Shown: one piece after another, positions 1 to 64,000 of the stretch
Layout of the letters: each line of letters begins with the position of its first letter
Position numbering within the stretch: position 1 is the stretch's first letter
Assembly (NCBI GenBank): GCA_018401435.1
Contig: JAGYJW010000010.1
Coordinates: 106,248 to 170,247 of the forward strand
From: Deltaproteobacteria bacterium
GTDB lineage: Bacteria; Myxococcota_A; UBA796; UBA2385
Reading direction: 5' to 3'
DNA: 64,000 nt
Notes under the pieces: generated by a model
What the model saw: the letters and a program-made list of their open reading frames with translations, nothing else
What the model was told of the DNA's origin: nothing
Database searches by the model: none
Made by a program: the position numbers and the translations under genes

Positions 1-59
1 TCCATCGCGACGGTAGTGCCGTTGCCCTTGCACAGGGAATCATGCCGGATCGGGGTAGA

Positions 60-420
60 TGGTGGCGTATCCGAGGACGGGCCACCCGTGAGAGAGGGTC
101 TTGCTTTGGGCCTTGGCTTGGCGGGCCTTGGGGCCTGTGCATCGGCGGTAGAGGGCCTTCCGTATGTCGTCAGGCGCGGTGCGTATTCTTGATGTGTGGC
201 AGCCGGGGCCGTCGGAGCACATTGAAGACACGGTGACTGGGCCCTGCACCGACGGCCTTGGCGAAGGCGTGGAGGATGCGCGCGAAGGTTGGCAGGTTGA
301 CCATGTCGTGAAGCCACCAGAGCGTCTCGCCGGTTTCGGGCTGGACGAATGCCGAGAACTGCGCGGACTCGAAGCGGTGCCAGCCGAGCGCGATGGGGCG
401 TAATCCGGGCCGGCCAGCGG
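60..420 (-). pseudogene. IS630-type transposase remnant (DDE domain)
   Basis: The minus strand encodes part of an IS630-like catalytic domain. One frame (about 412 down to 170) reads LRPIALGWHRFESAQF, then FVQPETGETLWWLHD and a helical segment ending FNVL. The domain then continues in a second frame as DGPGCHTS, corresponding to the usual V-L-D-x-A-G-W-H-T-S block that carries the second catalytic Asp. At least one frameshift therefore separates the halves, and no N-terminal helix-turn-helix or C-terminal Glu block is recognisable. It is a fragment, not a working transposase. The IS630 assignment rests on motif memory and was not tested by alignment. Confidence 0.6.
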
Positions 421-607
421 CGGCGTTGGCAGCTGCCTGGGGTGTCGCCGAGGCGAAGCAGGGGTTCCGGACCCAATCTGACCGCCGGGCAACGCCGGGG
501 CGCCTCTCGGTCGCCCACCGCCGTAGCTTCGCAGAAGCCCAGCGCAGCCCCGCGCTGTGCCCTCGCCTGCGAGAACCGCCATGCCCGGCCCCGCCTTTCA
601 CCGCCAC

Positions 608-887
608 CTCCCCGCCTCCCGCGACGCCGCCACCCTATCTCGGCGCGTTCGACCTCGAAGTCCGGCCGCAGCCTCACCACACGATGCCCTTTGGATTGGG
701 TGCACCTTGCCCTTCAGGCGGTCGAGTCCGTCTCGGGTCCCCGATGACAGCGCGCGCCCCGCAGCCATGGCGGTCAGTCGGTAGCCGGCGGCGGACGCGG
801 ACGACGGGCAGACGGGCAGACGGGCCACCGGGCGCATCCGACGCGATCACCCGGCGACAGGCGATTGTTCATGGTCGCGCGAACCGC
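608..887. other. Non-coding or degenerate gap
   Basis: This stretch lies between the IS630 remnant and the stop codon of the disrupted winged-helix gene. Both strands have open frames because of the base composition, but none has a recognisable domain or a convincing ribosome-binding site. It may contain the lost 5' part of the IS630 element. I see no clear inverted repeats or terminator. Confidence 0.4.
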
Positions 888-1186
888 TCAGCCCAAGCTG
901 ATCCGCCCCTCGGCCAGGTCCAGGTGCGCGGCAAGGGCGTCGACATCGGGGGCCAGGGCGCGCTCCAGTCCCGGCACCCACCCCGACAGGGGCTGGATCT
1001 GCACCGTGACCCGGCCCCTGGTGGCCTTCTGGGTCCACAGGGCCACCACCTGGCCCCGGTGCAGCACGGTGGCGCGCACATCGGCGGCCTTGGCCCAGAC
1101 CTCGGGCCGCTCGGCCTCGACGGGCACGGTCCAGCTCTTGTCTTTGTGGCTCATCAGCAGGGTGTCGAACTTGCCCAGCAGCCGGG
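888..1186 (-). pseudogene. C-terminal fragment of AlkZ/YcaQ-like winged-helix protein
   Basis: This is the distal part of the gene whose proximal part lies at 2389-3264. Across the insertion, deleting the IS and one 10-bp target copy joins DLPPRLL to GKFDTLLMSHKDKSW in frame and gives a 381-residue protein, the usual size for HTH_42 (AlkZ/YcaQ) proteins. The fragment includes the late conserved block VLHRGQVVALW and a C-terminus ending RISLG. An internal ATG at 1154 could start translation of an 88-residue piece, but that is unlikely to be meaningful. Family members are DNA glycosylases that unhook interstrand crosslinks, or uncharacterised relatives. Confidence 0.75.
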
Positions 1187-2407
1187 CAGGGCGATCGCAT
1201 CTAATCGCCGAGGATCTTCAATAGGTATCGATGATCCCAGCCCGCACGCAGCCTCTTGGTCTTGATGCCCCGCTTGGAGGAGGTCTCCTGCTTGAGGAGG
1301 TTGAGTGCGATGCTGCGGACCGTCGCGAGGTTCTCGGCTGCATGGCCCTTCCTCGCTCTGGCCTCGTCCTCTCGGAAGGCGATGTCGAGCACCCAGTGCA
1401 GTCCGTTCTCGATCTGCCAGTGCGCCCGGACGATGCGCGCGGCCTCTTGGGCGGCGAGGTCGGGGATGCTGGAGAGGAAGTAGCGCCGGTGGACCGAGGT
1501 GTCCTTGCCGAGGGCCGTGCGGTGGGCTTCGACGCAGGCGAGGCTCTTCATGCCCGCCCAGTCTTCGGACTCCGGCAGCCAGTCGAGCTCGCTCGATGTC
1601 CAGACCTTCCGCACCTCGTCGCGGTCGTGGGCCTGGGTGGACTCCTCGTGGAAGTCGTGCTGGATGCCGTCGAAGTCCGTGAGGACGCCGTCCTCGAAGA
1701 AGCCCTGAACCTCCTGGTGCAGCGTCGGGTGGTTGTCCTTGAGCGCGAGAACGTAGTCAGCCTCCGCCTTGATGATGACGGCCGCGATGGACTTCTGGCA
1801 GCCCATCGCGTCGATGGTGACGATGCAGCCCTTCAACTCGAGGGCCGCCACGAGCTCGGGGATGGCGGTGATCTCGTTGGACTTCTCGCTCGTCGGTACC
1901 TGCCCGAGCACCAGCCGGTTCGCCGTGGCCCAGGCGTTGACCAGGTGGATGGGGCCTCGGTTGCTCGCCCCGTCCTTGCTCCGACGAACGGTCTTGCCGT
2001 CGATGGCGACCACTTCGTCGTCCACCAGCTCGGCGACTGTCCCCACCCACCGCATGAAGCTGGCAGAGAAAGCCTCGGGGCTCAGCATCGAGAAGACACG
2101 CCCGATGGTGTCGTGCGACGGGATGCCGTTCGGAAGGTCCAGGATCTTGCGGAGCCACTCCTCCTTGGCCTTCCCGAAGTCCTCGATCTGCACGAATCCA
2201 TCGGCACCACAGATGACCGCCAGAACGCTCAGGACCAAGATGTCCCGCAGCGAGTGGCGCCGTGTGCGCGCCATGCGCGGGTCGGGGATGTCGTCGAAGG
2301 ACTCCAGGAGGGTCGGCATGCAGATCTGTCCTGATCCCCACCGATGCGGGGCTTTGGGTGATCTGCCCGCCCTATCGCGCTGGCCCCGTCAAGATGCGAT
2401 TGCCCTG
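1187..2407 (-). mobile_element. ISAs1-family insertion sequence, copy A (intact)
   Basis: A 1221-bp element with 16-bp terminal inverted repeats: CAGGGCGATCGCATCT at the left, and CAGGGCAATCGCATCT when the right end is read inward (one mismatch). It is flanked by a perfect 10-bp target duplication AGCAGCCGGG at 1177-1186 and 2408-2417, which defines both ends exactly. It encodes one transposase on the minus strand. It interrupts an AlkZ/YcaQ-like gene in the same orientation. Copy B at 22446-23666 has the same length and an identical predicted protein, pointing to recent transposition. Copies C (33013-34216) and D (44265-45477) share the ends but contain indels. Confidence 0.95.
1201..2319 (-). 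CDS. ISAs1-family DDE transposase
   Basis: A complete 372-residue transposase filling the element, from MPTLLESFDDIPDPR to LKILGD. An N-terminal DDE_Tnp_1-associated region (residues 1-90) precedes a DDE domain. The catalytic blocks visible are AIDGKTVRRS (first Asp), TIDAMGCQ (second Asp) and the C-terminal WQIENGLHWVLD (Glu). Length and motif order are normal for ISAs1 transposases. The start at 2319 is the first ATG, 88 bp inside the right terminal repeat. It appears intact, so it could act in trans on all copies in the window. Confidence 0.95.
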   Translation of the reverse strand: MPTLLESFDDIPDPRMARTRRHSLRDILVLSVLAVICGADGFVQIEDFGKAKEEWLRKILDLPNGIPSHDTIGRVFSMLSPEAFSASFMRWVGTVAELVDDEVVAIDGKTVRRSKDGASNRGPIHLVNAWATANRLVLGQVPTSEKSNEITAIPELVAALELKGCIVTIDAMGCQKSIAAVIIKAEADYVLALKDNHPTLHQEVQGFFEDGVLTDFDGIQHDFHEESTQAHDRDEVRKVWTSSELDWLPESEDWAGMKSLACVEAHRTALGKDTSVHRRYFLSSIPDLAAQEAARIVRAHWQIENGLHWVLDIAFREDEARARKGHAAENLATVRSIALNLLKQETSSKRGIKTKRLRAGWDHRYLLKILGD

Positions 2408-3264
2408 AGCAGCCGGGGTGGCAAGTCCTTGGGAGCGGGCGCCTGAAGCGCGTCTACATCGGCGCGCAGGCAGAGCAGGCCCCTGCGGTCGCCGCAGCGG
2501 ACCGAGGCCAGCTCCCCTTTCAGCAGGGCGAGGGCCTGTCGAATCGGGCCCATGCGTTGGCCCAGGGAGTGGGCGATGTCCTGGGGGGTGGCCGGCGCAT
2601 TGGCGGCCAGCCAGTCCCGCACCATCACCCGCAGGGCGGCGTCTTGGGTGGGCAGCTCCCAGGGCAGGTCGGGGTAGGCGATGCGACGCAACACATAGGA
2701 CTGCTCGCGACCCACGGCGTCGTGGATGCACATCTCGCCCTGGCGGGACAGCATCCACACAAAGCGGCCCGCGGCGCCGCGCAAGGCGACCATGCCCGGC
2801 CCGGTGCGCTCCTCCATATCGGCGAGAAAGGACGCAGGGACGAGATCGAAGAGGTCAGAGCGCTGCACGGGCCGCCCCAGGGCGGCGATGCGCGCCTGGG
2901 CCAAGGCCAACTCATCGGGGGTCAGCTCCAGGCCGCCGCGGGCGCCGACGGGAGCGTCGGCCAGCAGGGTGATGGTGGGGGCCCAGTGGGCGGCGGCATC
3001 GTAGAGGTGGACCGTGTCGCGCTGCCCCCAGGTGCGCACCAGGCTGCTCCCCGAAAACAGGCGCTCCTTCAGGGTTCTGGCAGAAGGCCTGCCGACGGTG
3101 CGCAGGGCGAGATTCCACAGGGCGGGGGCCTCGACCTGGGCCTGGATGCCCACCACCGCCCGGGCGGCGGCCTCGGGGCTGTCCGCCCCCGGCCCCAGCA
3201 GGTGGTGGCGCCGCAGGCGAAAGGCCCGGGCCTGGTCTTCGGTGATCTCGAGGGTCGGGCTCAT
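2389..3264 (-). pseudogene. N-terminal fragment of AlkZ/YcaQ-like winged-helix protein
   Basis: About 286 residues of an HTH_42 (AlkZ/YcaQ) family protein, truncated by ISAs1 copy A. The last five residues (RAIAS) are IS-derived. A QAQ triplet at residues 41-43 corresponds to the Q-x-Q/D signature of the family, and LVRTWGQRDTVHLY matches its conserved R-x-W-x-x-R-x-T-L-H block. AlkZ-type proteins excise alkylated bases or unhook crosslinks; close paralogues lack a known role. The ATG at 3264 overlaps the stop of the upstream sulfotransferase (ATGA), so the two were co-translated. Function is presumably lost here. Confidence 0.8.
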
Positions 3265-4364
3265 GGCTGCTCGGGCGTCTCTGCACCAAGAAAGGTGTCG
3301 ATATAGGCTGCACAGTCGGTGCGGATGCGATCCTCGTCCAGGCCGAAGCGCTCCAGACTGTAGCGGTGGCCGCTCTGGAAGCCGCGCTGCCTGGCGGCCC
3401 TCTCTGCGATGCTGCGCCGCAGGTCTTCGGTGGGTTGGTGGCCCACAAAATCCAATATTTCGCCCATCAGGGCCTCGAAGTCCCCCATCATGCGGGTGAA
3501 GGGCACCACCATCACCTTGTCGCGGTCGATGCGGCCGGCCCGCCAGTCTTCGGTGAAGCGGGTGAGCAGCAGCACCAGGCCCTGGTAGAGGCGCTCCAGG
3601 TAGCGGTCGCGCCGGGCCTGTGGCAAGGCCCAGAAGCCGAAAGCCGCGTCCAGCACGCCCGTCACCAGGGACATGCCGCTGGGGATGGTCTCGACGGGAT
3701 CCCGCGCCAGGTAGAGCACCCGGGCGTCGGGGAAGGCCTGCTGAAAGGCGGGCGTGCTGGCCCCCAGGCTGAAGACCTTGGCCACCACGCGGTCCTGGCC
3801 ATGGGCCACCTGGCTGCGGCGCCAGAGCTGGGCCAGCCAGGCGCGATCCCGCGGGCCGGTGTCCCGGTGGGCCGGGTCGAATTCCGACAGCAGGTCGCGG
3901 TCGTGCCAGGCCAAGAAGAAGGCGTAGAGGAAGAAGCCGTCGGTGAAGCGGAAAATCCAGGTGGCATCGTCGGTTTCGACGTGGGTGAGGCTGGTCTCGT
4001 GGGCGACGGTGGTGTGGTAGCGCACGGGGCTGACCGCTTCGAGCCGGGGCAGCAGGGGCCGCAGCAGGCGCTGCTGGGCGAGCGAGGGGTAGACCATCTG
4101 CCAGACCTCGCGGCCGCAGCCCACCTTGTGTTGCACCAGGAAGCGCTGCAAGAAGGTGGTGCCCGAGCGCGGGTTGCCCACGATGACCACCGGGGGCCCC
4201 AACGGGGTCTGGCGCAGGCGCGACGAGAAGGCGCGGTCCAGGGCGAGGCCCAGCCGGCCCAAAAGGCGCACGGTGGGCAGCAGGATGACCAGGGCGGTGG
4301 CCTTGCCCGGCGCACCCAGCCCGTGGGCCACGCTCCACCAGAGCCAACCGAGACGTCGCAACAC
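3261..4364 (-). CDS. Sulfotransferase family protein
   Basis: A 367-residue PAPS-dependent sulfotransferase-like protein. The 5'-phosphosulfate loop is NPRSGTT at residues 64-70, preceded by a beta strand (PPVVIVG), and the 3'-phosphate-binding block is RDPVETIPSG at 221-230. A hydrophobic N-terminal stretch (residues 7-45) could anchor it to the membrane. Start is GTG at 4364, chosen because AAGGAG lies five to six bases upstream. Its stop overlaps the start of the winged-helix gene. The acceptor is unknown; lipids, glycans or secondary metabolites are all possible for this family. Confidence 0.85.
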   Translation of the reverse strand: MLRRLGWLWWSVAHGLGAPGKATALVILLPTVRLLGRLGLALDRAFSSRLRQTPLGPPVVIVGNPRSGTTFLQRFLVQHKVGCGREVWQMVYPSLAQQRLLRPLLPRLEAVSPVRYHTTVAHETSLTHVETDDATWIFRFTDGFFLYAFFLAWHDRDLLSEFDPAHRDTGPRDRAWLAQLWRRSQVAHGQDRVVAKVFSLGASTPAFQQAFPDARVLYLARDPVETIPSGMSLVTGVLDAAFGFWALPQARRDRYLERLYQGLVLLLTRFTEDWRAGRIDRDKVMVVPFTRMMGDFEALMGEILDFVGHQPTEDLRRSIAERAARQRGFQSGHRYSLERFGLDEDRIRTDCAAYIDTFLGAETPEQP

Positions 4365-4419
4365 GGGGACTCCTTGTGTGGGGAGGGGGCGCCTTATCCG
4401 CCTGGGGCGCGGGGCCGTC

Positions 4420-5679
4420 TCAGAAGCGGGCGGTCACCTGCACGGTCACCCGATCGCCCATGGCATCGGCCAGCACCAGCGCGTCCCCGCTGGCGCCGGG
4501 CGCCTCTACGGTGCGCCACTCATAGTTGGCCTGCAGGCGCAGCTTGGGCACCGGGTCGTACTCGACCCCCCCCGTCACGGTCTGGAAGATCCGCTCGGCC
4601 ACCGCGTCCTCGGTCTGGCGATCGAAGCGATCATAGCGAAGCTTAAGACCCAACTCTCCCCATTTCGGCGGCAGGTCCAGGCGCATCCCGCCCTGGCCCA
4701 CGATGCCCCAGGCCTCGCCCTGGCTGGCCAGGCCGACGGTGCCGCCGGCAAAGGGCGGGCCGCTGCCGGTCTCCAGCATGCCTTGGCCCGAGGCCAGCTC
4801 GATCAGGGCCCAGACGGGCTTGATCTCGACATGGAGAAAGACGCCCTGCCGGACCCGGTCGAAGGTCTGGTTGCCCACGTCGCGCTTGCCTTGCAGGCGC
4901 CAGGCCCCCACCTTGACCTCTTGGCGCCGGGGATCGGTGCGCTCGCCATCCAGCACCCAGGCCAGCTCGAAGCGGCCCGACAGGTCGTGGTGGCCATCGG
5001 TGTCCCCCGACAGGATGCCGTCGCCATTGCTCAGCATCAGGGCGTAGCCGCCGGCCAGCGCCCCCTGCTGGAAGCCGTCGAAGACCTGGATGCCGACATC
5101 GCGAAAGGCGTAGGCTCCGCCCACATAGGCGCCATTGACGATGCGGTTCTCGCTCAGCAGCCCGGTGAAGGTGTTGCTGAAGTGGACCCACTCGAAGGCC
5201 GTGAGCGGCGGCACGATCTCCTCCATCACCGGCAGCTTGAACTGGCCGACGCGAATGCGGGCGCCAGGGATGTAGGAGAAGGTCACCGACAGGTCGGTGG
5301 GCACCACGGGCGAGGCCCGGGTGATGGGCACCTCGCCGAATTCGAAGAGGGTGAGCCAGTTGATGCGCTGGTCGGTGCCGGGCATCGAACCCCGCGCCCC
5401 CAGGCGGGCCCGAAAGAGCCGAAAGCTGAGCTGGCTGCTGCCGTCCACGGTGTTGAATGCCGGAAGATCTCCATTGAAGCCGGATAGTCCCGGTGATTTC
5501 AAGCCCTGGACGGGATCGCCCAGCATCCAGTCCACCTGGGGCTGCAAGAAGCCGCCGATCTTGATGGGGGCGTCGGGCTGGCCCAGCTCGGTGGCCTGGG
5601 GCAGCAGGCTCTCCGCCGCCTGGGCGCGGCCCAGCAGGTTGGAGCAGAGCAGGAGGGCGAGGGCGGGGACAGCGCGCAT
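4420..5679 (-). CDS. Outer-membrane porin, phosphate-selective porin O/P-like
   Basis: A 419-residue exported protein. I place the start at the ATG at 5679, which begins a clear signal peptide (MRAVPALALLLCSNLLGRAQA); the frame is open to 5745 but that extension would bury the signal. The mature part alternates short hydrophobic strands and ends in the aromatic residue of VTVQVTARF, the usual C-terminal signature of outer-membrane barrels. Strands such as RFRLFRARLGARG-like and ARIRVGQFKLP resemble OprO/OprP-type porins. The substrate cannot be read from sequence. It lies 55 bp upstream of the sulfotransferase on the same strand. Confidence 0.75.
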   Translation of the reverse strand: MRAVPALALLLCSNLLGRAQAAESLLPQATELGQPDAPIKIGGFLQPQVDWMLGDPVQGLKSPGLSGFNGDLPAFNTVDGSSQLSFRLFRARLGARGSMPGTDQRINWLTLFEFGEVPITRASPVVPTDLSVTFSYIPGARIRVGQFKLPVMEEIVPPLTAFEWVHFSNTFTGLLSENRIVNGAYVGGAYAFRDVGIQVFDGFQQGALAGGYALMLSNGDGILSGDTDGHHDLSGRFELAWVLDGERTDPRRQEVKVGAWRLQGKRDVGNQTFDRVRQGVFLHVEIKPVWALIELASGQGMLETGSGPPFAGGTVGLASQGEAWGIVGQGGMRLDLPPKWGELGLKLRYDRFDRQTEDAVAERIFQTVTGGVEYDPVPKLRLQANYEWRTVEAPGASGDALVLADAMGDRVTVQVTARF

Positions 5680-5820
5680 CGGGGGCCTGGAGGCGAGGAG
5701 AGGAGGGTCGGGCGTCGGCCCGGAAGGAGCAGGCGAGGCCCCCACCCGCGGGGCCTATCGTCGCGGGCGCATGCTGACAGGTCGGGACCCCCAAGCAGGA
5801 CCCCTGCGCGATAAGGAGAG

Positions 5821-6651
5821 ATGTCCCCGGAGGCGATTGTGGCCCTCGTCCTGCTGGCTGGTCTGCTGCCCGTCCTGGCGCCGGTCGCTTCGGCCGCCAC
5901 GCTCGAGCTGGACCTCAAGACCGCCTTGCAGTCGGTGCCGGCCGGTGTGCCCGATCTGGTGGCCTCCATGCCGGCCAGCCGCCCCGAAGCCATGGTCATC
6001 TACCTGCACGGCTGGGAGAGCTGCGCCCGCGGCGTCCTCGGCGACGGCCGCGTGGACTGCGGGAATGGCGCCCGTGTGGACGGTCTGGGCCTGGCGGCGG
6101 TGCATGCCCGGGCCGCCCTGCCCACGGTGCTGGCGGTGCCGCAGCTTCCTTTCTTGATGCGGGGGGGCAACCCGGGGTCCTGGCGCGCGCCCACCATGCC
6201 CGCTCACTGGCTGGACGAGGTCCGCACCGCCCTTCACGCCGAGAACGCAGCAGAGCGGCTGATTGTGGTGGCCCATAGCGGGGGCTACCTGGCGGCGGCG
6301 GCCCTGCTGGACGCCGACCCGCCCCTGCCCATTCGCGGGGTGGTGCTGCTGGACGCCCTCTACGGCCGGGTGGACACCTTCGCCGATTGGCTGGCAGAGG
6401 GCGACGATCGCCACCTGGTCAGCCTGCACACCGCCCACCCTGCCACCACCGCCCGCAACCGCGAGCTGGCGGGGATGGTCTCGGCCCGCATGGGGCCCAG
6501 CGCGGTGCGCATGACCCCCGCCTTGCCCGATGGCGACCTCAGCACCGTACCGCTAGTGGTCTCTCGCACCGACGCCGCCCACGGGCTGCTACCCCGCGAA
6601 GTCCTTGACCGCGTGCTTATCGGCCTGGAAGCGCTGGTTTTTGACGATTGA
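5821..6651 (+). CDS. Secreted alpha/beta-hydrolase-fold protein
   Basis: A 276-residue protein with an N-terminal signal peptide cleaved after about residue 26 (VASAA). Features of an alpha/beta hydrolase are HGWE at 63-66 (oxyanion-hole position), AHSGGY around Ser153 at the end of a hydrophobic strand (nucleophile elbow, with Gly replaced by Ala before His), and a late DAAHG block that could supply the catalytic His. A strong AAGGAG lies five bases before the ATG. Its last 63 bp overlap the 3' end of the convergent gene at 6589-7506. The substrate is unknown; esterase or amidase activity is a guess. Confidence 0.7.
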   Translation: MSPEAIVALVLLAGLLPVLAPVASAATLELDLKTALQSVPAGVPDLVASMPASRPEAMVIYLHGWESCARGVLGDGRVDCGNGARVDGLGLAAVHARAALPTVLAVPQLPFLMRGGNPGSWRAPTMPAHWLDEVRTALHAENAAERLIVVAHSGGYLAAAALLDADPPLPIRGVVLLDALYGRVDTFADWLAEGDDRHLVSLHTAHPATTARNRELAGMVSARMGPSAVRMTPALPDGDLSTVPLVVSRTDAAHGLLPREVLDRVLIGLEALVFDD

Positions 6652-7506
6652 GGCCGGCAGGGCGCCCTCGTCGCTGACCAGCGGGGCCAGCTCTGGGTCC
6701 ACCAGCAGATCGGCCAGGTCCATCAGCCGGCCATCCACCTTGACCCGCCGGTCCACCAGCCGGATGCCATGGCTATAGTCGGCATAGGTCAGCTCGTGGA
6801 AGAGGGAGAGGGGCTGAATGGGCTTGCCATCGACGTGGTGCCAGCCGTAGATCGCCACCCGGTTGGGCTGGTCGGCCAGGCGCCGGGTCATCACCACGTC
6901 CTTCTTGTGGCCGGCCCGCAGCGCGTGATCCGGCGACGCCAGGTGCTGGGCGGCCAGCATCTGGTTGTGCTTCACCAGGACGGGGATGGTGACCATGGCC
7001 GCGCTGGGCGGGATGGGCCGGGGCTCGACCATGACCTGGGCCGAGGCGTGAATGCGGTCCACCAGGAAGCGGGTGGGCAACAAAGCGCCCGCGGCGGCCG
7101 CCACAGCCTCGGCGTGGGGGCGATCCAGCGAGATCCGCAAGAAGTCCGCGTCCGTTCCCACCGACAGGTAGTCTGAGGTGACGGCGATCTCGACCTCGTG
7201 GGCCACGCCCGCGGCGTCGGTGGCGATGTAGCGCACCGTCGCGAGGCTGCGCAGGAAGCGGGGCACATGGCCAGCGAAGATCTCGGCTGCGAGCGCGTCC
7301 TGGCGCTGCGGACGATCCATGCGGCCGATGCGTTGGGCGATCTGGCTGCCGGACTCCTGAGAGCTGGCCGGCGGGCGCGGCAAGGCCAGCGCCTGACCCA
7401 CCGCCCGCGTCGCCATCGGGGCCGATGGGGCCGTGACGGTGGGGGTGATGCCAAAGGACAGGAAGGCGGCAAAGAGCGCAGAGAGGGGGAGAGCGAAGGG
7501 GTTCAC
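6589..7506 (-). CDS. Secreted protein of unknown function
   Basis: A 305-residue protein started at GTG 7506, because that start overlaps the preceding stop as GTGA and gives an N-terminal signal sequence (NPFALPLSALFAAFLSFG). The C-terminal half contains histidine-rich blocks (VAIYGWHHVDGKPIQ, FHELTYADYSHGIRLV) that look like a conserved active or metal site, but I do not recognise a named family. It is the third gene of a coupled operon with an FGE-like and a phosphodiester glycosidase-like protein, suggesting a shared extracytoplasmic role. Its 3' end overlaps the convergent hydrolase. Confidence 0.7.
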   Translation of the reverse strand: MNPFALPLSALFAAFLSFGITPTVTAPSAPMATRAVGQALALPRPPASSQESGSQIAQRIGRMDRPQRQDALAAEIFAGHVPRFLRSLATVRYIATDAAGVAHEVEIAVTSDYLSVGTDADFLRISLDRPHAEAVAAAAGALLPTRFLVDRIHASAQVMVEPRPIPPSAAMVTIPVLVKHNQMLAAQHLASPDHALRAGHKKDVVMTRRLADQPNRVAIYGWHHVDGKPIQPLSLFHELTYADYSHGIRLVDRRVKVDGRLMDLADLLVDPELAPLVSDEGALPASIVKNQRFQADKHAVKDFAG

Positions 7507-8471
7507 GGCGGACTCACGTCCGCGCAGCAGCGGAATCCGAGGTGGTAGTTGCGGTGGCTGTCGGGCACCTGGATCTTCGTCCCGTGCCAGAAGGGCGCGC
7601 GCCAGCGGCACCAGTCCTCGTGGGCCCGGTAGCTGTCGAAGATGAACCAGCTTCCTTTCATCTCGGTGACTCCCAAGACCCCCGTGTGCGCGCTGGACAG
7701 CTGGTCCGGCGCGAGGGGGAGGTTCATGTGCTCGGCGGCATTTCCATGTTGATCGTACACCCCCAGCGGGCTCACGCAGCCGGGAAAGGCGCCCGTGGGG
7801 TAGGTGTTGGTCCCGCAGATCTTGACGTTTCCACCGTCACAGCCCGCGCTCTTGCTGCTGCCTTGGGCGCAGACGCCAGCGGCCGGCGGGCTGCTGCCGG
7901 TGGCCCAGCGCTTGTCGGCGCGGTGCGAACGGTTGTGCGCATCGCGCAGCGCCCGCACCGCGTCGTTCATGCCGCGGCCCTTGGCCAGGTCGAAGCGGTA
8001 GTCCGGCGCCAGCATGGCGCCCTGGCAGCCGCCCTCCCACTCGTGGGCGTCGCAAATGCGCTTGCCCATGGCCTCGCAGATCGACGCCGCCTCGTCGGCC
8101 CGCACCTGGGTCACCGGGTAGGCGCAGGGCACGCCGGGAAACTCGTACTGGTCGATGCAGGCGGTTGCCTGGCCGGGGGTCTGGGTGCTGGGGTCGTAGA
8201 GGGGCACCATATAGGGCCGCCCGCAGATGGCGACGGCAGCCGGGTCGGGTGCGCTGTTCAGGCCCGCCTCTTTGCGGCGCTCCTGGCATTGCTGGGGGGT
8301 CATCGGGTGCGCTGTATTGGGCGCATAGCCGGTGCTCATATAGGTGCTCTGCGCGAAGATGGCCTCCACCGCGGCGATCTGCTCGGGGCTGAGCCCAAGC
8401 TCGGGCAGCAGGGCCGAGGTCTCGGGCGAGGGCAGGGCGACGGCGGCCGCGACGAGCAGGGTCCACAGCAT
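7503..8471 (-). CDS. Formylglycine-generating enzyme (SUMF1)-like secreted protein
   Basis: A 322-residue protein with a short signal peptide (MLWTLLVAAAVALP). The FGE-sulfatase fold is indicated by CIDQYEFPG, the KRICDAHEWEGGCQG block, the GNAAEHMNLP block and the C-terminal ending YHLGFRCC. True formylglycine-generating enzymes oxidise a sulfatase Cys, but many family members are non-catalytic structural or C-type-lectin-like proteins, and no sulfatase gene is nearby. The start overlaps the upstream stop (TGATG) and its own stop overlaps the next start (GTGA), so the three genes form one translation unit. Confidence 0.75.
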   Translation of the reverse strand: MLWTLLVAAAVALPSPETSALLPELGLSPEQIAAVEAIFAQSTYMSTGYAPNTAHPMTPQQCQERRKEAGLNSAPDPAAVAICGRPYMVPLYDPSTQTPGQATACIDQYEFPGVPCAYPVTQVRADEAASICEAMGKRICDAHEWEGGCQGAMLAPDYRFDLAKGRGMNDAVRALRDAHNRSHRADKRWATGSSPPAAGVCAQGSSKSAGCDGGNVKICGTNTYPTGAFPGCVSPLGVYDQHGNAAEHMNLPLAPDQLSSAHTGVLGVTEMKGSWFIFDSYRAHEDWCRWRAPFWHGTKIQVPDSHRNYHLGFRCCADVSPP

Positions 8472-10090
8472 CAGGGCTCCCGGGTCTTGCGGACCACCAT
8501 GAAGAAGTCGCGGTTGTCGGGCAAGGCCACAAAGCGCGGCATCAGCTTGCCATCCCGGCCGGTCTTGTCCAGGACCTTCATGCCGTCGTCGATGTGATGG
8601 GGCTGCGGCGTGTCACCGGGGCCTGGCGTATAGACGGCGAGATAGGTGTGCTCCAGTGCGTTCATGTCCAGCAGCATCGCCTCGGTGCAGCCTGCCGAGA
8701 GCAGCACGCGGGCCATGCCCGCCGGCGTCGCCGACGAGAACCAGCCGTAGACCAGGAAGCGGCGGTCCGGTGTGTCGATAATGCAGGCGCTGGCGCGCAG
8801 GCTGCGAAGTTGGCCTTCGGCTGAGCCAGACCAGTTTCCGGCCCCCCATTGGTCCACGAAGGGCCCAGCCCGCGAGATGCCTTCGGCGTCGCGTTGCACG
8901 ATGGACACCCCGTTCTGGCGGGCATGGCGGATGTCGCGTAGCCGCGGCGCGTCGGCCTCGGTCCAGGTGCGGATCTCCACCCTTCCGTCCTTCCAGACGA
9001 TCAGCGTGGCCAGGCCGGGGTTGAGGCTGGAGGCGATCACGCCGTCCTGGATGAAACCGTAGTGGCTGCCGTTGTTGTGGCTGGCATAGGGCCCTGATTT
9101 GAAGGCCCCGTGGGTGCGCTTGAAGCCGCCGGTGAAGGCCGCGGTCAGCCCCCCGATCTGCCAGGGGGGCACCTGGCCGGTGCGGGTGAGGGGCGCGATG
9201 CTGGAGAAGCCGTCGGGGCCGGCAAAGCCGTTGATGCGGCGGTGGGAGGGCACCCGCTCGGCCCACTCCACCCGGGGGTGGTCGGTGCCCAGCTCATAGT
9301 CCAGGTCGAATTCGTTCAGATCGAAGGCCACCATCAGCACCAGGGCGCGGGCCTCCACCGTGTCCATGCCCAGGCTGGGGGCCACCGCCGGGTCCACATC
9401 CACCTGCCCGGCCGCCAGCCCGCTGATCCAGACGCCCTTGCTGGCCGCGGGCACCCACTTGCCCACCGGCAAGGAGCCCTTGTCGCCAATGAGCGGAATC
9501 TGCAGGTGCGGCGCGGCCACCGTTCCGTCCTCGCTTGCGGCCTTGATGCGGATGGGCGGCGGAGCCTTGGCCCCGCCCACAGCGACGCCGGAGCCGCCGC
9601 TCTGGGCCTGCTCCAGGTAGCGGTCCTTGTAGACGGTGGCCTTGGCCAGCTCGGTCAGCTTCTCGCCGGCCTTCCAGCGGTCGCGCACCTGCTCGACCGA
9701 CCACTCCAGGGGCGAGCGCTGGCCGCGCATATCCTTGCGGCGCCACAGCCGCCCGCCACAGAGCGGAAAGTAGGGGTCGGCGCTCTTGGCGGCCTCGTCG
9801 AGGGGGCTGGGGCTGCCCAGCCAGGGGCTGCAGGTGGCCTCGCCCGCAGGGTCCGTGATGTGCAGCAAGCCATCGGCCGCCGCCGTCATCGACACCTGGA
9901 TGTCGAGCGGGTCGGGGTTCTCGACGTGGTGGAAGCTGTCGCCCACCCGCAGCAGGTACCAGCGGCCGATGGCCGGGGCGAGGTTGGTCAAGGAGACCGT
10001 CGGCGACAGGGCCACCGACGTGGCTTCGGGCTGGAGGTCCACGACGGTGGGGGCCGCGAGGGCAGCACCAAGGGCGGCAATCAGGAGCAT
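8471..10090 (-). CDS. Phosphodiester glycosidase (NAGPA)-like exported protein
   Basis: A 539-residue protein with an N-terminal signal peptide. Residues 310-500 contain the NAGPA-type domain: FTGGFK, GPYASHNNGSHYGFIQDG, LIVWKDGRVEI and the later LVYGWFSSATPAGMARVLLSAGCTEAMLLDMN stretch (shown here in pieces, with the conserved D-M-N). The first 250 residues are a variable, possibly beta-rich region. The human homologue uncovers phosphodiester-linked GlcNAc; bacterial members act on exopolysaccharide or teichoic-acid phosphodiesters. First gene of the operon that continues with the FGE-like and unknown proteins. Confidence 0.7.
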   Translation of the reverse strand: MLLIAALGAALAAPTVVDLQPEATSVALSPTVSLTNLAPAIGRWYLLRVGDSFHHVENPDPLDIQVSMTAAADGLLHITDPAGEATCSPWLGSPSPLDEAAKSADPYFPLCGGRLWRRKDMRGQRSPLEWSVEQVRDRWKAGEKLTELAKATVYKDRYLEQAQSGGSGVAVGGAKAPPPIRIKAASEDGTVAAPHLQIPLIGDKGSLPVGKWVPAASKGVWISGLAAGQVDVDPAVAPSLGMDTVEARALVLMVAFDLNEFDLDYELGTDHPRVEWAERVPSHRRINGFAGPDGFSSIAPLTRTGQVPPWQIGGLTAAFTGGFKRTHGAFKSGPYASHNNGSHYGFIQDGVIASSLNPGLATLIVWKDGRVEIRTWTEADAPRLRDIRHARQNGVSIVQRDAEGISRAGPFVDQWGAGNWSGSAEGQLRSLRASACIIDTPDRRFLVYGWFSSATPAGMARVLLSAGCTEAMLLDMNALEHTYLAVYTPGPGDTPQPHHIDDGMKVLDKTGRDGKLMPRFVALPDNRDFFMVVRKTREP

Positions 10091-10149
10091 GGTGCACCAG
10101 GGGGGAGTCAGGGGAGCGCAGGAGGGGTCGGCCTCGACATCGGGAACCC

Positions 10150-10767
10150 TCAGCCCCGGGCGCCTTCCAAGGCCCGCGTCGTGACGGTGAGGGCTTCGGT
10201 CCAGGTGCGCACGCTCGGCCGCCCCGGCGCTTGCACCAGGGCCTCATAGCCGGTCCAGCCCTCCCCTTGCCGATAGTGGCTGCGCAGGACCAGGGCGCCG
10301 TCGGTGCGGCGAATGTCGGCCACCACCACCAGGCAGCGCTTGTGGTCGGGGCAGCGAATCAGCTCGCAGCGGCGCTTGCTGACGCGGTCGCCGCGGCGGT
10401 GCTCCGCTTCCCAGCTTTGGCCCGCGGCGGGCTCGGGGGGCAGCACCACCTGGGGCGGATCGTAGAGGCTGAGCACCCCATCTGCATAGACGCCGAGATC
10501 CACCAGGCCCTCGGGACCATAGGCCACCACCGCATCTTCGACGATTCTGCCCTCGCCCTCGGCGCCCAGCTGGCGGGTGATGCGGCGGTAGCAGCGGCGC
10601 CCATCCCGGGCCTCGGCGTCGGCCCAGCTCTCTTCGAAGATCACGCGGGGCAGCTCGAAGCTGCCTGCGTTGCCACAGCGGGCGTAGCGCAGCTTGCGAG
10701 GTGGGGGGGCCCAGCGGAGCAGGGCGTCGGAGAGGGCGGGCAGGCTGGGTGCGTCGGGGTCGGTCAT
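10150..10767 (-). CDS. Hypothetical protein
   Basis: A 205-residue soluble protein without signal peptide or membrane segments, containing several Cys residues (YARCGNAG, RCELIRCPDHKRC). It is beta-rich with a late motif SHYRQGEGWTGYEAL. I do not recognise its family. It stands alone on the minus strand between the NAGPA-like operon and the SDR-TetR-NmrA operon, with 29 bp to the end of the latter, so it could be read as the last gene of that transcript. Confidence 0.6.
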   Translation of the reverse strand: MTDPDAPSLPALSDALLRWAPPPRKLRYARCGNAGSFELPRVIFEESWADAEARDGRRCYRRITRQLGAEGEGRIVEDAVVAYGPEGLVDLGVYADGVLSLYDPPQVVLPPEPAAGQSWEAEHRRGDRVSKRRCELIRCPDHKRCLVVVADIRRTDGALVLRSHYRQGEGWTGYEALVQAPGRPSVRTWTEALTVTTRALEGARG

Positions 10768-10796
10768 GGCGGCACCCTAACCGGGGCCGGCGCCCT

Positions 10797-11459
10797 TCAG
10801 GGCACCAGGTCGTTGAGGTCGCGACTCTCCAAGATCTGCCTGGGCGCGCCTTCCCGCGCCAGGCGCAGCATCACGCGGCCGAGCTGGTCGCTGGCGATGA
10901 CCATGCTCGAAAAGCCCTTGATCGCCGGGTAGAGCCAGCCCGTCACCTGGTAGGCCCGGCGATAGGCGGCGGTACGCGATTCGACGCCGCGCATGGGCTG
11001 AATCCACCCGGGTCGCAACATATAGGCCTGCTTGAATCCCATCTTGAGGAGTGCGTTCTCTGTTGCGCCCTTGACCCGGGCCCACATCAGCCGCCCTCTC
11101 TCGCTGCTGTCGGTGCCTTGGCCCGACACGAAGCAGAAGCAGATGTCCGGGTTGAGTCGCAGCAGGGTTGTGGCGGCGGCCAGCGTGTAGTCGTGGGTGA
11201 TCTTCTTGTATTGGGCCTCGTTCAGGCCGCCGGAGGCGATGCCCAGGCAATAGAAGCAGGCGTCGAAGCCGTCCATTTGCGATTCCACCGCGCTATAGTC
11301 GCCGAAATCGTCCACCAGCAGGGTGCGCAGCTTGGGGTGGCCCCGCTCCAGCGGGCGGCGGCTGACCGCCAGCACCTCGGTGACGCCGGGGTCGTCCAGG
11401 CATTCCAGCAGCACCGCCTGGCCGATCATGCCGGTCGCACCGAAGAGAATCACATTCAT
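10797..11459 (-). CDS. NAD(P)-binding NmrA/atypical-SDR protein
   Basis: A 220-residue Rossmann protein with GATGMIG at residues 7-13 as the dinucleotide-binding loop, FVSGQGTDSS following the fourth strand, and RPGWIQPM near the substrate lobe. This resembles short atypical SDRs of the NAD(P)H-binding/epimerase group. It starts four bases after the TetR stop, so it is the third gene of the SDR-TetR-NmrA operon and probably under the same operator. The substrate is not apparent. Confidence 0.8.
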   Translation of the reverse strand: MNVILFGATGMIGQAVLLECLDDPGVTEVLAVSRRPLERGHPKLRTLLVDDFGDYSAVESQMDGFDACFYCLGIASGGLNEAQYKKITHDYTLAAATTLLRLNPDICFCFVSGQGTDSSERGRLMWARVKGATENALLKMGFKQAYMLRPGWIQPMRGVESRTAAYRRAYQVTGWLYPAIKGFSSMVIASDQLGRVMLRLAREGAPRQILESRDLNDLVP

Positions 11460-11462
11460 GGG

Positions 11463-12035
11463 TCAGCTCCGAAAGAGGGTGCGCAGGCCCTGGGCCATGC
11501 GTTGCCGGTAGTCCGCCCGGTCGGTGGCGATGTGCTTGTTGCCGACCGAGAGGGCCTGCACGGTCTGGGCGAGGTCCTCGGCCCCCAAGCCCGCCTTGCC
11601 CAGGACAGCGGGCAGGCCCGCGGTCGCGATGGCCTGGGTGATCTGCTGTTGCAGCGCCCGGTCGCCGTCGCCCATGCGGGTGCCCAGCAAGGCGTTGGCC
11701 GTCTCGACCAGCTCGGCGAGGTGCCGCGCCTCGATCCGGGCGCCCACATAGGGCCCGTGGGCGGCGTCATAGGCTTGCAGCAGGCGGTCGGGCAGGCTGA
11801 GCTGCTCATCGGCCAGGGCCTCTGCGAAGGCCTGCTGGGTCTGGGCTTGCAGGGCCTCGACCGCCTCGCGAAAGAGGGCCTCTTTCGTGCGAAACCACAG
11901 GTAGAGACCCTGGCGGGACAGCCCGGCGGCCTGGGCGATGGCGTCCATGGAGGTCTTTCGGTAGCCGTATCGAAGGAAGACGCCGGTGGCGGCGTGCAGC
12001 AAGGCGGCCCGGCGGTCGGCGGTGTCGTCGCTCAT
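11463..12035 (-). CDS. TetR-family transcriptional regulator
   Basis: A 190-residue repressor-like protein. The N-terminal TetR DNA-binding domain spans about residues 8-55, with the helix-turn-helix MDAIAQAAGLSRQGLYLWF followed by the typical K-E-A-L-F. The C-terminal half is helical and variable, as expected for a ligand-binding/dimer domain. It sits between two dehydrogenase genes. Two 30-bp inverted repeats (12991-13020, 13266-13295) with matching ACTTTACA/TGTAAAGT arms lie at the operon promoter and the divergent promoter, and are the likely operators. The inducer is unknown. Confidence 0.9.
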   Translation of the reverse strand: MSDDTADRRAALLHAATGVFLRYGYRKTSMDAIAQAAGLSRQGLYLWFRTKEALFREAVEALQAQTQQAFAEALADEQLSLPDRLLQAYDAAHGPYVGARIEARHLAELVETANALLGTRMGDGDRALQQQITQAIATAGLPAVLGKAGLGAEDLAQTVQALSVGNKHIATDRADYRQRMAQGLRTLFRS

Positions 12036-12042
12036 GGGGTGC

Positions 12043-12963
12043 TCAAGCCGCGATCGCGGCGGCAGGGAGGGGGTAGGCCAGGCCGTTGAGGTCCTCGCTG
12101 GCGGCCCACAGGCGGGCGGCGGCGGTGGCGTCCTGGGCGCGTGGGGCGACCGGCACCGACTCCGGCGGGCCCCGGAGCTGCCAGGGCCCGGCAGGTCCGA
12201 CCAGCGCGCCTGCGGGCAGATCGGGGTCCAGGGCGGCCCGCAGGCTGGTCAAGGCCCCCTGCGCTGGCGACATGGCCAGCAGGCGGGTGGCGACATCGGC
12301 CGCCGTGGCCTCGCGCAGCAGCTCGGTCGCGGTCCACCCGGGGTGGGCGGCCCAGGCCGTCAGGGCGGCACCCGCGGCGCCCAGCCGACGCTGCAGCTCT
12401 TGGACGAAGAGCAGATTCGCAAGCTTGCTGGCGGCATAAGCGGCGACGCGTCCATAGCGGCGACGCTGCCAGTTGAGGTCGTCGAAGTCCAGGCGACCCC
12501 AGCGATGCACCACGCTGCTCACAGCCACGATGCGCGCCCCGGGCCGGTCGCGCATGGCCGGCAGCAGCAGCGCCCCCAAAGCGAAGTGGCCCAGGTGGTT
12601 GGTGCCGAATTGCAGCTCGAAGCCCTGCCGCGTGTGCGCCAGGGGGGTGCCCATCACGCCCGCGTTGAAGAGGGCCAGGTCGATGGCGGGGTGCTCCTCC
12701 AGCACACCGGCCGAAAACGTGCGAACGGAGTTCAGATCCGCGAGATCCAGGCGCCGCAGGCTCGCCGTTCCCCGTGGAAGCTCGGCCTGGATGCACGCCA
12801 GCGCACGGTGACCCTTGTCCAGGTTGCGGCAGGCCAGCACCACGTGGGCCCCCTGTCGGGCCAGGCCCAGGGCCGTCTCGAAGCCCAGGCCCGTGTTGGC
12901 GCCAGTGACGACGGCGACACGGCCGGTCAGGTCGGGGGCGTCGGTCAGGGTCCAGGGAGGCAT
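12043..12963 (-). CDS. Short-chain dehydrogenase (retinol-dehydrogenase-like SDR)
   Basis: A 306-residue classical-type SDR. It has TGANTGLG at residues 20-27 for NADP binding, FNAG around Asn100, VSS at 148-150 and the catalytic YAASK at 176-180, so the full Asn-Ser-Tyr-Lys set is present. The layout (AHPGWTATELLR after the catalytic helix) is typical of retinol dehydrogenase/WW-domain-oxidoreductase-like SDRs. It leads the operon with a TetR regulator and an NmrA-like protein. An inverted-repeat operator lies 28 bp upstream of its ATG. The substrate is probably a lipophilic alcohol or ketone, by family inference only. Confidence 0.9.
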   Translation of the reverse strand: MPPWTLTDAPDLTGRVAVVTGANTGLGFETALGLARQGAHVVLACRNLDKGHRALACIQAELPRGTASLRRLDLADLNSVRTFSAGVLEEHPAIDLALFNAGVMGTPLAHTRQGFELQFGTNHLGHFALGALLLPAMRDRPGARIVAVSSVVHRWGRLDFDDLNWQRRRYGRVAAYAASKLANLLFVQELQRRLGAAGAALTAWAAHPGWTATELLREATAADVATRLLAMSPAQGALTSLRAALDPDLPAGALVGPAGPWQLRGPPESVPVAPRAQDATAAARLWAASEDLNGLAYPLPAAAIAA

Positions 12964-12990
12964 CGGGGCGCCGGTTCAGGGAGCCCCATC

Positions 12991-13020
12991 ACTTTACACA
13001 CCAGTCCACATATGTAAAGT
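12991..13020. promoter_or_regulatory. Putative TetR operator 1
   Basis: A 30-bp inverted repeat: ACTTTACA, a 14-bp spacer, then TGTAAAGT. It lies 28 bp upstream of the SDR start codon. The same 8-14-8 architecture with identical arms recurs at 13266-13295 in front of the divergent gene. Arm sequence and spacing are plausible for a TetR-family dimer-of-dimers site. The TetR gene is second in the operon that this site would control. Confidence 0.75.
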
Positions 13021-13265
13021 ATGGCAAGTCATTGGGTCAGGAGCTGCTGCCGTGGCTGCTGCTGTCTCCCGTGGCGGGCAGAGCCATCGCAACCATGCTT
13101 CATGCTGGGTTTGCGGGGCACCCACCCCTCGTCCGCCCCCGACCGCCTCACCCTCCCCGAGTCAGAGCGGGTGGTGGTGGTGCTGCTCAGCCAGAGCCGC
13201 AGCGCGACCGTGCTGGGCGACTTGGTCCGCGCCGGCTGCGCTCTGGGGGATTCGGCGAATCCCGC
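13021..13265. other. Divergent intergenic region between the two operators
   Basis: 245 bp separating the two inverted repeats and therefore the two divergent promoters. A small plus-strand frame (13021-13284, 87 codons) begins at the edge of operator 1 and reads through operator 2; it contains VVVVLLSQSRSATVLGDL, vaguely like a P-loop strand. It has no ribosome-binding site and ends inside operator 2, so I do not call it a gene. It may be the relic of a gene that once lay here. Confidence 0.45.
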
Positions 13266-13295
13266 ACTTTACATGCAGGACTGAGTGTGTAAAGT
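13266..13295. promoter_or_regulatory. Putative TetR operator 2
   Basis: A 30-bp inverted repeat with ACTTTACA and TGTAAAGT arms and a 14-bp spacer, ending 30 bp before the ATG of the metallo-hydrolase gene. Its reverse complement matches operator 1 beyond the arms (a CAGTCC core displaced by one base), so the two sites look like inverted copies. It suggests that the TetR protein controls both directions. Confidence 0.75.
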
Positions 13296-13325
13296 CCGAC
13301 CAGTTCGAAGCATCCCGGAGCCCCC

Positions 13326-14507
13326 ATGTCCAAGACCCCTCGCCGCCGGCCTCTCCGCCGGGGCGCCGCCTTCGCCTTCGGGCTGCTGGTCCTCGGCCTG
13401 CTCGCCATCCTGGTGGATGCCTGGCCGGGCATGGGCAAGGGAGCGGCGGGCGCCCGAGCCCAGCGCATGGCTGCCTCGGCCCAGTGGTCGGGGGCGGGCT
13501 TCGAGAATCCCCAGCCCCTGTGGAATGACATCTTGGGGTCCGTGACCACCTTTGGCCGGGCCAGCGCCGTGATGGTGCCCGAGAGCCCCATTCCGGTGGA
13601 GGCCCACGACGGGTCGCGCTTTGCGCTGCCGCCTGCCACGGGCCTTCGGGTGACCTGGCTGGGCCACAGCACGATGCTGGTGGAGATCGATGGCCACCGC
13701 TTTCTCACCGACCCCATCTTTGATGGACGCGCCAGCCCGGTGACCTGGGCGGGCCCGGCCCGGTGGTATGCGCCGCCGGTGCCCCTGCAGGGCCTGCCGC
13801 CCCTGGACGCCGTGGTGCTCTCCCACGACCACTATGACCACCTGCAGATGGAGACCGTGCTGGCCCTGGCCGACCGGGTGCCCCTGTGGGTGGTGCCCCT
13901 GGGCGTGGGCGCCCACCTTGAATACTGGGGCATTCCCAGTGACCGCATCGTTGAGTTGGATTGGTGGGAGGCCACCCAGATCGGGGACCTCACCCTCACC
14001 TGCACGCCGGCCCGCCACGCCTCGGGCCGGCATCTCCTGGACCAGAACGCGACCCTGTGGGCCGGCTGGTCCTTTGGGGGGCCGCAGCATCGGGTCTTCT
14101 TTTCTGGAGACACGGGCCTCTTTCCCGCCCTGCGCGACATCGGCGAGCGACTGGGCCCCTTTGACCTGACGATGATCGAGGTGGGGGCCTACAATGCGGC
14201 CTGGCCCGACTGGCATATCGGCCCGGAACAGGCGGTGAAGGCCCACCAGATGCTGCGCGGCAAGGCCTTCCTGCCCGTACATTGGGGCCTGTGGAACCTG
14301 GCCGCCCACGGTTGGACCGAACCGGTCGAACGAGCGCTGGTGGCCGCGGAGTCCGCCGGCGTGGCCATCGCGGTGCCCCGCCCCGGTCAGAGCATCGAAC
14401 CCGAGGCACTTCCCCCCGTGGAACGCTGGTGGCCGGCGCTGCCCTGGCGCAGTGCATCCGAGGACCCGATCGTCTCTACAGCCATGGGGGAGCGACTCTC
14501 GGACTGA
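13326..14507 (+). CDS. NAPE-PLD-like MBL-fold metallo-hydrolase, membrane-anchored
   Basis: A 393-residue metallo-beta-lactamase-fold protein with a basic N-terminus and a transmembrane segment at about residues 13-32. The zinc motif SHDHYDH lies at 166-172, followed by TPARHASGR, FFSGDTG and PVHWGLWNLA, the order seen in NAPE-hydrolysing phospholipase D and UlaG-like enzymes. A WLGHSTMLVEIDG block precedes the metal site. GGAG lies before the ATG. An inverted-repeat operator shared with the divergent SDR-TetR-NmrA operon suggests co-regulation, perhaps in lipid or xenobiotic handling. Confidence 0.85.
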   Translation: MSKTPRRRPLRRGAAFAFGLLVLGLLAILVDAWPGMGKGAAGARAQRMAASAQWSGAGFENPQPLWNDILGSVTTFGRASAVMVPESPIPVEAHDGSRFALPPATGLRVTWLGHSTMLVEIDGHRFLTDPIFDGRASPVTWAGPARWYAPPVPLQGLPPLDAVVLSHDHYDHLQMETVLALADRVPLWVVPLGVGAHLEYWGIPSDRIVELDWWEATQIGDLTLTCTPARHASGRHLLDQNATLWAGWSFGGPQHRVFFSGDTGLFPALRDIGERLGPFDLTMIEVGAYNAAWPDWHIGPEQAVKAHQMLRGKAFLPVHWGLWNLAAHGWTEPVERALVAAESAGVAIAVPRPGQSIEPEALPPVERWWPALPWRSASEDPIVSTAMGERLSD

Positions 14508-14567
14508 TGCCCACGCAGCGTCCGGCCATGGTAGGGTCGGGCTCCTGTGTGAGCCTCGGATGAACCC

Positions 14568-17500
14568 ATGTTTTCGGCTATGCCTTCGACGATGCTCCTG
14601 TTGGCAGCGCTGGCCGGAGGCCCGGCGGCGGCTGCCGACGGTCCCAGCGAGGACCACGCGCGCATCTCCAAAGGCATGGAGGGTCTTGCCTTGCGGGGAT
14701 CCTGGCAGGCGGTCGAGCGGGACTACCTCCGGCTGATCAGCCTGGGCGAGCCGCTCACGGCCCGCGACCACCTCCTGGGGGCCCACGCCGCCCGCGCCGT
14801 CGGCGACCTGGAACGCCTCGAGGAGCGCCTGCGCCGGGCCCAGGCGGTCGGCGGCGATGCAGAGGTCGTCACCTGGCTCCATCTCATCGATCAGAGCTAT
14901 TGTGGCGTCCGCCTGTCCATTCTCAAGGCCCGCCCCACCCTCGAACGCATGGATGGGTCTGCCTCCGAGGAGGAGGTTGCGGTGGTGGCCTTTGTCGCGG
15001 CGCGCCTGGCCAGGGAGGACCGGGTGGAGACACGGCTGCCCTGTGGCAGCTACCGGGTGGCCGGACATGCTGTGGCGTTGAAGCCGGGCGCCATCACGCG
15101 GGTGGATGTTGCGGGCGGCGCCGTTCAGGTGGAACACAAGGCCATCGACACCGGTGTGCAGCGCCCCAGCCCCCCGGCGGTTGTAGAGGCCGCCCCGCCG
15201 CCCCTGGCCACCGATCCGGCAACGCAGCGCCAGCGCATCGTGGACGGCATGGCGGCTTTGGCCGAACAGGGGATCTGGGCGGCCGTGGATCGGGACTACA
15301 AGCGCCTGCTGGCCATGGGCGGTGGTCTGTCGGATGCCGAGATCGCGCTTGGGGCGCAGGCTTCGCGGGAGCTTGGGCGCTCGGAGGAGGCGAGGCTGCG
15401 GGAGGCCACGATGGCCCGATCCCCCGCGGCCGGCAGCGGCGGCCGTCGCGTACCGCCCGCGCCGCCCCTGGCCACCGATCCGGCAGAACGCAGCGCCAGC
15501 GCATCGTGGACGGCATGGCGGCTTTGGCCGAACAGGGGATCTGGGCGGCCGTGGATCCCGGGGACTACAAGCGCCTGCTGGCCATGGGCGGTGGTCTGTC
15601 GGATGCCGAGATCGCGCTTGGGGCGCAGGCTTCGCGGGAGCTTGGGCGCTCGGAGGAGGCGAGGCTGCGGGGAGGCCACGATGGCCGATCCCCGCGGCCG
15701 GCAGCGGCGGCCGTCGCGGCCGCCCCGCCGCCCCAGCCCGTCCCTGCGCCGCAGCCGCCGCAAGCCCCCAGGCCACCGGTCGCGGTGCGCCCCCCAGAGC
15801 CCCCTGCTCCCGCTCCGCCCGTCCTCCCCGAGCCCATGCCGGCCCTGGCCGCATCGCCGCGTGTGCAGGCCGGCCCGACGCGGCACCCCTGCACCGCCGC
15901 GGCCCAGCTTGGTCCCGATCGCTATGCGCGCAAGTCGATGGTGCTCTTTCCTTTGCAGATTGCCGATGGCGCAATCGAAGCCAGCGTGTCCTATCGGGGT
16001 CAGACCTGGGGTGGCAGCAAGCTGGACAGCGACAAGCTGCTGCTCGCATCGGTGGGCCAGGGGCTGATGGCGGTGGACTACCCCCTGCGCCGCCTCGACC
16101 TGTGGCTGAGTCCGACCGAGGCTGTGCTCTCTGGAGACGCGCTGTCTGCTTCCGGGTCCGCTGTCGCAGAGGCCCTGGCCTGCTCCGACGCAGCGGTGGT
16201 GCCTGTGGTGACCCACTACAAAGCCGAACGCAAGACCAAGAAGTCGAAGAATGGTTCGACCTCGGTGGTCTATTCGGTCCAGCTCGAGCTCTCCCTCGAC
16301 CTCTACGAGCGCAGCGGCGGGCAGCTGAAGCGGAGTCTGCGCTTGCGGTCCAAGGTGCCGGGGCCCGTCGATCTGGCCGAGGACCTCATGTCTTCCGCCC
16401 GGGCCGCCACCGTCGATCAGCTCAGGTCGCAGGTGCCTGGCGGTGCGACTCGGGTGGACGCGGCCCGGGATGGGATCGACCGCCTGGTGGGGCGGTTGCC
16501 TGAGGCCCAGCGCCCCCCCCTCATCGATATTCTCGAGCAGACCGAGCTGGCCGTCACCCGCGTCGCATCGGCCGCCCGACCCATGAGCCTGGTGCCCGTC
16601 TTGGAGGGCGGCACCGGCCCCCATCCCGCCGCCGATGGCTTGGGTTGGCGCTCGGTCGAGAACCGCTGCTACACCGACCCGCCGGTGCACGACGACCCGG
16701 ACTTCGAGCGCCGCGCCGTCGAGTGCGAGGTGCTCAACCGCCTTCGGCAGGCCGTGCGCCAGGTGCAGCTCGACACCCGCAAGCAGCCGGCCTTCCGGCT
16801 CTATGCGCCCCTGGCCGTGCAGGCGCCGCGCAGGGTGTCCATGCCCCTGGGCACGGACGAGGGCCTTCGCATCGGCGATGGCTACTGGATGCAGCAAGGC
16901 GACCGGCGGGTTGGGTATGCTCGGGTGCGCAGCCTGGGGGCCGGCGGCCTCTCGGGCGAGGTGGATGTCAGCCAGCTTCAGGTGGTCTTTGGTCGTCCCG
17001 AGCAGGCCACAGAGCGGCTGCAAGGCCGCGAGAACCCGCAGCTCGGCATCGAGATCGGCCCCTGGCTGGGGGCCATGCCGGCCGGTCGGCCCGAGGCGGT
17101 GCTGCCCATCGACCCCCTCAGCGGAGCCGAGCGGTCGCTTGAGGAGGGCCGCGCCCTGACCGCAGGCGAGCTTCGTTTCGACGTCAACCTGGGGCGCATG
17201 GCCCGCCTCTTCGAGTGGTACCAGACCAACCGCCTCAGCTTCGGAAAGGCCGGGCCCTTGACGCGGTCAAACGCTGCGTTTGGCGTGGAGCGGCGATTCA
17301 GCGTGGCGCCCCGCACCTGGGTGCTGGCGGGTGCCGCGCTGGGCCTTCAGCGGTGGCGCGTGCCCTCCGGCGAGGCCTACACCGACGACGACGGCGACGA
17401 GGTGGAGGCCGGCGCCACCGCCACGCGCTTCAGCGCCGAGCTGGGCAGCGGCGGGGTGCTCATGCTCAGCCCCTCTTTGCTGCTCCGGGGCGATCTGGGC

Positions 17501-17647
17501 CTGCGCCTGGCCCGGCCGATCGAGGACTTCACCTGGCGATACGACGACAACGAAGGCACGGTCACCCCCCTGCCCACCGACGGCGGCAGCTTTCGCCTGC
17601 GCACCACGGGGATTGCAACGGGGATCTCGACGGTCTGGATCTTCTGA
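14568..17647 (+). pseudogene. Large exported helical-repeat/beta-barrel-like protein, frameshifted
   Basis: One long coding region in two frames. The 5' part (14568 to about 15480) encodes a signal peptide (MLLLAALAGGPAAAADG) and helical TPR-like segments. The 3' part (about 15500 to 17647) continues in another frame through a proline-rich linker (about 15715-15870), a central domain with DRYARKSMVLFPLQ, and a C-terminal beta-rich region ending in TVWIF, which suits an outer-membrane barrel. The shift falls inside a 264-bp tandem duplication whose two units differ by several small indels, so a consensus error is possible. Restored length is about 1025 residues. I do not recognise a named family. 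Confidence 0.6.
15201..15730 (+). repeat. 264-bp tandem duplication, two units
   Basis: Unit 1 (about 15201-15464) and unit 2 (about 15465-15730) are nearly identical. Each encodes a proline-rich lead-in, QRQRIVDGMAALAEQGIW, DYKRLLAMGGGLSDAE and the helix ending SEEARLR. They differ mainly by 1-3 bp indels (for example GGCAACG against GGCAGAACG, and GGATCGGGAC against GGATCCCGGGGAC). Each unit adds one helical repeat to the host protein. Confidence 0.85.
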
Positions 17648-17662
17648 GCCGCCTGGCGGCTC
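17646..17662. terminator. Possible bidirectional hairpin between convergent genes
   Basis: GAGCCG, a 5-base loop, then CGGCTC, placed exactly at the end of the plus-strand gene (stop at 17645-17647) and just before the minus-strand beta-glucosidase stop. There is no T-tract, so a Rho-independent function is uncertain. Confidence 0.35.
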
Positions 17663-17663
17663 C

Positions 17664-19046
<1,383 letters not shown>

Positions 19047-19050
19047 CGTC

Positions 19051-20010
19051 TCACTCGGGCAGGGGGTGGTGACATCGGATGGCATGGCTCGGCGACAGCG
19101 GGCGTTGGGCCGGCGTCTCTGCATGGCATCGGGGAGAGGCTTCCGGGCAGCGGGCCACAAAGGGGCAGCCCGGTGGGGGGTCGATCACAGGCGGGGCCCC
19201 CGGGCCGGCGGGCAGGGGTCCGTCCAGGTGAGAGGCCGCGGCCACCAGCAGGCGGGTGTAGGGGTGGCGGGGCCGCGACAACAGGTCCCGGGTGGGCCCC
19301 TGCTCCATCACCTGCCCGGCATAGAGCACCACGACGCGGTCCGAGATGAAGCGGGCCCCCGCCAGGTCGTGGGTGATGAGCAGCACGCCCAGGCCCTGCT
19401 GTTGCTGCAGGTCGCGCAGCAGCTCCAGCACCTCCATGCGGACCGACACATCCAGGGATGCGGTGGGCTCATCGGCCACCAGCAGCATGGGCTTGGGCGC
19501 CAGGGCGCGGGCGATGGCCACCCGCTGCCGCTGGCCGCCCGACAGCTCGTGGGGGTAGCGGTCGAGGTAGGCCTCGGCCGGCCCCAGCCCCACCGCCTCC
19601 AGCAGCGCGATTGCCTTCTGGCGCACATCCGACCGGGTGGCCTGCCCATGAAGCAACAAGGGGCGGGCCACATGGTGCAGCACCCGGTGCACCGGGTTCA
19701 ACGAGGCATAGGGGTCCTGAAAGACCATCTGCACCCGCTGCCGGAAGCGCAGGGGGGCGCCCCGTCCAGACCGCACATCCACGGCCTCGCCCTGCAGGGC
19801 GACCGCGCCGGCCACCGCCGTCTGCATGCGCAGCAGCACCCGGCCGATGGTGGACTTGCCGCTGCCCGACTCGCCCACCAGGCTCACGATCTCGCCGGCC
19901 TGCAGGTCGAAGCTGACGTCATGGGCCGCGCGCAGGAACGAGGGCCGCGGCCATCCCGCCCGGGGAAAGGACACCCCCAGGCCGCGCACCTGCAGCAAGG
20001 GGGCGGTCAT
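19051..20010 (-). CDS. Oligopeptide/oligosaccharide ABC transporter ATPase (OppF/DppF-like)
   Basis: A 319-residue ABC ATPase. Walker A GESGSGKST, Q-loop VFQDPYASLNP, signature LSGGQRQR, Walker B LLVADEP and the switch His in LLITHD are all present. The C-terminal oligopeptide-transporter extension ends with the Cys motif GCPFVARCPEASPRC, typical of OppD/OppF. The start at 20010 overlaps the preceding stop (ATGA). It would pair with the OppD-like ATPase at 20007-20960. The setting between a GH1 enzyme and a GH16 operon suggests oligosaccharide rather than peptide import. Confidence 0.92.
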   Translation of the reverse strand: MTAPLLQVRGLGVSFPRAGWPRPSFLRAAHDVSFDLQAGEIVSLVGESGSGKSTIGRVLLRMQTAVAGAVALQGEAVDVRSGRGAPLRFRQRVQMVFQDPYASLNPVHRVLHHVARPLLLHGQATRSDVRQKAIALLEAVGLGPAEAYLDRYPHELSGGQRQRVAIARALAPKPMLLVADEPTASLDVSVRMEVLELLRDLQQQQGLGVLLITHDLAGARFISDRVVVLYAGQVMEQGPTRDLLSRPRHPYTRLLVAAASHLDGPLPAGPGAPPVIDPPPGCPFVARCPEASPRCHAETPAQRPLSPSHAIRCHHPLPE

Positions 20011-20960
20011 GGCGCCTCCACGGGGCAAGCCAGGCTGTGGCCTGGCCCCATGGGTTGCAGGGCGGGCTCCGCGGCGGTGCAGGCCGACACCGCTCGCGAG
20101 CAGCGCGGGGCGAAGCGGCAGCCCGACATGGCCTGGCCCGCTCGGGGGGGTGACCCGGGAATGCTGCGTGCCACGCGATCCTCACCCAGTCGCGGCGGCA
20201 GGGCCCCCATGAGACCCTGGGTGTAGGGGTGGCGGCCTCCTCGGCCGATGGCCTCCACCGGGCCCACCTCCACCATGCGCCCGGCATACATCACGCCGAT
20301 CCGGTCGGCGATGCTGAGCAGCAGGGACACATCGTGGGTGATGAAGAGGGCGGCAAAGCCCCGCTTCTGTTGCAAGGCCTGCACCCGGTCGAGGATCTCC
20401 CGCTCCACCACCACATCCAGGGCCGTGGTGGGCTCGTCGAAGATGACCAGGGCGGGGTCGAGCACCAGGGCCAGGGCGATGGCTACCCGCTGCCGCATGC
20501 CGCCGGACAACATATGCGGCCAGGCCCGCAGGTGCTCGGGGGCCAGGTCCACCAGGGCCATGCCGGCCTCGGCGCGGCGGCGCTGTTCGGCGCGGTCGCC
20601 CACCCCGTGGGCCGCCAGCGTGTCTGCGAAATGGCCTTGGATGGTGAGCAGCGGATTCAGGGCGTTGAGCGCATTCTGCGGCACCAGGGCCACCTCGCTC
20701 CAACGCAGGGCGCGAAGGGCCGAGGCGTCCAGATCCAACACCGGTTGCCCTGCCAGGATCACGTCGCCGCCGGTGATCACGGCGGGTGGCGGCAGGGTGC
20801 GCAGCAGGGCGTGGATGAGGGTGGACTTGCCGCTGCCCGATTCGCCCACCAGGCCCACCACCTCGCCGGGCATCACCTCCAGACTCACCCCATGCAGGGC
20901 CTCCACCGGTCCATAGGACACGCTGAGATCCGTCACCTTCAGCACCGGGGGCCTCCTCAT
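20007..20960 (-). CDS. Oligopeptide/oligosaccharide ABC transporter ATPase (OppD/DppD-like)
   Basis: A 317-residue ABC ATPase with Walker A GESGSGKST, Q-loop VPQNALNALNP, signature LSGGMRQR, Walker B LVIFDEP and ITHDVS, plus the C-terminal Cys-containing SGCRFAPRC segment of the Opp family. Start at 20960 is chosen for the ATGA overlap with the permease stop. All core catalytic residues are intact. Partner of the OppF-like ATPase downstream. Confidence 0.92.
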   Translation of the reverse strand: MRRPPVLKVTDLSVSYGPVEALHGVSLEVMPGEVVGLVGESGSGKSTLIHALLRTLPPPAVITGGDVILAGQPVLDLDASALRALRWSEVALVPQNALNALNPLLTIQGHFADTLAAHGVGDRAEQRRRAEAGMALVDLAPEHLRAWPHMLSGGMRQRVAIALALVLDPALVIFDEPTTALDVVVEREILDRVQALQQKRGFAALFITHDVSLLLSIADRIGVMYAGRMVEVGPVEAIGRGGRHPYTQGLMGALPPRLGEDRVARSIPGSPPRAGQAMSGCRFAPRCSRAVSACTAAEPALQPMGPGHSLACPVEAP

Positions 20961-21826
20961 GCCGACCTCCGCACGGGCGTGGGCGTGGGCCCGGACCCAT
21001 CGCCGAGATCGGTGGCCAGGGCCGGGTTGGTGATCTCGTCGATGCCGAAGTTGATCAACGCCAGGGCGAAACCCGTGAGGGCGATGGCGGCGCCGGTGGG
21101 CACGAAGGTCCACCAGGAGCCGGTCAGCAGGGCGCTGTCGTTGGTGGCCCAATACAAGTTGGTGCCCCAGGTCACGGCGCCCAGATCACCCAGACCCAGG
21201 AACTCCAGGCCCACCTGGGCGCCGATGGCATAGGTTGTGGCCCCGATCAGCGCGCTGCCCAGCAGAGAGGCCATATTGGGCAGGATCTCGGTCACCAGCA
21301 CCCGCAGGCGACTCTCGCCCGAAACCAGGGCCGCCGACACGAAGTCCCGCTGCCGCAGACTCAGCACCTGGCTGCGCAGCACCCGGGCATTCCAGGCCCA
21401 GCCCGTGGCCACCAGCACCGCGGCCATCGATGCGGGGCCTGCGGGCAGATAGGCCGCCAGCACCACCATCAGGGGCAGGCCGGGCAGCACCAGGGACACA
21501 TTGACGATGAAGGACAGCAGCTCATCCACGCGGCGGCCGAACAGTCCCGACATGCCGCCCACCACCGCGCCGATGGCCACCACCGCCACGCCGACGATCA
21601 GCCCCAGGCCCAGGGTGGTGCGGGCGCCCACCAGGGTCTGGGCCAGCACATCCTGTCCCTGCCCCGTCGTGCCCAGCCAATGTTGGGCCGATGGCGGGTC
21701 CAGGGGGCGCGCCACAAAGGCCGCCGGGTCTTGGGCCAGCAGCGGTCCGACCAGAGCCAGCAGCAGCATCAGCCCCAGCAGGATCAGCCCGGCCACTGCC
21801 TTCCGGCTTCGCAGCAAGGTCCTCAT
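20957..21826 (-). CDS. ABC transporter permease (OppC/DppC-like)
   Basis: A 289-residue inner-membrane permease with about six transmembrane segments. The N-terminal OppC-type segment (VAGLILLGLMLLLALVGPLL) and the short periplasmic motif HWLGTTGQGQDVL are diagnostic of the DppC side. The coupling-helix region is EILPNMASLLGSALIGA, followed by GLEFLGLG. Its start overlaps the upstream DppB-like stop (ATGA). It appears intact, but its partner is interrupted by an insertion sequence, so no complete importer is likely to be made. Confidence 0.9.
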   Translation of the reverse strand: MRTLLRSRKAVAGLILLGLMLLLALVGPLLAQDPAAFVARPLDPPSAQHWLGTTGQGQDVLAQTLVGARTTLGLGLIVGVAVVAIGAVVGGMSGLFGRRVDELLSFIVNVSLVLPGLPLMVVLAAYLPAGPASMAAVLVATGWAWNARVLRSQVLSLRQRDFVSAALVSGESRLRVLVTEILPNMASLLGSALIGATTYAIGAQVGLEFLGLGDLGAVTWGTNLYWATNDSALLTGSWWTFVPTGAAIALTGFALALINFGIDEITNPALATDLGDGSGPTPTPVRRSA

Positions 21827-22445
21827 CGCCGGGTCCGGGGGTCCAGCAGCAGGGTCATGCCATCCACCAGCAGGTTGGCCCCCAACACCGCGAGGCTGAT
21901 TGTGAGAAAGAGGCCTTGCAGCAGCGGATAGTCCTGTCCCCGCACCGCTTGCAGCAGCAGGTAGCCCTGGCCCGGATAGCTGAAGACGATCTCGGTGAGC
22001 AGGGCGCCGGACAATACAAAGCCAATCGCCATGCCAAAGCTGGTGAGGCTGGGCAGCAAGGCGTTGCGCACGGCGTAGCGGCTGAGGATGCGCGCCGGTG
22101 GCAGGCCCCGAACCTCGGCGTAGCGCACGAAGTCCTGGTTCATCACCCCCACCATGGTGTTGCGCATGGTGAGCAGCCAGCCGCCCAACGAGGCCAGCAC
22201 CATCGTGCCTGCAGGGAGCGCGGCGTGACGCAGGGCGCTGCTGACGAAAGCAAGGTTGAAGCCGGGAGTCACGTCCGACCCGTAGGCGTGGCGCACCGGA
22301 AACCACTCCAGGCTGAAGCCCAGGGTCCAGGCCGCGACCATGGCCAGCCAGAAGTAGGGGAAGGCCCCCAGCAAGGACAGCAGGGGTGGGGCAATGGAGT
22401 CCAGCCAGCCACCGCGTCGCCAGGCCGCCAGGGCGCCCAGGGTGG
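21823..22445 (-). pseudogene. C-terminal fragment of DppB/OppB-like permease
   Basis: The distal two thirds of an OppB/DppB-type permease, beginning just after ISAs1 copy B and ending at 21823. It carries transmembrane segments such as LLGAFPYFWLAMVAAW and the EAA-type coupling region YAEVRGLPPARILSRYAVRNALLP. Deleting the IS and one 10-bp repeat joins it in frame to the fragment at 23648-24040, giving a normal 328-residue permease. An internal ATG at 22374 exists, but a product starting there would lack the N-terminal helices. Confidence 0.85.
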
Positions 22446-23666
22446 CAGGGCGATCGCATCTAATCGCCGAGGATCTTCAATAGGTATCGATGATCCCAGC
22501 CCGCACGCAGCCTCTTGGTCTTGATGCCCCGCTTGGAGGAGGTCTCCTGCTTGAGGAGGTTGAGTGCGATGCTGCGGACCGTCGCGAGGTTCTCGGCTGC
22601 ATGGCCCTTCCTCGCTCTGGCCTCGTCCTCTCGGAAGGCGATGTCGAGCACCCAGTGCAGTCCGTTCTCGATCTGCCAGTGCGCCCGGACGATGCGCGCG
22701 GCCTCTTGGGCGGCGAGGTCGGGGATGCTGGAGAGGAAGTAGCGCCGGTGGACCGAGGTGTCCTTGCCGAGGGCCGTGCGGTGGGCTTCGACGCAGGCGA
22801 GGCTCTTCATGCCCGCCCAGTCTTCGGACTCCGGCAGCCAGTCGAGCTCGCTCGATGTCCAGACCTTCCGCACCTCGTCGCGGTCGTGGGCCTGGGTGGA
22901 CTCCTCGTGGAAGTCGTGCTGGATGCCGTCGAAGTCCGTGAGGACGCCGTCCTCGAAGAAGCCCTGAACCTCCTGGTGCAGCGTCGGGTGGTTGTCCTTG
23001 AGCGCGAGAACGTAGTCAGCCTCCGCCTTGATGATGACGGCCGCGATGGACTTCTGGCAGCCCATCGCGTCGATGGTGACGATGCAGCCCTTCAACTCGA
23101 GGGCCGCCACGAGCTCGGGGATGGCGGTGATCTCGTTGGACTTCTCGCTCGTCGGTACCTGCCCGAGCACCAGCCGGTTCGCCGTGGCCCAGGCGTTGAC
23201 CAGGTGGATGGGGCCTCGGTTGCTCGCCCCGTCCTTGCTCCGACGAACGGTCTTGCCGTCGATGGCGACCACTTCGTCGTCCACCAGCTCGGCGACTGTC
23301 CCCACCCACCGCATGAAGCTGGCAGAGAAAGCCTCGGGGCTCAGCATCGAGAAGACACGCCCGATGGTGTCGTGCGACGGGATGCCGTTCGGAAGGTCCA
23401 GGATCTTGCGGAGCCACTCCTCCTTGGCCTTCCCGAAGTCCTCGATCTGCACGAATCCATCGGCACCACAGATGACCGCCAGAACGCTCAGGACCAAGAT
23501 GTCCCGCAGCGAGTGGCGCCGTGTGCGCGCCATGCGCGGGTCGGGGATGTCGTCGAAGGACTCCAGGAGGGTCGGCATGCAGATCTGTCCTGATCCCCAC
23601 CGATGCGGGGCTTTGGGTGATCTGCCCGCCCTATCGCGCTGGCCCCGTCAAGATGCGATTGCCCTG
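22446..23666 (-). mobile_element. ISAs1-family insertion sequence, copy B (intact)
   Basis: A 1221-bp element with the same 16-bp terminal inverted repeats as copy A and an identical transposase sequence. A perfect 10-bp target duplication CCCAGGGTGG lies at 22436-22445 and 23667-23676. It interrupts the DppB-like permease gene of the glucan locus in the same orientation as that gene. Confidence 0.95.
22460..23578 (-). CDS. ISAs1-family DDE transposase
   Basis: A complete 372-residue transposase identical at the protein level to the one at 1201-2319, with all three DDE blocks (AIDGKTVRRS, TIDAMGCQ, WQIENGLHWVLD). Identity between two copies 21 kb apart implies very recent movement. Confidence 0.95.
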   Translation of the reverse strand: MPTLLESFDDIPDPRMARTRRHSLRDILVLSVLAVICGADGFVQIEDFGKAKEEWLRKILDLPNGIPSHDTIGRVFSMLSPEAFSASFMRWVGTVAELVDDEVVAIDGKTVRRSKDGASNRGPIHLVNAWATANRLVLGQVPTSEKSNEITAIPELVAALELKGCIVTIDAMGCQKSIAAVIIKAEADYVLALKDNHPTLHQEVQGFFEDGVLTDFDGIQHDFHEESTQAHDRDEVRKVWTSSELDWLPESEDWAGMKSLACVEAHRTALGKDTSVHRRYFLSSIPDLAAQEAARIVRAHWQIENGLHWVLDIAFREDEARARKGHAAENLATVRSIALNLLKQETSSKRGIKTKRLRAGWDHRYLLKILGD

Positions 23667-24040
23667 CCCAGGGTGGACCCCAACCCAAAGGCAAGCACCA
23701 CCGCCATGCCGGCCAGAAAGACCGTCCACAGCAGGCCCGTGCCGATGACCTCGCTGACGGGAGCGGGGAAGTAGACCAGGGACACCCCCAGCTCGCCCTG
23801 GGCAACGTGCCCCAGGTATTCCAGGTACTGCACCCAGATCGGGGCCTCGCTCACGCCAAAGGCCACCCGCAATGCATCCAGGGCAGCCGGATCCAACTTG
23901 CCCTGAAAGCGGGCGAAGATGGCGGACGCCGGGTCGCCGGGCATCATGCGCGGCACCAGGAAATTCAAAGTGAGGGCCGCCCAAGCCGCCAAGGCATAAA
24001 AGGCCACCCGACGCAACGCCGCGATCAGCAGGCCGCTCAT
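23648..24040 (-). pseudogene. N-terminal fragment of DppB/OppB-like permease
   Basis: The first 125 residues of the permease, from MSGLLIAALRRV at 24040 (ATGA overlap with the substrate-binding protein stop) to the IS at 23666; the final residues RAIAS come from the IS. It contains the DppB N-terminal helix ending LTLNFLVPRMMPGDP, a highly conserved position, and WVQYLEYLGHVAQGELG. Target duplication and in-frame rejoining show the gene was intact until copy B inserted. Confidence 0.88.
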
Positions 24041-25689
24041 CGAGCGGCCAGGGGGCTGCGGGCTTGCAGGCGGGTGAGCACCAGCAGGTTCTCGGGGGCG
24101 TGGTTGGGCGAGAGTCGGGCGTAGGGGTCCTCGGGGCTGGGGAAGCCCGTCACCCAGCGCGTGCTGGCTTCCCCCCAGGAGGCCGACGGAAAGAGCGGCA
24201 GGGCCGGGGCCTCGGCCAGGAAGGCCGCTTGCATCTGCCGCGCCAGGTGGTGCTGGACCTCGGGGTCGGTGGTGGCCTCGAAGGCCGCAAAGAGGGGGTC
24301 GGCGGTTGCGCTTCCGTAGCGGTGCCAATTCACGGCGGCCGGCGTGCCCACCGGCTTGACCCCCTCGGTGGCCATCAAGGAGCGGTAGAATCGGTAGGGG
24401 GTGGGTCCGGCCTGTGACCAACCCAGGCTGAGATCGAAGTCCCCGCGCCCGACCCGGTCGAACCAGGCCGAGAAGTCATAGCCCTGCACCGACGCGTCGA
24501 CGCCGATGGCTCGCAAGTCTCGGGTGATGACCTGGGCGGCGCGAACCCAGTCCGACCAGCCCGCCGGGGTGGTGATCTGCAACTTCAGGGTATCGCCGGC
24601 CGCGTTGCGACGCAATCCATCCGGACCCCGCGTCCACCCGGCAGCATCCAGCAAGGCGCCGGCAGCGGCGGGATCGTGGCGCACCCAGTCCTGGTCGGTG
24701 GGGATGTCTTCGATTCGCCAACCCGGATAGCCTTCCGAGAGGCCCGTGGGGTGCGAGGGCACCGTGTAGTCATACATCGCCACCCGCACCAGGCGGCGCC
24801 GGTCGATGGCCAGGCTCAAGGCCTTGCGCACCGCCACCTGGTCCAGGGGGGGGCGGGTGCTGTTGGGATAGAGAAAGACCGTGTCGCCGACAATGGGGAA
24901 CCAGGCGTGGAAGTGCTCGGGATCCCGCGCCTCGAATGTGCGCTCCACAGCCGGGACAAAGTTGCCTGCCCAGTCGATGTCGCCCTGCACCAGCGCGAGG
25001 TTGGCCTGATCATTGGACGAGACGGCGGGGAAACGAAGAACCGAGACGCCGGGGGGACCCTGCCAATAGTGGGGGTTCCGACCCAGCTCGAAGAGCTGCG
25101 TCTGGAAGCGCTCCACCTGGGTGAAGGGCCCCGTCGCTACCGGGTCGGGATTGCTGAAGCCCACCGGATCGCCCACTTCGGACCAGATGTGTTGGGGCAC
25201 GATGGGCGTGTGGGCAACCTCCAGCAGGCCCGGAGCGAAGGCGCGTTGAAAGCGCACCCGCACCGTGCGCGTATCGACGGCTTCGACCGATTCCAGGATG
25301 CGCCACACCCCGCCGCTGTCCAGGGCTCTGTGCCGTCTCATCAGGTCGAAGGTGAAGGCCACATCCTCCGCCGTCATGGCGCGGCCATCGGACCAGGACA
25401 CCCCCTCACGCAGGGTGAAGGCGAGCTGACGAGCGGGCTCCTCCCAGGTCCAGGCCTCGGCCAGCCAGGGCGTGTATTCACCCGACATGGGGTTGTAGAT
25501 CAGCAGCGGCTCGTAGATTCCGGCCGCCGAAGGCCATCGGGCGCCGCCTGTGGTCAGAAAGGGGTTGAAGTTCCGAATCCAGGCGGCCTGCTGCTCCTGC
25601 ACCACCACCATCACGCCAGCGGGACGGCTGTGGTCCACCGGATCGCAGGCCCCGAGCAGGGCCAGCAGCAGCGGGGAGGCAGCCCTCAT
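24037..25689 (-). CDS. ABC transporter substrate-binding lipoprotein (family 5)
   Basis: A 550-residue family-5 extracellular solute-binding protein. The signal peptide ends in a lipobox with Cys15 (LLALLGAC). Conserved blocks include NFNPFLTTGG, IYEPLLIYNP, LREGVSWSDGRAMTAEDVAFTFDL, GTGPF-like VATGPFTQ and ARKALSLAIDR-like VRKALSLAIDRRR. Family 5 binds peptides, but several members beside glycosidases bind cello- or laminari-oligosaccharides; the neighbouring GH1 and GH16 genes favour that here. ATG 25689 overlaps the GH16 stop (ATGA). The reading frame stays open upstream into the ISKra4 element, but that is not coding for this protein. Confidence 0.9.
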   Translation of the reverse strand: MRAASPLLLALLGACDPVDHSRPAGVMVVVQEQQAAWIRNFNPFLTTGGARWPSAAGIYEPLLIYNPMSGEYTPWLAEAWTWEEPARQLAFTLREGVSWSDGRAMTAEDVAFTFDLMRRHRALDSGGVWRILESVEAVDTRTVRVRFQRAFAPGLLEVAHTPIVPQHIWSEVGDPVGFSNPDPVATGPFTQVERFQTQLFELGRNPHYWQGPPGVSVLRFPAVSSNDQANLALVQGDIDWAGNFVPAVERTFEARDPEHFHAWFPIVGDTVFLYPNSTRPPLDQVAVRKALSLAIDRRRLVRVAMYDYTVPSHPTGLSEGYPGWRIEDIPTDQDWVRHDPAAAGALLDAAGWTRGPDGLRRNAAGDTLKLQITTPAGWSDWVRAAQVITRDLRAIGVDASVQGYDFSAWFDRVGRGDFDLSLGWSQAGPTPYRFYRSLMATEGVKPVGTPAAVNWHRYGSATADPLFAAFEATTDPEVQHHLARQMQAAFLAEAPALPLFPSASWGEASTRWVTGFPSPEDPYARLSPNHAPENLLVLTRLQARSPLAAR

Positions 25690-25796
25690 GGGGCCCGCTG
25701 GTAGGTGCGCACCCAATCCACCACCATATCCGCGGGAAAGGGCGTGTCCGGGGTGGGGGGAAGCAGGAAGTTGCCGCCCACCGCCACATTCAGGAT
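25686..25796 (-). pseudogene. C-terminal fragment of GH16 beta-glucanase
   Basis: The last 37 residues of the GH16 gene, cut off by the ISKra4 element. The sequence reads VAVGGNFLLPPTPDTPFPADMVVDWVR and ends TYQRAP, the usual final strand of GH16 enzymes. Removing the IS and one 9-bp duplication joins FFIILN directly to VAVGGN in frame. Confidence 0.85.
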
Positions 25797-27376
25797 GGGT
25801 GTAACTCTGACACTGACGCTCCATCCATTCCCAACGACGCCTCGCCGCTTCCCGCAGCATCTCGACGCGGCCGACCCGGTCTCGGTGGAGCCGGTCCCAG
25901 GTCACGTCGAACTCGCCTGACTGCCGCCGGCTGCAGGGTGGCCGGCTTGACCGCCTCGTGGGCTCCAACGCATCCCGCTGCGCTTCATGCGTGTCGACGC
26001 GAGGGTCTTGCAGGCGGCCTCGACGACCCCTGACCCGACGGGGAGCCCCTCAGCAGCGACCAGTATCCGTGCTCGGTTCTGCGGAAGTAGCCGAGCTCTG
26101 TGCGGAGGGCCTTGCTCCGAGGGTGCTCGCGGGCGAGGTGGCGGAGGGACCGGATGACCTGCTCGACGCCGTCGTCGTTGTCCCTAAGCTTGTGACGCAG
26201 CCGCTTGTGGATGCGGTGGAACTCACGCGAAGACTCGCCGTAGGCGGCGGACAGCGCCCGCGAGAGGTGCTCCACGGCGTGGAAGTAGTCGAGGACCTCC
26301 ACCCCTTCGGGGAGGGCTTGCGACAGGAAGGTCCAGTTGTCGAGGGCGCCGTCGGCCACCTTCACCAGGCGCAGGTCGGGCCGCTTCTCCAGGATGGCGT
26401 TCAGCCCATTCTCAGCGATTGCTTCAGGCTCCGCCTTCCGCGCTCGGGCATCCGGGCGAACTGGCGGGCAGGCGAAAGACGCTCGCCCCCCAGCGTCATA
26501 CAGCCAGGTCCTGCAGCCGACCTCGAAAGCCCGCAGTCCGCTGGGCGGACGCCCTTCGTGCGGGTCGCCGCCCGCTTGGCGGCTCGGCCACCGTCCTTCA
26601 TCGGAACCATGACCCCATCGAGGGAGATGGCCACCGACGCCGCCTCGTCCGGGAGCTCCACGGCGGCGTCCAGCGCCCGCTCGTGGCGAAGACGGTGCGT
26701 CTCTGTCCTCGCTCACCACCTGGGCAGGCGGTCCAGGGTGCTGGCGGGATTGGGGTCAGTCCGCCGACCCGGACGAGCATCCTCCGCCGTTCGGCGTCGT
26801 CTCGCCCACGAGGAAGCAGGCCACCATGGCCGTGCACGCGGCGTCACCCAGCCATCGACGATGCCCCGACACGTCCACCGTCGTCACTGCCCGGCCCTCG
26901 CCCGACCGGTACAGGCTCCGCCCACCCGGACCTCGCCCGCCCCGTCAGCAGGGTGGCCTCGTGGCGACCGGGACAATGGTGGAAAGCGCTGAACGCCGTC
27001 GATCACGACCTGCGGCGCGTCGACGTCGAGGTGCTCAAGCACCATCTGACCGAGGCAGCTCCACGGCCGCCACTACCCCGACCTGACCCTCGACGTTGAG
27101 CAGGTCGACCTCCTCCGGCGGTCGCGAGGTCACTCCGGCCAGGGCCGCCCCAGCTGACGCAACGCGGTGGCGAGGGATGTGGGCAAGTTCGAGTGGGCGG
27201 AGAATCTGATGACGGGCCTCCCGGTGGCGGTGGCGATGTCATCCATCCATACTCCAGGGAGGGACTCCCGCTTCTCCACCCCGGCTCAGCTGTCATGCAG
27301 CGACGGAAGTGACCGCTCGCGCCCTGTCTGCGCGTTGAGAACGCCCGCGCCATCGGTCAGAGTCAGATCTACACCC
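25797..27376 (-). mobile_element. ISKra4-family insertion sequence (degraded)
   Basis: A 1580-bp element. The left end begins GGGTGTAACTCTGACACTGAC; the right end read inward is GGGTGTAGATCTGACTCTGAC, an imperfect inverted repeat of the type seen in ISKra4 elements. A perfect 9-bp target duplication ATTCAGGAT lies at 25788-25796 and 27377-27385. The internal transposase is broken by several frameshifts. It interrupts the GH16 gene of the glucan locus. Confidence 0.85.
25800..27260 (-). pseudogene. ISKra4-family transposase, multiply frameshifted
   Basis: Pieces in different frames together make up an ISKra4-type transposase: VSVAISLDGVMVPMKDGG-like start of the catalytic domain (about 26600), then RQFARMPERG, NAILEKRPDLRLVKVADGA with the second catalytic Asp, VLDYFHAVEHLSRAL, and GLPVGSGVVEAACKTL-like followed by MKRSGMRWSPRGGQA near 25960-26040. 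Each block is well preserved but separated by small indels, so the protein cannot be made as written. The longest open piece is 25985-26719. Confidence 0.75.
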
Positions 27377-28087
27377 ATTCAGGATGATGAAGAAGCTGCC
27401 GTCAAAGGCCCAGGGCGAGCCTGCGGGCAGGTCGCCGATGGCCACGGTGTGCACCCGCTCGCCGTCGATCCACCAGGTGATCAGCTCGGGGTCGATGTCC
27501 ACGGCATAAGTGTGGAAGTCATCGGCGGCGCTGTTGTCGAATGGGAGCTGGGTGGTCTGGCCCACGCTTGCGGCGCCGCTGTAGCCGGGGCCATGCACGG
27601 TGGTGAGGACCTCTCCGGGATCCTCGCCGCGCACCTCCAGGATGTCGATCTCGCCGCAGGCCGGCCATCCTGCGGTGTCGAAGTCGGTGCCCAGCAGCCA
27701 GAAGGCCGGCCAGATGCCTTGCCCCTCGGGCACCCGGATGCGGGCCTCCACCCGCCCCGGGCCAGGCTCCACCGCGCCCCGGGTGGTCAGCCGGGCCGAG
27801 CTGTAGTCCATGCCCTGGGTGCTCTGTCGCAAGGCGCGGATGACGAGGTGGCCGTCTCCGTCGATGAATGCGTTGTCGGTGCTGTCGCTGTTGTATTCGA
27901 GCTGTTCGTTGCCCCACCCATCTCCCCCCACATCTGGGGTCCAGGAGCTGGGATCCGGTGCGCTGCCGGCCTCTCCGTCGAATTCATCGGCCCATGCGGG
28001 CACCCAGCGGGTGTCGATGGCTTGGGTGGCTTCGACGGTGTCGGTGCAGGCCGCAAGCAGACCGATCAGGGCGATCCGGTGGTGCAT
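27377..28087 (-). pseudogene. GH16 beta-glucanase lipoprotein, N-terminal fragment
   Basis: 237 residues of a GH16 enzyme (laminarinase/lichenase group), interrupted near its 3' end. A lipobox with Cys14 (LIGLLAAC) predicts surface or periplasmic anchoring. The catalytic motif is EIDILE with nucleophile Glu146, Asp148 and acid/base Glu151; WADEFDG at 32-38 and GIWPAFWLLG at 124-133 are further GH16 landmarks. The restored protein is 270 residues. The start overlaps the preceding stop (TGATG). It would cut beta-1,3 or mixed-linkage glucan outside the cytoplasm; the truncated form lacks the last strand and is probably misfolded. Confidence 0.88.
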
Positions 28088-28728
28088 CAGGGATCCCGGG
28101 TGAGGTAGAGATCATCGATCAGCACGGTATCTCCAGCCGCGCCGCCCTCGCCCACCAACAGCAGGCCCACGGTCACCGAGCCCAGGTCCACCCCCGCCGA
28201 CTCGAAGTCCGCCAGGGGAATGCTCAGGTCCTGCCAGCTTCCATCGGGCACAAAGCCGGCAGCCGAGACATTGACGCGGCCCTCGTTCCCGCCGCCGGTC
28301 ATGCCGATGCTCCAGCTTGCCAGGCTCGAGTCGCTGCTCTTCAGGGCGATGTGCAGGTGGTCCCAGTCGCCCAGATCGGTGGCCTCGTCCCAATGCACGC
28401 CACCGCCCCACCACGGGTTGCCGGTCAGCGTGAGCGCATCGGAGGTCAGCCCCTCCACCCGATCATCGCTGACCGACACCCCGAAGGTGCCCTCATAGAT
28501 GTAGAAGTGGCGGGTGACCTCGTCGAGCAGCAGGAGATCCGAGTAGCCTCCCTCGTAGAAGATGCCGTAGGATAGACGATCTTCGCCATCCTCATAGGGC
28601 TGGCTGCCTCCCAGGAAGTCCGGGTCATCGGTGAGCGGATCCCAGGGGCCGGGGTTGGGGTAGTTGGGGGCCCCGGGATCGGGCCGGCAGGCGGCCAGGG
28701 CGACGAAGAGCGCGGTGTGGCGGCGCAT
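28087..28728 (-). CDS. Lipoprotein with glycan-binding-like beta-sandwich
   Basis: A 213-residue lipoprotein with lipobox ending at Cys13 (ALFVALAAC). The C-terminal half (HLHIALKSSD, GSWQDLSIPLADFESAG, DTVLIDDLYLT) has the strand pattern of galactose-binding-like/CBM11- or ExoP-like domains, where the final I-D-D-I/L-Y strand is typical. I infer glucan binding from this and from its position between the hydrolase-barrel fusion and the GH16 enzyme. ATG 28728 lies one base after the preceding stop. Confidence 0.65.
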   Translation of the reverse strand: MRRHTALFVALAACRPDPGAPNYPNPGPWDPLTDDPDFLGGSQPYEDGEDRLSYGIFYEGGYSDLLLLDEVTRHFYIYEGTFGVSVSDDRVEGLTSDALTLTGNPWWGGGVHWDEATDLGDWDHLHIALKSSDSSLASWSIGMTGGGNEGRVNVSAAGFVPDGSWQDLSIPLADFESAGVDLGSVTVGLLLVGEGGAAGDTVLIDDLYLTRDP

Positions 28729-28729
28729 C

Positions 28730-29254
28730 TCAGTCCTCCCCCCGGGTGGCCGGCACCGCACCCAAGGCCACCAGCCCGTCTTCGGCCAGGGGCGCCAGCG
28801 GATAGGCGATGGTGCCGGTGGCATCATAGGTCACATCATCGGGGAAGCTGATCAGCACCTGCTCAAAGCCCCGCTTGGCCAGGGTCCAGACCAGGTACAG
28901 GTCCTCGTCCGCAACGCGGGCGCCATCGTAGAGCGCCTTCAAGCAGGTGGCCGTGTAGAATTGGTGCTCTCCGGTGGGTTGCAAAGCCAGGGCTGTGGCA
29001 AAGGCATAGGTGCCGCGGTCACAGCCGCTCTCGAAGAGCTGCCACTTCAGGTCGCCGTTGGGATCCAGGCTGTCGGCGAAGGGGTTGTTGGGATCGTCCA
29101 GGATCGAGGTGTCCGGGTAGACGCCGACGTCGGCACTATAGGGATCAAAGCGCAGCTCACGCAGATCCTCGCCGGTCCGCCAGGTGCCGGCTTCGTCGAT
29201 GCAGGCTCCCAGGGGCAGCAGGGACAGCAGGGACAGCAGGGGCAGAATGCGCAT
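28730..29254 (-). CDS. Small lipoprotein of the glucan locus
   Basis: A 174-residue lipoprotein: signal peptide MRILPLLSLLSLLPLGAC with Cys18. The mature protein contains three more Cys, a negatively charged N-terminal part (DDPNNPFADSLDP) and no domain I recognise. It lies eight bases after the hydrolase-barrel fusion and one base before the next lipoprotein, so it is an integral part of the operon. A role in surface glycan capture is an inference from context. Confidence 0.65.
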   Translation of the reverse strand: MRILPLLSLLSLLPLGACIDEAGTWRTGEDLRELRFDPYSADVGVYPDTSILDDPNNPFADSLDPNGDLKWQLFESGCDRGTYAFATALALQPTGEHQFYTATCLKALYDGARVADEDLYLVWTLAKRGFEQVLISFPDDVTYDATGTIAYPLAPLAEDGLVALGAVPATRGED

Positions 29255-29262
29255 GCGGCGCC

Positions 29263-32200
29263 TCACATCTGGAAGGTCAGGTAGGAGTAGATCTCGAGCT
29301 CGTGGCCCTCGGATCCGGTGATCAGCGGGTCCGGAGAGAAGGCGTCGAAGCTCCGGTACTTGAAGCGCATGCCCACCCGGGTGCCCGGGTCTTCCAGCGC
29401 CAATCCCCGCAGGCCCGTGGACAGGTCGGCCAGGGCCTGGAAGGGGTAGGTCAGGTTGAAGGTGCGGTGGTAGTCGAAGGGCCCCCAGTCGTTCCAACGG
29501 AAGGCGGTCTTGAGTGCGGTGTGGCGCAGCCAGAGGTCGGCCGTCACGGCGCTCCGCGTCACCAGCCGCGCGTCGTCGCCAGAAGATTGGTCCTGGCCCC
29601 CCATCACGCCCAGGAGCAGACGATTCTGCGGCCCGGGTCGCGCCATCAGGGTGAAGGTTGCGGTCCACACATCGGCGGCGGGTGGGGCGGCCGAAAAGGC
29701 GAAGAGGTTGCCCACCTCGTCAAAGCCGAACATGGCGTCGCGGCTGGTGGGCTGGTGGCGGTAGACCAGGTCCAGGCTGGCGGCCACCGGCGCGTCTTCG
29801 TGCAGCAGGTTGTCCCAGGCCCAGAACCAGGTGCCCGGCGTGGGATCCCAGACCAGGAGCAGCTCCCCGGCCACGGTCTCGCGGTTGCCCAGCACCGCGA
29901 AGGGGTCGTCGATGCTGTTGCGTGGCGCGAGGCCCGGGTAGTAGAAGCCCGTCCGCCCGTCCCACTCGCTGGCCAGGTTGGGCAGAGGGCCCACAAAGGG
30001 CTTCTGGTAGAGAAAGTTGGGCGCAATCTGGAAGCTGCCCAGGTCCAGGGCCACCCCACTCAGCAGCTGGACTCCATTGCCCTGGCCGCCGTCTTTCAGC
30101 GTCCAGCCGGTGAAGGTGGTCGTCTCGTCGGGGCAGCCATCGGCCACGAGTCCGCGGTAGGCCCCCTGCACATAGATGTGGGCGGGGCCCGGCTGAAAGC
30201 GCAGTCTGGCCTTTGCGCCCAGGGTGTCCACCATGCGAATCTCGTCTTCGAAGACGTGGCTGCCGGTGCCCTGGTAGCTGGGGCCGTCCCCAGCGTCGCG
30301 CAGCTCCTGGTAGGCCATGCCCAGGCGGTCGGTCCCGGCCATCAGGCCGCCCAGGTCCACCTGGACCGGCCCCAGCCGGCTGCCCAGGTGCAGGCCGGTC
30401 TTGCGGGTCACCAGCTGGGGGATGGCGCGGTTGGCGGCCGCCGCCCCCTGCTGGGCCAGGTCCTCCTGGTGCACCAGGGTCCACCGGGTCGGGCCGATGT
30501 CCAGGCTGTAGCGCCCCACCACCGATGGGTTGGCCCCCCAGTACAGCTGCGGTCCGGCCGCCAGGGCGAGGTTCTTCAGGGGACCGCGCCCCTCCAACTC
30601 GGCCCCGATGGGCACGGCGGCATCGTAGATGTCGATGTTGGGCCCATAGTAGGCCGACCGGTAGATGCCGAAGAAGTCGCCCTCGTAGCCCCAATGGAAG
30701 TGGCCGACGCGGTAGAATGCCTTGAGTTGGAAGAGGCTGTGGTCCCAGGTGCCTTCGGCCTGGTAGATCCGCAGTCTGTCCCGGGCGGCCAGCGCGGCGA
30801 TCTCTTCGGGGTCGTCTCCCTCTTCTGCGATCAGCTTGCCCGCCCGGGACTCGTAGCTCAGCTTGTCGATGGGGTTCTGGGCCACGTTGCCCAGGACGTT
30901 GAACTCGACCCGTGCCTGCACGGCATCCACCGGGGACATGCCCAGGTCGAGGTAGACGGACTCGGTGTGATCGAAGTCCAGACGCTGCTTGCCGGAGCCG
31001 GTGCGCCGGTGGTCCTCGCTCATCGTGCTGGAGAGATCCAGGCGAAGGCCCCGAACCCAGGCCCGCTTGAGCCAGGCCACGTCGCCGGCGGCGGCGTCGG
31101 TGCGGTACCGCAGCAGGCTGCCCGCCGGGTCGGCCTGCGAGAAGCCGAGGGCCATGCCAGCGTCGGAGAGCGTGGCGTCGTAGGGGTCCATGCGCCACAC
31201 CTCTTGCAACACATAGTAGGCGGGGCGCGGAAAGACCAGAAAGTTGCCGGCGTCGTCGGGTGGACCCTTGGCGGTGATGCCAAACCACTCCTCGTTCATG
31301 TTGTTGCGGCCATCCACGAAGTCTTCGGCATAGGCGGCGTTGGGCCAGCTGGCCGTGGGGTCGTGCACATCCAGGTTCTCTTCCTGCTGGTACTTCCACC
31401 AGCCATCAGACCACTGGAACTGGAAGCCTCCCGCGGCATTGCCCACGCCGCGTCCATGCACATTGCGGTAGAGGTCCAGCCACTGTGCGCGCACATAGCG
31501 GGCCTGTACCACCGGGTCTTCGCGCATGCGGCGAGCGTCGAAGGCGTCGGCGCCGAACTCGCTGTAGAAGACGGGAACACCCAAGGTGTCCCGCACCCGC
31601 TGGTAGAGGTCACCGGCGTCGAGGCCCCGGTAGACGTTGGTGCCGAACAGGTCCATGTCGCCGGCATATTCGGCGATCAGGTCCAGGTATTGCAGATCGC
31701 CATTGCAGATGGCCACCGCAGTGCCGGGGTCGGCGGCGTGGATGGCGTCAATGGCCTCGCCGAAGAGGCTGTAGAGGTATCTCGCCCGGGCCTCGCCCTT
31801 GGCTTCTTCTGGCAGCGCCTCGATCTCGAAGCTCGACCAATGCAGGCCATAGTTGTTCTCGTTGCCCAACATGACCATGAGCACCCCCGGCGTGCCTTTG
31901 AAGCGCTCCACCGATGCCAGGGTCTGGCTGAGGATGGCCGCGCGGTGGCTGGGGTTGCTATAGTCCACACTGGGCACCCAACGCCCGCCCACGTCGATGC
32001 CGTAGCGCCCAAAGAGCGGGTTGATCATCGTCCAGATGCCGTAGTTCTCGAAGATCCATCTCACCCACTTTGGCGGGATGTCATCGTACTGCCGAATCGC
32101 GTTGACGCCGAGATCGCGCAGCATCGCCATCTCTCGACTCAGCACCTGCTCGATGAAGGCGTCGTCCTGAATCCACAAGCTGTAGCGGTAGTTGGTGCCA

Positions 32201-32445
32201 ATGGGAATATAGCCCCAGTTCATGCCGCGGATGAGGAAGGGCTCGCCGTCTACCCAGAGGGCGCTCCCCTGGTCGTCCTTGAGCACTTGGACGCGGTTCT
32301 GCGTCGAGCTTGCGGGGGACGTTGGCGGGCTGTCGGGCGCTGCCCAGGCAGGGGTCACCCCCCCCAGAGCGAGCGCCAACCCAAGCCCGAGCCGCCGGGC
32401 CCGGAGGATGGTGCCGACGCGTCGGCTCTTGAGGGGGGTGGCCAT
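29263..32445 (-). CDS. Glycoside hydrolase TIM barrel fused to outer-membrane-barrel-like domain
   Basis: A 1060-residue exported protein. After a signal peptide (LGLGLALALGGVTPAWA), residues 50-440 form a GH2/GH5-like TIM barrel: LWVDGEPFLIRGMNWG, LGNENNYG (probable acid/base Glu) and VFYSEFGADAF (probable nucleophile Glu). Residues 440-1060 consist of many short alternating strands with aromatic girdle-like residues and end in EIYSYLTFQM, resembling an outer-membrane beta barrel. It starts five bases after the upstream lipoprotein stop. Likely a surface or periplasmic enzyme acting on beta-glucan, tethered to or threading through the outer membrane. The exact GH family is not assigned. Confidence 0.7.
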   Translation of the reverse strand: MATPLKSRRVGTILRARRLGLGLALALGGVTPAWAAPDSPPTSPASSTQNRVQVLKDDQGSALWVDGEPFLIRGMNWGYIPIGTNYRYSLWIQDDAFIEQVLSREMAMLRDLGVNAIRQYDDIPPKWVRWIFENYGIWTMINPLFGRYGIDVGGRWVPSVDYSNPSHRAAILSQTLASVERFKGTPGVLMVMLGNENNYGLHWSSFEIEALPEEAKGEARARYLYSLFGEAIDAIHAADPGTAVAICNGDLQYLDLIAEYAGDMDLFGTNVYRGLDAGDLYQRVRDTLGVPVFYSEFGADAFDARRMREDPVVQARYVRAQWLDLYRNVHGRGVGNAAGGFQFQWSDGWWKYQQEENLDVHDPTASWPNAAYAEDFVDGRNNMNEEWFGITAKGPPDDAGNFLVFPRPAYYVLQEVWRMDPYDATLSDAGMALGFSQADPAGSLLRYRTDAAAGDVAWLKRAWVRGLRLDLSSTMSEDHRRTGSGKQRLDFDHTESVYLDLGMSPVDAVQARVEFNVLGNVAQNPIDKLSYESRAGKLIAEEGDDPEEIAALAARDRLRIYQAEGTWDHSLFQLKAFYRVGHFHWGYEGDFFGIYRSAYYGPNIDIYDAAVPIGAELEGRGPLKNLALAAGPQLYWGANPSVVGRYSLDIGPTRWTLVHQEDLAQQGAAAANRAIPQLVTRKTGLHLGSRLGPVQVDLGGLMAGTDRLGMAYQELRDAGDGPSYQGTGSHVFEDEIRMVDTLGAKARLRFQPGPAHIYVQGAYRGLVADGCPDETTTFTGWTLKDGGQGNGVQLLSGVALDLGSFQIAPNFLYQKPFVGPLPNLASEWDGRTGFYYPGLAPRNSIDDPFAVLGNRETVAGELLLVWDPTPGTWFWAWDNLLHEDAPVAASLDLVYRHQPTSRDAMFGFDEVGNLFAFSAAPPAADVWTATFTLMARPGPQNRLLLGVMGGQDQSSGDDARLVTRSAVTADLWLRHTALKTAFRWNDWGPFDYHRTFNLTYPFQALADLSTGLRGLALEDPGTRVGMRFKYRSFDAFSPDPLITGSEGHELEIYSYLTFQM

Positions 32446-32449
32446 GCGC

Positions 32450-33012
32450 TCAGCCTCCGCAGGGGGTGCAGGAGGCGTAGGTGTCGCTGATATTTCCGAG
32501 GCCGGCTGCTACTGGCGGCTGGGCGTAGTTTGCGTAAGGCCAAGACGGCGCAGCGCCGCCACGGCACGATCAGGTTCTCGTAGGGCGCAGCCTCGTTGAT
32601 GGACCACAGGTACTCCATGGCCTCGCCCGGCGGCTCCTCGAAGACCACCGTCCAGCTGCCGTCGCCGTTGTCCGATGCCACCGGTCCGCCGACCGGGTCC
32701 CAGCTCCACCAGGGGCCGACCATGCGCACGTTGGTGACCGTGTCCTGGCTTCCATTGCCGTCGGCGTCGACGCCGTGACAGGTCATGTCCACCGTCGCGT
32801 AGAGGCCGTTGCAGTCCTCGTCAACCCCATTGAGGATCCGTGGCGCCAGTATCGCTGTTGGCCGTCACAGTCGCCATTTTGGAGAATCTGTCGCCACCGT
32901 CTGTCGCGTCAAAGTCGCCGGTGTCGGTGTCGGTATCCGTGTCGGTGTCGGTATCCGTGTCCGTGTCGGTGTCCGTATCGGTATCGGAGTCCGTATCGGT
33001 ATCGGTGTCCGT
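32450..33012 (-). pseudogene. Glycan-binding-like lipoprotein, C-terminal fragment, frameshifted
   Basis: Downstream part of the lipoprotein begun at 34379. It first completes an Asp-Thr repeat tract (32931-33012). A MopE-like putative metal-binding motif follows in mixed frames: NGDCD, ANSDTGAT and NGVDEDCNG, with at least two frameshifts between 32820 and 32880. The last domain reads VRMVGPWWSWDPVGG, SDNGDGSWTVVFEEP, SINEAAPYENLI and, after another shift near 32560, NISDTYASCTPCGG with stop at 32450. This pattern resembles carbohydrate-binding modules appended to laminarinases. Its stop lies five bases before the hydrolase-barrel fusion gene. Confidence 0.65.
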
Positions 33013-34216
33013 CAGGGCAATCGCATCTTGACGGGGCCAGCGCGATAGGGCGGGCAGATCACCCAAAGCCCCGCATCGGTGGGGATCAGGACAGATCGCG
33101 GTTTGACCCTCCTCTGGGAGTCCTTCGACGATCCCCGACTCCGGGCGCACAGCGCACACGGCGCCACTCGCTGCGGACATCTTGGTCCTGAGCGTTCTGG
33201 CGGGTCATCTGTGGTGCTGATGGATTCGCAGATCGATGACTCCCCGGGAAGGCCAAGGAGGAGTGGCTCCGCAAGATCCTGACCGAACGGCATCCTGTCG
33301 CACGACACCATCGGGCGCGTGTCTTCGATGCTGAGCCCCGAGGCTTTCCCGCCAGCTTCATGCGGTGGGTGGGACAGTCGCCGAGCTGGTGGACGACGAA
33401 GTGGTCGCCATCGACGGCAAGACCGTTCGCCGGGAGCGCGAGCCGGCGAGCAACCGAGGCCCCATCCACCTGGTCAACGTGCCTAACAGCGGCGAACCGG
33501 CTGGTGCTCGGGCAGGTACCGACGAGCGAGAAGTCCAACGATCACCGCTATCCCCGGTGCGCCGCAGGCGCCCCGATGAAGGGCTGCACGTCACCGCATC
33601 GACGCATGGCTGCCAGAAGTCCATCGCGGCCGTCATCAAGGCGGAGGCTGACTACGTTCGCGTCATGACAACCACCCGACGCTTGCACCAGGAGGTTCAG
33701 GGCTTCTTCGAGGGAATAACCACGACTGACGCATCCAGCACGACTTCCACGAGGAGTCCACCCAGGCCCACGACCGCGACGAGGCGCGGAAGGTCTGCCA
33801 TCGAGCGAGCTCGACTGGCTGCCGGAGTCCGAAGACTGGGCGGGCATGAAGAGCCCGCCGCCTGCGTCGAAGCCCACCGCACGGCCCTCGCGCGCGCGAC
33901 ACCTCGGTCCACCGGCGCTACTTCCTCTCCAGCATCCCCGACCTCGCCGCCCAAAGAGGCCGCGCGCATCGTCCGGGCTGCACTGGCAGATCGAGAACGG
34001 ACTGCACTGGGTGCTCGACATCGCCTTCCGAGAGGACGAGGCCAGAGCGAGGAAGGGCCATGCAGCCGAGAACCTCGCGACGGTCCGCAGCATCGCACTC
34101 AACCTCCTCAAGCAGGAGACCTCCTCCAAGCGGGGCATCAAGACCAAGAGGCTGCGTGCGGGCTGGGATCATCGATACCTATTGAAGATCCTCGGCGATT
34201 AGATGCGATCGCCCTG
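33013..34216 (+). mobile_element. ISAs1-family insertion sequence, copy C (indel-rich)
   Basis: A 1204-bp copy in plus orientation with the same terminal repeats as copies A and B. It is flanked by a perfect 10-bp target duplication CGGTGTCCGT (33003-33012 and 34217-34226). It sits inside the Asp-Thr-coding repeat of a lipoprotein gene. The outer 200-300 bp match copies A and B, while the interior (about 33105-33990) carries many 1-3 bp indels. Confidence 0.92.
33101..34202 (+). pseudogene. ISAs1-family transposase, frameshifted
   Basis: Pieces of the copy A transposase occur in several frames, for example DDEVVAIDGKTVR near 33400, then the intact C-terminus from WQIENGLHWVLD (about 33985) to LKILGD at 34202. 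The start codon region is altered (33101-33115). As written it cannot make a full transposase; see the finding on indel clustering for the possibility of consensus error. Confidence 0.88.
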
Positions 34217-34379
34217 CGGTGTCCGTATCGGTGTCCGTATCGGTGTCGGTATCCGAGTCGGTGTCCGTGTCTGCATCGCCCCCGCCGGAGTCCTGGGTGC
34301 CGGTGGTCTCCTTGTCGCCGCAGGCGGCGACGGAGAGGGTGGTGCCGAGAAGGAAGACAGAGAGAAGTCGCAGGGTCAC
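34217..34379 (-). pseudogene. Glycan-binding-like lipoprotein, N-terminal fragment
   Basis: Start of the lipoprotein interrupted by ISAs1 copy C. I start it at GTG 34379, which gives signal peptide VTLRLLSVFLLGTTLSVAAC with the lipidated Cys20, followed by GDKETTGTQDSGGGDADTDT and the beginning of the Asp-Thr repeat. It lies 25 bp downstream of the ROK regulator stop and is the first structural gene of the glucan operon. With the C-terminal part it resembles a surface glycan-binding lipoprotein. Confidence 0.7.
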
Positions 34380-34404
34380 GGGGCCTCCAAGGCCGGGGGG
34401 TGAG

Positions 34405-35673
34405 TCAGCGCGCGGCGGAGACCGCCGTGGAAGATCGCCCGGCCAACAGCGGCCGGGGATCGGAGAGGGCATCCTGCAAGACCAGGGTGGCTGCGCCCAA
34501 TGCGACGGCCTCCTGGGGCAGGCTGCTGATGACGACCTCCGCTCCTTCGGCGGAGGTCCACAAGGCGCGCTGGTCCAGAGCCGCGCGCAGGGGGGTGAGG
34601 AGCAGATCTCCCGCAGCGGTCAGGCGGCCTCCCAGCACGATGCGGCTGGGGTTGACCAGGTTGAGCAGGTTGCTGACGGCGATGCCCAGCCAGTGGCCGG
34701 TGGTGGAGATCAGCTCGGTTGCGGCGGGGTCACCGGCCCGGGCGGCGGCGATCAGGCCGGCCAGGCTGGGATGGGGCTGGGCCCACCGGGGCCGGTCCTT
34801 GCCGCAGGCGGCGCGCTCTGTGGCGCGCTCCAACAAGTACTGGGTGCCCACCAGGGCCTCCAGGCAGCCCTTCAAGCCGCAACGGCAGCGCGGTCCTTCG
34901 GGGTCGATGGCGGTGTGGCCGATCTCTCCGGCGACCCCGCCGGCCCCTCGGTAGATGTCGCCGGCGATGATGACCCCCGCGCCCACACCGGTGGCCACCT
35001 TCACATAGGCGAAGTCGGCGATGCCGCGCCCGGCCCCCCACCAGTGCTCGGCCAGGGCGCCCAGGTTGGCGTCGTTGTCCATGCGCACGGGCAAGCCGCA
35101 GCGGGCCTCGGTCCAGGCCAGCAGGTCGATGTCGGCCCAGCGGGGCAGCAGATTGGCGGACATGCGCCCGGGCTGGTCCCGGCGCAGGGGCGAGGGCACA
35201 CCCAGGCCGATGCCCAGGACCGGGGCCTCTGCCGCCGCGCAGAAGCGGTCGAGCAGGGCGCCGAGCAGGGCCAGGGCCCCCACCGGATCGCCCTGCACAT
35301 CGTGGTCCTGGGCGAAACTGTCCAGGATGGTGCATCGCAGATCCGTGCGGACGATGGAGATGTGGCTGGCCCCCAGCTCGACCCCGATCAGCGTGCCAGC
35401 GCCGTCATGAAAGCGCAGCACTGTGGCGGGCCGCCCGCCGCGGGAGGCACGCTGGGCGCCCTCCTGCACCAGGCCGGTCTCCAGCAGGTCGCCCACGATG
35501 GCCGAGATCGTGGCCCGGGACAGGCCAGACTGGCGGGCGAGGTCCACCCGAGCGGACCCCTCCTCGTCGGCCCACAGCAGCCGCAGCAGCAAGGCGGAAT
35601 TGTGCGCCCGCACGTCGTCCGGACGGACCGGAGACTCTGCGAGGCTTTGTTTGTTAGGCGAATAAACAAACAT
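34405..35673 (-). CDS. ROK-family transcriptional regulator (NagC/XylR type)
   Basis: A 422-residue ROK repressor. A winged helix-turn-helix occupies about residues 25-75 (DLARQSGLSRATISAIVGDLL). The sugar-kinase-like domain has MDNDAN at 198-203, GEIGH at 249-253 and the zinc motif CRCGLKGCLE at 263-272. NagC/XylR-type proteins lack significant kinase activity and respond to sugars. It heads the glucan locus and is the likely controller. A TTTGTTT/AAACAAA inverted repeat overlaps its first codons. ATG 35673 is the furthest upstream start and could instead lie inside the operator region, with translation beginning later. Confidence 0.9.
   Translation of the reverse strand: MFVYSPNKQSLAESPVRPDDVRAHNSALLLRLLWADEEGSARVDLARQSGLSRATISAIVGDLLETGLVQEGAQRASRGGRPATVLRFHDGAGTLIGVELGASHISIVRTDLRCTILDSFAQDHDVQGDPVGALALLGALLDRFCAAAEAPVLGIGLGVPSPLRRDQPGRMSANLLPRWADIDLLAWTEARCGLPVRMDNDANLGALAEHWWGAGRGIADFAYVKVATGVGAGVIIAGDIYRGAGGVAGEIGHTAIDPEGPRCRCGLKGCLEALVGTQYLLERATERAACGKDRPRWAQPHPSLAGLIAAARAGDPAATELISTTGHWLGIAVSNLLNLVNPSRIVLGGRLTAAGDLLLTPLRAALDQRALWTSAEGAEVVISSLPQEAVALGAATLVLQDALSDPRPLLAGRSSTAVSAAR
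35646..35670. promoter_or_regulatory. Putative ROK operator
   Basis: A 25-bp inverted repeat, TTTGTTT, 11-bp spacer, AAACAAA. It is AT-rich in a GC-rich setting and resembles XylR/NagC sites of ROK repressors. It lies within the first nine codons of the regulator as annotated, which suits autorepression. Confidence 0.6.
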
Positions 35674-35818
35674 GGTCGCAGGATAGCGGAGGCCGCGCCA
35701 GGGTCAACCCCAAAGTCGGTGAATCCAGAAAAAAGGTGGATCCCCGGCGGCTCTCAGCCGGTTGGATCCTCCGGTGCGGTCGCAGCCACCCTGCGGGCCG
35801 GTCGGCCGCGGAGAGGCT

Positions 35819-35842
35819 CAACATGCAACACCTGGCACCTTT
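35819..35842 (+). repeat. Solo copy of 24-bp interspersed repeat
   Basis: Carries the core ACACCTGGCACCTTT preceded by CAACATGCA. The same sequence occurs in pairs at both ends of the IS1182-like element (43622-43679 inverted, 46420-46476 direct). This single copy ends 15 bp before the GTG start of the regulator-like gene at 35858, so it may affect its expression or mark a past insertion. Confidence 0.75.
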
Positions 35843-35857
35843 CCACTTTTCTGAGGC

Positions 35858-36655
35858 GTGGCCGCCGCCTTGGAGAGCTTCTTGGGGCGCCGGCCTCCCT
35901 GGTGGGACGGGGCCGAGCCCGGGTCGCCCGAGGGGGTGGCGGCTCTGCTCGAAGATCTGCGCGGCAGCGCTTCGGTCACCGAGCTGGCGGCCCGGTCGGG
36001 ACTGGGCCGCTCCCGGGTCTCGCGCTGGTTGGGCGGCCACACCCAGCCCCGCCTGCCAGACTTCTTGCGCCTGGTCGAGGCGGCCTCTGCCCGGCTGGTG
36101 GACCTGCTGGTGTCCCTGGTGGGCCCGCAGGCCGTGCCCGCCATCGCCCCCCTGTGGCAACGCATGGAGGCCCGTCGCAAAGGCGTGGCGGAATTCCCCT
36201 GGACCCAGGCCATCCTGCGCGTCTTGGAGCTTCGGGCCTACCAGAAGCTGCCGGCCCACGAGCCGGGCTGGATCGCCCGCCACCTGGACATCCCAGAAGA
36301 CGAAGAGGCGCGTTGTATTGCCTTTCTGCGCGACACCGGGCAGATCCGGTGGTCGGGGCGACGCTTCGTGGTGGAGGCCCTGGCGGTGGACACCGGACGC
36401 ACCGCCGGGGTCGGCCCCCGGCTGAAGGCCCACTGGTCGCGGGTGGCGGCCGACCGCATCCAGACGGGCGCCCCGGGCCAGTTCTCCTACAATGTCTTCA
36501 CCGTCTCCCGCGCCGACTTCGAGCGCATCCGCGAGGCCCACATCGCCCACATCCGGTCCATGCGCGCCATCGTCGCCACCTCTCAGCCCGGCGAGGTGGT
36601 GGCGGTGGCCAATGTGCGGCTCTTTGACTTGGGGGCGGAGGCCCCCGGGCCCTGA
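35858..36655 (+). CDS. TIGR02147/DUF4423-like regulatory protein
   Basis: A 265-residue protein matching the TIGR02147 layout known from Fibrobacter, Bdellovibrio and related bacteria. It has an N-terminal helix-turn-helix (SVTELAARSGLGRSRVSRWLGG, shown in part), a middle segment RHLDIPEDEEARCIAFLRDTG, and a C-terminal beta region starting VFTVSRADFERIREAHIAHI and ending with VANVRLFDLG. GTG 35858 is the earliest possible start because a stop lies one codon upstream; the ribosome-binding site is weak. The interspersed repeat just upstream may have replaced the native leader. Target genes are unknown; it diverges from the ROK gene. Confidence 0.7.
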   Translation: MAAALESFLGRRPPWWDGAEPGSPEGVAALLEDLRGSASVTELAARSGLGRSRVSRWLGGHTQPRLPDFLRLVEAASARLVDLLVSLVGPQAVPAIAPLWQRMEARRKGVAEFPWTQAILRVLELRAYQKLPAHEPGWIARHLDIPEDEEARCIAFLRDTGQIRWSGRRFVVEALAVDTGRTAGVGPRLKAHWSRVAADRIQTGAPGQFSYNVFTVSRADFERIREAHIAHIRSMRAIVATSQPGEVVAVANVRLFDLGAEAPGP

Positions 36656-36990
36656 AGCGCTGGCAAGGTGGCCCGACGCTGCGCGCCGTGCGCACCCCGT
36701 GCTCGCGGCGCCCGTCGCCTTCGCCCAAGCTCATCTCCGGAATCTCGGTGGCGGCGGGGGTGGTTGCCCGGCTTGCAGCGTTCGGCGGGAGGGGATCTCG
36801 GAAAGACCCCATCCAGGGCGGGCGCTCAGCCGAGAGCATCGCCCTGGGAGATGCCGGGCTGGGCTTCGACCCACCTGCCCGCAGGAGGCTCGACCTGCGG
36901 CGCCGGACGCCTTGCCCCACCGAGGGGGAGAACCGATCCGGTCGCCGGCCCCCGCGCGCGCTATCCTGTCGGCGACCGGTGGAGGACGCC
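36656..36990. other. Intergenic region upstream of the metallophosphoesterase
   Basis: 335 bp between the TIGR02147-like gene and the phosphoesterase ATG. The phosphoesterase frame remains open upstream but lacks coding character, and the lipoprotein signal fixes the start at 36991. I see no RNA gene, repeat or terminator. It should contain the promoter of the 36991-40361 gene pair. Confidence 0.5.
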
Positions 36991-38769
36991 ATGTTGGCCC
37001 CGCTGATGCTGCTGCTGGCCTGTTCGACGCCACCCACCCTGGGGCCGGCGGCGGATGGGACGCCCGATGGGCAGGCGGACACGGCATCGGCCGATGGGGA
37101 GACGGGCGGTGCCGACGGCGTGGACGGAGCGGACGGCGACAGCGGCGACCCGCCCCTGAACCCTCCCTATGAGCAGGATCTCGTCGTGGATGGCAGCTTC
37201 GAGTCCTTCGACATGGAGGGCTGGGAGGTGGAGGGCAGCTGCCGTCGGCTCTCGGTGGAGGGCGCGTTGTTGCCGGTCGAAGGCAGCGCCTTCCTCGCCG
37301 GCATCCAGGGCAACGAGCCCATCGATTGCGACGTGCGCCAGCAGCTCGATCTCAGCGAGTTGGGCTTCGATCTGGAGGCCGTGGATGCGGGCCTGGTGGC
37401 GGTCGACCTGGAGGCCTGGCTGGCCAGCACCGGGCCCGCCGAGGACTTCGACGACCCGATCCTGCTGCGGGTGCGCTACCTCGACGGGACCGACGCCTCC
37501 CTGGGCAGCCTGGAGACCCTGATGGGCGGCGCCGGCGCTTGGGTGCTGCGCGGCGCCACGGGCCTGCTGCCGCCGGGCACCCGCCGCCTGTCAGTGGAGC
37601 TGCAGAGTCGGTTCCGCAATCCCCCCGACAACAACGCCTATGCCGACGATGTGCGCCTGTGGCTGCGGCCAGTGACACCGGCAGACCCCAACCTCACCCT
37701 CGCGCCCTTGCTGCAGGATTATCGTATGGACGCGATGAGCCTGGCTTGGGAGACGGATGGCAATCTTGCCTTGCATGGAGTGCTATATGGGCCCAGCGAA
37801 GACGCGCCCACCCGGTACCAGGGGGCGGTGCGCACCATCGCAGTGGACGAGGAGCACTACGTTCACATCGCCGAGTTGGACGGGCTGAGCGCCGATACCG
37901 ACTATGCCTACCGGGTGTGGAGCGGGGCCACATCGGACGCACTCTACGATTTTCGGACGGCCCCGCCGGCCGAGGCCGACCACCTGCGCATGGCCTGGCT
38001 GGCCGACAACCAGGAGGGCTATAGCCGCTTTCGCATCCACCTGGACCACCTGTCGGCCCGCGACCCCGACCTGCTATTTGTGGCCGGCGACCTGGTGGCC
38101 ACCAGCACCCGGCTGGAGGAGTGGCGCGAGTGGTGGTGGGGCCCCCTGGTGGACGTCAACGATTTCGGCAGCACGACGCCGGTGCTGGTGGCCCGGGGCA
38201 ACCACGATCTGCACCACCCCTACGCCTATGCCTATGTGCAGGTGCCGGGCAACGGAGTCTTCTACAGCTTTCGCTACGGGCCCGTCTTCGTGGTGGCCTT
38301 GGACTCGCAGATCCTGCCGGCTCACCGACCCGAATCCATCGACCAGAAGGTCTTTCTGCGCGCGGCCCTGGAGTCGGACGAGGCCCGAAGCGCGGCCTAT
38401 CGGATTGTGACCTTTCACAATGGTCCCTTCTCCAACATCACCGGCAACGGCTCGTCGGGTTGGGAGGACGGCCGGCGGGAGTGGGTGCCCGTCTTTGAAG
38501 AGTTGGACGTCGATCTGGTCGTGACCGGGCACTACCACAGCTACCAGCGGGGCAGCTTGAATGGGGTGACCTATGTGACCGTGGGTGGGGGAGGCAGCAG
38601 CTTGCTGCAGGATGTGTGGGACAACTGGGACTGGATGACCGTGGCCGAGATGACCTGGATGTATTCGATGATGGAGGTGGAGGGGGAGACCTTGCGTTGG
38701 GACACCTACGATCTCGACGACAACCTGATTGACAGCTTCACCCTGGGGCCCGGGGACGACCCGGAGTGA
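36991..38769 (+). CDS. Metallophosphoesterase lipoprotein (purple-acid-phosphatase-like)
   Basis: A 592-residue lipoprotein. ATG 36991 is preceded by GGAGG at good spacing and gives lipobox LMLLLAC (Cys10). A short Asp-Gly linker (ADGVDGADGDSGD) follows. A carbohydrate-binding-like beta domain (about 70-230) and an FN3-like domain (about 235-320) precede the calcineurin-like phosphoesterase. Its metal motifs are MAWLADNQ, LFVAGDLV, ARGNHDLHH, TFHNGPF and VTGHYHSYQRG. Purple acid phosphatases share this FN3-phosphoesterase layout. It should act on the cell surface; the substrate is unknown. The next gene starts at its stop (GTGA). Confidence 0.85.
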   Translation: MLAPLMLLLACSTPPTLGPAADGTPDGQADTASADGETGGADGVDGADGDSGDPPLNPPYEQDLVVDGSFESFDMEGWEVEGSCRRLSVEGALLPVEGSAFLAGIQGNEPIDCDVRQQLDLSELGFDLEAVDAGLVAVDLEAWLASTGPAEDFDDPILLRVRYLDGTDASLGSLETLMGGAGAWVLRGATGLLPPGTRRLSVELQSRFRNPPDNNAYADDVRLWLRPVTPADPNLTLAPLLQDYRMDAMSLAWETDGNLALHGVLYGPSEDAPTRYQGAVRTIAVDEEHYVHIAELDGLSADTDYAYRVWSGATSDALYDFRTAPPAEADHLRMAWLADNQEGYSRFRIHLDHLSARDPDLLFVAGDLVATSTRLEEWREWWWGPLVDVNDFGSTTPVLVARGNHDLHHPYAYAYVQVPGNGVFYSFRYGPVFVVALDSQILPAHRPESIDQKVFLRAALESDEARSAAYRIVTFHNGPFSNITGNGSSGWEDGRREWVPVFEELDVDLVVTGHYHSYQRGSLNGVTYVTVGGGGSSLLQDVWDNWDWMTVAEMTWMYSMMEVEGETLRWDTYDLDDNLIDSFTLGPGDDPE

Positions 38770-40361
38770 AGGCCCCACCCCCGACCCGTCGCCCCTGGCG
38801 GGAGCTGCCCCTGGTCTTGGGGGTGCTGACCGGCTGGGCCTTGTGTTGGCGCTTTGGGGCTGCCTTTGTCTTTGAAGCGCCTACGCGCTTCTTTGGCTAC
38901 GGTTGGCCGGGCTATGTCAACAACGCGTGGATGGTCGTGCACCGGCAGGACCTGGGCTATGATGGCTTTCGAAAGCCGCTTCACGGGCTGATTCTGGGTG
39001 GGGCCGGCGAGCTGCTCGGCCGCTATGACCATGGCGCCATCCTGGTGGGCTCCCTGGCGGTGGGCCTGCTGGTGCTGGCCGCAGGTGTGGGGGCGCGGGC
39101 CTTGTCGGGTCCCTGGGCGGGCGCGGTTGCGGCGGCCAGCTTGCCGCTGGTGCCCCACAACGTCGACGCGGTGCGTTGGGCCAACAACTACCCGCTGCTG
39201 GGGGCCTGCGCGGGGGCCTGCCTGGCCCTCTGCCTTTGTGCGGCGCGCTGGCCCTCGGCCCTGCTGGGCCTGGCCGCGGGGGTGGCGGGCGGCCTGGCCT
39301 GGGGGGTGGATGGCCGGGGGGCCTTGATGGCAACGGCGGCGGGGGCCCTGCTGCCCTTGGGTTTGCTCAAGCGGCGCGATCTGCAGGGCTGGTTGATGCC
39401 CCTGTTCTTTGTATTGGGCATGGGGGTGGGGCCCCTGAGCGAGCGGATCCTGGCCCTGCCCGGGGCCCCCCACCTGGCGCTGCAGGAGGGCCTGGCCTTC
39501 CAACGCGAGGTGGCCCTGCGTTGGTCCACTCAGGTTCGAGATCCCGCGTTGGAGGCGGCTTGTGGCGCGGAGCCGCCCCACGAGCTGCCCTCCTTCGAGG
39601 CCCTGCAGCGTCCCTGCGCCCAGCAGATGATGCGCTACAACCTCGAGAAGATCCTGCCGCGCCACCTGCCCTTCGGCGTGGTTTGGACGGGCTGGCTGAG
39701 CCTGCTGGTCTTGCTGCCGGGGCGGCAGGGGTGGCGGGGCAGCCTGCGGGGCCTGGCCTTCTGTGGGGTGGCCCTGCTGCCGCTGCTGCTGGAGGCCCGG
39801 TGGGTGCCGTTGCCAGACCGCTATGTGGTGCCCCGAGCCATGCTGCTCGCGGTGCTCGCGCCGGCTGGCCTGCTGCGCCTGGTGGGCAGTCTGGGCAAGG
39901 GGGGGCCCTGGCTTGCCGGGCCGGTCGCGGTTGCGGCCTTCGTCTGGGTGTGGGCGACGGATCCCTCTTTGCGTCGGGAACCCACGACCCTGGACCTCAA
40001 CCACTATTTCGCCATGCGGGAGCGCAGCATCGCGGCGGTGCAGGCCGCGCTGAAGGACCAGCCAGCGCCCTTCATCGACTGCTCCGAGCACTATGTGGCT
40101 ACCGCGCTGCTGCCCCGAATCACCAGCGAGGCGCCCCCGTTGCTGCGGGTGCAGGAGGCCGACCGCTGCTTGAGTTATATTGCGACGGCTCCGGTTGGGG
40201 CGCTCTTTGCGGCGGACGCCAATATCAGGCTGCGCCAGCGGGCCAGGACCACCCTGGGTGGGCCCGTGAGCTTCGACGCCGCCCGCATGCAGGCGTCGGG
40301 CTGGCAGGCGGAGCTGTCTGAAGAGACCTTTCAACTGTGGCGGCGAATTCGGGTAGAGTGA
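38766..40361 (+). CDS. Polytopic membrane protein (glycosyltransferase-39-like topology)
   Basis: A 531-residue integral membrane protein started at GTG 38766, which overlaps the phosphoesterase stop. About ten hydrophobic segments follow residue 14, and a large loop with Cys residues lies between segments around 250-310 and again in a C-terminal soluble tail (about 430-531). Topology with an early acidic-aromatic region (FGYGWPGYVNNAWMV) resembles PMT/ArnT-like glycosyltransferases, but the DE/DD signature in the first loop is not clear, so the function stays open. Confidence 0.65.
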   Translation: MKAPPPTRRPWRELPLVLGVLTGWALCWRFGAAFVFEAPTRFFGYGWPGYVNNAWMVVHRQDLGYDGFRKPLHGLILGGAGELLGRYDHGAILVGSLAVGLLVLAAGVGARALSGPWAGAVAAASLPLVPHNVDAVRWANNYPLLGACAGACLALCLCAARWPSALLGLAAGVAGGLAWGVDGRGALMATAAGALLPLGLLKRRDLQGWLMPLFFVLGMGVGPLSERILALPGAPHLALQEGLAFQREVALRWSTQVRDPALEAACGAEPPHELPSFEALQRPCAQQMMRYNLEKILPRHLPFGVVWTGWLSLLVLLPGRQGWRGSLRGLAFCGVALLPLLLEARWVPLPDRYVVPRAMLLAVLAPAGLLRLVGSLGKGGPWLAGPVAVAAFVWVWATDPSLRREPTTLDLNHYFAMRERSIAAVQAALKDQPAPFIDCSEHYVATALLPRITSEAPPLLRVQEADRCLSYIATAPVGALFAADANIRLRQRARTTLGGPVSFDAARMQASGWQAELSEETFQLWRRIRVE

Positions 40362-40392
40362 TGGGCCCTCTCCTTCGCCGCCGAGGTCTGCC

Positions 40393-41382
40393 ATGCGCCC
40401 CCTCTTCCCCCGCCTTCTGCTGTCGCTGTCGCTGTTGCTGTCGGCCTGCGGTACGGACACGCGCCTGGGCGACCAGGTCGCCGACGCCGATGTGACCGAC
40501 CTCATCCGCGAGATCCCCGACGCGCCGCCCGGCGGCGCCCGCTTCCTCACGCCGGTCTACGAGATCCCCGCCTACACCGAGAAGCAGCTCTGCCTCTTCG
40601 GCACCCTGGATTGGCCGGAGGACCGCGCCATCCACTTCCAGGGCAACTACCAGTCGGAGAACGGGCACCACATCGTCCTGTTGCGCACCAGCGTCGATCC
40701 GCGCGACTACCCCGACGGCGAGGTCTTCGACTGCACCGAGGACGGGGAGCTGGACATGACCGATATGGAGCCTCTCTTCATCCTGCCCCAGGGGGTAGAC
40801 CCCGAGACGGGCGCGGTTGAATACACGCTGCCGGAGGGCATGGCCGCCGAGCTTCCGGGCGGCTCGCGCTATGTGCTTCAGTCCCACTACGTCAATTCCA
40901 CCGACAAGCCCATCCGGGTGCAGGACGCCGTCACCTTCGGCTTCATTCCGCCCGAGACGGTGACCGCTTGGACTGCGGCCTTCACCCACGTCTATACCAG
41001 CCATCCCATCCAACCGGGAGAAGAGAAGACCCTGTCCTTCGAGTGCGCCTTCGACAACCGCGGCCAGGACCTCAACATCCTGTTCATGGGGGGCCATATG
41101 CACGAGTGGGGTACGGCCTTTCACACCGACCTGCTGCGGGCCGGCTCGGACGAGCCGGAGCGTATCTACGATATTCCGGTTTGGGACACCCTCTACCGCG
41201 ACCTGCCGCCCATCAACGACTATACGGACGACCCCCTGGTCATCCACGAGGGTGATCGATTCTCCACCAACTGCACCTGGGTCAACACCGAGGACCATGT
41301 CCTCGACTTCCCCCACGAGATGTGCGTCACCTTTGGCATGGTCTACCCATCCAAGGTGCCGATGATCTGCGACCCGAGCTGA
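40393..41382 (+). CDS. PHM-like copper type II monooxygenase lipoprotein
   Basis: A 329-residue lipoprotein (lipobox LSLLLSAC, Cys19) resembling the core of peptidylglycine alpha-hydroxylating and dopamine beta-monooxygenases. All six copper ligands of that family seem present: His92-His93 (ENGHHIVLL) and His165 (LQSHYVN) for the first site, and His235, His237 (GGHMHEWG) and Met310 (HEMCVTF) for the second. Spacing agrees with the animal enzymes. Such proteins hydroxylate C-H bonds using ascorbate; the bacterial substrate is unknown. A stretch of 31 bp separates it from the membrane-protein gene. Confidence 0.8.
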   Translation: MRPLFPRLLLSLSLLLSACGTDTRLGDQVADADVTDLIREIPDAPPGGARFLTPVYEIPAYTEKQLCLFGTLDWPEDRAIHFQGNYQSENGHHIVLLRTSVDPRDYPDGEVFDCTEDGELDMTDMEPLFILPQGVDPETGAVEYTLPEGMAAELPGGSRYVLQSHYVNSTDKPIRVQDAVTFGFIPPETVTAWTAAFTHVYTSHPIQPGEEKTLSFECAFDNRGQDLNILFMGGHMHEWGTAFHTDLLRAGSDEPERIYDIPVWDTLYRDLPPINDYTDDPLVIHEGDRFSTNCTWVNTEDHVLDFPHEMCVTFGMVYPSKVPMICDPS

Positions 41383-41395
41383 ACGCGGGGCGCCG

Positions 41396-41809
41396 CTATT
41401 CGTTGGCTCCGGCGTCGATCCAGGCCGCGACCCGCGCGACCGCCGCGGCGTCCAGGGCGCCGCTCGGCGGCATGATGGTGCCGGCGATGCCGCTGTCCCC
41501 GCGCAGCTTCTGCATGAGGTAGCTGCCCTCGCTGTCGCCGGCGACCACCAGGATCGAACCGGGCTGTGCTGCCGATTCGACACCCACAAGGTCACCCGGG
41601 GTCGTGTCGGCGTCCAGGGTGAGGCCGCCGGTGCCCGAGCCATGGCAGGACGAGAATCCGCAGGAATTCACCAGCACCTCGTCGCGCACGCCGGTCCAGG
41701 AGGCGTCCACCGCAGCATCGCCGCTGTCAGCGCTGTCGCCGCCCTCCTTGTCGCCGCAAGCGAAGAACAGAAGGGGCAAGACGGAGAATGGGGCAATCAA
41801 GGCGCGCAT
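41396..41809 (-). CDS. Small cytochrome-like lipoprotein with CX4CH motif
   Basis: A 137-residue lipoprotein (LLFFAC, Cys18) with linker GDKEGGDSADSGD. It contains NSCGFSSCHGSG, a C-x4-C-H motif, later VVAGDSEGSYLMQKL and the MPPSGALDAAAVARVAAWIDAGA ending (given here in part), the layout of planctomycete/myxococcal cytochrome-c-like domains. The wide Cys spacing may prevent normal haem attachment. GGAGGT precedes the ATG. It is convergent with the copper monooxygenase-like gene, which may be a redox partner. Confidence 0.75.
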   Translation of the reverse strand: MRALIAPFSVLPLLFFACGDKEGGDSADSGDAAVDASWTGVRDEVLVNSCGFSSCHGSGTGGLTLDADTTPGDLVGVESAAQPGSILVVAGDSEGSYLMQKLRGDSGIAGTIMPPSGALDAAAVARVAAWIDAGANE

Positions 41810-41822
41810 GGGACCTCCGGGA

Positions 41823-42353
41823 TCAGGGGTTCAGCAGGCCAAAGAAGACCGTCACATCGGTGCTTCCGGCCATCAGATCGGTGCGGTTCTGGCCCGGCAG
41901 CGTGACCGGATCCCGCTGGTCGGGGCCCGGGCCATCGGGGTTGGCGTTGCCATCAGAGTCCAAGAAGCCCAGGATGATCACGCTCACGGCGGTGATCGCC
42001 TCGGTCTCCAGCAGGATGCCGGTGGCATCGCCCGTGAGGTCGATGTCGGCCACATAGAGGCTGGCCAGGGCCACCGCGCCCTCGTCGGGCCCCACGCTGC
42101 TCACCTCGTCAGCGTGGTAGACATCCCCCCAGAAGTTGCCCTGGGCGGGCTCATCCATCACGTCGCGGTAGTCGGCGTCGATGTCGAAGGAGAGGCGCAA
42201 GACGGAAGTGACCGGGCTGTCTTCGCCGTCCGTGCCGTCAGCGCCATCGGCTCCGTTGGAGGCGCTGTCTTCGCCGCCGCTGTCGTCCTTGTTGCCGGTG
42301 CAGGCCACAGCGGTGAAGGCGAGGAGCAGGAGGGGGAGGGCGTGGATCTTCAT
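41823..42353 (-). CDS. Lipoprotein of unknown function
   Basis: A 176-residue lipoprotein, started at ATG 42353 (MKIHALPLLLLAFTAVAC; an in-frame ATG at 42362 is also possible). The linker is GGEDSASNGADGADGTDGED. The mature part has SFDIDADYRDVMDEPAQGNFWGD and later GFLDSDGNANPDGPGPDQRD, which could bind calcium, but I do not recognise the fold. It is upstream of and probably cotranscribed with the cytochrome-like lipoprotein (13-bp gap). Confidence 0.7.
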   Translation of the reverse strand: MKIHALPLLLLAFTAVACTGNKDDSGGEDSASNGADGADGTDGEDSPVTSVLRLSFDIDADYRDVMDEPAQGNFWGDVYHADEVSSVGPDEGAVALASLYVADIDLTGDATGILLETEAITAVSVIILGFLDSDGNANPDGPGPDQRDPVTLPGQNRTDLMAGSTDVTVFFGLLNP

Positions 42354-42398
42354 GCGCGGCACGCTACCATGGGCGGGACGCGTCCACCCGGGATCTTC

Positions 42399-43646
42399 AT
42401 GTCGCTGCGCCTTTCAAACCGGGCCCTGGTGGGCATCCCTGCCCTTGCATGCCTGTTGGCGCTGCTGGCCCCCGCGCCCGCTGACGCCCATGGCGGCCTG
42501 CACCAGAGCCAGGCCGTCGTCCCCACCGCCGAGGGCCCCGTCGTGGTCAGCACCTATGGCCTGGTGGCGACCAACGAAGATGGGGACTGGCAGTGGGTCT
42601 GCGAGGAGGTCGCCCAGGCCGGCAGCTCCGCCTGGACCTTTGGTACCACCCCCCAGGGCAGCTGGCTGATGGCCACCATCGACGGCCTGGTACGCAGCCC
42701 TGACCGCTGCGTGTGGACCGCTGTGCAGGGACCCTTGTGGGGCCGCTATGTCACCGCGGTCCTGGGCGACGCCGGCCGCGGCGGCACCTGGGCCCTCACC
42801 GGCAGCAGCGCCGAGGAGAACCCGCTGTGGTGGTCCCAAGACGACGGCCAGACCTGGACCGCCGGCCCCTTGCTGCACCCCACCGCGCGTTTACGCAGCA
42901 TCGCGATCGAGTCGGATGGCCGACTGTGGGTGCAGGGCATGGATGGCAGCATGGCCCTGCTGTGGACCTCGCCCGACGGCGAGACGTGGACCGAACAAGT
43001 TATCGATGAGAATGCTTTTAGTGCCCATGTTTTCGCGGCCGCCGGCGGCGTGGCCTGGCTGAGCCTGGCCCACGAGGGCGCCCCCACTCGGCTGCTGCGG
43101 GTGCTGCCCGGTCAGACCCCCACCGCGGTCTGGGAGGGCGAGACCCTGGACGCCGTGGACGCCGGCCCCGACCCCGACGAGGTCTGGCTGAGCGCCGCAG
43201 GCCAGGGCACCCAACGCAGCCGGGACGGCGGCGAGACCTGGGCGGCCGTGGACCAGCTGGGCGATGTCGCCTGCCTGGTGAACGATGGCAGCGACCGTTG
43301 GGCCTGCACCGACAATTGGGCCGATGGCGCGGCGGTCAAGGTCGCGGCGGTGGGCAGCACGGACTTCGTCGAGGCCCTCTGGTTTGGCGATGTTCGCAGC
43401 GTGGCCGACTGCCCCGCCGACAGCACCACCCGCCTGGCCTGTGACCCCTTGTGGGCCGACCTCGACCCCCTCAGCGGCTTCGACCAGGAGCGAGACAGCG
43501 GCGAGGCCCGGGTTGGGGGGGATGCCCCGGGCTGCAGTTGCGGCGGGCGAGGCGCGGCCGGGCTGCTGCCCTGGGTGGGCCTGGCGGCCTGGCGGCGGCG
43601 ACTCCGCAGAAAAAGGGCCGAAAAGGTGCCAGGTGTTGCATGTTGA
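42399..43646 (+). CDS. Secreted beta-propeller-like protein with MYXO-CTERM-like tail
   Basis: A 415-residue protein started at ATG 42399 with signal peptide (LACLLALLAPAPADA). Repeated blades such as LVATNEDGDWQWV, WWSQDDGQTWTAGP, LLWTSPDGETWTE and QRSRDGGETWAAV are BNR/sortilin-type repeats. The C-terminus reads GCSCGG, then a hydrophobic stretch (GLLPWVGLAAW) and RRRLRRKR: the Cys-hydrophobic-Arg pattern of MYXO-CTERM sorting signals handled by myxosortases. The final residues EKVPGVAC are encoded by the 24-bp interspersed repeat and look like an accidental extension. Confidence 0.8.
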   Translation: MSLRLSNRALVGIPALACLLALLAPAPADAHGGLHQSQAVVPTAEGPVVVSTYGLVATNEDGDWQWVCEEVAQAGSSAWTFGTTPQGSWLMATIDGLVRSPDRCVWTAVQGPLWGRYVTAVLGDAGRGGTWALTGSSAEENPLWWSQDDGQTWTAGPLLHPTARLRSIAIESDGRLWVQGMDGSMALLWTSPDGETWTEQVIDENAFSAHVFAAAGGVAWLSLAHEGAPTRLLRVLPGQTPTAVWEGETLDAVDAGPDPDEVWLSAAGQGTQRSRDGGETWAAVDQLGDVACLVNDGSDRWACTDNWADGAAVKVAAVGSTDFVEALWFGDVRSVADCPADSTTRLACDPLWADLDPLSGFDQERDSGEARVGGDAPGCSCGGRGAAGLLPWVGLAAWRRRLRRKRAEKVPGVAC

Positions 43647-43679
43647 AGGTTGAAAAATGGTGCCAGGTGTTGCATGTTG
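43622..43679 (-). repeat. Paired 24-bp repeats, left end of IS1182-like element
   Basis: Two copies in reverse orientation (43622-43645 and about 43656-43679, period 34 bp), each with GGTGCCAGGTGTTGCATGTT. The inner copy continues GATTCCTGAGAA and is matched by the right end of the element over 32-33 bp with one mismatch. The outer copy contains the stop codon of the upstream gene. Confidence 0.85.
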
Positions 43680-43864
43680 ATTCCTGAGAACCAAAGCCGT
43701 CCCTGCGGCCGCTGGGGGGCTGTAGGCCAGGCGCGGCTCGCCGCTGCCGCGTCCTGCTGGCGGGACTCGAATCCGTTGCGCCGGCGCTCTTGGGCTGCGG
43801 CGGCAGGCTGAGTGGCGTCCCTGGGCCGCGTGGGGCCGTGCGCGGGCCCACGCGGCCCCTTGGG

Positions 43865-44264
43865 TCAGGCTGCGCTTCGCCTCTTTTGGCCGGTTCGGAG
43901 CCATCTCTTGGTGTTGCAGGCGGCGATCTTGTTGGTAACCGCCAGGCGGACTCTCGGGGCGCGTCGGACGCGCAGCTTCCGCATTCCATGGGCCCGTTTC
44001 AGTTCAGAGTTCGTGGCCTCGATCCCTGCTCGAATGCCGCATTTCTTCCACCATCCTGGGTCCCGTTGCCGGGCCAGCGCCTCGTCTCGGGCACGCAGCG
44101 ATGGTCGGTCCTCGACCCGGCGATGGGACCGCGCGTTCCCCCGGCTCACGCAACGGTCGGCCACCGGGCAGCCCGCGCAGGTATTCCGGTCGAAGTAGAC
44201 GAATCGGGCGGGCTCTTCGATGTGTTGGATGGTCCGGTGGCCGACGCGGATGGGGGCATGGCCC
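43865..44264 (-). pseudogene. IS1182-family transposase, C-terminal fragment
   Basis: The C-terminal third of the transposase, downstream of the nested ISAs1 copy. It has the zinc-like segment CAGCPVADRCVSRG, then RRVEDRPSLRARDEALARQ and the catalytic Glu block IEATNSELKRAHGMRKLRVR, typical of IS1182. It connects to the upstream fragment through CPQGHAPIRVGH once the insertion and a nearby one-base shift are corrected. Confidence 0.82.
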
Positions 44265-45477
44265 CAGGGCGATCGCATCTAATCGCCGAGGATCTTCAAT
44301 AGGTATCGATGATCCCAGCCCGCACGCAGCCTCTTGGTCTTGATGCCCCGCTTGGAGGAGGTCTCCTGCTTGAGGAGGTTGAGTGCGATGCTGCGGACCG
44401 TCGCGAGGTTCTCGGCTGCATGGCCCTTCCTCGCTCTGGCCTCGTCCTCTCGGAAGGCGATGTCGAGCACCCAGTGCAGTCCGTTCTCGATCTGCCAGTG
44501 CGCCCGGACGATGCGCGCGGCCTCTTGGGCGGCGAGGTCGGGGATGCTGGAGAGGAAGTAGCGCCGGTGGACCGAGGTGTCCTTGCCGAGGGCCGTGCGG
44601 TGGGCTTCGACGCAGGCGAGGCTCTTCATGCCCGCCCAGTCTTCGGACTCCGGCAGCCAGTCGAGCTCGCTCGATGTCCAGACCTTCCGCACCTCGTCGC
44701 GGTCGTGGGCCTGCGGACTCTCGTGGAAGTCGTGCTGATGCCGTCGAAGTCCGTGAGGACGCCGTCCTCGAAGAAGCCCTGAACCTCCTGGTGCAGCGTC
44801 GGGTGGTTGTCCTGAGCGCGAGAACGTAGTCAGCCTCCGCCTTGATGATGACGGCCGCGATGGACTTCTGGCAGCCCATCGCGTCGATGGTGACGATGCA
44901 GCCCTTCAACTCGAGGGCCGCCACAGCCGGGGATGGCGAGATCTCGTTGGACTTCTCGCTCGTCGGTACCTGCCCGAGCACCAGCCGGTTCGCCGTGGCC
45001 CAGGCGTTGACCAGGTGGATGGGGCCTCGGCTGCTCGCCCGTCCTTTGCTCCGACGAACGGTCTTGCTGTCGATGGCGACCACTTCTGTCGTCCACCGAG
45101 CTGGCGACTGTCCCCACCCACCGCATGAAGCTGGCAGAGAAAGCCTCGGGGCTCAGCATCGAGAAGACACGCCCGATGGTGTCGTGCGACGGGATGCCGT
45201 TCGGAAGGTCCAGGATCTTGCGGAGCCACTCCTCCTGGCCTTCCCGAAGTCCTCGATCTGCACGAATCCATCGGCACCACAGATGACCGCCAGAACGCTC
45301 AGGACCAAGATGTCCCGCAGCGAGTGGCGCCGTGTGCGCGCCATGCGCGGGTCGGGGATGTCGTCGAAGGACTCCAGGAGGGTCGGCATGCAGATCTGTC
45401 CTGATCCCCACCGATGCGGGGCTTTGGGTGATCTGCCCGCCCTATCGCGCTGGCCCCGTCAAGATGCGATTGCCCTG
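44265..45477 (-). mobile_element. ISAs1-family insertion sequence, copy D (indel-rich)
   Basis: A 1213-bp copy with the standard termini and a perfect 10-bp target duplication GGCATGGCCC (44255-44264 and 45478-45487). It lies inside the IS1182-like transposase gene in the same orientation. The left 450 bp and right 200 bp match copies A and B, while the interior contains about ten small indels. Confidence 0.92.
44279..45389 (-). pseudogene. ISAs1-family transposase, frameshifted
   Basis: The copy A transposase in pieces: an N-terminal part from 45389 to about 45240, a middle part with altered frames (first catalytic block reads AIDSKTVRRS, Gly to Ser), and an intact 137-residue C-terminal piece (44279-44692) with WQIENGLHWVLD. 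It is not translatable as one protein. Confidence 0.88.
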
Positions 45478-46345
45478 GGCATGGCCCTGCGGACAGGCGA
45501 CGATGCGGTTCTGGTCGTCGTAAACGAACTGGTCCCGGCTCGTAGGCTGGAGGGGTCTTATCGCCACCGCCTTCGTCCTTCCCCGGCTCGACCACCTTCA
45601 ACTGCTCCTGCACGAGACGCACGATCAGCTCGAAGCTCTCCCACGACGAGACATCGTCGTCGTCGCGGAAGCGCAGCCACACCTCCACCAGCCACTCCGC
45701 CAGCGTCTGAAGCAGCGATGCCGGCCCGTTGTCGCCAAACCAGCCGCGCTTCTCGGCCCGCTCCGCTGACCACGCCCGCAGCGACTCCGACAGCGTGCCG
45801 AAGGCGTCCTCTCGGTTGCGCTGCAGATCTCGAAGGAAGAGCTCGAGCGTGCGGCCGAACAGGCCGGTGCGGCCCCGACGACAGATATTCGACACCACGA
45901 AGGTCGAGTCCATCCGCTGAAGCTCCGTGCTGAGCCGCAGGTCTTCGATCTGGGCGTCACGGAGATGCTCGAAGAGCCGGTGAAGCAGCTGCATCTCAGG
46001 GTCGAGCCGGACCAGGCGGCTGCGGAAGTCCACCAGCGACCGCCGAGACAAGTAGGACTCGCCCGGCTCCAGCCCCAGCGCGAACTGCCACCGGGCGTCG
46101 AAGCTCAGCGCGTCGAGCGCATGCTGGTCCGACAGGTCGAACATCTCCTGGAGAAGGCAGATCCCGAGACGGCGCGCGATGGACCAGCTCGGTCGACCCT
46201 TCTCCGACGCGTACAGCGCGGCAAAGTCCGACTCGCAGGCCAGCAGGATGGGAAAGACCCGCTCATGGAACACACTCGCCCAGCTGGCGCGAAGCCGCTC
46301 CCTCGCTTCTTCCGGAAGCCCGTGCCCTGCAGGCAAGAGGGCCAC
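45478..46345 (-). pseudogene. IS1182-family transposase, N-terminal fragment
   Basis: About 280 residues, starting at GTG 46345 (a stop lies about ten codons upstream). It includes the DUF772-like N-terminal domain: SIARRLGICLLQEMFDLSD, HALDALSFDARWQFALGL and SYLSRRSLVDFRSRL, then LQRMDSTFVVSN with the first catalytic Asp. A one-base frameshift near 45545 follows PPAYEPG; in the other frame the protein continues QFVYDDQNRIVACPQGHA up to the nested insertion. Broken by both the shift and the IS. Confidence 0.8.
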
Positions 46346-46419
46346 CTGTCGATCGGTCGGTCGGTAGATATTCTCTGATCACATGCCCGGGGTCTGTGGT
46401 CGACTTTCTTCTCAGGAAT

Positions 46420-46476
46420 CAACATGCGACACCTGGCACCTTTAACAACTGTAAACATGCGACACCTGGCACCTTT
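46420..46476 (+). repeat. Paired 24-bp repeats, right end of IS1182-like element
   Basis: Two direct copies (46420-46443 and 46453-46476, period 33 bp) with core ACACCTGGCACCTTT. The inner copy is preceded by TTCTCAGGAAT, the inverse of the left end. Orientation is opposite to the pair at 43622-43679, making the whole element symmetric. Confidence 0.85.
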
Positions 46477-46599
46477 ATGGCACCTCAGGCTTGCTCAGTA
46501 GTCCCTCCGGCCCACCGCCAACCAGCTCGTAGCCGTCGAGGTCCCCGCCGCTCCCGGGCTGGGTGCGTACTTTCTTGCGGTTGATCGCGCGGCAGGGGT

Positions 46600-48110
46600 T
46601 GCGCGTGCTCATCCGGCGAGAGATCTCGACCTGCCGCGAGAAGGAAGAGCTTGGGTGAGCAAACCACCCAAGCCGGCCCCAAGACCTACGAGCAGGAGGA
46701 CGTTGGAGTGAAACGAAGAACCCTGAATCCCCTCGCCCGGCTTCCTGCGGGATAACCTGACGCCCGAGCGGTGGGCAACCGTCGAGGACCTCGCAAGCCT
46801 CGCGGGGTTCGCTACAAGCTGGTGGGCTTGCTCCAGCCTGCTGTGTTGGGCCTGACCGTTGGCTCCCGCACGCTGCGCGATGTCGAGCGCCTGGGCATGA
46901 AGCTGGCGGTCGGCCGGGCTTTCGGCTGCGCGGCTCGCCCACGGACACGACGCTGTACACCTTGTCCGGCGGTTGAGCCTCGCGGCCCTGACTCGGTCCT
47001 CGTGGACCAAGTCAAGGAGCTGTGGCTGAGCAAGCGCATGCAGGTGGACCCTGCGATCGGCATCTCGTTGGTGGCCATCGACGGCAGTGCCTGGGCGCGG
47101 ACCGCGAGCTCAAGCACCCGGAGTCCACCGGCATTGCCGTCCCGCGTCGGACCGCCTGAAGCGGCGCTCGAAGCGCAACGCGACGAAGGTCACTGATGCC
47201 AAGCGGGGGAAACCTTCAGCTGCCGGACATGGACCCGGGCCCGGACGGGAAGGTCTACCTGGTCAAGGCCTCCGAGCCGTGCACGTCGCCTCCGCCGCCA
47301 AGGTGGCCATGCATCAAGTGGTCATCCCGGCGCATCGCGGCGAAGCGCCGATGTTCGAGGGCTTCGTCCGGGAGCTGATTCGAGCCTATGGACGTGCCAT
47401 GGTCCAGTGCGTCTCGGTGGATGCTGGCTTCGTCACCATCCAGAACCTCATGATGCTGGCGGTGTCGGGGATCCCCTACATCGCCGCGCTCAAGGGCAAT
47501 GCGGGCGCGCTGCATCGGCGACTGTCCATGGTCATGGGTCAGGGCACCGATGCGCCCTTCGCCGGGCGGGTGGATCGCCGAGACCCAGGAGGTCCGCAAC
47601 AAGGCCCGGGTGCACCGACGAGTTCGGCCGGATCGACGTAGCTGGGCGACTGCATGGAAGGCGACTACCGGCAGGTCTGGCGTCAGCGAACGACGATCGT
47701 CAAGGCCGGTGCCGCCCGTGATCGATGACCGGTCGCCATCACCAGTCTGCCCATGAACAGACTCACGCCAGCGCAGTGCATGGCCGCCATCCGCGCCCAC
47801 TGGGGGATCGAGAACGACTGTTTCTGGACCCTCGACACGCAATGGAACGAGGACACCCGGGCCTGGGTCAAGCACGGCCTGGGTCGAGAGTCGCTCGCCG
47901 TCCTCCGGCTCATTGCCTACAACCTCGTTCGCATCGTGCGGCACCGGGTGCTGCGAGACGGCGAGGCCCCGTCCAACGCCCAGACGGGCGGACCGCTCAC
48001 CCACAACCTCAAGCGCAGGAAGGCAGCGGCCCTTCCGCGAAGTCATGGAGCTCCTCCGCGACGCATTGGTGATGCCCGGGATCCTGATCCCGGGCAGAAC
48101 ATAACGACCC
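46600..48110 (+). pseudogene. Degraded DDE (IS4-superfamily) transposase
   Basis: Plus-strand pieces of one transposase in at least three frames: GVRYKLVGLLQPAVLGLTVG and TLRDVERLGMKL (about 46800-46910), VDPAIGISLVAIDGSAW with the first Asp (about 47045-47100), CVSVDAGFVTIQNLMML with the second Asp (about 47410-47460), and HWGIENDCFWTLDTQWNEDT with the Glu (about 47800-47855). The final block resembles the ISAs1/IS4 group. I could not find its terminal repeats or a target duplication. Non-functional as written. Confidence 0.65.
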
Positions 48111-48246
48111 GCTCGCCCAGGCTCTTCCCCTCCCTCTCTCGGCAACCCATCGCAGCGACAGGTCCCGGCAAGCATGGCCGCGTCCTCATCGTGTGTCTAC
48201 GAGCCGGGGAACGGTCGAAACACACCGCAGAGCTGGGGTAGGATCA

Positions 48247-49036
48247 ATGGATATTCAGGTCTACCGATCAAGCCTGGGCCGGGCGGAACTTCCTCACGCC
48301 GGCGATCTTTCGGGTCGCCCTGGAGCGCCTTTCACGTGGAACGGGGGCGGTGGAGCCCTTTCGGCTCTTCCACAACCTGCTGTCCAGCCAGCCCATGTGC
48401 TTCAACCTCTTCGGCCCCCTGGTGGCCGACCGGGAGCTGGCGCGGCGGCTGGTGGACCGGCTGGTGCCCGAGGAGGTGGCAGAGGTACACCTTGTCGACC
48501 TGGAGTGGGCACCCGAGCCCGCCGGGGACTACCTGGGCGATGGCACGGCCTTTGACGCCTATATCGAGTATTCCACGACCGGCGGCCAGCGCTGCGCCCT
48601 GGGTGTCGAGACGAAGCTGACCGAGCCCTTCTCACCCAAGGTCTATGATGGCCAACACTACCGGCGGTGGATGAGGGGGGCCGATTCACCCTGGCGGGCC
48701 GAGGCCTGGGACCGCGTGCAGGCCCGAGGCCACAACCAGCTTTGGCGGGACCACCTGCTGGCGGTGGCCCTGCGCGACCATCCCCAGCGCCGGATCGATG
48801 GGTCCCGCCTGCTGGTGCTCCACCACGGCCTGGACCGGGGATGTGGGCGGGTGCTGGCCGGCTACCGGGCGCTGCTGCGGGAGGGGGACGCTTCGCTGAT
48901 GAGCCGGACGCTGGACGCCCTGGTGGGCCTCTGGGAGCCCGCCCTGGACACCGACGCAGAGCGCCGCTGGCTGCAGGACTTCCGGCTGCGCTACCTCGAC
49001 CTGCACCGCAGCGCGGGCCGCACAGACCCACAATAG
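48247..49036 (+). pseudogene. PGN_0703-like PD-(D/E)XK nuclease, probable 5' frameshift
   Basis: The main frame (GTG at 48350 to 49036, 228 residues) contains FHNLLSSQPMCFNLFGPL, an Asp in GTAFDAYIEY and GVETKLTEPFSPK with the E-x-K pair, the layout of PGN_0703-family putative restriction endonucleases. The frame is open upstream to 48242 and encodes QAWAGRNFLTPAIFRVALERL, but has no start there. An ATG at 48247 with a good ribosome-binding site (GGGGTAGG) opens MDIQVYR in another frame, so a one-base shift near 48266 probably splits the gene. It sits beside IS remnants, as accessory defence genes often do; no methylase gene is adjacent. Confidence 0.65.
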
Positions 49037-49091
49037 GCCACCCACGCCTGCTTTCAAGGGACCGGGCCGAGTCGGTGAATCGAGGGGCGCG

Positions 49092-50342
49092 TCAACGCTG
49101 CTCCACCGCCCCCAGCTGAAGAGAGAGGCCCGAGCGCCGCGCCGGCAGCGAGGCGCGCAGGGCCGTCGCGTCGCCATCGTGGGGCAGCAAAGACAGGGTG
49201 CGGTGGTCAACCAGGGCTGTCCCGGGGGCGACGTTCAGGATGCCACCCGACGCGTCGGTGAGGTCGTTGCCGAAGAGGATGAGGTTGCTGTCGTAGACCT
49301 CCGCACCGTAGGGCCGCCAGGCGGGGGCGGAGCGCCAGGTCACCAGGACCGCGCCGCCGGTCCCGACCAGATCGACCGTATCGGGGGCTGCTGCATCGAC
49401 GGCGCCGACAGCCGGCTCGAGGGCGGGGTGCCGACTCTGCAGGGGACGGACGCCATTGGACCAGTCCCCCGGGTGGTTGAGGGTCAGGGAGTCAACCGCC
49501 TCCAGGTGGATCTTCAGGCGCAGGTCGTCCCCGCTGGACGGCAGGGCATAGGTCTGGGTCCAGGCCAACCCGGCCCGCTCCCCCGAGGCCTCGACCACCG
49601 CCACCAGGGGGCCCGAGGCCAGCACCGCCAGCTCACCCGGGCCGTGGGAGGGGACCGCCGACCAGTCGTCGATATAGGCGCCGTTGCCCGCGCCCGCGCT
49701 GGCCTGGTCGATGACGGCGGGGCCGCCCCGCCAGCGCAGGGCGCTGAGCAGCCCGCCGCGCGCGGGGTCGAAGCTGGCCCCCAGCTCACCCGCAGACAGG
49801 GCGGTCGTGGAGGCGTGCAGGTCCGACTGCACGGCCGGCCCCGGGTCTCCGCCCAGGTAGAGCCAGAGGCTCCGCGAAGCGCCCGCTGCCAGCGGGTCGT
49901 CCTCGGGCCACAAGAAGAAGAGATCCCCCCGCCCGTCTTCCAGGGCGCTGGCGTGGCCCTGGGGGTCAAAGAGGCCCCAGAGCCCATCCTCGACCTGAAG
50001 GGGCAGATCGGGCTGGGGGTGGTCGCAGCCCACCTGGAGCAGGCGTGCCGACGCCAGCAGCCCGGGGTCGTCGATGCCCAGGGCGGGCAGATCGACCGAG
50101 AGGGCGTGGGGGCTGCCCGCAACGGCGCCCTCTGGGGCCGACAGCTCCACCGCAACCCGCAGCCAGCCTGCACCGGGCCACCAGGCCGAGGGGCCCGCTT
50201 GGGCCGTACCGCACTCGGGCACCCCGGGCCCCGTATCTTGGGTTGTGTTGGGGGCGCTGTCGCCGTCGCCGCCACCAGAGGCCGGCACCGCCCCCCGACA
50301 GCCGAGGGTGGCGAGGGCGGCCATCGCCGCCAGCCGCCGCAA
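49092..50342 (-). CDS. Lipoprotein, DUF2341-like beta-sandwich suspected
   Basis: A 416-residue lipoprotein. I choose TTG 50342, which lies three bases after the stop of the upstream CotH gene and gives the signal LRRLAAMAALATLGC; ATG 50324 is the alternative. The linker ASGGGDGDSAPNTTQD precedes a beta-rich region (WLRVAVELSAPEG, GLWGLFDPQGHASALEDG, DLFFLWPEDDP) that recalls DUF2341 or concanavalin-like surface domains, without certainty. It is the last gene of the CotH-CotH-lipoprotein operon. Confidence 0.65.
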   Translation of the reverse strand: MRRLAAMAALATLGCRGAVPASGGGDGDSAPNTTQDTGPGVPECGTAQAGPSAWWPGAGWLRVAVELSAPEGAVAGSPHALSVDLPALGIDDPGLLASARLLQVGCDHPQPDLPLQVEDGLWGLFDPQGHASALEDGRGDLFFLWPEDDPLAAGASRSLWLYLGGDPGPAVQSDLHASTTALSAGELGASFDPARGGLLSALRWRGGPAVIDQASAGAGNGAYIDDWSAVPSHGPGELAVLASGPLVAVVEASGERAGLAWTQTYALPSSGDDLRLKIHLEAVDSLTLNHPGDWSNGVRPLQSRHPALEPAVGAVDAAAPDTVDLVGTGGAVLVTWRSAPAWRPYGAEVYDSNLILFGNDLTDASGGILNVAPGTALVDHRTLSLLPHDGDATALRASLPARRSGLSLQLGAVEQR

Positions 50343-50344
50343 CC

Positions 50345-52102
50345 CTACCAGGCGGGATTCCACAGGATGCCCTCGTAGCTGAAGGAAACGGGGTCGCCCA
50401 CATTCTGGCCCACGGCGTCGATCTGCAGGGTGCCCTCCATCCACGAGATCGTCGACCAATTCCAGCCGGTGCCGGCGTCGCGGTAGTAGAGGTTGCCATA
50501 GTCCAGGGTGCCCTGGGTGGGCAGGCTGCCTTCGACGAAGCGGTAGTCAGGGGTGGAGAAGTGGGGCAGCAGCTCGCCCGCGCCCAGGGTGGTCCAACAG
50601 TAGGACACGGCGCGATCGCCCTCCTGGCCCGTATAGGCGCCGCCGGTCAGGGCCCAGGGAGCACCATCCCAGGTGGCGTCGACGGTGCAGGTGCCCGGCG
50701 AGGTGGTGCCGGCGGCGCTGCCCCAGGTGGAGTCGAAGGACAGGGCGATGCGCCCGCGTTCGGACATACACAAGGGGCGGTCCATGGGCCAGGCCGACCA
50801 GGTGGGGCTGCCGCCGGACAGACCGCCCTCCATCACGCGGCGCTGGCCCCGGATGAGGGATTGCAGCCAAGCCAGCTCGTCGGCCTGGATGCGCTGGTAG
50901 GGGCGGATGGTCTCGACCATCTGTGCGGCGCGGTCGGCCATGGCGGTGCCATCCCACACATCGTCCAGCTGGCGCTGAAGCTCGGCGCGGTAGCGGTCTT
51001 CTCCGCCGGGCGCCAGCACCAGGGCCCGGGGCAGGGCGGTGCTGGCGGCCACCCAATCCAAGCCGCCACCCGGGGTGCTCCAGGTCCATGCGGCATCGGG
51101 GCCCCAGGGCAGGAAGGCCCAGCGCCCATCGGCGGGATCCTGGTAGAGGAAGTGGTTGTTGGCATTCCAGGTGTAGCCGTCCCACTGGCCCACCATCACC
51201 TCGGCGGCCCAGAAGCGCAGAAAGGCGTCGATGTCGAAGAGGGCCTCGATGGTGGGCAGGTCTCCCGTCTCGACGGCGGCCATCAGGGGGGGCAGCAGGT
51301 CGGGATCGGCGGCGTCGCTGTCGGGGTCATAGGTACCCAACCAACCCTCGCGTAGATCCGACAGGGTGCCTTCAAAGACGGGCACGTCGTCGCTGCCGGT
51401 CAGGCGCTCCAGGAAGTGGTCGTCCACGGCCTCGACATTGGCGTAGATTCCCAGGTCTTCACCATTCACCGTGACATGGGCAAATCCACAGCGCGACCCG
51501 GGCACCCCCGCCGCCCGGAAGTATTCCAGGGCCAGGCAGGTGCGCACCATGGTGGGGTCTTGGGGGGTGTTGTTGAGGGTCAGGCGCTCCAGACCATGGA
51601 AGCGGCGGTCGTCCACATAGCGGTCAAAGTCCAGCTTGATACCTGGCTTGTAGGGGTCGAGAGAGCCGATGAAGCCCTTCTTGCGGATGGCCACCTGCTC
51701 CAGCGTCTCGCCGTCGATGCGCAGCTCGGCCTCGAACCAGGTGAAGGGGGCTTCGCCGTCGGGGTTCATGCAGTCGCCGGCGATGGCGTCGAAGATGCTG
51801 CGGGTCTGGTTGCGCAGGGCAAACCAGTCCGCCTCGGGCAGGAAGATCTCGATGTCCACCACCTGGTCGGGATCGTAGAGGAAGCTGGCGTCGTCGCCAT
51901 CGCTGCCATCGGACCCGTCGGTGCCATCAGCCCCATCGGCCCCATCGGCCCCATCGGCGCCGTCCGTCCCGTCCGCGCCATCGGCCCCGTCCCCCACCCC
52001 AACAGGCGCGTCGGAGTCTTCGCCCACATCCACCGGGGCGCACGCAGAGAGGCAAGAGGCCGCGAGGCCAAAGACCATGAGAGGGTGCAGGGTGGACCTC
52101 AT
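50345..52102 (-). CDS. CotH kinase-like lipoprotein 1
   Basis: A 585-residue lipoprotein (CLSAC, Cys21) with a long Asp-Gly-Ala/Thr/Ser linker at residues 38-71. The CotH domain follows: QVAIRKKGFIGS with the Lys, KLDFDRYVDDRRFHGL, RLTLNNTPQDPTMVRTCLALEYF, HVTVNGEDLGIYANVEAVDDHFL, and DIDAFLRFWAAEVMVGQWDG. The late motif reads LPWGPDAAW where active CotH kinases have W-D-x-D, so one metal-binding Asp may be missing. A further beta domain (about 450-585) completes it. CotH proteins are Fam20-related secreted kinases. ATG overlaps the upstream CotH 2 stop. Confidence 0.88.
   Translation of the reverse strand: MRSTLHPLMVFGLAASCLSACAPVDVGEDSDAPVGVGDGADGADGTDGADGADGADGADGTDGSDGSDGDDASFLYDPDQVVDIEIFLPEADWFALRNQTRSIFDAIAGDCMNPDGEAPFTWFEAELRIDGETLEQVAIRKKGFIGSLDPYKPGIKLDFDRYVDDRRFHGLERLTLNNTPQDPTMVRTCLALEYFRAAGVPGSRCGFAHVTVNGEDLGIYANVEAVDDHFLERLTGSDDVPVFEGTLSDLREGWLGTYDPDSDAADPDLLPPLMAAVETGDLPTIEALFDIDAFLRFWAAEVMVGQWDGYTWNANNHFLYQDPADGRWAFLPWGPDAAWTWSTPGGGLDWVAASTALPRALVLAPGGEDRYRAELQRQLDDVWDGTAMADRAAQMVETIRPYQRIQADELAWLQSLIRGQRRVMEGGLSGGSPTWSAWPMDRPLCMSERGRIALSFDSTWGSAAGTTSPGTCTVDATWDGAPWALTGGAYTGQEGDRAVSYCWTTLGAGELLPHFSTPDYRFVEGSLPTQGTLDYGNLYYRDAGTGWNWSTISWMEGTLQIDAVGQNVGDPVSFSYEGILWNPAW
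51890..51991 (-). repeat. Asp-Gly-x coding low-complexity tract
   Basis: A run of about 11 triplet-of-codons repeats coding D-G-A, D-G-T or D-G-S in CotH 1. Similar tracts follow the lipidated Cys in other lipoproteins of the window (for example 55222-55320, 53640-53760, 62520-62620). The DNA period is 9 bp, so slippage could alter linker length. Confidence 0.8.
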
Positions 52103-53832
52103 CCGGCGCAGGTCCGCGGGTCGCTGTGGGTGTTGATGCAGTCTCGAATCCAGGCGTCGCGTTGAATCAGCCAGGACCGGAGGTGGGCGACCTCGGTGTC
52201 GTAGTCATAGCCCCGCCAGCGGTCGTGGTTGCGTTGGGCGCTCTCGGCCATCTCGGCGTCGAAGGCGTCCACATGGGCCAATATATTGTCGATGGCCAGG
52301 GGTCCGTCGAGCAGCTCGGTCCAGCGGGCCCAATAGCGGGCCCGGAAGCTGGCATCGGCGAAGAGGCCCCCATACCAGCCATAGCTGAAGAGGGGGGTGG
52401 TATCGGTGGTGAAGTTGGTCGCATCCCAGTAGTTGGCCGCCAGGGCCCGGCTGTCGATGGAGCCCGCCGTGCGGTCGAAATCCCACACGGGGCCGGCCAC
52501 GATGGGGGCCTGCCGGTCCTTGGAGAAATAGCCGCTGAGACGGAAGCTGTCGGGGTTCTTGAAGTAGGCGTTGAGGATGTGGTGGTCGATGAAGGAGTCC
52601 ACATCGAGGATCTCGTCCACCGTGCGGCCCGATCCGGGGTCGGTGCGGTCGCCGCGGGACAGGGCCCGGCCCATGGCGTCGATCTCCGCCGTCAGCCAGT
52701 CCAGCTGCACAGCTTCCAGGTCGCTGGATTCGGGGTCCACCATCACCAGGGGGGTGGTGAAGTAGAAGGCGCCGTCGCCATCCCCCGCCCAGATCTCGGC
52801 GTCGCCGGCGCCGCTGCGGTCGCGCTTGAAGAGGTAGCCGCCGGTGATCTCGGGCTCGTTGATGTCTTCGGGGCCCAGGGCGGCCACGTCCACGCGGTTG
52901 CGCCCGCGCTCGATCTCTTCGGTGAGCGTATAGACGCCCAGGTAGTCGCCCGCGGCCAGGGCGCGGCCCCGGGTGGCCAGCCACAGCTCGACCATGCGGG
53001 TGCGGGGGGCATAGCGGCCCACATCGTTGCTGACGGCATAGACCAGCGCGTTGCGCATCAAGGCGTCGTCGAAGTAGCTGGGGGCGTGCAGCACCCAGTC
53101 TGCATCCGGGGGCATGCCGAGCAGGGAGACGGGGCGGTCGCCTTCGCCTTCGGGCTCCCACAGCTCCAAATCGAAGCCCTTCTTGTCCAGGCTGGAGGAG
53201 CTGGAGCCGCGAATGCGCAGGCGGCCCCGGCCGCTGTCCGCCGGAGCGTCCAGAATGCTGGCCCGCGCGCCGCTGCGATCGAAGAGGGTGATGCCGGCGG
53301 GCGTATTCTCCCAGAGCGCATCGCCGGCTGCATCGGTCCAGATCACGAGGAAGGGCAGGTCGGAGTCGACGTCGGCGACTTCGGCTTCCAACTCGACGAA
53401 GGAGTAGGCCACCAGCTCCCCCTCGGCCTGGGGCAGCTGCACCCGGGCATGGAGGATGGAGGAGCGGTCGACCAGGATGCTGCCCTCGGTCTCGACCGGC
53501 AGGCAGCTGTCGCCCGGGTCGGCCAGGCAGGCGGCCACCACGCCCGCACCGCCCGGATCCACCAGGCTGACGCGGATCTCGTCCACAAAGGCGCCACCGG
53601 GGGGTTGGACCTGGGGCAGACCCGCGCCGCCGGGCAGCACCTCGACGCCATCGTCGCCGCCATCGCCGCCACCGTCCGCGCCGCCGTCCAAGCCATCGGC
53701 GCCATCGCCGCCATCGACACCATCGCTGCCCACCGCAGGCAGATCACCGCTGTCGGAGCGCACCGAACGGGCCGCGATGGGGGTGCAACCCGCCGACAGG
53801 GCCACCAGCAGGGGGAAGGCAGCCAGCCGCAT
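52099..53832 (-). CDS. CotH kinase-like lipoprotein 2
   Basis: A 577-residue lipoprotein started at ATG 53832 (MRLAAFPLLVALSAGC, Cys16). The Asp-Gly linker (VDGGDGADGLDGGADGGGDG) precedes a chitobiase-C-like beta domain (about 75-150) and the CotH domain: RLRIRGSSSSSLDKKGFDLE, GVYTLTEEIERGRNRVDV, DVDSFIDHHILNAYFKNPDS and VWDFDRTAG. The W-D-F-D motif is intact, so this is the paralogue most likely to be catalytically active. It ends ATRTCAG-like with DPRTCAG. The stop overlaps the start of CotH 1 (ATGA). Confidence 0.9.
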   Translation of the reverse strand: MRLAAFPLLVALSAGCTPIAARSVRSDSGDLPAVGSDGVDGGDGADGLDGGADGGGDGGDDGVEVLPGGAGLPQVQPPGGAFVDEIRVSLVDPGGAGVVAACLADPGDSCLPVETEGSILVDRSSILHARVQLPQAEGELVAYSFVELEAEVADVDSDLPFLVIWTDAAGDALWENTPAGITLFDRSGARASILDAPADSGRGRLRIRGSSSSSLDKKGFDLELWEPEGEGDRPVSLLGMPPDADWVLHAPSYFDDALMRNALVYAVSNDVGRYAPRTRMVELWLATRGRALAAGDYLGVYTLTEEIERGRNRVDVAALGPEDINEPEITGGYLFKRDRSGAGDAEIWAGDGDGAFYFTTPLVMVDPESSDLEAVQLDWLTAEIDAMGRALSRGDRTDPGSGRTVDEILDVDSFIDHHILNAYFKNPDSFRLSGYFSKDRQAPIVAGPVWDFDRTAGSIDSRALAANYWDATNFTTDTTPLFSYGWYGGLFADASFRARYWARWTELLDGPLAIDNILAHVDAFDAEMAESAQRNHDRWRGYDYDTEVAHLRSWLIQRDAWIRDCINTHSDPRTCAG

Positions 53833-53931
53833 CAGCGCTCCATAGACAAGCAGGAATCTGCAGTCTATACCGACCGGGGCGCCATCCTCCACCCGAAACC
53901 CACCGGAGCGTCACCCGGCCGCCACGGGCCC

Positions 53932-55050
53932 CTACCAGGACAGGTGCAAGGCGTGGGCCCAGTCCTCGGAGCCCGGGCCGGGTGGGTTCAGGCCGCAGGC
54001 GAACTCGGGCTGGCCCTTCTTCATGCGGTGGTGGGGACCGCCGGCCCGCGCGCCGGACTTCAGCCGATCGCCCTCGTCAAAGAGCACCCAGGCGCCATTC
54101 ACGCCATCGGGGACCACCGCCTCGGCCGAACCCACGATGCGCTCGCGCGGCACCTCACCCAAGGGAGAGGGGGCATCGCCCGGCCGCCACCGGTAGAGGG
54201 CGAAGCCGTTGCCGGGGCCATCGGGGGCGGGGCCGGCGAGGATCAAGACGGTGCCGTCGGGGGCGCGGGCGAGGTCCCGTACGCCGCGCCCGCCCAGATC
54301 CACCGCCCAGGCCCCGCGCAGCAGCTCGGCCAGGGGTTGGCTGCCAAAGAGGGCGGCGCGATCGGCAGAGAAGAGCACCGCCCGGCGCCCCACCAAGGGG
54401 GCGCGAAGGCCGATGAGAAGCTCATTTTCACCGAATAGGCTCGCACCCTCGATATTCAGGGCGTAGCCGTCGTCCTCGCCCGCCACGAGGTCGCCCAGGG
54501 CGCAGTCGGGGCAGCGGGCGACCAGGGCGTCCACCAGGGGCTGCAGGTCGTCCGCCCCTTCTCCAGGCCGCAGGCGGCGGCTGGTGGCCTCGGCCTTCCA
54601 GCCTTCCGGGGTCCAGGCCATGCGGCTGATCGCCGCCCGGCGCCCCAGCTTTCCGGACTTGCTGAGGCTGTGGGAGCCCACCACCCACAAGCGGCCGGAA
54701 TCGTCCAGATCCAGGCCCTCGGGGTCCTTGAAGGGGGATTCAGAGGCCCCCCCGCGGGCGTCGTGGGCCCGTGCGGCCCCGCTGCCCGGCGTCCACGAGA
54801 AGATGCGATCTTCCTGGTCATCGTCCACCACCCAGATGGTGCCGTCGGGGCCGGCTACGGCGGCGGAGGGCTCGCAGAGGCCGGCGATGGCCACCGGATC
54901 GCGGTCCACCCGCAGCCCGGTGGCGGCCGCCGGCTCCACCAGGGGCAGCGCCTCGGGAAGATCGGCTGCAGGGGGGGGCGGCGGGTCCGAAGATGCGCAA
55001 GCTGACAGAGATGTCAGCCCCATTGCGGCCAGAATCGTGATGCGAAGCAA
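53932..55050 (-). CDS. DUF3616 lipoprotein
   Basis: A 372-residue lipoprotein. TTG 55050 is chosen because GGAG lies upstream and it yields signal LLRITILAAMGLTSLSAC (Cys18); ATG 55023 would leave only nine residues before the Cys. The mature part is a beta propeller-like DUF3616 domain: CEPSAAVAGPDGTIWVVDDDQED, KDPEGLDLDDSGRLWVVGSHS (both abbreviated runs), LLIGLRAPLVGRRAVL and VRDLARAPDGTVLILAGPAP. The family is uncharacterised. It lies 99 bp upstream of CotH 2 on the same strand and diverges from the LTD gene. Confidence 0.8.
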   Translation of the reverse strand: MLRITILAAMGLTSLSACASSDPPPPPAADLPEALPLVEPAAATGLRVDRDPVAIAGLCEPSAAVAGPDGTIWVVDDDQEDRIFSWTPGSGAARAHDARGGASESPFKDPEGLDLDDSGRLWVVGSHSLSKSGKLGRRAAISRMAWTPEGWKAEATSRRLRPGEGADDLQPLVDALVARCPDCALGDLVAGEDDGYALNIEGASLFGENELLIGLRAPLVGRRAVLFSADRAALFGSQPLAELLRGAWAVDLGGRGVRDLARAPDGTVLILAGPAPDGPGNGFALYRWRPGDAPSPLGEVPRERIVGSAEAVVPDGVNGAWVLFDEGDRLKSGARAGGPHHRMKKGQPEFACGLNPPGPGSEDWAHALHLSW

Positions 55051-55143
55051 GGTTGACTCCGGGTCCCGAGGGGGAGCAGTCACACAAAGCATCGCATGCT
55101 TGGCTAAGATGTGCTGCTCTTCGCTCGCCTCCCTGGAGATCCC
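55051..55143. promoter_or_regulatory. Divergent promoter region DUF3616 / LTD-CotH 3
   Basis: 93 bp between the TTG of the DUF3616 gene and the GTG of the LTD lipoprotein gene. It holds both ribosome-binding sites and must hold both promoters. It is less GC-rich in the middle (CACACAAAGCATCGCATGC). No palindromic operator is evident. Confidence 0.5.
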
Positions 55144-55758
55144 GTGGCTCGCTCCCCCCTGATGCTGCTCAGCTGCCTGCTGCTCGCCTGCACCCCCGAC
55201 TATGAGAAGACCGACACCGGCGCCTCGGATGGTGCCGATGGCACCGATGGCACCGATGGCACCGACGGAGCCGATGGCACGGACGGAGCCGATGGCACCG
55301 ACGGAGCTGATGGCGGCGACTGGGCCGCGGTGGTGGTCAACGAGGTGATGTCGAGCAACCGCACCACCATCGCCGACGAAGGTGGGGCTTTTCCCGACTG
55401 GATCGAGCTGTACAACCCCACCGGCGCCGCCGTGTCTCTGTCGGGTTGGACCCTCACCGACGATCTGGCCGAGCCGGACAAGCACCCCCTGGCGGCGTCG
55501 CTGGAGGTTCCCGCGGGCGGCTTCTTGCTGCTGTGGGCCGACGATGACGAAGAGCAGGGCGATCTGCACGTGGGCTTCAAGCTGGCCGCCGAAGGCGAGG
55601 CGGTCGGCCTCTTCGCCCCGGATGGCACCGCCATCGACCAGATCAGCTTTGACGCCATCGGCACCGACCTGTCGGCCGCCCGTCAGCCCGACGGAAGCGC
55701 CAACTGGGTGGTGACCGACGCGCCGACGCCGGGCGAGAGCAACGGCGGCGGCCGCTGA
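55144..55758 (+). CDS. Lamin-tail-domain (LTD) lipoprotein 1
   Basis: A 204-residue lipoprotein. GTG 55144 follows GGAG by six bases and gives a signal ending SCLLLAC; ATG 55162 is the alternative. A strict (D-G-T/A)n linker is followed by an LTD domain: VVVNEVMSSN, DWIELYNPTGAAVSLSGWTL, AGGFLLLWADDD, VGFKLAAEGEAVGLF and SAARQPDGSANWV. LTDs are extracellular beta sandwiches common beside CotH domains and nucleases. The stop overlaps the CotH 3 start (TGATG). Confidence 0.9.
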   Translation: MARSPLMLLSCLLLACTPDYEKTDTGASDGADGTDGTDGTDGADGTDGADGTDGADGGDWAAVVVNEVMSSNRTTIADEGGAFPDWIELYNPTGAAVSLSGWTLTDDLAEPDKHPLAASLEVPAGGFLLLWADDDEEQGDLHVGFKLAAEGEAVGLFAPDGTAIDQISFDAIGTDLSAARQPDGSANWVVTDAPTPGESNGGGR

Positions 55759-57376
55759 TGCACCGCGCGACCGCCTTGCTGCTCTGGACGGCCTGTGCGC
55801 CGGCCAATGTCACGGGCCCGGCGGTCGAGGAGGACCCCGCGGTGGGCGATGGGGCCGATGGCGGCGACGGCGCGTCGGATGGCGACGGCGGCGACGGCGA
55901 GCCCCCGGCCCCTGCGGCCTGCAGCACGACTTCAGCGATCCCTACCGCCGCGAGGGCGACCGCATCGCGTTCCACCTGTGGTGCACCGGCAGCGATGCCG
56001 AAGGCACCGAGCTGACCGTCCTGGGAGCGGGCGAGGCGGCCACCGTGGACCCCCTCACCGGCGAATTCGTCTGGCAGACCGATGGCGCCGACGGCGGGCG
56101 CATCGCCCTCACCCTGTCGGCCAACGCCCCCGGGTCGGGCCGCCTGCCCGAGACCCAGGGCCTGGTCTTCTGGATCGCCGATGACCCCGGCGCGCCCGGG
56201 GCCCGCGATCCCGAGCCCCTGCACTATACCGAAGAGTGGGGGCTGCCCGTCATTCACATCGAGGTGGACGGGCCCATGACCGAGAGCGAGCAGCCCGCGG
56301 TCATCACCGTGCGGGACCAGCAGGTGGACGGCGCCGCCAAGATCCGGGGTGCCAGCAGCACCGGCTATCCCAAAGTAAGCTACACCCTTGATTTTCAAAG
56401 CGATGAGCTGAGCGTGGAGGAGTGGGGGGACAAGAGCCGCGAGCACATGGTGCTGACCACCACCTTCGACGACAACAGCTATGTGCGGCAGAAGCTGAGC
56501 TTCGACCTGTGGCGGGCCATGGCCGTGGCCCAGGATGTGCAACGCCTGACCCCCCGCACCTTCTTTGGGGTGGTCTATATCAACGGCGACTATATCGGCC
56601 TCTATATGGGCTGCGACCGCATCGACGACGAGTTCCTGCGCCATATGGGCTTTGCCGGCGAAGGCAATATGTACAAGGCCATCAGCCACGACGCCAACTT
56701 CAAGCTGACCGGCGCCAATGGCTATGCCAAGACCTGGCTGAGCAGCGGCTACGAGAAGACCGAAGGCCCCGAACCCGACGACTTCGCCGATCTGGACGCG
56801 TTGGTTGCATGGACGGGCAGCACCAACCCAACGACGCTGTGGACCGAAGGGAGCAGCCGGATCGACCTGGACGAGTTCATCGACTGGTTCCTCTTTGTCA
56901 GCGTGGCGCTGGCCCAGGACTCCGCCGGAAAGAACGCCTACCTCTACCACGACGAAGACGGCGGCCAGCTCCGCTTCGTACCCTGGGACTTCAACGACTC
57001 CTGGGGGCAGAACTGGTATACCGCCCGCATAGAGGCTGACGTCATCAACGACTATACGTGGAACAACCGGGTCTTTGAGCTGCTTCAGGCCCACCCGGAC
57101 GCCGCCGCCGAGATTCGCGCCCGCTACCAGCGCCTGCGGGACGGCGGCCCCTTCGATCCGGCCTCTCTACAGGCGCTGCTGGACGGCTACTACGCCACCA
57201 TCACCCCCTCCGCCGAGCGGGATTGGGAGACCTGGGGCAGCACCTACCAGCGCTACGACCGCTGGGCCGGCACGCGCAACGCCTATGGCGACTGGCAGGA
57301 CTTCGAAGGCGAGCGGGCCTATCTGGAGACCTGGATCGCCGACCGCATGGCGGTCATGGACGCCTGGGCCCGCTGA
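55758..57376 (+). pseudogene. CotH kinase-like lipoprotein 3 (one frameshift)
   Basis: A single CotH gene in two frames. ATG 55758 to about 55920 encodes the lipoprotein signal (LLLWTAC) and an Asp-Gly linker. After a shift near 55920 the frame reads LQHDFSDPYRREGDRIAFHL, then continues from VDPLTGEF to DAWAR at 57376. The CotH domain has AAKIRGASSTGYPK, YTLDFQSDELS, DNSYVRQKLSFDLW, VVYINGDYIGLYMGCDRIDD, DLDEFIDWFLFVSVALAQDS and VPWDFNDSWG (second motif Asp replaced by Asn). The shift lies in a GC-rich linker and may be a sequencing error. Restored length is about 539 residues. Confidence 0.8.
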
Positions 57377-57391
57377 GGCCCCAAGCCGGGG

Positions 57392-58093
57392 TCAGTCCGA
57401 CTCGGCGCCTTCGGCCTCTTCTTCGCCGGTCATGGCCAGGATGCGCTCCACGCCCTCAATCTGGGAGAGGTCCCGCACCAGCACGCCCATGGTCGCGCCA
57501 GCTTTGAGGCGGATGCGGTAGACGATGCTGAGCGTCTCGCCAAAACGAAGGGAGCGGCTGGAGGCCAGCTCGAACTCGTCGCAGGCCTGGGTGAGCAGGG
57601 GCACGAGGTCTTCGGCCTTGCATTCCCAGGCGGCCAGGTCGCACCGCAGCGTGAGGGGCGCTGGCTGCGGCCGGGTGCCGGGCAATACCGCGAGCACCAG
57701 CACCGCGAGGATGCAGATGACGACGCCCACCGCGGCGACCGAGAGCTTGCCCACCCCGCAGCCGATGCCGGCGGCCAGGGCCAGGAAGATGAAGGTGATG
57801 TCCCAGGTGGTGCGCAGGCGGGTGCGAAAGCGCACAATCGCCAGGGCGCCCACCAAACTGAAGGCCCGAGCCAGGCTGTCGCCGATGACGATGAGCACCA
57901 TGGCCGCCACCACCGGCAACAGGGCCAGCGAGGCCTGCAGCGAGGGTGACACCGTTCGGTTGGGCACGGACAGGCGGTGGGTGATGCTGACAGCGAGGCC
58001 GAGCGCAAAGGCGCCCACCAGGGCGATGATGACCTCTTGGAGGCCGTTGGCGGGCAGCCCTTCCAAGAGGAGCGCCCGTTCGAGGGGATTCAA
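57392..58093 (-). CDS. DUF4956 membrane protein
   Basis: A 233-residue inner-membrane protein with about four transmembrane segments in the first 140 residues and the DUF4956 landmarks SLVGALAIVRFRTRLRTTWDITFIF (in part) and AAGIGCGVG. The soluble C-terminal domain (about 150-225) has a ferredoxin-like strand pattern (IVYRIRLKAGATMGVLVRDLSQIEGVERI, in part). The function is unknown; in other genomes DUF4956 is often beside VTC-domain and CotH proteins, as here. Start overlaps the VTC stop (ATGA). Convergent with CotH 3. Confidence 0.88.
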   Translation of the reverse strand: MNPLERALLLEGLPANGLQEVIIALVGAFALGLAVSITHRLSVPNRTVSPSLQASLALLPVVAAMVLIVIGDSLARAFSLVGALAIVRFRTRLRTTWDITFIFLALAAGIGCGVGKLSVAAVGVVICILAVLVLAVLPGTRPQPAPLTLRCDLAAWECKAEDLVPLLTQACDEFELASSRSLRFGETLSIVYRIRLKAGATMGVLVRDLSQIEGVERILAMTGEEEAEGAESD

Positions 58094-58914
58094 CCTGCGC
58101 TCCGGTGGTCCAGGTGTCGGCGGATGCTGGGGGGGCAGAAGCGCCGGGCTTCGCCGGGGTGGTGGGCCCGCAGCGTCAGGGCGATGCCCAGGGCGAACTT
58201 GCTGACAGGCTCAGAGGCCAGCCGCAAGCGCCCAACGAGATGCCGCATCCAAGCCGGCTTCTGCTCGTCGTACTTGAGTTCGAGCACCATCCAGCCCTCC
58301 GGCAGCAAGGGCTCGCTGCAGGGGCCGCGAAGGGCGAGGGGGTCGGTCTCGGCCTGGGCGCTGACGTGGTGGTCCAGGGTGAGCCGGGAGCTGCCTTCGA
58401 CGAAGGTCTCGCGCAGATAGGCCACCCGACAGACCACGCCCATGCCCTTGCTGCGGGTGGCTTGCACCCACCGTTCGGCCAGGGGGCGCTGCCGCGCCTT
58501 GCTGCGGGCCACAGAGTCCACCCAAGGCTGCCGCGGGTCGCCCAGGGCCCATTGTTCGGTGTCACCCACCTGCACCCGGTGCTTGATCACGCGGTTGGCC
58601 AGCTTGCGTTTGGCTTCGAGGAAGACGGGGGCCTTGCTGCCGGGCTCGCCATAGGTGCGGATACGCAAGCGGTTGCGGATCCGCAGATCGTCGAGACGCT
58701 GGGCATAACCGTCGAGACAGGCGTCATCGAGGTAGAGGCTGCTCACCCGGTAGCCCACGGGGGGCGCGCCCTGGAAGGGGGACAGCTCGGGCAGCCAGGG
58801 GGCCAGCGAGTCGCCATTGAGGTCGGGCGCAATATGGGCCGCGCAGCTCTCCAGCAGCTCGTGTCGCATGGACACGGGCAAGGCGAATTTGAGCTCGGCG
58901 CGGCCCTCTTTCAT
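58090..58914 (-). CDS. VTC-domain (polyphosphate polymerase-like) protein
   Basis: A 274-residue soluble protein with the VTC tunnel-fold layout. Visible blocks are AELKF (Glu7, Lys9), YRVSSLYLDD at 55-64, RIRNRLRIRTY at 78-88, VFLEAKRK near 97-104, KHRV, VAYLRETFVEGSSRLTLDHHV (abbreviated), MVLELKYDEQKPAW and SEPVSKFALG. These basic and acidic residues line the tunnel in yeast Vtc4, which makes polyphosphate from ATP. Whether this protein polymerises phosphate or transfers a nucleotide/phosphate to a neighbour product is unknown. ATG 58914 overlaps the adaptor stop. Confidence 0.88.
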   Translation of the reverse strand: MKEGRAELKFALPVSMRHELLESCAAHIAPDLNGDSLAPWLPELSPFQGAPPVGYRVSSLYLDDACLDGYAQRLDDLRIRNRLRIRTYGEPGSKAPVFLEAKRKLANRVIKHRVQVGDTEQWALGDPRQPWVDSVARSKARQRPLAERWVQATRSKGMGVVCRVAYLRETFVEGSSRLTLDHHVSAQAETDPLALRGPCSEPLLPEGWMVLELKYDEQKPAWMRHLVGRLRLASEPVSKFALGIALTLRAHHPGEARRFCPPSIRRHLDHRSAG

Positions 58915-59924
58915 GGGGCGCCCCGCGCGATGTGGGCCACGCCGGTAGCGCCCACGGGCAGGGCGCTGTCCAGACGCGCCAGCACCCAGATGACCGGGCC
59001 GCCCACGGTGCGGGGGGTGGAGCGGTCCGACAGCGCGACCAGAGTGCCGGGAATGGGCGCGCCGCCGGTCATGGGCTGAAAGCGCAAGGCGGCCCCGACC
59101 TGCATGTCGCCGCGATCGCGGGCGTCGACCGCGACCTGCACCAGGGTGGGTCCGGGGCCCTGCAGCGAGAGCAGCACGTCGCCGCCGGGGCGGTGCAGCG
59201 TGCCATCGAAGGGGGCGGTCAACAGGGCGCCCTGGGCGCGCTGGCGGGCCTCGTCGGCGGCGGCTCCGGCGGCGCGCCGACGGGCTTCGGCCGCGTCGAT
59301 CTCGGCCTCCCAAGGCAGGTCTCGGGCGCCCGCGACCGCGGCCTGGGCGGCCTTGAGGGCGCGCTCTTGCACCTGGACCTCGAGGTCGGCCAGCTCGGCC
59401 TCCCAGGCGGCGCCGCCCCCCTGGCTGACCAGGGCGCGGTTGAGTTCGGCCGTGCGGCGGGCGCGGGCGAGGTTGGCCCGGGCCAGCTCGACCTGGGCCT
59501 GGGCGGCGACGGCCTGGCCCTGGCGGGCGCCAGCGCGAATGGCGTCGACGTCCGCCGCGGCGGCGACCTGGTCCTCGGTGCGGGCGGTGGCGGCCGCTTC
59601 GAGCACGGGGGCGCGGACCCGGGCCAGCGGGGTGCCGGCAGCGACGCTCTCGCCTTCGGCCTTGTCGTGCAGGAGCAGGATCTCGATGGGGGCGCTGCGA
59701 TCGGCCAGGGCCAGGCCCTCGCTCAGCACCGCCGGGCCGCCGGGCACCGTGCCATCCAGCAGGCGCCAGCGCACCAGTCCCTCGCCGGCATGTTCTACAC
59801 GGTATTCGAGAGCGGGCTCTACGACCCCATTCGCGCGGACCTCACCCGGACCGGCGGCCCAGCCGGCGGCCAGGGCCAGGCCCAGGGCACCCGCCGCACC
59901 CAGGATGAGGCGCAGCGGGTTCAA
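58911..59924 (-). CDS. HlyD-family periplasmic adaptor-like protein
   Basis: A 337-residue protein with one N-terminal membrane anchor (LILGAAGALGLALAAGWAAG), two half-lipoyl segments (GESVAAGTPLARVRAPVLE and LTAPFDGTLHRPGGDVL, the classic pair) and a long alanine-rich helical hairpin between them (about 115-235). The C-terminal beta barrel ends SALPVGATGVAHI. Adaptors of this type bridge an inner-membrane component to the outer membrane, but no ABC or RND partner is encoded here; the DUF4956 protein could be the partner, by inference. Coupled on both sides by ATGA overlaps. Confidence 0.85.
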   Translation of the reverse strand: MNPLRLILGAAGALGLALAAGWAAGPGEVRANGVVEPALEYRVEHAGEGLVRWRLLDGTVPGGPAVLSEGLALADRSAPIEILLLHDKAEGESVAAGTPLARVRAPVLEAAATARTEDQVAAAADVDAIRAGARQGQAVAAQAQVELARANLARARRTAELNRALVSQGGGAAWEAELADLEVQVQERALKAAQAAVAGARDLPWEAEIDAAEARRRAAGAAADEARQRAQGALLTAPFDGTLHRPGGDVLLSLQGPGPTLVQVAVDARDRGDMQVGAALRFQPMTGGAPIPGTLVALSDRSTPRTVGGPVIWVLARLDSALPVGATGVAHIARGAP

Positions 59925-60802
59925 CCGGCCTCCCCGGCCCGCCAGAGGGTTGGGCCCACGCCCTCGGACAGGGTGTAGACGCCATCGTTGCTTGCGGCCA
60001 CGGCCTCGCCATCGGACTCGGGGGGAGGAGGAGCCGAGCAGGCCCCGCCGGACAGGGCCGCGGCGACGTCCTGGTCGGCGCCCACCTCATAGCGCAGCAA
60101 GGCGTGGTCGGTTCGCAGCCACAGGCTGCGGCCGTCGGGGCTGAAGTCGGCCCCCCGCACCGCGCCGGCGCCGGCCGCGTCACCATCGGTGAGGTCCAGG
60201 TGGAGCACCACCTCGCCGGCCTTCCCATCGTTGGCGGCGGTCAGCTCGGGCAGACGCATCAGGTCAGAGCCCGTGGGGTCACGAGAGAATACATAGAGGC
60301 GGCCGTCTCGGGGGTCGGCGATCAGGGCCTCGGCGTCGCGGGCGCCATCGGGCCAACGGAAGGCGAAGCCCTGCAACACAGCCACCCGGCCATCGGCGGT
60401 CACCGTCTCGGGTTCGGGCAGGCGCCAGATGCGGATCTCGCTGCGGCTGGCGTCGTTGTCGCCGATATCACCCACAAAGAGCAGGTCCTGGCCATCCACC
60501 GTGGCTGCGGCGACATCCTCCCAATCCACTTGGTTGGCCCCAGGCAAGGTGAGCGAGCCTCGATCGCTGCCGTCGGTGCCCAGGGCATAGAGGACGCCGT
60601 CGGATCGCCCATCGTCGTTGTGGGTCCACAGCAGGTTGGCGTGGCGCCGGCTGAGGGCCAGGCCAGAGGCCTCGTCCAGCGCCGCCTGGGCCACGGTGCC
60701 CGCCGCCACCGGATCCGAAAAAGAGGGGCAGCCGCCGGTATCCGCCGCGGGAGCGCAGGCGGATCCGGTCGCCAGGGCGACCCCACAGGCCCAGGCCCTC
60801 AT
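59921..60802 (-). CDS. Beta-propeller-like lipoprotein
   Basis: A 293-residue lipoprotein (VALATGSAC, Cys16). Repeated blades such as DEASGLALSRRHANLLWTHND (in part), LLFVGDIGDNDASRSEIRIW, DAEALIADPRDGRLYVFSRD and GADFSPDGRSLWLRTD resemble esterase-like/phytase-like or DUF839 propellers. An Asp-rich GDIGDND motif suggests metal binding. It lies between CotH 4 and the HlyD-like adaptor with overlaps at both ends, so it is an obligate member of the operon. The activity is unknown. Confidence 0.8.
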   Translation of the reverse strand: MRAWACGVALATGSACAPAADTGGCPSFSDPVAAGTVAQAALDEASGLALSRRHANLLWTHNDDGRSDGVLYALGTDGSDRGSLTLPGANQVDWEDVAAATVDGQDLLFVGDIGDNDASRSEIRIWRLPEPETVTADGRVAVLQGFAFRWPDGARDAEALIADPRDGRLYVFSRDPTGSDLMRLPELTAANDGKAGEVVLHLDLTDGDAAGAGAVRGADFSPDGRSLWLRTDHALLRYEVGADQDVAAALSGGACSAPPPPESDGEAVAASNDGVYTLSEGVGPTLWRAGEAG

Positions 60803-62058
60803 CCTTCGGGTCGCTCCCCGATCCAGTACACGACCGAAGCGCGACGGTTCTGCAGCTTGCTGATCATGTCGGCCTGGTAGGCGTTGACATTGGACAGGCT
60901 GTAGTTGCGGTTGGGGTCGGCCTCGACCCAGGGGCGGATCTGGTCGGCGACCTCTTGGGCATAGCCCGCGATGTCTTCGCTCTCGGCAAGCTCCAACGTA
61001 TCGTAGACCCGGTTGGCCCATGCGTCTCGACACTCGGGCACTTCGCGGCAGCGGGCGGACAGGTGTCCGGTGGCCCGGCCCTCGAAGTTGTCGTCGTAAT
61101 AGAAGGTCTCGTCGGTGCCATGGGGCAGGTAGACCAGCTTGCCGCGGGCCGGATCGAAGTAGACGTGGCAGTCGTCGCCGGCAAAGCGGAAGGGGTAGGC
61201 GTCGAAGTTCATGGCGATGGAGCTGCCCGCCCAGTAGCGGTGGAAGGCGTCCCAATCCAGGTATTCGCCAGCCGCCGCCAAGGCCTCGGGCCCCGAGGAC
61301 TCCAAGGCGTCGGCCACCGCCTGCAGCGACGTGCGATCGTCCTCGCCCACCTCGTGCTGGAAGTAGAGGTCATTCTGCACATAGTCGTCGGTGAAGTCGC
61401 CGTCGTGCTGCTCCCACATGGAGCCCAGGGGCTCCTCGAACCAGCCCTTCAAGAAGATGTCGTCCAGGGTGTCGAGCAGGGTGAAGAGCCCGTAGAGCTC
61501 GCCATTGACGTAGACCACCGCGTGGTGGGCGCGCGACGCGGGCACGCCGGCCATCCGGTAGATCCGGTAGGCGACCCGCTCGTGCATCATGGAGTAGTCT
61601 TCATTCATGCCCTGGAAGGTCAGGCCCTTGAGGCCGAGAAAGCGGTCCGGCCCCTCATCGTACCGATTGAAGTCCAACTTGAAGGAAGATTTCTCACTGA
61701 AGGGCCGCCAGGAGTTCTCGCCCTTGGTGCGAATGCCGATGGGGCCGAAGCGCACGCCCTGCCAGATCAGCGTGGCCTCGGTGTATTCATAGGGATCCGT
61801 GCGCAGGTTGGCCAGGCTGTCATCCGAGATCTCGAGTTCGAAGACCGGCAGCTCGTCCTCGTTGAAGAGCACGGAGCTGTCGTTGGGAAGCCCGGTGATG
61901 GACTCGACCTCGTCGTCGCGCACCCCCGTCCAATCGCCGGGGTCCACGCCGCCGTCGGCGCCGTCGCCCACTGCGCCAGAGTCACCGTCTACGGGCCGAG
62001 AGAAGCTGCCCTTCCCGCTGCCGGGGGAGCAGGCCAGAGCCATCAGGAGGAGGAGCAT
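60799..62058 (-). CDS. CotH kinase-like lipoprotein 4
   Basis: A 419-residue lipoprotein (MLLLLMALAC, Cys10) with linker DGDSGAVGDGADGG. The CotH domain is nearly canonical in its first half: IGIRTKGENSWRPFSEKSSF, KLDFNRYDEGPDRFLGLKGL (conserved Lys and FG-L), NEDYSMMHERVAYRIYRMAG, VVYVNGELYGLFTLLDTLDD. The late motif is LPHGTDETF in place of W-D-x-D, preceded by SIAMNFDAYPF. It sits in the operon that also encodes VTC and DUF4956 proteins. Start overlaps the LTD stop (TGATG). Confidence 0.9.
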   Translation of the reverse strand: MLLLLMALACSPGSGKGSFSRPVDGDSGAVGDGADGGVDPGDWTGVRDDEVESITGLPNDSSVLFNEDELPVFELEISDDSLANLRTDPYEYTEATLIWQGVRFGPIGIRTKGENSWRPFSEKSSFKLDFNRYDEGPDRFLGLKGLTFQGMNEDYSMMHERVAYRIYRMAGVPASRAHHAVVYVNGELYGLFTLLDTLDDIFLKGWFEEPLGSMWEQHDGDFTDDYVQNDLYFQHEVGEDDRTSLQAVADALESSGPEALAAAGEYLDWDAFHRYWAGSSIAMNFDAYPFRFAGDDCHVYFDPARGKLVYLPHGTDETFYYDDNFEGRATGHLSARCREVPECRDAWANRVYDTLELAESEDIAGYAQEVADQIRPWVEADPNRNYSLSNVNAYQADMISKLQNRRASVVYWIGERPEG

Positions 62059-62693
62059 CAGGGGTCCAGTGCCGCAGCGGCGGCGTTGCTGAGTCCCGGT
62101 GTGGCGGGGGCCAGCAGGTGCAAGGCGCCGGCATCGGGCCAGCGGCCCGCGACCTGCCCGCCATCCAGGTTGCCATAGGACAGCTGGTCCAGGGGCACGC
62201 CATCGGGGTCAAAGAGGCCCAGGTCTTCGCCTTCGGCCCCCAGCTTGAAGTCGAGGTGGTTGGGGCCTGCGTCGCCCTCGCCATCGGCGAGCAGCACCAG
62301 AAAGCCGCCGGCCGGAAGGCTGAGGGCCCCCAGCCGGTGCTTTCGGGGGTCCGCCAGGTCGTCGGTGATGAAGAAGCCGGTCAGCTCTACATCGTGGTCC
62401 GAGGGGTTGTGCAGCTCGATCCAGTCCGGCGTGGCCTCGGCATCATCGGGGTCCACCGCGACGCCTGAGTTGGCCGCCATGAACTCGTTGATCACCAGGC
62501 GAAAGGTGCCCGGAGGCAGGACCTCGCCCGTGTCGCCATCGTCCCCGTCGACGCCATCTCCGCCATCGGCGCCCACGACGGGATCACCGCTGTCGTCCCC
62601 GCCATCGGCGGGGTCGTCCACGAAGGCGTTGCAGCCGAAGCAAAGCAGCGCGAGCCCGAGGCTCGGGCGCGTAAACCGCAGGTCAAGGAGCAC
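62058..62693 (-). CDS. Lamin-tail-domain (LTD) lipoprotein 2
   Basis: A 211-residue lipoprotein. GTG 62693 gives signal VLLDLRFTRPSLGLALLCFGC and overlaps the beta-helix gene by 11 bp; no other plausible start codon precedes the lipobox. The Asp-Gly linker (DGGDGVDGDDGDTG) leads into the LTD: LVINEFMAANSG, DWIELHNPSDHDVELTGFFI, AGGFLVLLADGEGD, LDFKLGAEGEDLGLF and QVAGRWPDAGALHLL. It pairs with CotH 4 exactly as LTD 1 pairs with CotH 3. Confidence 0.88.
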   Translation of the reverse strand: MLLDLRFTRPSLGLALLCFGCNAFVDDPADGGDDSGDPVVGADGGDGVDGDDGDTGEVLPPGTFRLVINEFMAANSGVAVDPDDAEATPDWIELHNPSDHDVELTGFFITDDLADPRKHRLGALSLPAGGFLVLLADGEGDAGPNHLDFKLGAEGEDLGLFDPDGVPLDQLSYGNLDGGQVAGRWPDAGALHLLAPATPGLSNAAAAALDP

Positions 62694-64000
62694 CCGGCCC
62701 CCCAAAGAGGCCCATGTCGGAGCGGCTGCCGTCGCGATCAAGGATCGCGGGATCGCCGCTGTCGATGCTGGGGCTGCCCGCAGACAGCGTCCAACCCGAG
62801 CCAAAGCGCGGGTCGGCGTCGATATTGCCGTCGCTGCCGGTGGGGTCGGTCATGCCGTCGGCTGCGCTGGAATTGCCGTAGAGGTTGTTGTAGCGAGCGG
62901 TGATCACGCCAGCGCCTTCGGCGGTGTCGGCGACGTAGAGGGCCGCGCCGCCCGTATTGCCGTCGAGGATGGAGTTGGTGAGGCCGATGGCGCTGCCCTT
63001 GACCGCGACTCCCGCGCCGGTGGGCGCGCTGTTGCCGTCCAGCACGAGGTTCACCAGGTCGATGTCGCCGGCCTTGATGTAGATGGCGCCGCCATCATCG
63101 GAGGCCACATTGCCCTCCAACACGCTGTTGCTGAAGGCGATGATGGTGTCCTGGTAGTAGTTCTCGGCGCCGCCCACTTCATCGGGGTTGCGGTAGATCA
63201 GGTCCACGCAGAAGCCGGCCCCGTCCACCGCCTCGTTGCCCGAGATCAGCAGGTTGCGGACGTTGATCTGGTGGGGGCTGTTGTCGAAATTGAGCCCGCC
63301 GCCGCAATCCGAGGCCACATTGCCCTCGAAGGTGGAGTCTTCGATGATGAAGCTGCGCTCGGTGCGCCAGTTGTGCAGGCCTGCACCCCGGCGCGCCCGG
63401 TTGTTGCGGAAGGTGCAGCCGGCCACCTCGGAGCTGTCGTTGTCGAGCTCCAGGCCGCCACCGGCATCGCCTGCGACATTGTCCTCAAGCACATTGTCGA
63501 GGAAGTCGTGCTCGCTGTGGCTGACCTTGGCGCCGCCGCCGTCGTCGTTGGCGCTGTTGCCGATCATCGTGTTGAACTGGATGCGGCTGGACCCGATGTA
63601 GTGGCGCAGCCCGCCGCCGTCGTCCGATGCCGCGTTGTGGGTGATCAGGTTGCCCTGGATCAGCGCGGTGCTCTGGTTGAAGTAGATGCCTGCGCCGTCT
63701 TCGCCGCAGGTGTTGGAGTCGACGGTGTTGCCGATGACCTGCGGGCTGCCGCGGTAGAAGTAGCCGCCACCACCGTTGTAGGCGCTGTGGTTCTCGGCGA
63801 TCACGCTGCCGCTGATGGTGCCGGTGGTGGCAAACCAGATGCCGCCACCGCCGCCGCCGGTCCCCCAGATCTCCTCGTCGGGGGAGGTGGTCTCGTTGCC
63901 GCGGATCTCGCCATCCACGAAGTTGACCTCGCCGCCAAAGAGGAAGAGGCCGCCGCCGTGGCTGGCCACGCTGCTCTCCACCGTCGTGCGGGCAAGCTCG
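62683..64000 (-). CDS. Right-handed beta-helix repeat surface protein (partial)
   Basis: The C-terminal 430 or more residues of a protein that runs off the right edge of the window. It is built of about 20-24-residue coils with the polymorphic outer-membrane-type pattern G-N-x-A-x-x-D-G-G-G (for example ITHNAASDDGGGLR, MIGNSANDDGGGAK, LEGNVASDDGGAIYIKAGD). The end reads DADPRFGSGWTLSAGSPSID and DRDGSRSDMGLFGGPGAP, the usual closing motif of choice-of-anchor/parallel beta-helix proteins. Likely a secreted adhesin or enzyme-like surface protein; the N-terminus and any signal peptide are outside the window. Confidence 0.88.
   Translation of the reverse strand, partial: ELARTTVESSVASHGGGLFLFGGEVNFVDGEIRGNETTSPDEEIWGTGGGGGGIWFATTGTISGSVIAENHSAYNGGGGYFYRGSPQVIGNTVDSNTCGEDGAGIYFNQSTALIQGNLITHNAASDDGGGLRHYIGSSRIQFNTMIGNSANDDGGGAKVSHSEHDFLDNVLEDNVAGDAGGGLELDNDSSEVAGCTFRNNRARRGAGLHNWRTERSFIIEDSTFEGNVASDCGGGLNFDNSPHQINVRNLLISGNEAVDGAGFCVDLIYRNPDEVGGAENYYQDTIIAFSNSVLEGNVASDDGGAIYIKAGDIDLVNLVLDGNSAPTGAGVAVKGSAIGLTNSILDGNTGGAALYVADTAEGAGVITARYNNLYGNSSAADGMTDPTGSDGNIDADPRFGSGWTLSAGSPSIDSGDPAILDRDGSRSDMGLFGGPGAP

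Follow-up and report, generated by a model that had tools for sequence, protein, structure and literature searches.

The window, i.e., the whole 64,000-nucleotide stretch analyzed, ends in a minus-strand run of six whole genes and the 3' end of a seventh, all of which overlap (Table 1). From the beta-helix gene to the DUF4956 gene, the junctions are 11 bp, TGATG, ATGA, TTGA, ATGA, and TTGA, with the LTD gene using a GTG start in the 11-bp overlap. The initial annotation had described a single set of envelope genes overlapping at every junction, which is borne out at all six. Its list of junction types (ATGA, TGATG, and 11 bp) needs correction for the two TTGA overlaps with TTG starts. The contig end coincides exactly with the window end; hence, the beta-helix gene is cut short, and the operon may begin beyond the sequence. 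This gene falls outside the conserved core described below, with matches in five of the scanned sources, the window included. In some relatives, a beta-helix is fused to CotH. The LTD protein shows a lipoprotein-like N terminus, judged by eye, and an Asp-Gly linker. The propeller protein of the operon gave no match in the Pfam search, and the same search of the operon's genes detected no ABC, RND, or MFS pump.

The neighboring LTD and CotH genes on the plus strand converge with the operon, an arrangement that is also found at one relative locus. Altogether, the window carries four CotH genes between 50.3 and 62.1 kb. The DUF3616 protein has a lipoprotein-like N terminus and matches the propeller profile made from adaptor-propeller fusions. 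A search of the window genome gives 13 CotH matches, two PPK1-type matches, and 14 HlyD_3 matches in 7.13 Mb, the last providing a scale for the linkage of the adaptor. PelG gave no match at an E value of ≤0.001 in this assembly (94.9% complete). The operon contains no TolC-type gene, and the TolC-type matches of the genome all lie on other contigs.

Table 1. Genes of the operon and its flank (positions in the window)
Feature	Position	Strand	Match or remark
CotH protein	50345-52102	-	PF08757 9.5e-33
CotH protein	52099-53892	-	PF08757 6.7e-42
DUF3616 propeller protein	53932-55092	-	PF12275 7.6e-9; in-house propeller profile 3.7e-61 (circular, profile rebuilt from own hits)
LTD protein	55111-55758	+	in-house LTD match; convergent with operon
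CotH protein	56045-57376	+	CotH 1.4e-55; convergent with operon
DUF4956 membrane protein	57392-58093	-	PF16316 3e-13; TTG start
VTC-domain (triphosphate tunnel) protein	58090-58914	-	PF09359 1.1e-26
HlyD-type periplasmic adaptor (membrane-fusion protein)	58911-59924	-	PF13437 3.3e-6; TTG start
Beta-propeller protein	59921-60802	-	closest solved fold: YjiK C-terminal domain
CotH-domain protein	60799-62058	-	PF08757 8.5e-33; PDB 5jd9 1.8e-10
LTD (lamin tail domain) protein	62058-62693	-	PF00932 3.7e-12
Beta-helix protein, 3' part only	62683 to beyond 64000	-	PF13229 5.9e-13

Features of the encoded proteins

The VTC protein matches the VTC domain with 94.2 bits (cutoff, 23), and a profile of 36 sequences aligns to yeast Vtc4 (3g3q) with an E value of 7.9e-18. 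Arg264, Arg266, and Glu426 of Vtc4 correspond to Arg84, Arg86, and Glu212 of the window protein, all invariant in the 36 sequences; these are residues altered in the impaired yeast Vtc4 complex, according to the sections of PMC9911596 used here. The tunnel residues, on whose presence the initial annotation had made its reading depend, are thus retained on alignment. The nearly invariant Arg5 and the invariant Lys214 are basic as in Vtc4, whereas the invariant Glu7 is acidic where Vtc4 has a threonine. Hydrolases of the superfamily carry a glutamate near the position of Glu7, in a comparison of their acidic patch that maps three of four positions and in which the correspondence to AtTTM3 is itself deduced. 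From these sequence features, the protein is predicted to be a putative cytoplasmic polyphosphate polymerase; the literature search found no demonstration of polyphosphate synthesis by a bacterial VTC protein. In bacteria, polyphosphate is mostly seen as a reserve that PPK produces and that stays inside the cell. With two PPK1-type matches already in the window genome, a further enzyme serving storage only would be superfluous.

DUF4956 (PF16316, 50.3 bits; cutoff, 30.6) shows five long predicted helices and an ACT-like C-terminal domain in its AlphaFold2 model (pLDDT of 86.1). Matches of this domain are ACT/ferredoxin-like, with C-terminal domains of MgtC among them. Arg40, Arg76, Arg88, and Arg90 are invariant in 30 sequences, and Arg92 is conserved at 93%. 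If the ACT-like domain lies inside, Arg40 and the group from Arg88 to Arg92 would be placed at the cytoplasmic face, much as the VTC channel of yeast has a basic entrance. A comparison of the DUF4956 profile with the Vtc chains in the PDB gave no sequence match. The likeness to ACT-like sensors, MgtC among them, hints at a regulatory role no less than at transport, with the membrane part as a putative conduit.

The operon CotH (CotH domain, 114.6 bits; cutoff, 23.8) has an N terminus that appears lipoprotein-like by eye. In mutants of Bacillus subtilis CotH, loss of Asp228 or Asp251 abolishes activity, as stated in the portion of PMC7821199 consulted. With both residues placed by their spacing in 5jd9, the equivalent of Asp228 is kept, while that of Asp251 is a glycine, with an aspartate retained two residues further on. 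The CotH protein at 50345-52102 also has glycine at this position, and the other two in the window have aspartate. The glycine weakens the reading of a secreted-kinase-like protein given in the initial annotation. On its sequence, the protein is classed as a CotH-domain protein rather than as a kinase, and because of this substitution, kinase activity on the neighboring lipoproteins cannot be assumed.

The adaptor matches HlyD_3 with 28.2 bits (cutoff, 22.2) and the in-house adaptor profile with 8.8e-54, a score that is circular, because hits of this profile were used to rebuild it. Pfam confirmed six of seven adaptors, with no match for the one at locus L104. By eye, the adaptor sequence shows a putative long helical hairpin of the kind that would extend to the outer membrane duct.

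Conservation across the phylum

Of 235 genomes sampled from the phylum of the window, probably the Myxococcota, 106 encode VTC, at 120 loci including that of the window. The partner counts at these loci may be inflated, as the in-house profiles were built from the very same loci: DUF4956 lies on the strand of VTC in 112 of 120 (100 with an earlier, narrower profile, 76 of these within 1 kb), the HlyD-type adaptor is found in 74 (72 on the same strand and no more than 1 kb from VTC or DUF4956) and absent by profile from 46, 51 have CotH near VTC, and a TolC-type outer membrane protein is found in 33, always together with the adaptor and on the same strand (33 of the 74 adaptor loci). A search for VTC similarity in a named genome collection retrieved 10 loci, all with the order HlyD-VTC-DUF4956; two of them represent one isolate, and at least five are on the very contigs that also supply loci of the phylum sample. 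The adaptor and propeller profiles match the same frame in 23 fusions, 9 under a strict nonoverlap rule.

The co-occurrence of CotH, VTC, and DUF4956 foreseen by the initial annotation is widespread, but CotH is not the commonest partner. Counted by genome and ignoring phylogeny, CotH and VTC occur together in 95 genomes, VTC alone in 11, CotH alone in 29, and neither in 100 (odds ratio of 29.8); by genus, the numbers are 65, 7, 21, and 70 (odds ratio of 31). Outside the phylum, 9 of 12 loci of Acidobacteriota and 4 of 6 from Gram-positive bacteria have CotH near VTC, and the adaptor is missing by the in-house profile from all 6 of the latter. In many relatives without an adaptor, the neighbor is CotH or a DUF2490-like protein instead, so that VTC and DUF4956 resemble a shared inner membrane engine to which different outer parts can be fitted.

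A pump was sought around the adaptor in two partial surveys. Within 6 kb of VTC, none of the 74 adaptor loci carries a same-strand ABC-ATPase motif, and 9 carry one on the opposite strand. A Pfam search of 65 same-strand neighboring frames, handpicked from 164 candidates, gave no ABC, RND, or MFS family among the first 25 of the 82 families listed. Another same-strand frame with at least four predicted transmembrane segments occurs within 6 kb in 19 of the 74 loci, some surely being shadow frames.

Possible functions of the operon

The set is combined in one operon beyond chance, as the neighbors are conserved in relatives. A mere overlap of unrelated envelope genes in a dense genome, for which the CotH-rich genome might speak, is thus highly improbable and already contradicted by the same neighbors in the 10 collection loci and across the phylum sample, as well as by the adaptor-propeller fusions.

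The leading interpretation, held with somewhat less than even confidence, is a putative line for the synthesis and export of polyphosphate across the envelope. On this view, VTC would use cytoplasmic ATP to polymerize phosphate, and the chain, while still growing, would cross the inner membrane by way of DUF4956. From there, the adaptor, with a TolC-type duct, would carry it toward the outside. CotH, LTD, and propeller proteins at the surface would use or bind the polymer. The proteins would form one complex, and a TolC-type protein whose gene lies in another part of the genome would serve the operon. We infer polyphosphate as the product, DUF4956 as the conduit, the single complex, the distant TolC, and the use or anchoring of the polymer by CotH. 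The initial annotation had proposed an inner membrane phosphate or polyphosphate system modifying surface proteins; the envelope set stands, but since TolC-type proteins accompany the adaptor in 33 loci, the module resembles a line for export through the whole envelope more than a mere donor at the inner membrane. Points in favor of export are the conserved VTC/DUF4956 pair with its adjoining adaptor, the TolC-type proteins accompanying the latter, the retained Vtc4 residues, the DUF4956 arginines, the absence of a pump from the operon and, in the two partial surveys, from the surroundings of the adaptor in relatives, the two PPK1-type matches, and the co-occurrence of CotH with VTC. Against it stand Glu7, the deletion of the streptococcal VTC homologue SIR_1593 (see below), the ACT-like domain, the 46 loci of the phylum and the 6 Gram-positive loci lacking an adaptor, the 19 adaptor loci with another frame of four or more transmembrane segments, the lack of a TolC-type gene in the operon, and a CotH without the Asp251 equivalent. 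A bolder form of this interpretation, which is possible though doubtful, is a tripartite exporter of a new class, with VTC and a DUF4956 channel in place of the ABC, RND, or MFS pump; chain growth in the cytoplasm would drive polyphosphate through the inner membrane, HlyD, and a TolC-type duct to the surface for use by CotH family proteins.

Alternatively, VTC and DUF4956 might supply polyphosphate or another phosphoryl donor to the periplasm only, with CotH phosphorylating Asp-Gly lipoproteins and LTD proteins and the adaptor acting as a scaffold. The CotH-VTC association by genome and genus, the proximity of CotH to VTC within and beyond the phylum, and the four CotH genes of the window agree with such a donor. 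This explanation is nevertheless unlikely, given the glycine in two of these CotH proteins, adaptors that are commoner and closer to VTC than CotH is, and the fact that known CotH uses ATP.

Of similarly low probability is a regulatory role, in which VTC produces or breaks down some small phosphate compound, and the MgtC-like DUF4956 with its ACT-like sensor adjusts how HlyD and TolC export a matrix protein or a polymer of the envelope, polyphosphate itself not being exported. Besides the MgtC-like C-terminal domain, data from Streptococcus intermedius point in this direction: in the parts of PMC12345266 used here, deletion of the DUF4956 or CotH homologue changed aggregation and Pel (Pel rose without DUF4956 and fell without CotH), with no effect on either reported for deletion of SIR_1593. 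One locus of the phylum sample adjoins PelG. Against this role, the two partial surveys revealed no conserved inner membrane pump for such a polymer near the adaptor, the window genome has no PelG match, and the link between PelG and VTC is not significant when phylogeny is ignored (13 genomes with both, 93 with VTC only, 7 with PelG only, and 122 with neither; P = 0.098).

If the export line is correct, it would constitute a dedicated secretion route for polyphosphate via an adaptor and a TolC-type duct and would give a function to the widespread VTC/DUF4956 pair. It could also explain what the kinase-like CotH works with in the ATP-poor space beyond the cell.

Comparison with known systems

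The CotH-VTC-DUF4956 trio is already in the literature (PMC7112168) as a group of accessory genes in Gram-positive Pel loci, where, in the sections of this paper and PMC12345266 considered, CotH-PPP-DUF4956-DUF4832 genes occur side by side. That set is contiguous with pelDEADAFG, and the window genome gave no PelG match; the operon also adds the adaptor, propeller, and LTD proteins and, in relatives, a TolC-type protein. The analyses described in the same portion of PMC12345266 did not find the trio outside the Pel locus, in contrast to the loci of this phylum, which place it away from Pel genes. NELoc-2 of Clostridium perfringens (PMC2879425, in part) and plasmid NZ_CP059541.1 of Planococcus maritimus share a run of VTC, a second gene (DUF4956 in Planococcus), and CotH, with no Pel-named gene in the part examined. 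They differ in the HEAT-repeat and glycosyltransferase genes that follow, and the Planococcus run has no adaptor by the in-house profile.

The yeast VTC complex, comprised of the TTM domain of Vtc4 and a membrane channel of Vtc1, Vtc3, and Vtc4, shares with the operon the polymerase domain, the catalytic residues, and a membrane partner in which basic residues are conserved, as far as the sections of PMC9911596 cited above describe it. Contrary to yeast, the polymerase and membrane part are encoded by separate genes, the SPX domain is lacking, and adaptor and TolC-type partners are present. The literature search found no report tying a HlyD-type adaptor to VTC and DUF4956. Tripartite exporters, built of an ABC, RND, or MFS pump, a HlyD-type adaptor, and TolC, have the adaptor in common with these loci and the TolC-type protein with 33 of the 120, while VTC and DUF4956 seem to stand in for the pump.

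Operon and host genome

The operon of the window is a real, conserved envelope module. The initial annotation described a coupled seven-gene run; its positions are borne out, with all seven genes on the minus strand and overlap at all six junctions. Pfam supports the beta-helix, LTD, CotH, HlyD-type adaptor, VTC and DUF4956 identities; the propeller lacks such support. Two genes start with TTG, and the beta-helix gene is incomplete because the contig stops with the window.

Features of the window with their positions
Feature	Position (strand)	Remark
Seven-gene operon	57392..64000 (-)	beta-helix, LTD, CotH, propeller, adaptor, VTC, DUF4956
Plus-strand LTD and CotH	55111-57376 (+)	lipoprotein-like CotH start, after the LTD stop, out of frame with the CotH domain
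Apparent frameshift in plus-strand CotH	near 55.9 kb	real or assembly-derived
372-aa frames	1201-2319 and 22460-23578 (-)	identical translation; presumably a transposase-like gene
Degraded-looking copies of the 372-aa frame	near 33.4 kb and 44-45 kb	

The window genome (7.13 Mb in 204 contigs, 94.9% complete, 6.25% contaminated) contains one match each for VTC and DUF4956, 13 for CotH and two of the PPK1 type. It also shows 13 TolC-type and 14 HlyD_3 matches, none on the window's contig; the operon's own HlyD was not picked up by this genome search and was detected by Pfam at the protein level.

The VTC and CotH proteins

When 36 VTC sequences are combined into a profile, it hits the yeast Vtc4 structures (7.9e-18). 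R84, R86 and E212 of the VTC protein correspond to Vtc4 R264, R266 and E426, residues altered in a catalytically impaired Vtc4 complex according to the accessible part of PMC9911596. The tunnel residues whose absence would have counted against the initial proposal are thus present, and they are invariant in the profile, as are K9, K102, K111, R113, R168 and R177. Three of four acidic positions of triphosphate hydrolases have putative equivalents, placed from excerpts of PMC4641920 and the profile match to Vtc4; two are basic as in Vtc4, and E7 is acidic. On this evidence, polymerase chemistry is likely.

The operon CotH aligns with Bacillus cereus CotH (1.8e-10) and keeps the Asp equivalent to D228 of the B. 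subtilis protein, with the motif P-H-G-T-D in contrast to P-W-D-x-D of known CotH. This D, G, D pattern looks like a subfamily trait rather than decay, since it occurs in 14 of the 63 CotH genes counted, including two of the window's own. In the divergent CotH genes of loci ordered DUF4956-CotH-VTC, the D228 column frequently shows another residue in place of Asp.

Gene neighborhoods of VTC

VTC is present in 106 of the 235 genomes sampled from the phylum, probably the Myxococcota. The locus set comprises 120 regions fetched from the VTC matches listed plus the window, less one without VTC by in-house profile (n = 120). Within 8 kb of VTC, in-house profiles find DUF4956 in 112 loci, the adaptor in 74, CotH on either strand in 51, the TolC type in 33, two propeller types in 27 and 11, and LTD in 18. 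The first DUF4956 profile gave 100 loci, 76 with the gene on the same strand within 1 kb; a second family (13 loci; Pfam DUF4956 in locus L101, 2e-43) extended the count. Pfam confirmed six of seven adaptors checked (L146, L062, L139, L160, L076 and L080; not L104) and the TolC type of L146 (2.6e-34).

The commonest order is VTC-DUF4956-adaptor (20 loci), followed by DUF4956-CotH-VTC (15), VTC-DUF4956-adaptor-TolC (9) and VTC-DUF4956 alone (9). The window order LTD-CotH-propeller-adaptor-VTC-DUF4956 recurs in L005/L078 (one contig) and, interrupted by other genes, in L007/L104 (one contig) and L008. Genes separate in the window are joined elsewhere: adaptor-propeller fusions occur in up to 23 frames (9 by a strict rule), and L135 and L084 each carry a CotH that continues into a C-terminal beta-helix, with one of the two domains under the Pfam cut-off in each case. 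These two fusions parallel the window's separate beta-helix gene.

Among loci with 5 kb of flank on both sides, 74 of 78 have an adaptor, CotH or DUF2490-like neighbor. The DUF2490-like protein adjoins DUF4956 on the same strand in 12 loci, all without the adaptor (L113-L116, L118, L119, L127-L129, L131, L154 and one more; Pfam DUF2490 in L131, 1.1e-17).

CotH and VTC co-occur by genome (both in 95, VTC alone in 11, CotH alone in 29, neither in 100; Fisher p 1e-26) and by genus (65, 7, 21 and 70; p 6e-19), and PelG-VTC counts by genome are 13 both, 93 VTC only, 7 PelG only and 122 neither (p 0.098), in tests that ignore phylogeny and assembly completeness. L089 (G123:C11) is the sole locus of the phylum sample in which VTC and PelG are within 1 kb of each other.

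Within 6 kb of VTC, an ABC-ATPase motif occurs in 9 of the 74 adaptor loci, always on the opposite strand, and in none on the same strand. An additional same-strand frame with at least four predicted transmembrane segments appears in 19 of the 74 and is non-recurrent. The same-strand neighbors at 48 well-flanked adaptor loci comprise 164 other frames, of which 65 were searched with Pfam; the first 25 of the 82 families matched by these 65 include no ABC, RND or MFS family.

VTC is rare in the Acidobacteriota sample (9/149 genomes); the 12 regions contain DUF4956 in all, CotH in nine, and the adaptor adjacent in three and farther off in one. Six Gram-positive loci from plasmid-collection records carry DUF4956 (6/6) and CotH (4/6), with the adaptor absent from all six by in-house profile. 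Planococcus maritimus and Pseudobutyrivibrio xylanivorans have the annotated trio of CotH, VTC and DUF4956, and none of the genes examined beside it bears the name Pel.

Relation to known systems

The literature search found no paper that connects an HlyD adaptor with either VTC or DUF4956; in the available portion of PMC10434189, DUF4956 and adaptor terms stand only in separate expression-table rows. The same portion lists neighboring DUF4956 and DUF2490 genes of Bacteroides thetaiotaomicron (BT3498-99). NELoc-2 of Clostridium perfringens contains a run of VTC, "tubulin" and CotH (PMC2879425, in part). There, the gene called "tubulin/FtsZ GTPase" next to every VTC gene is probably a misnamed DUF4956, as the gene order, so far as that source displays it, equals that of NZ_CP059541.1. 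Accessory genes of Pel loci include CotH, a polyphosphate polymerase and DUF4956 (PMC7112168, in excerpt). According to the accessible sections of PMC12345266, Pel and aggregation were altered when the homologues of CotH and DUF4956 were deleted, with no such effect reported for the VTC homologue, and those authors did not find the arrangement outside the Pel locus. In contrast, the VTC loci compared here lie outside Pel, except in genome G123. The CotH trio was already familiar from a different context. What is new is the module's link to an HlyD adaptor and a TolC-type duct, and this link makes polyphosphate export the reading to test.
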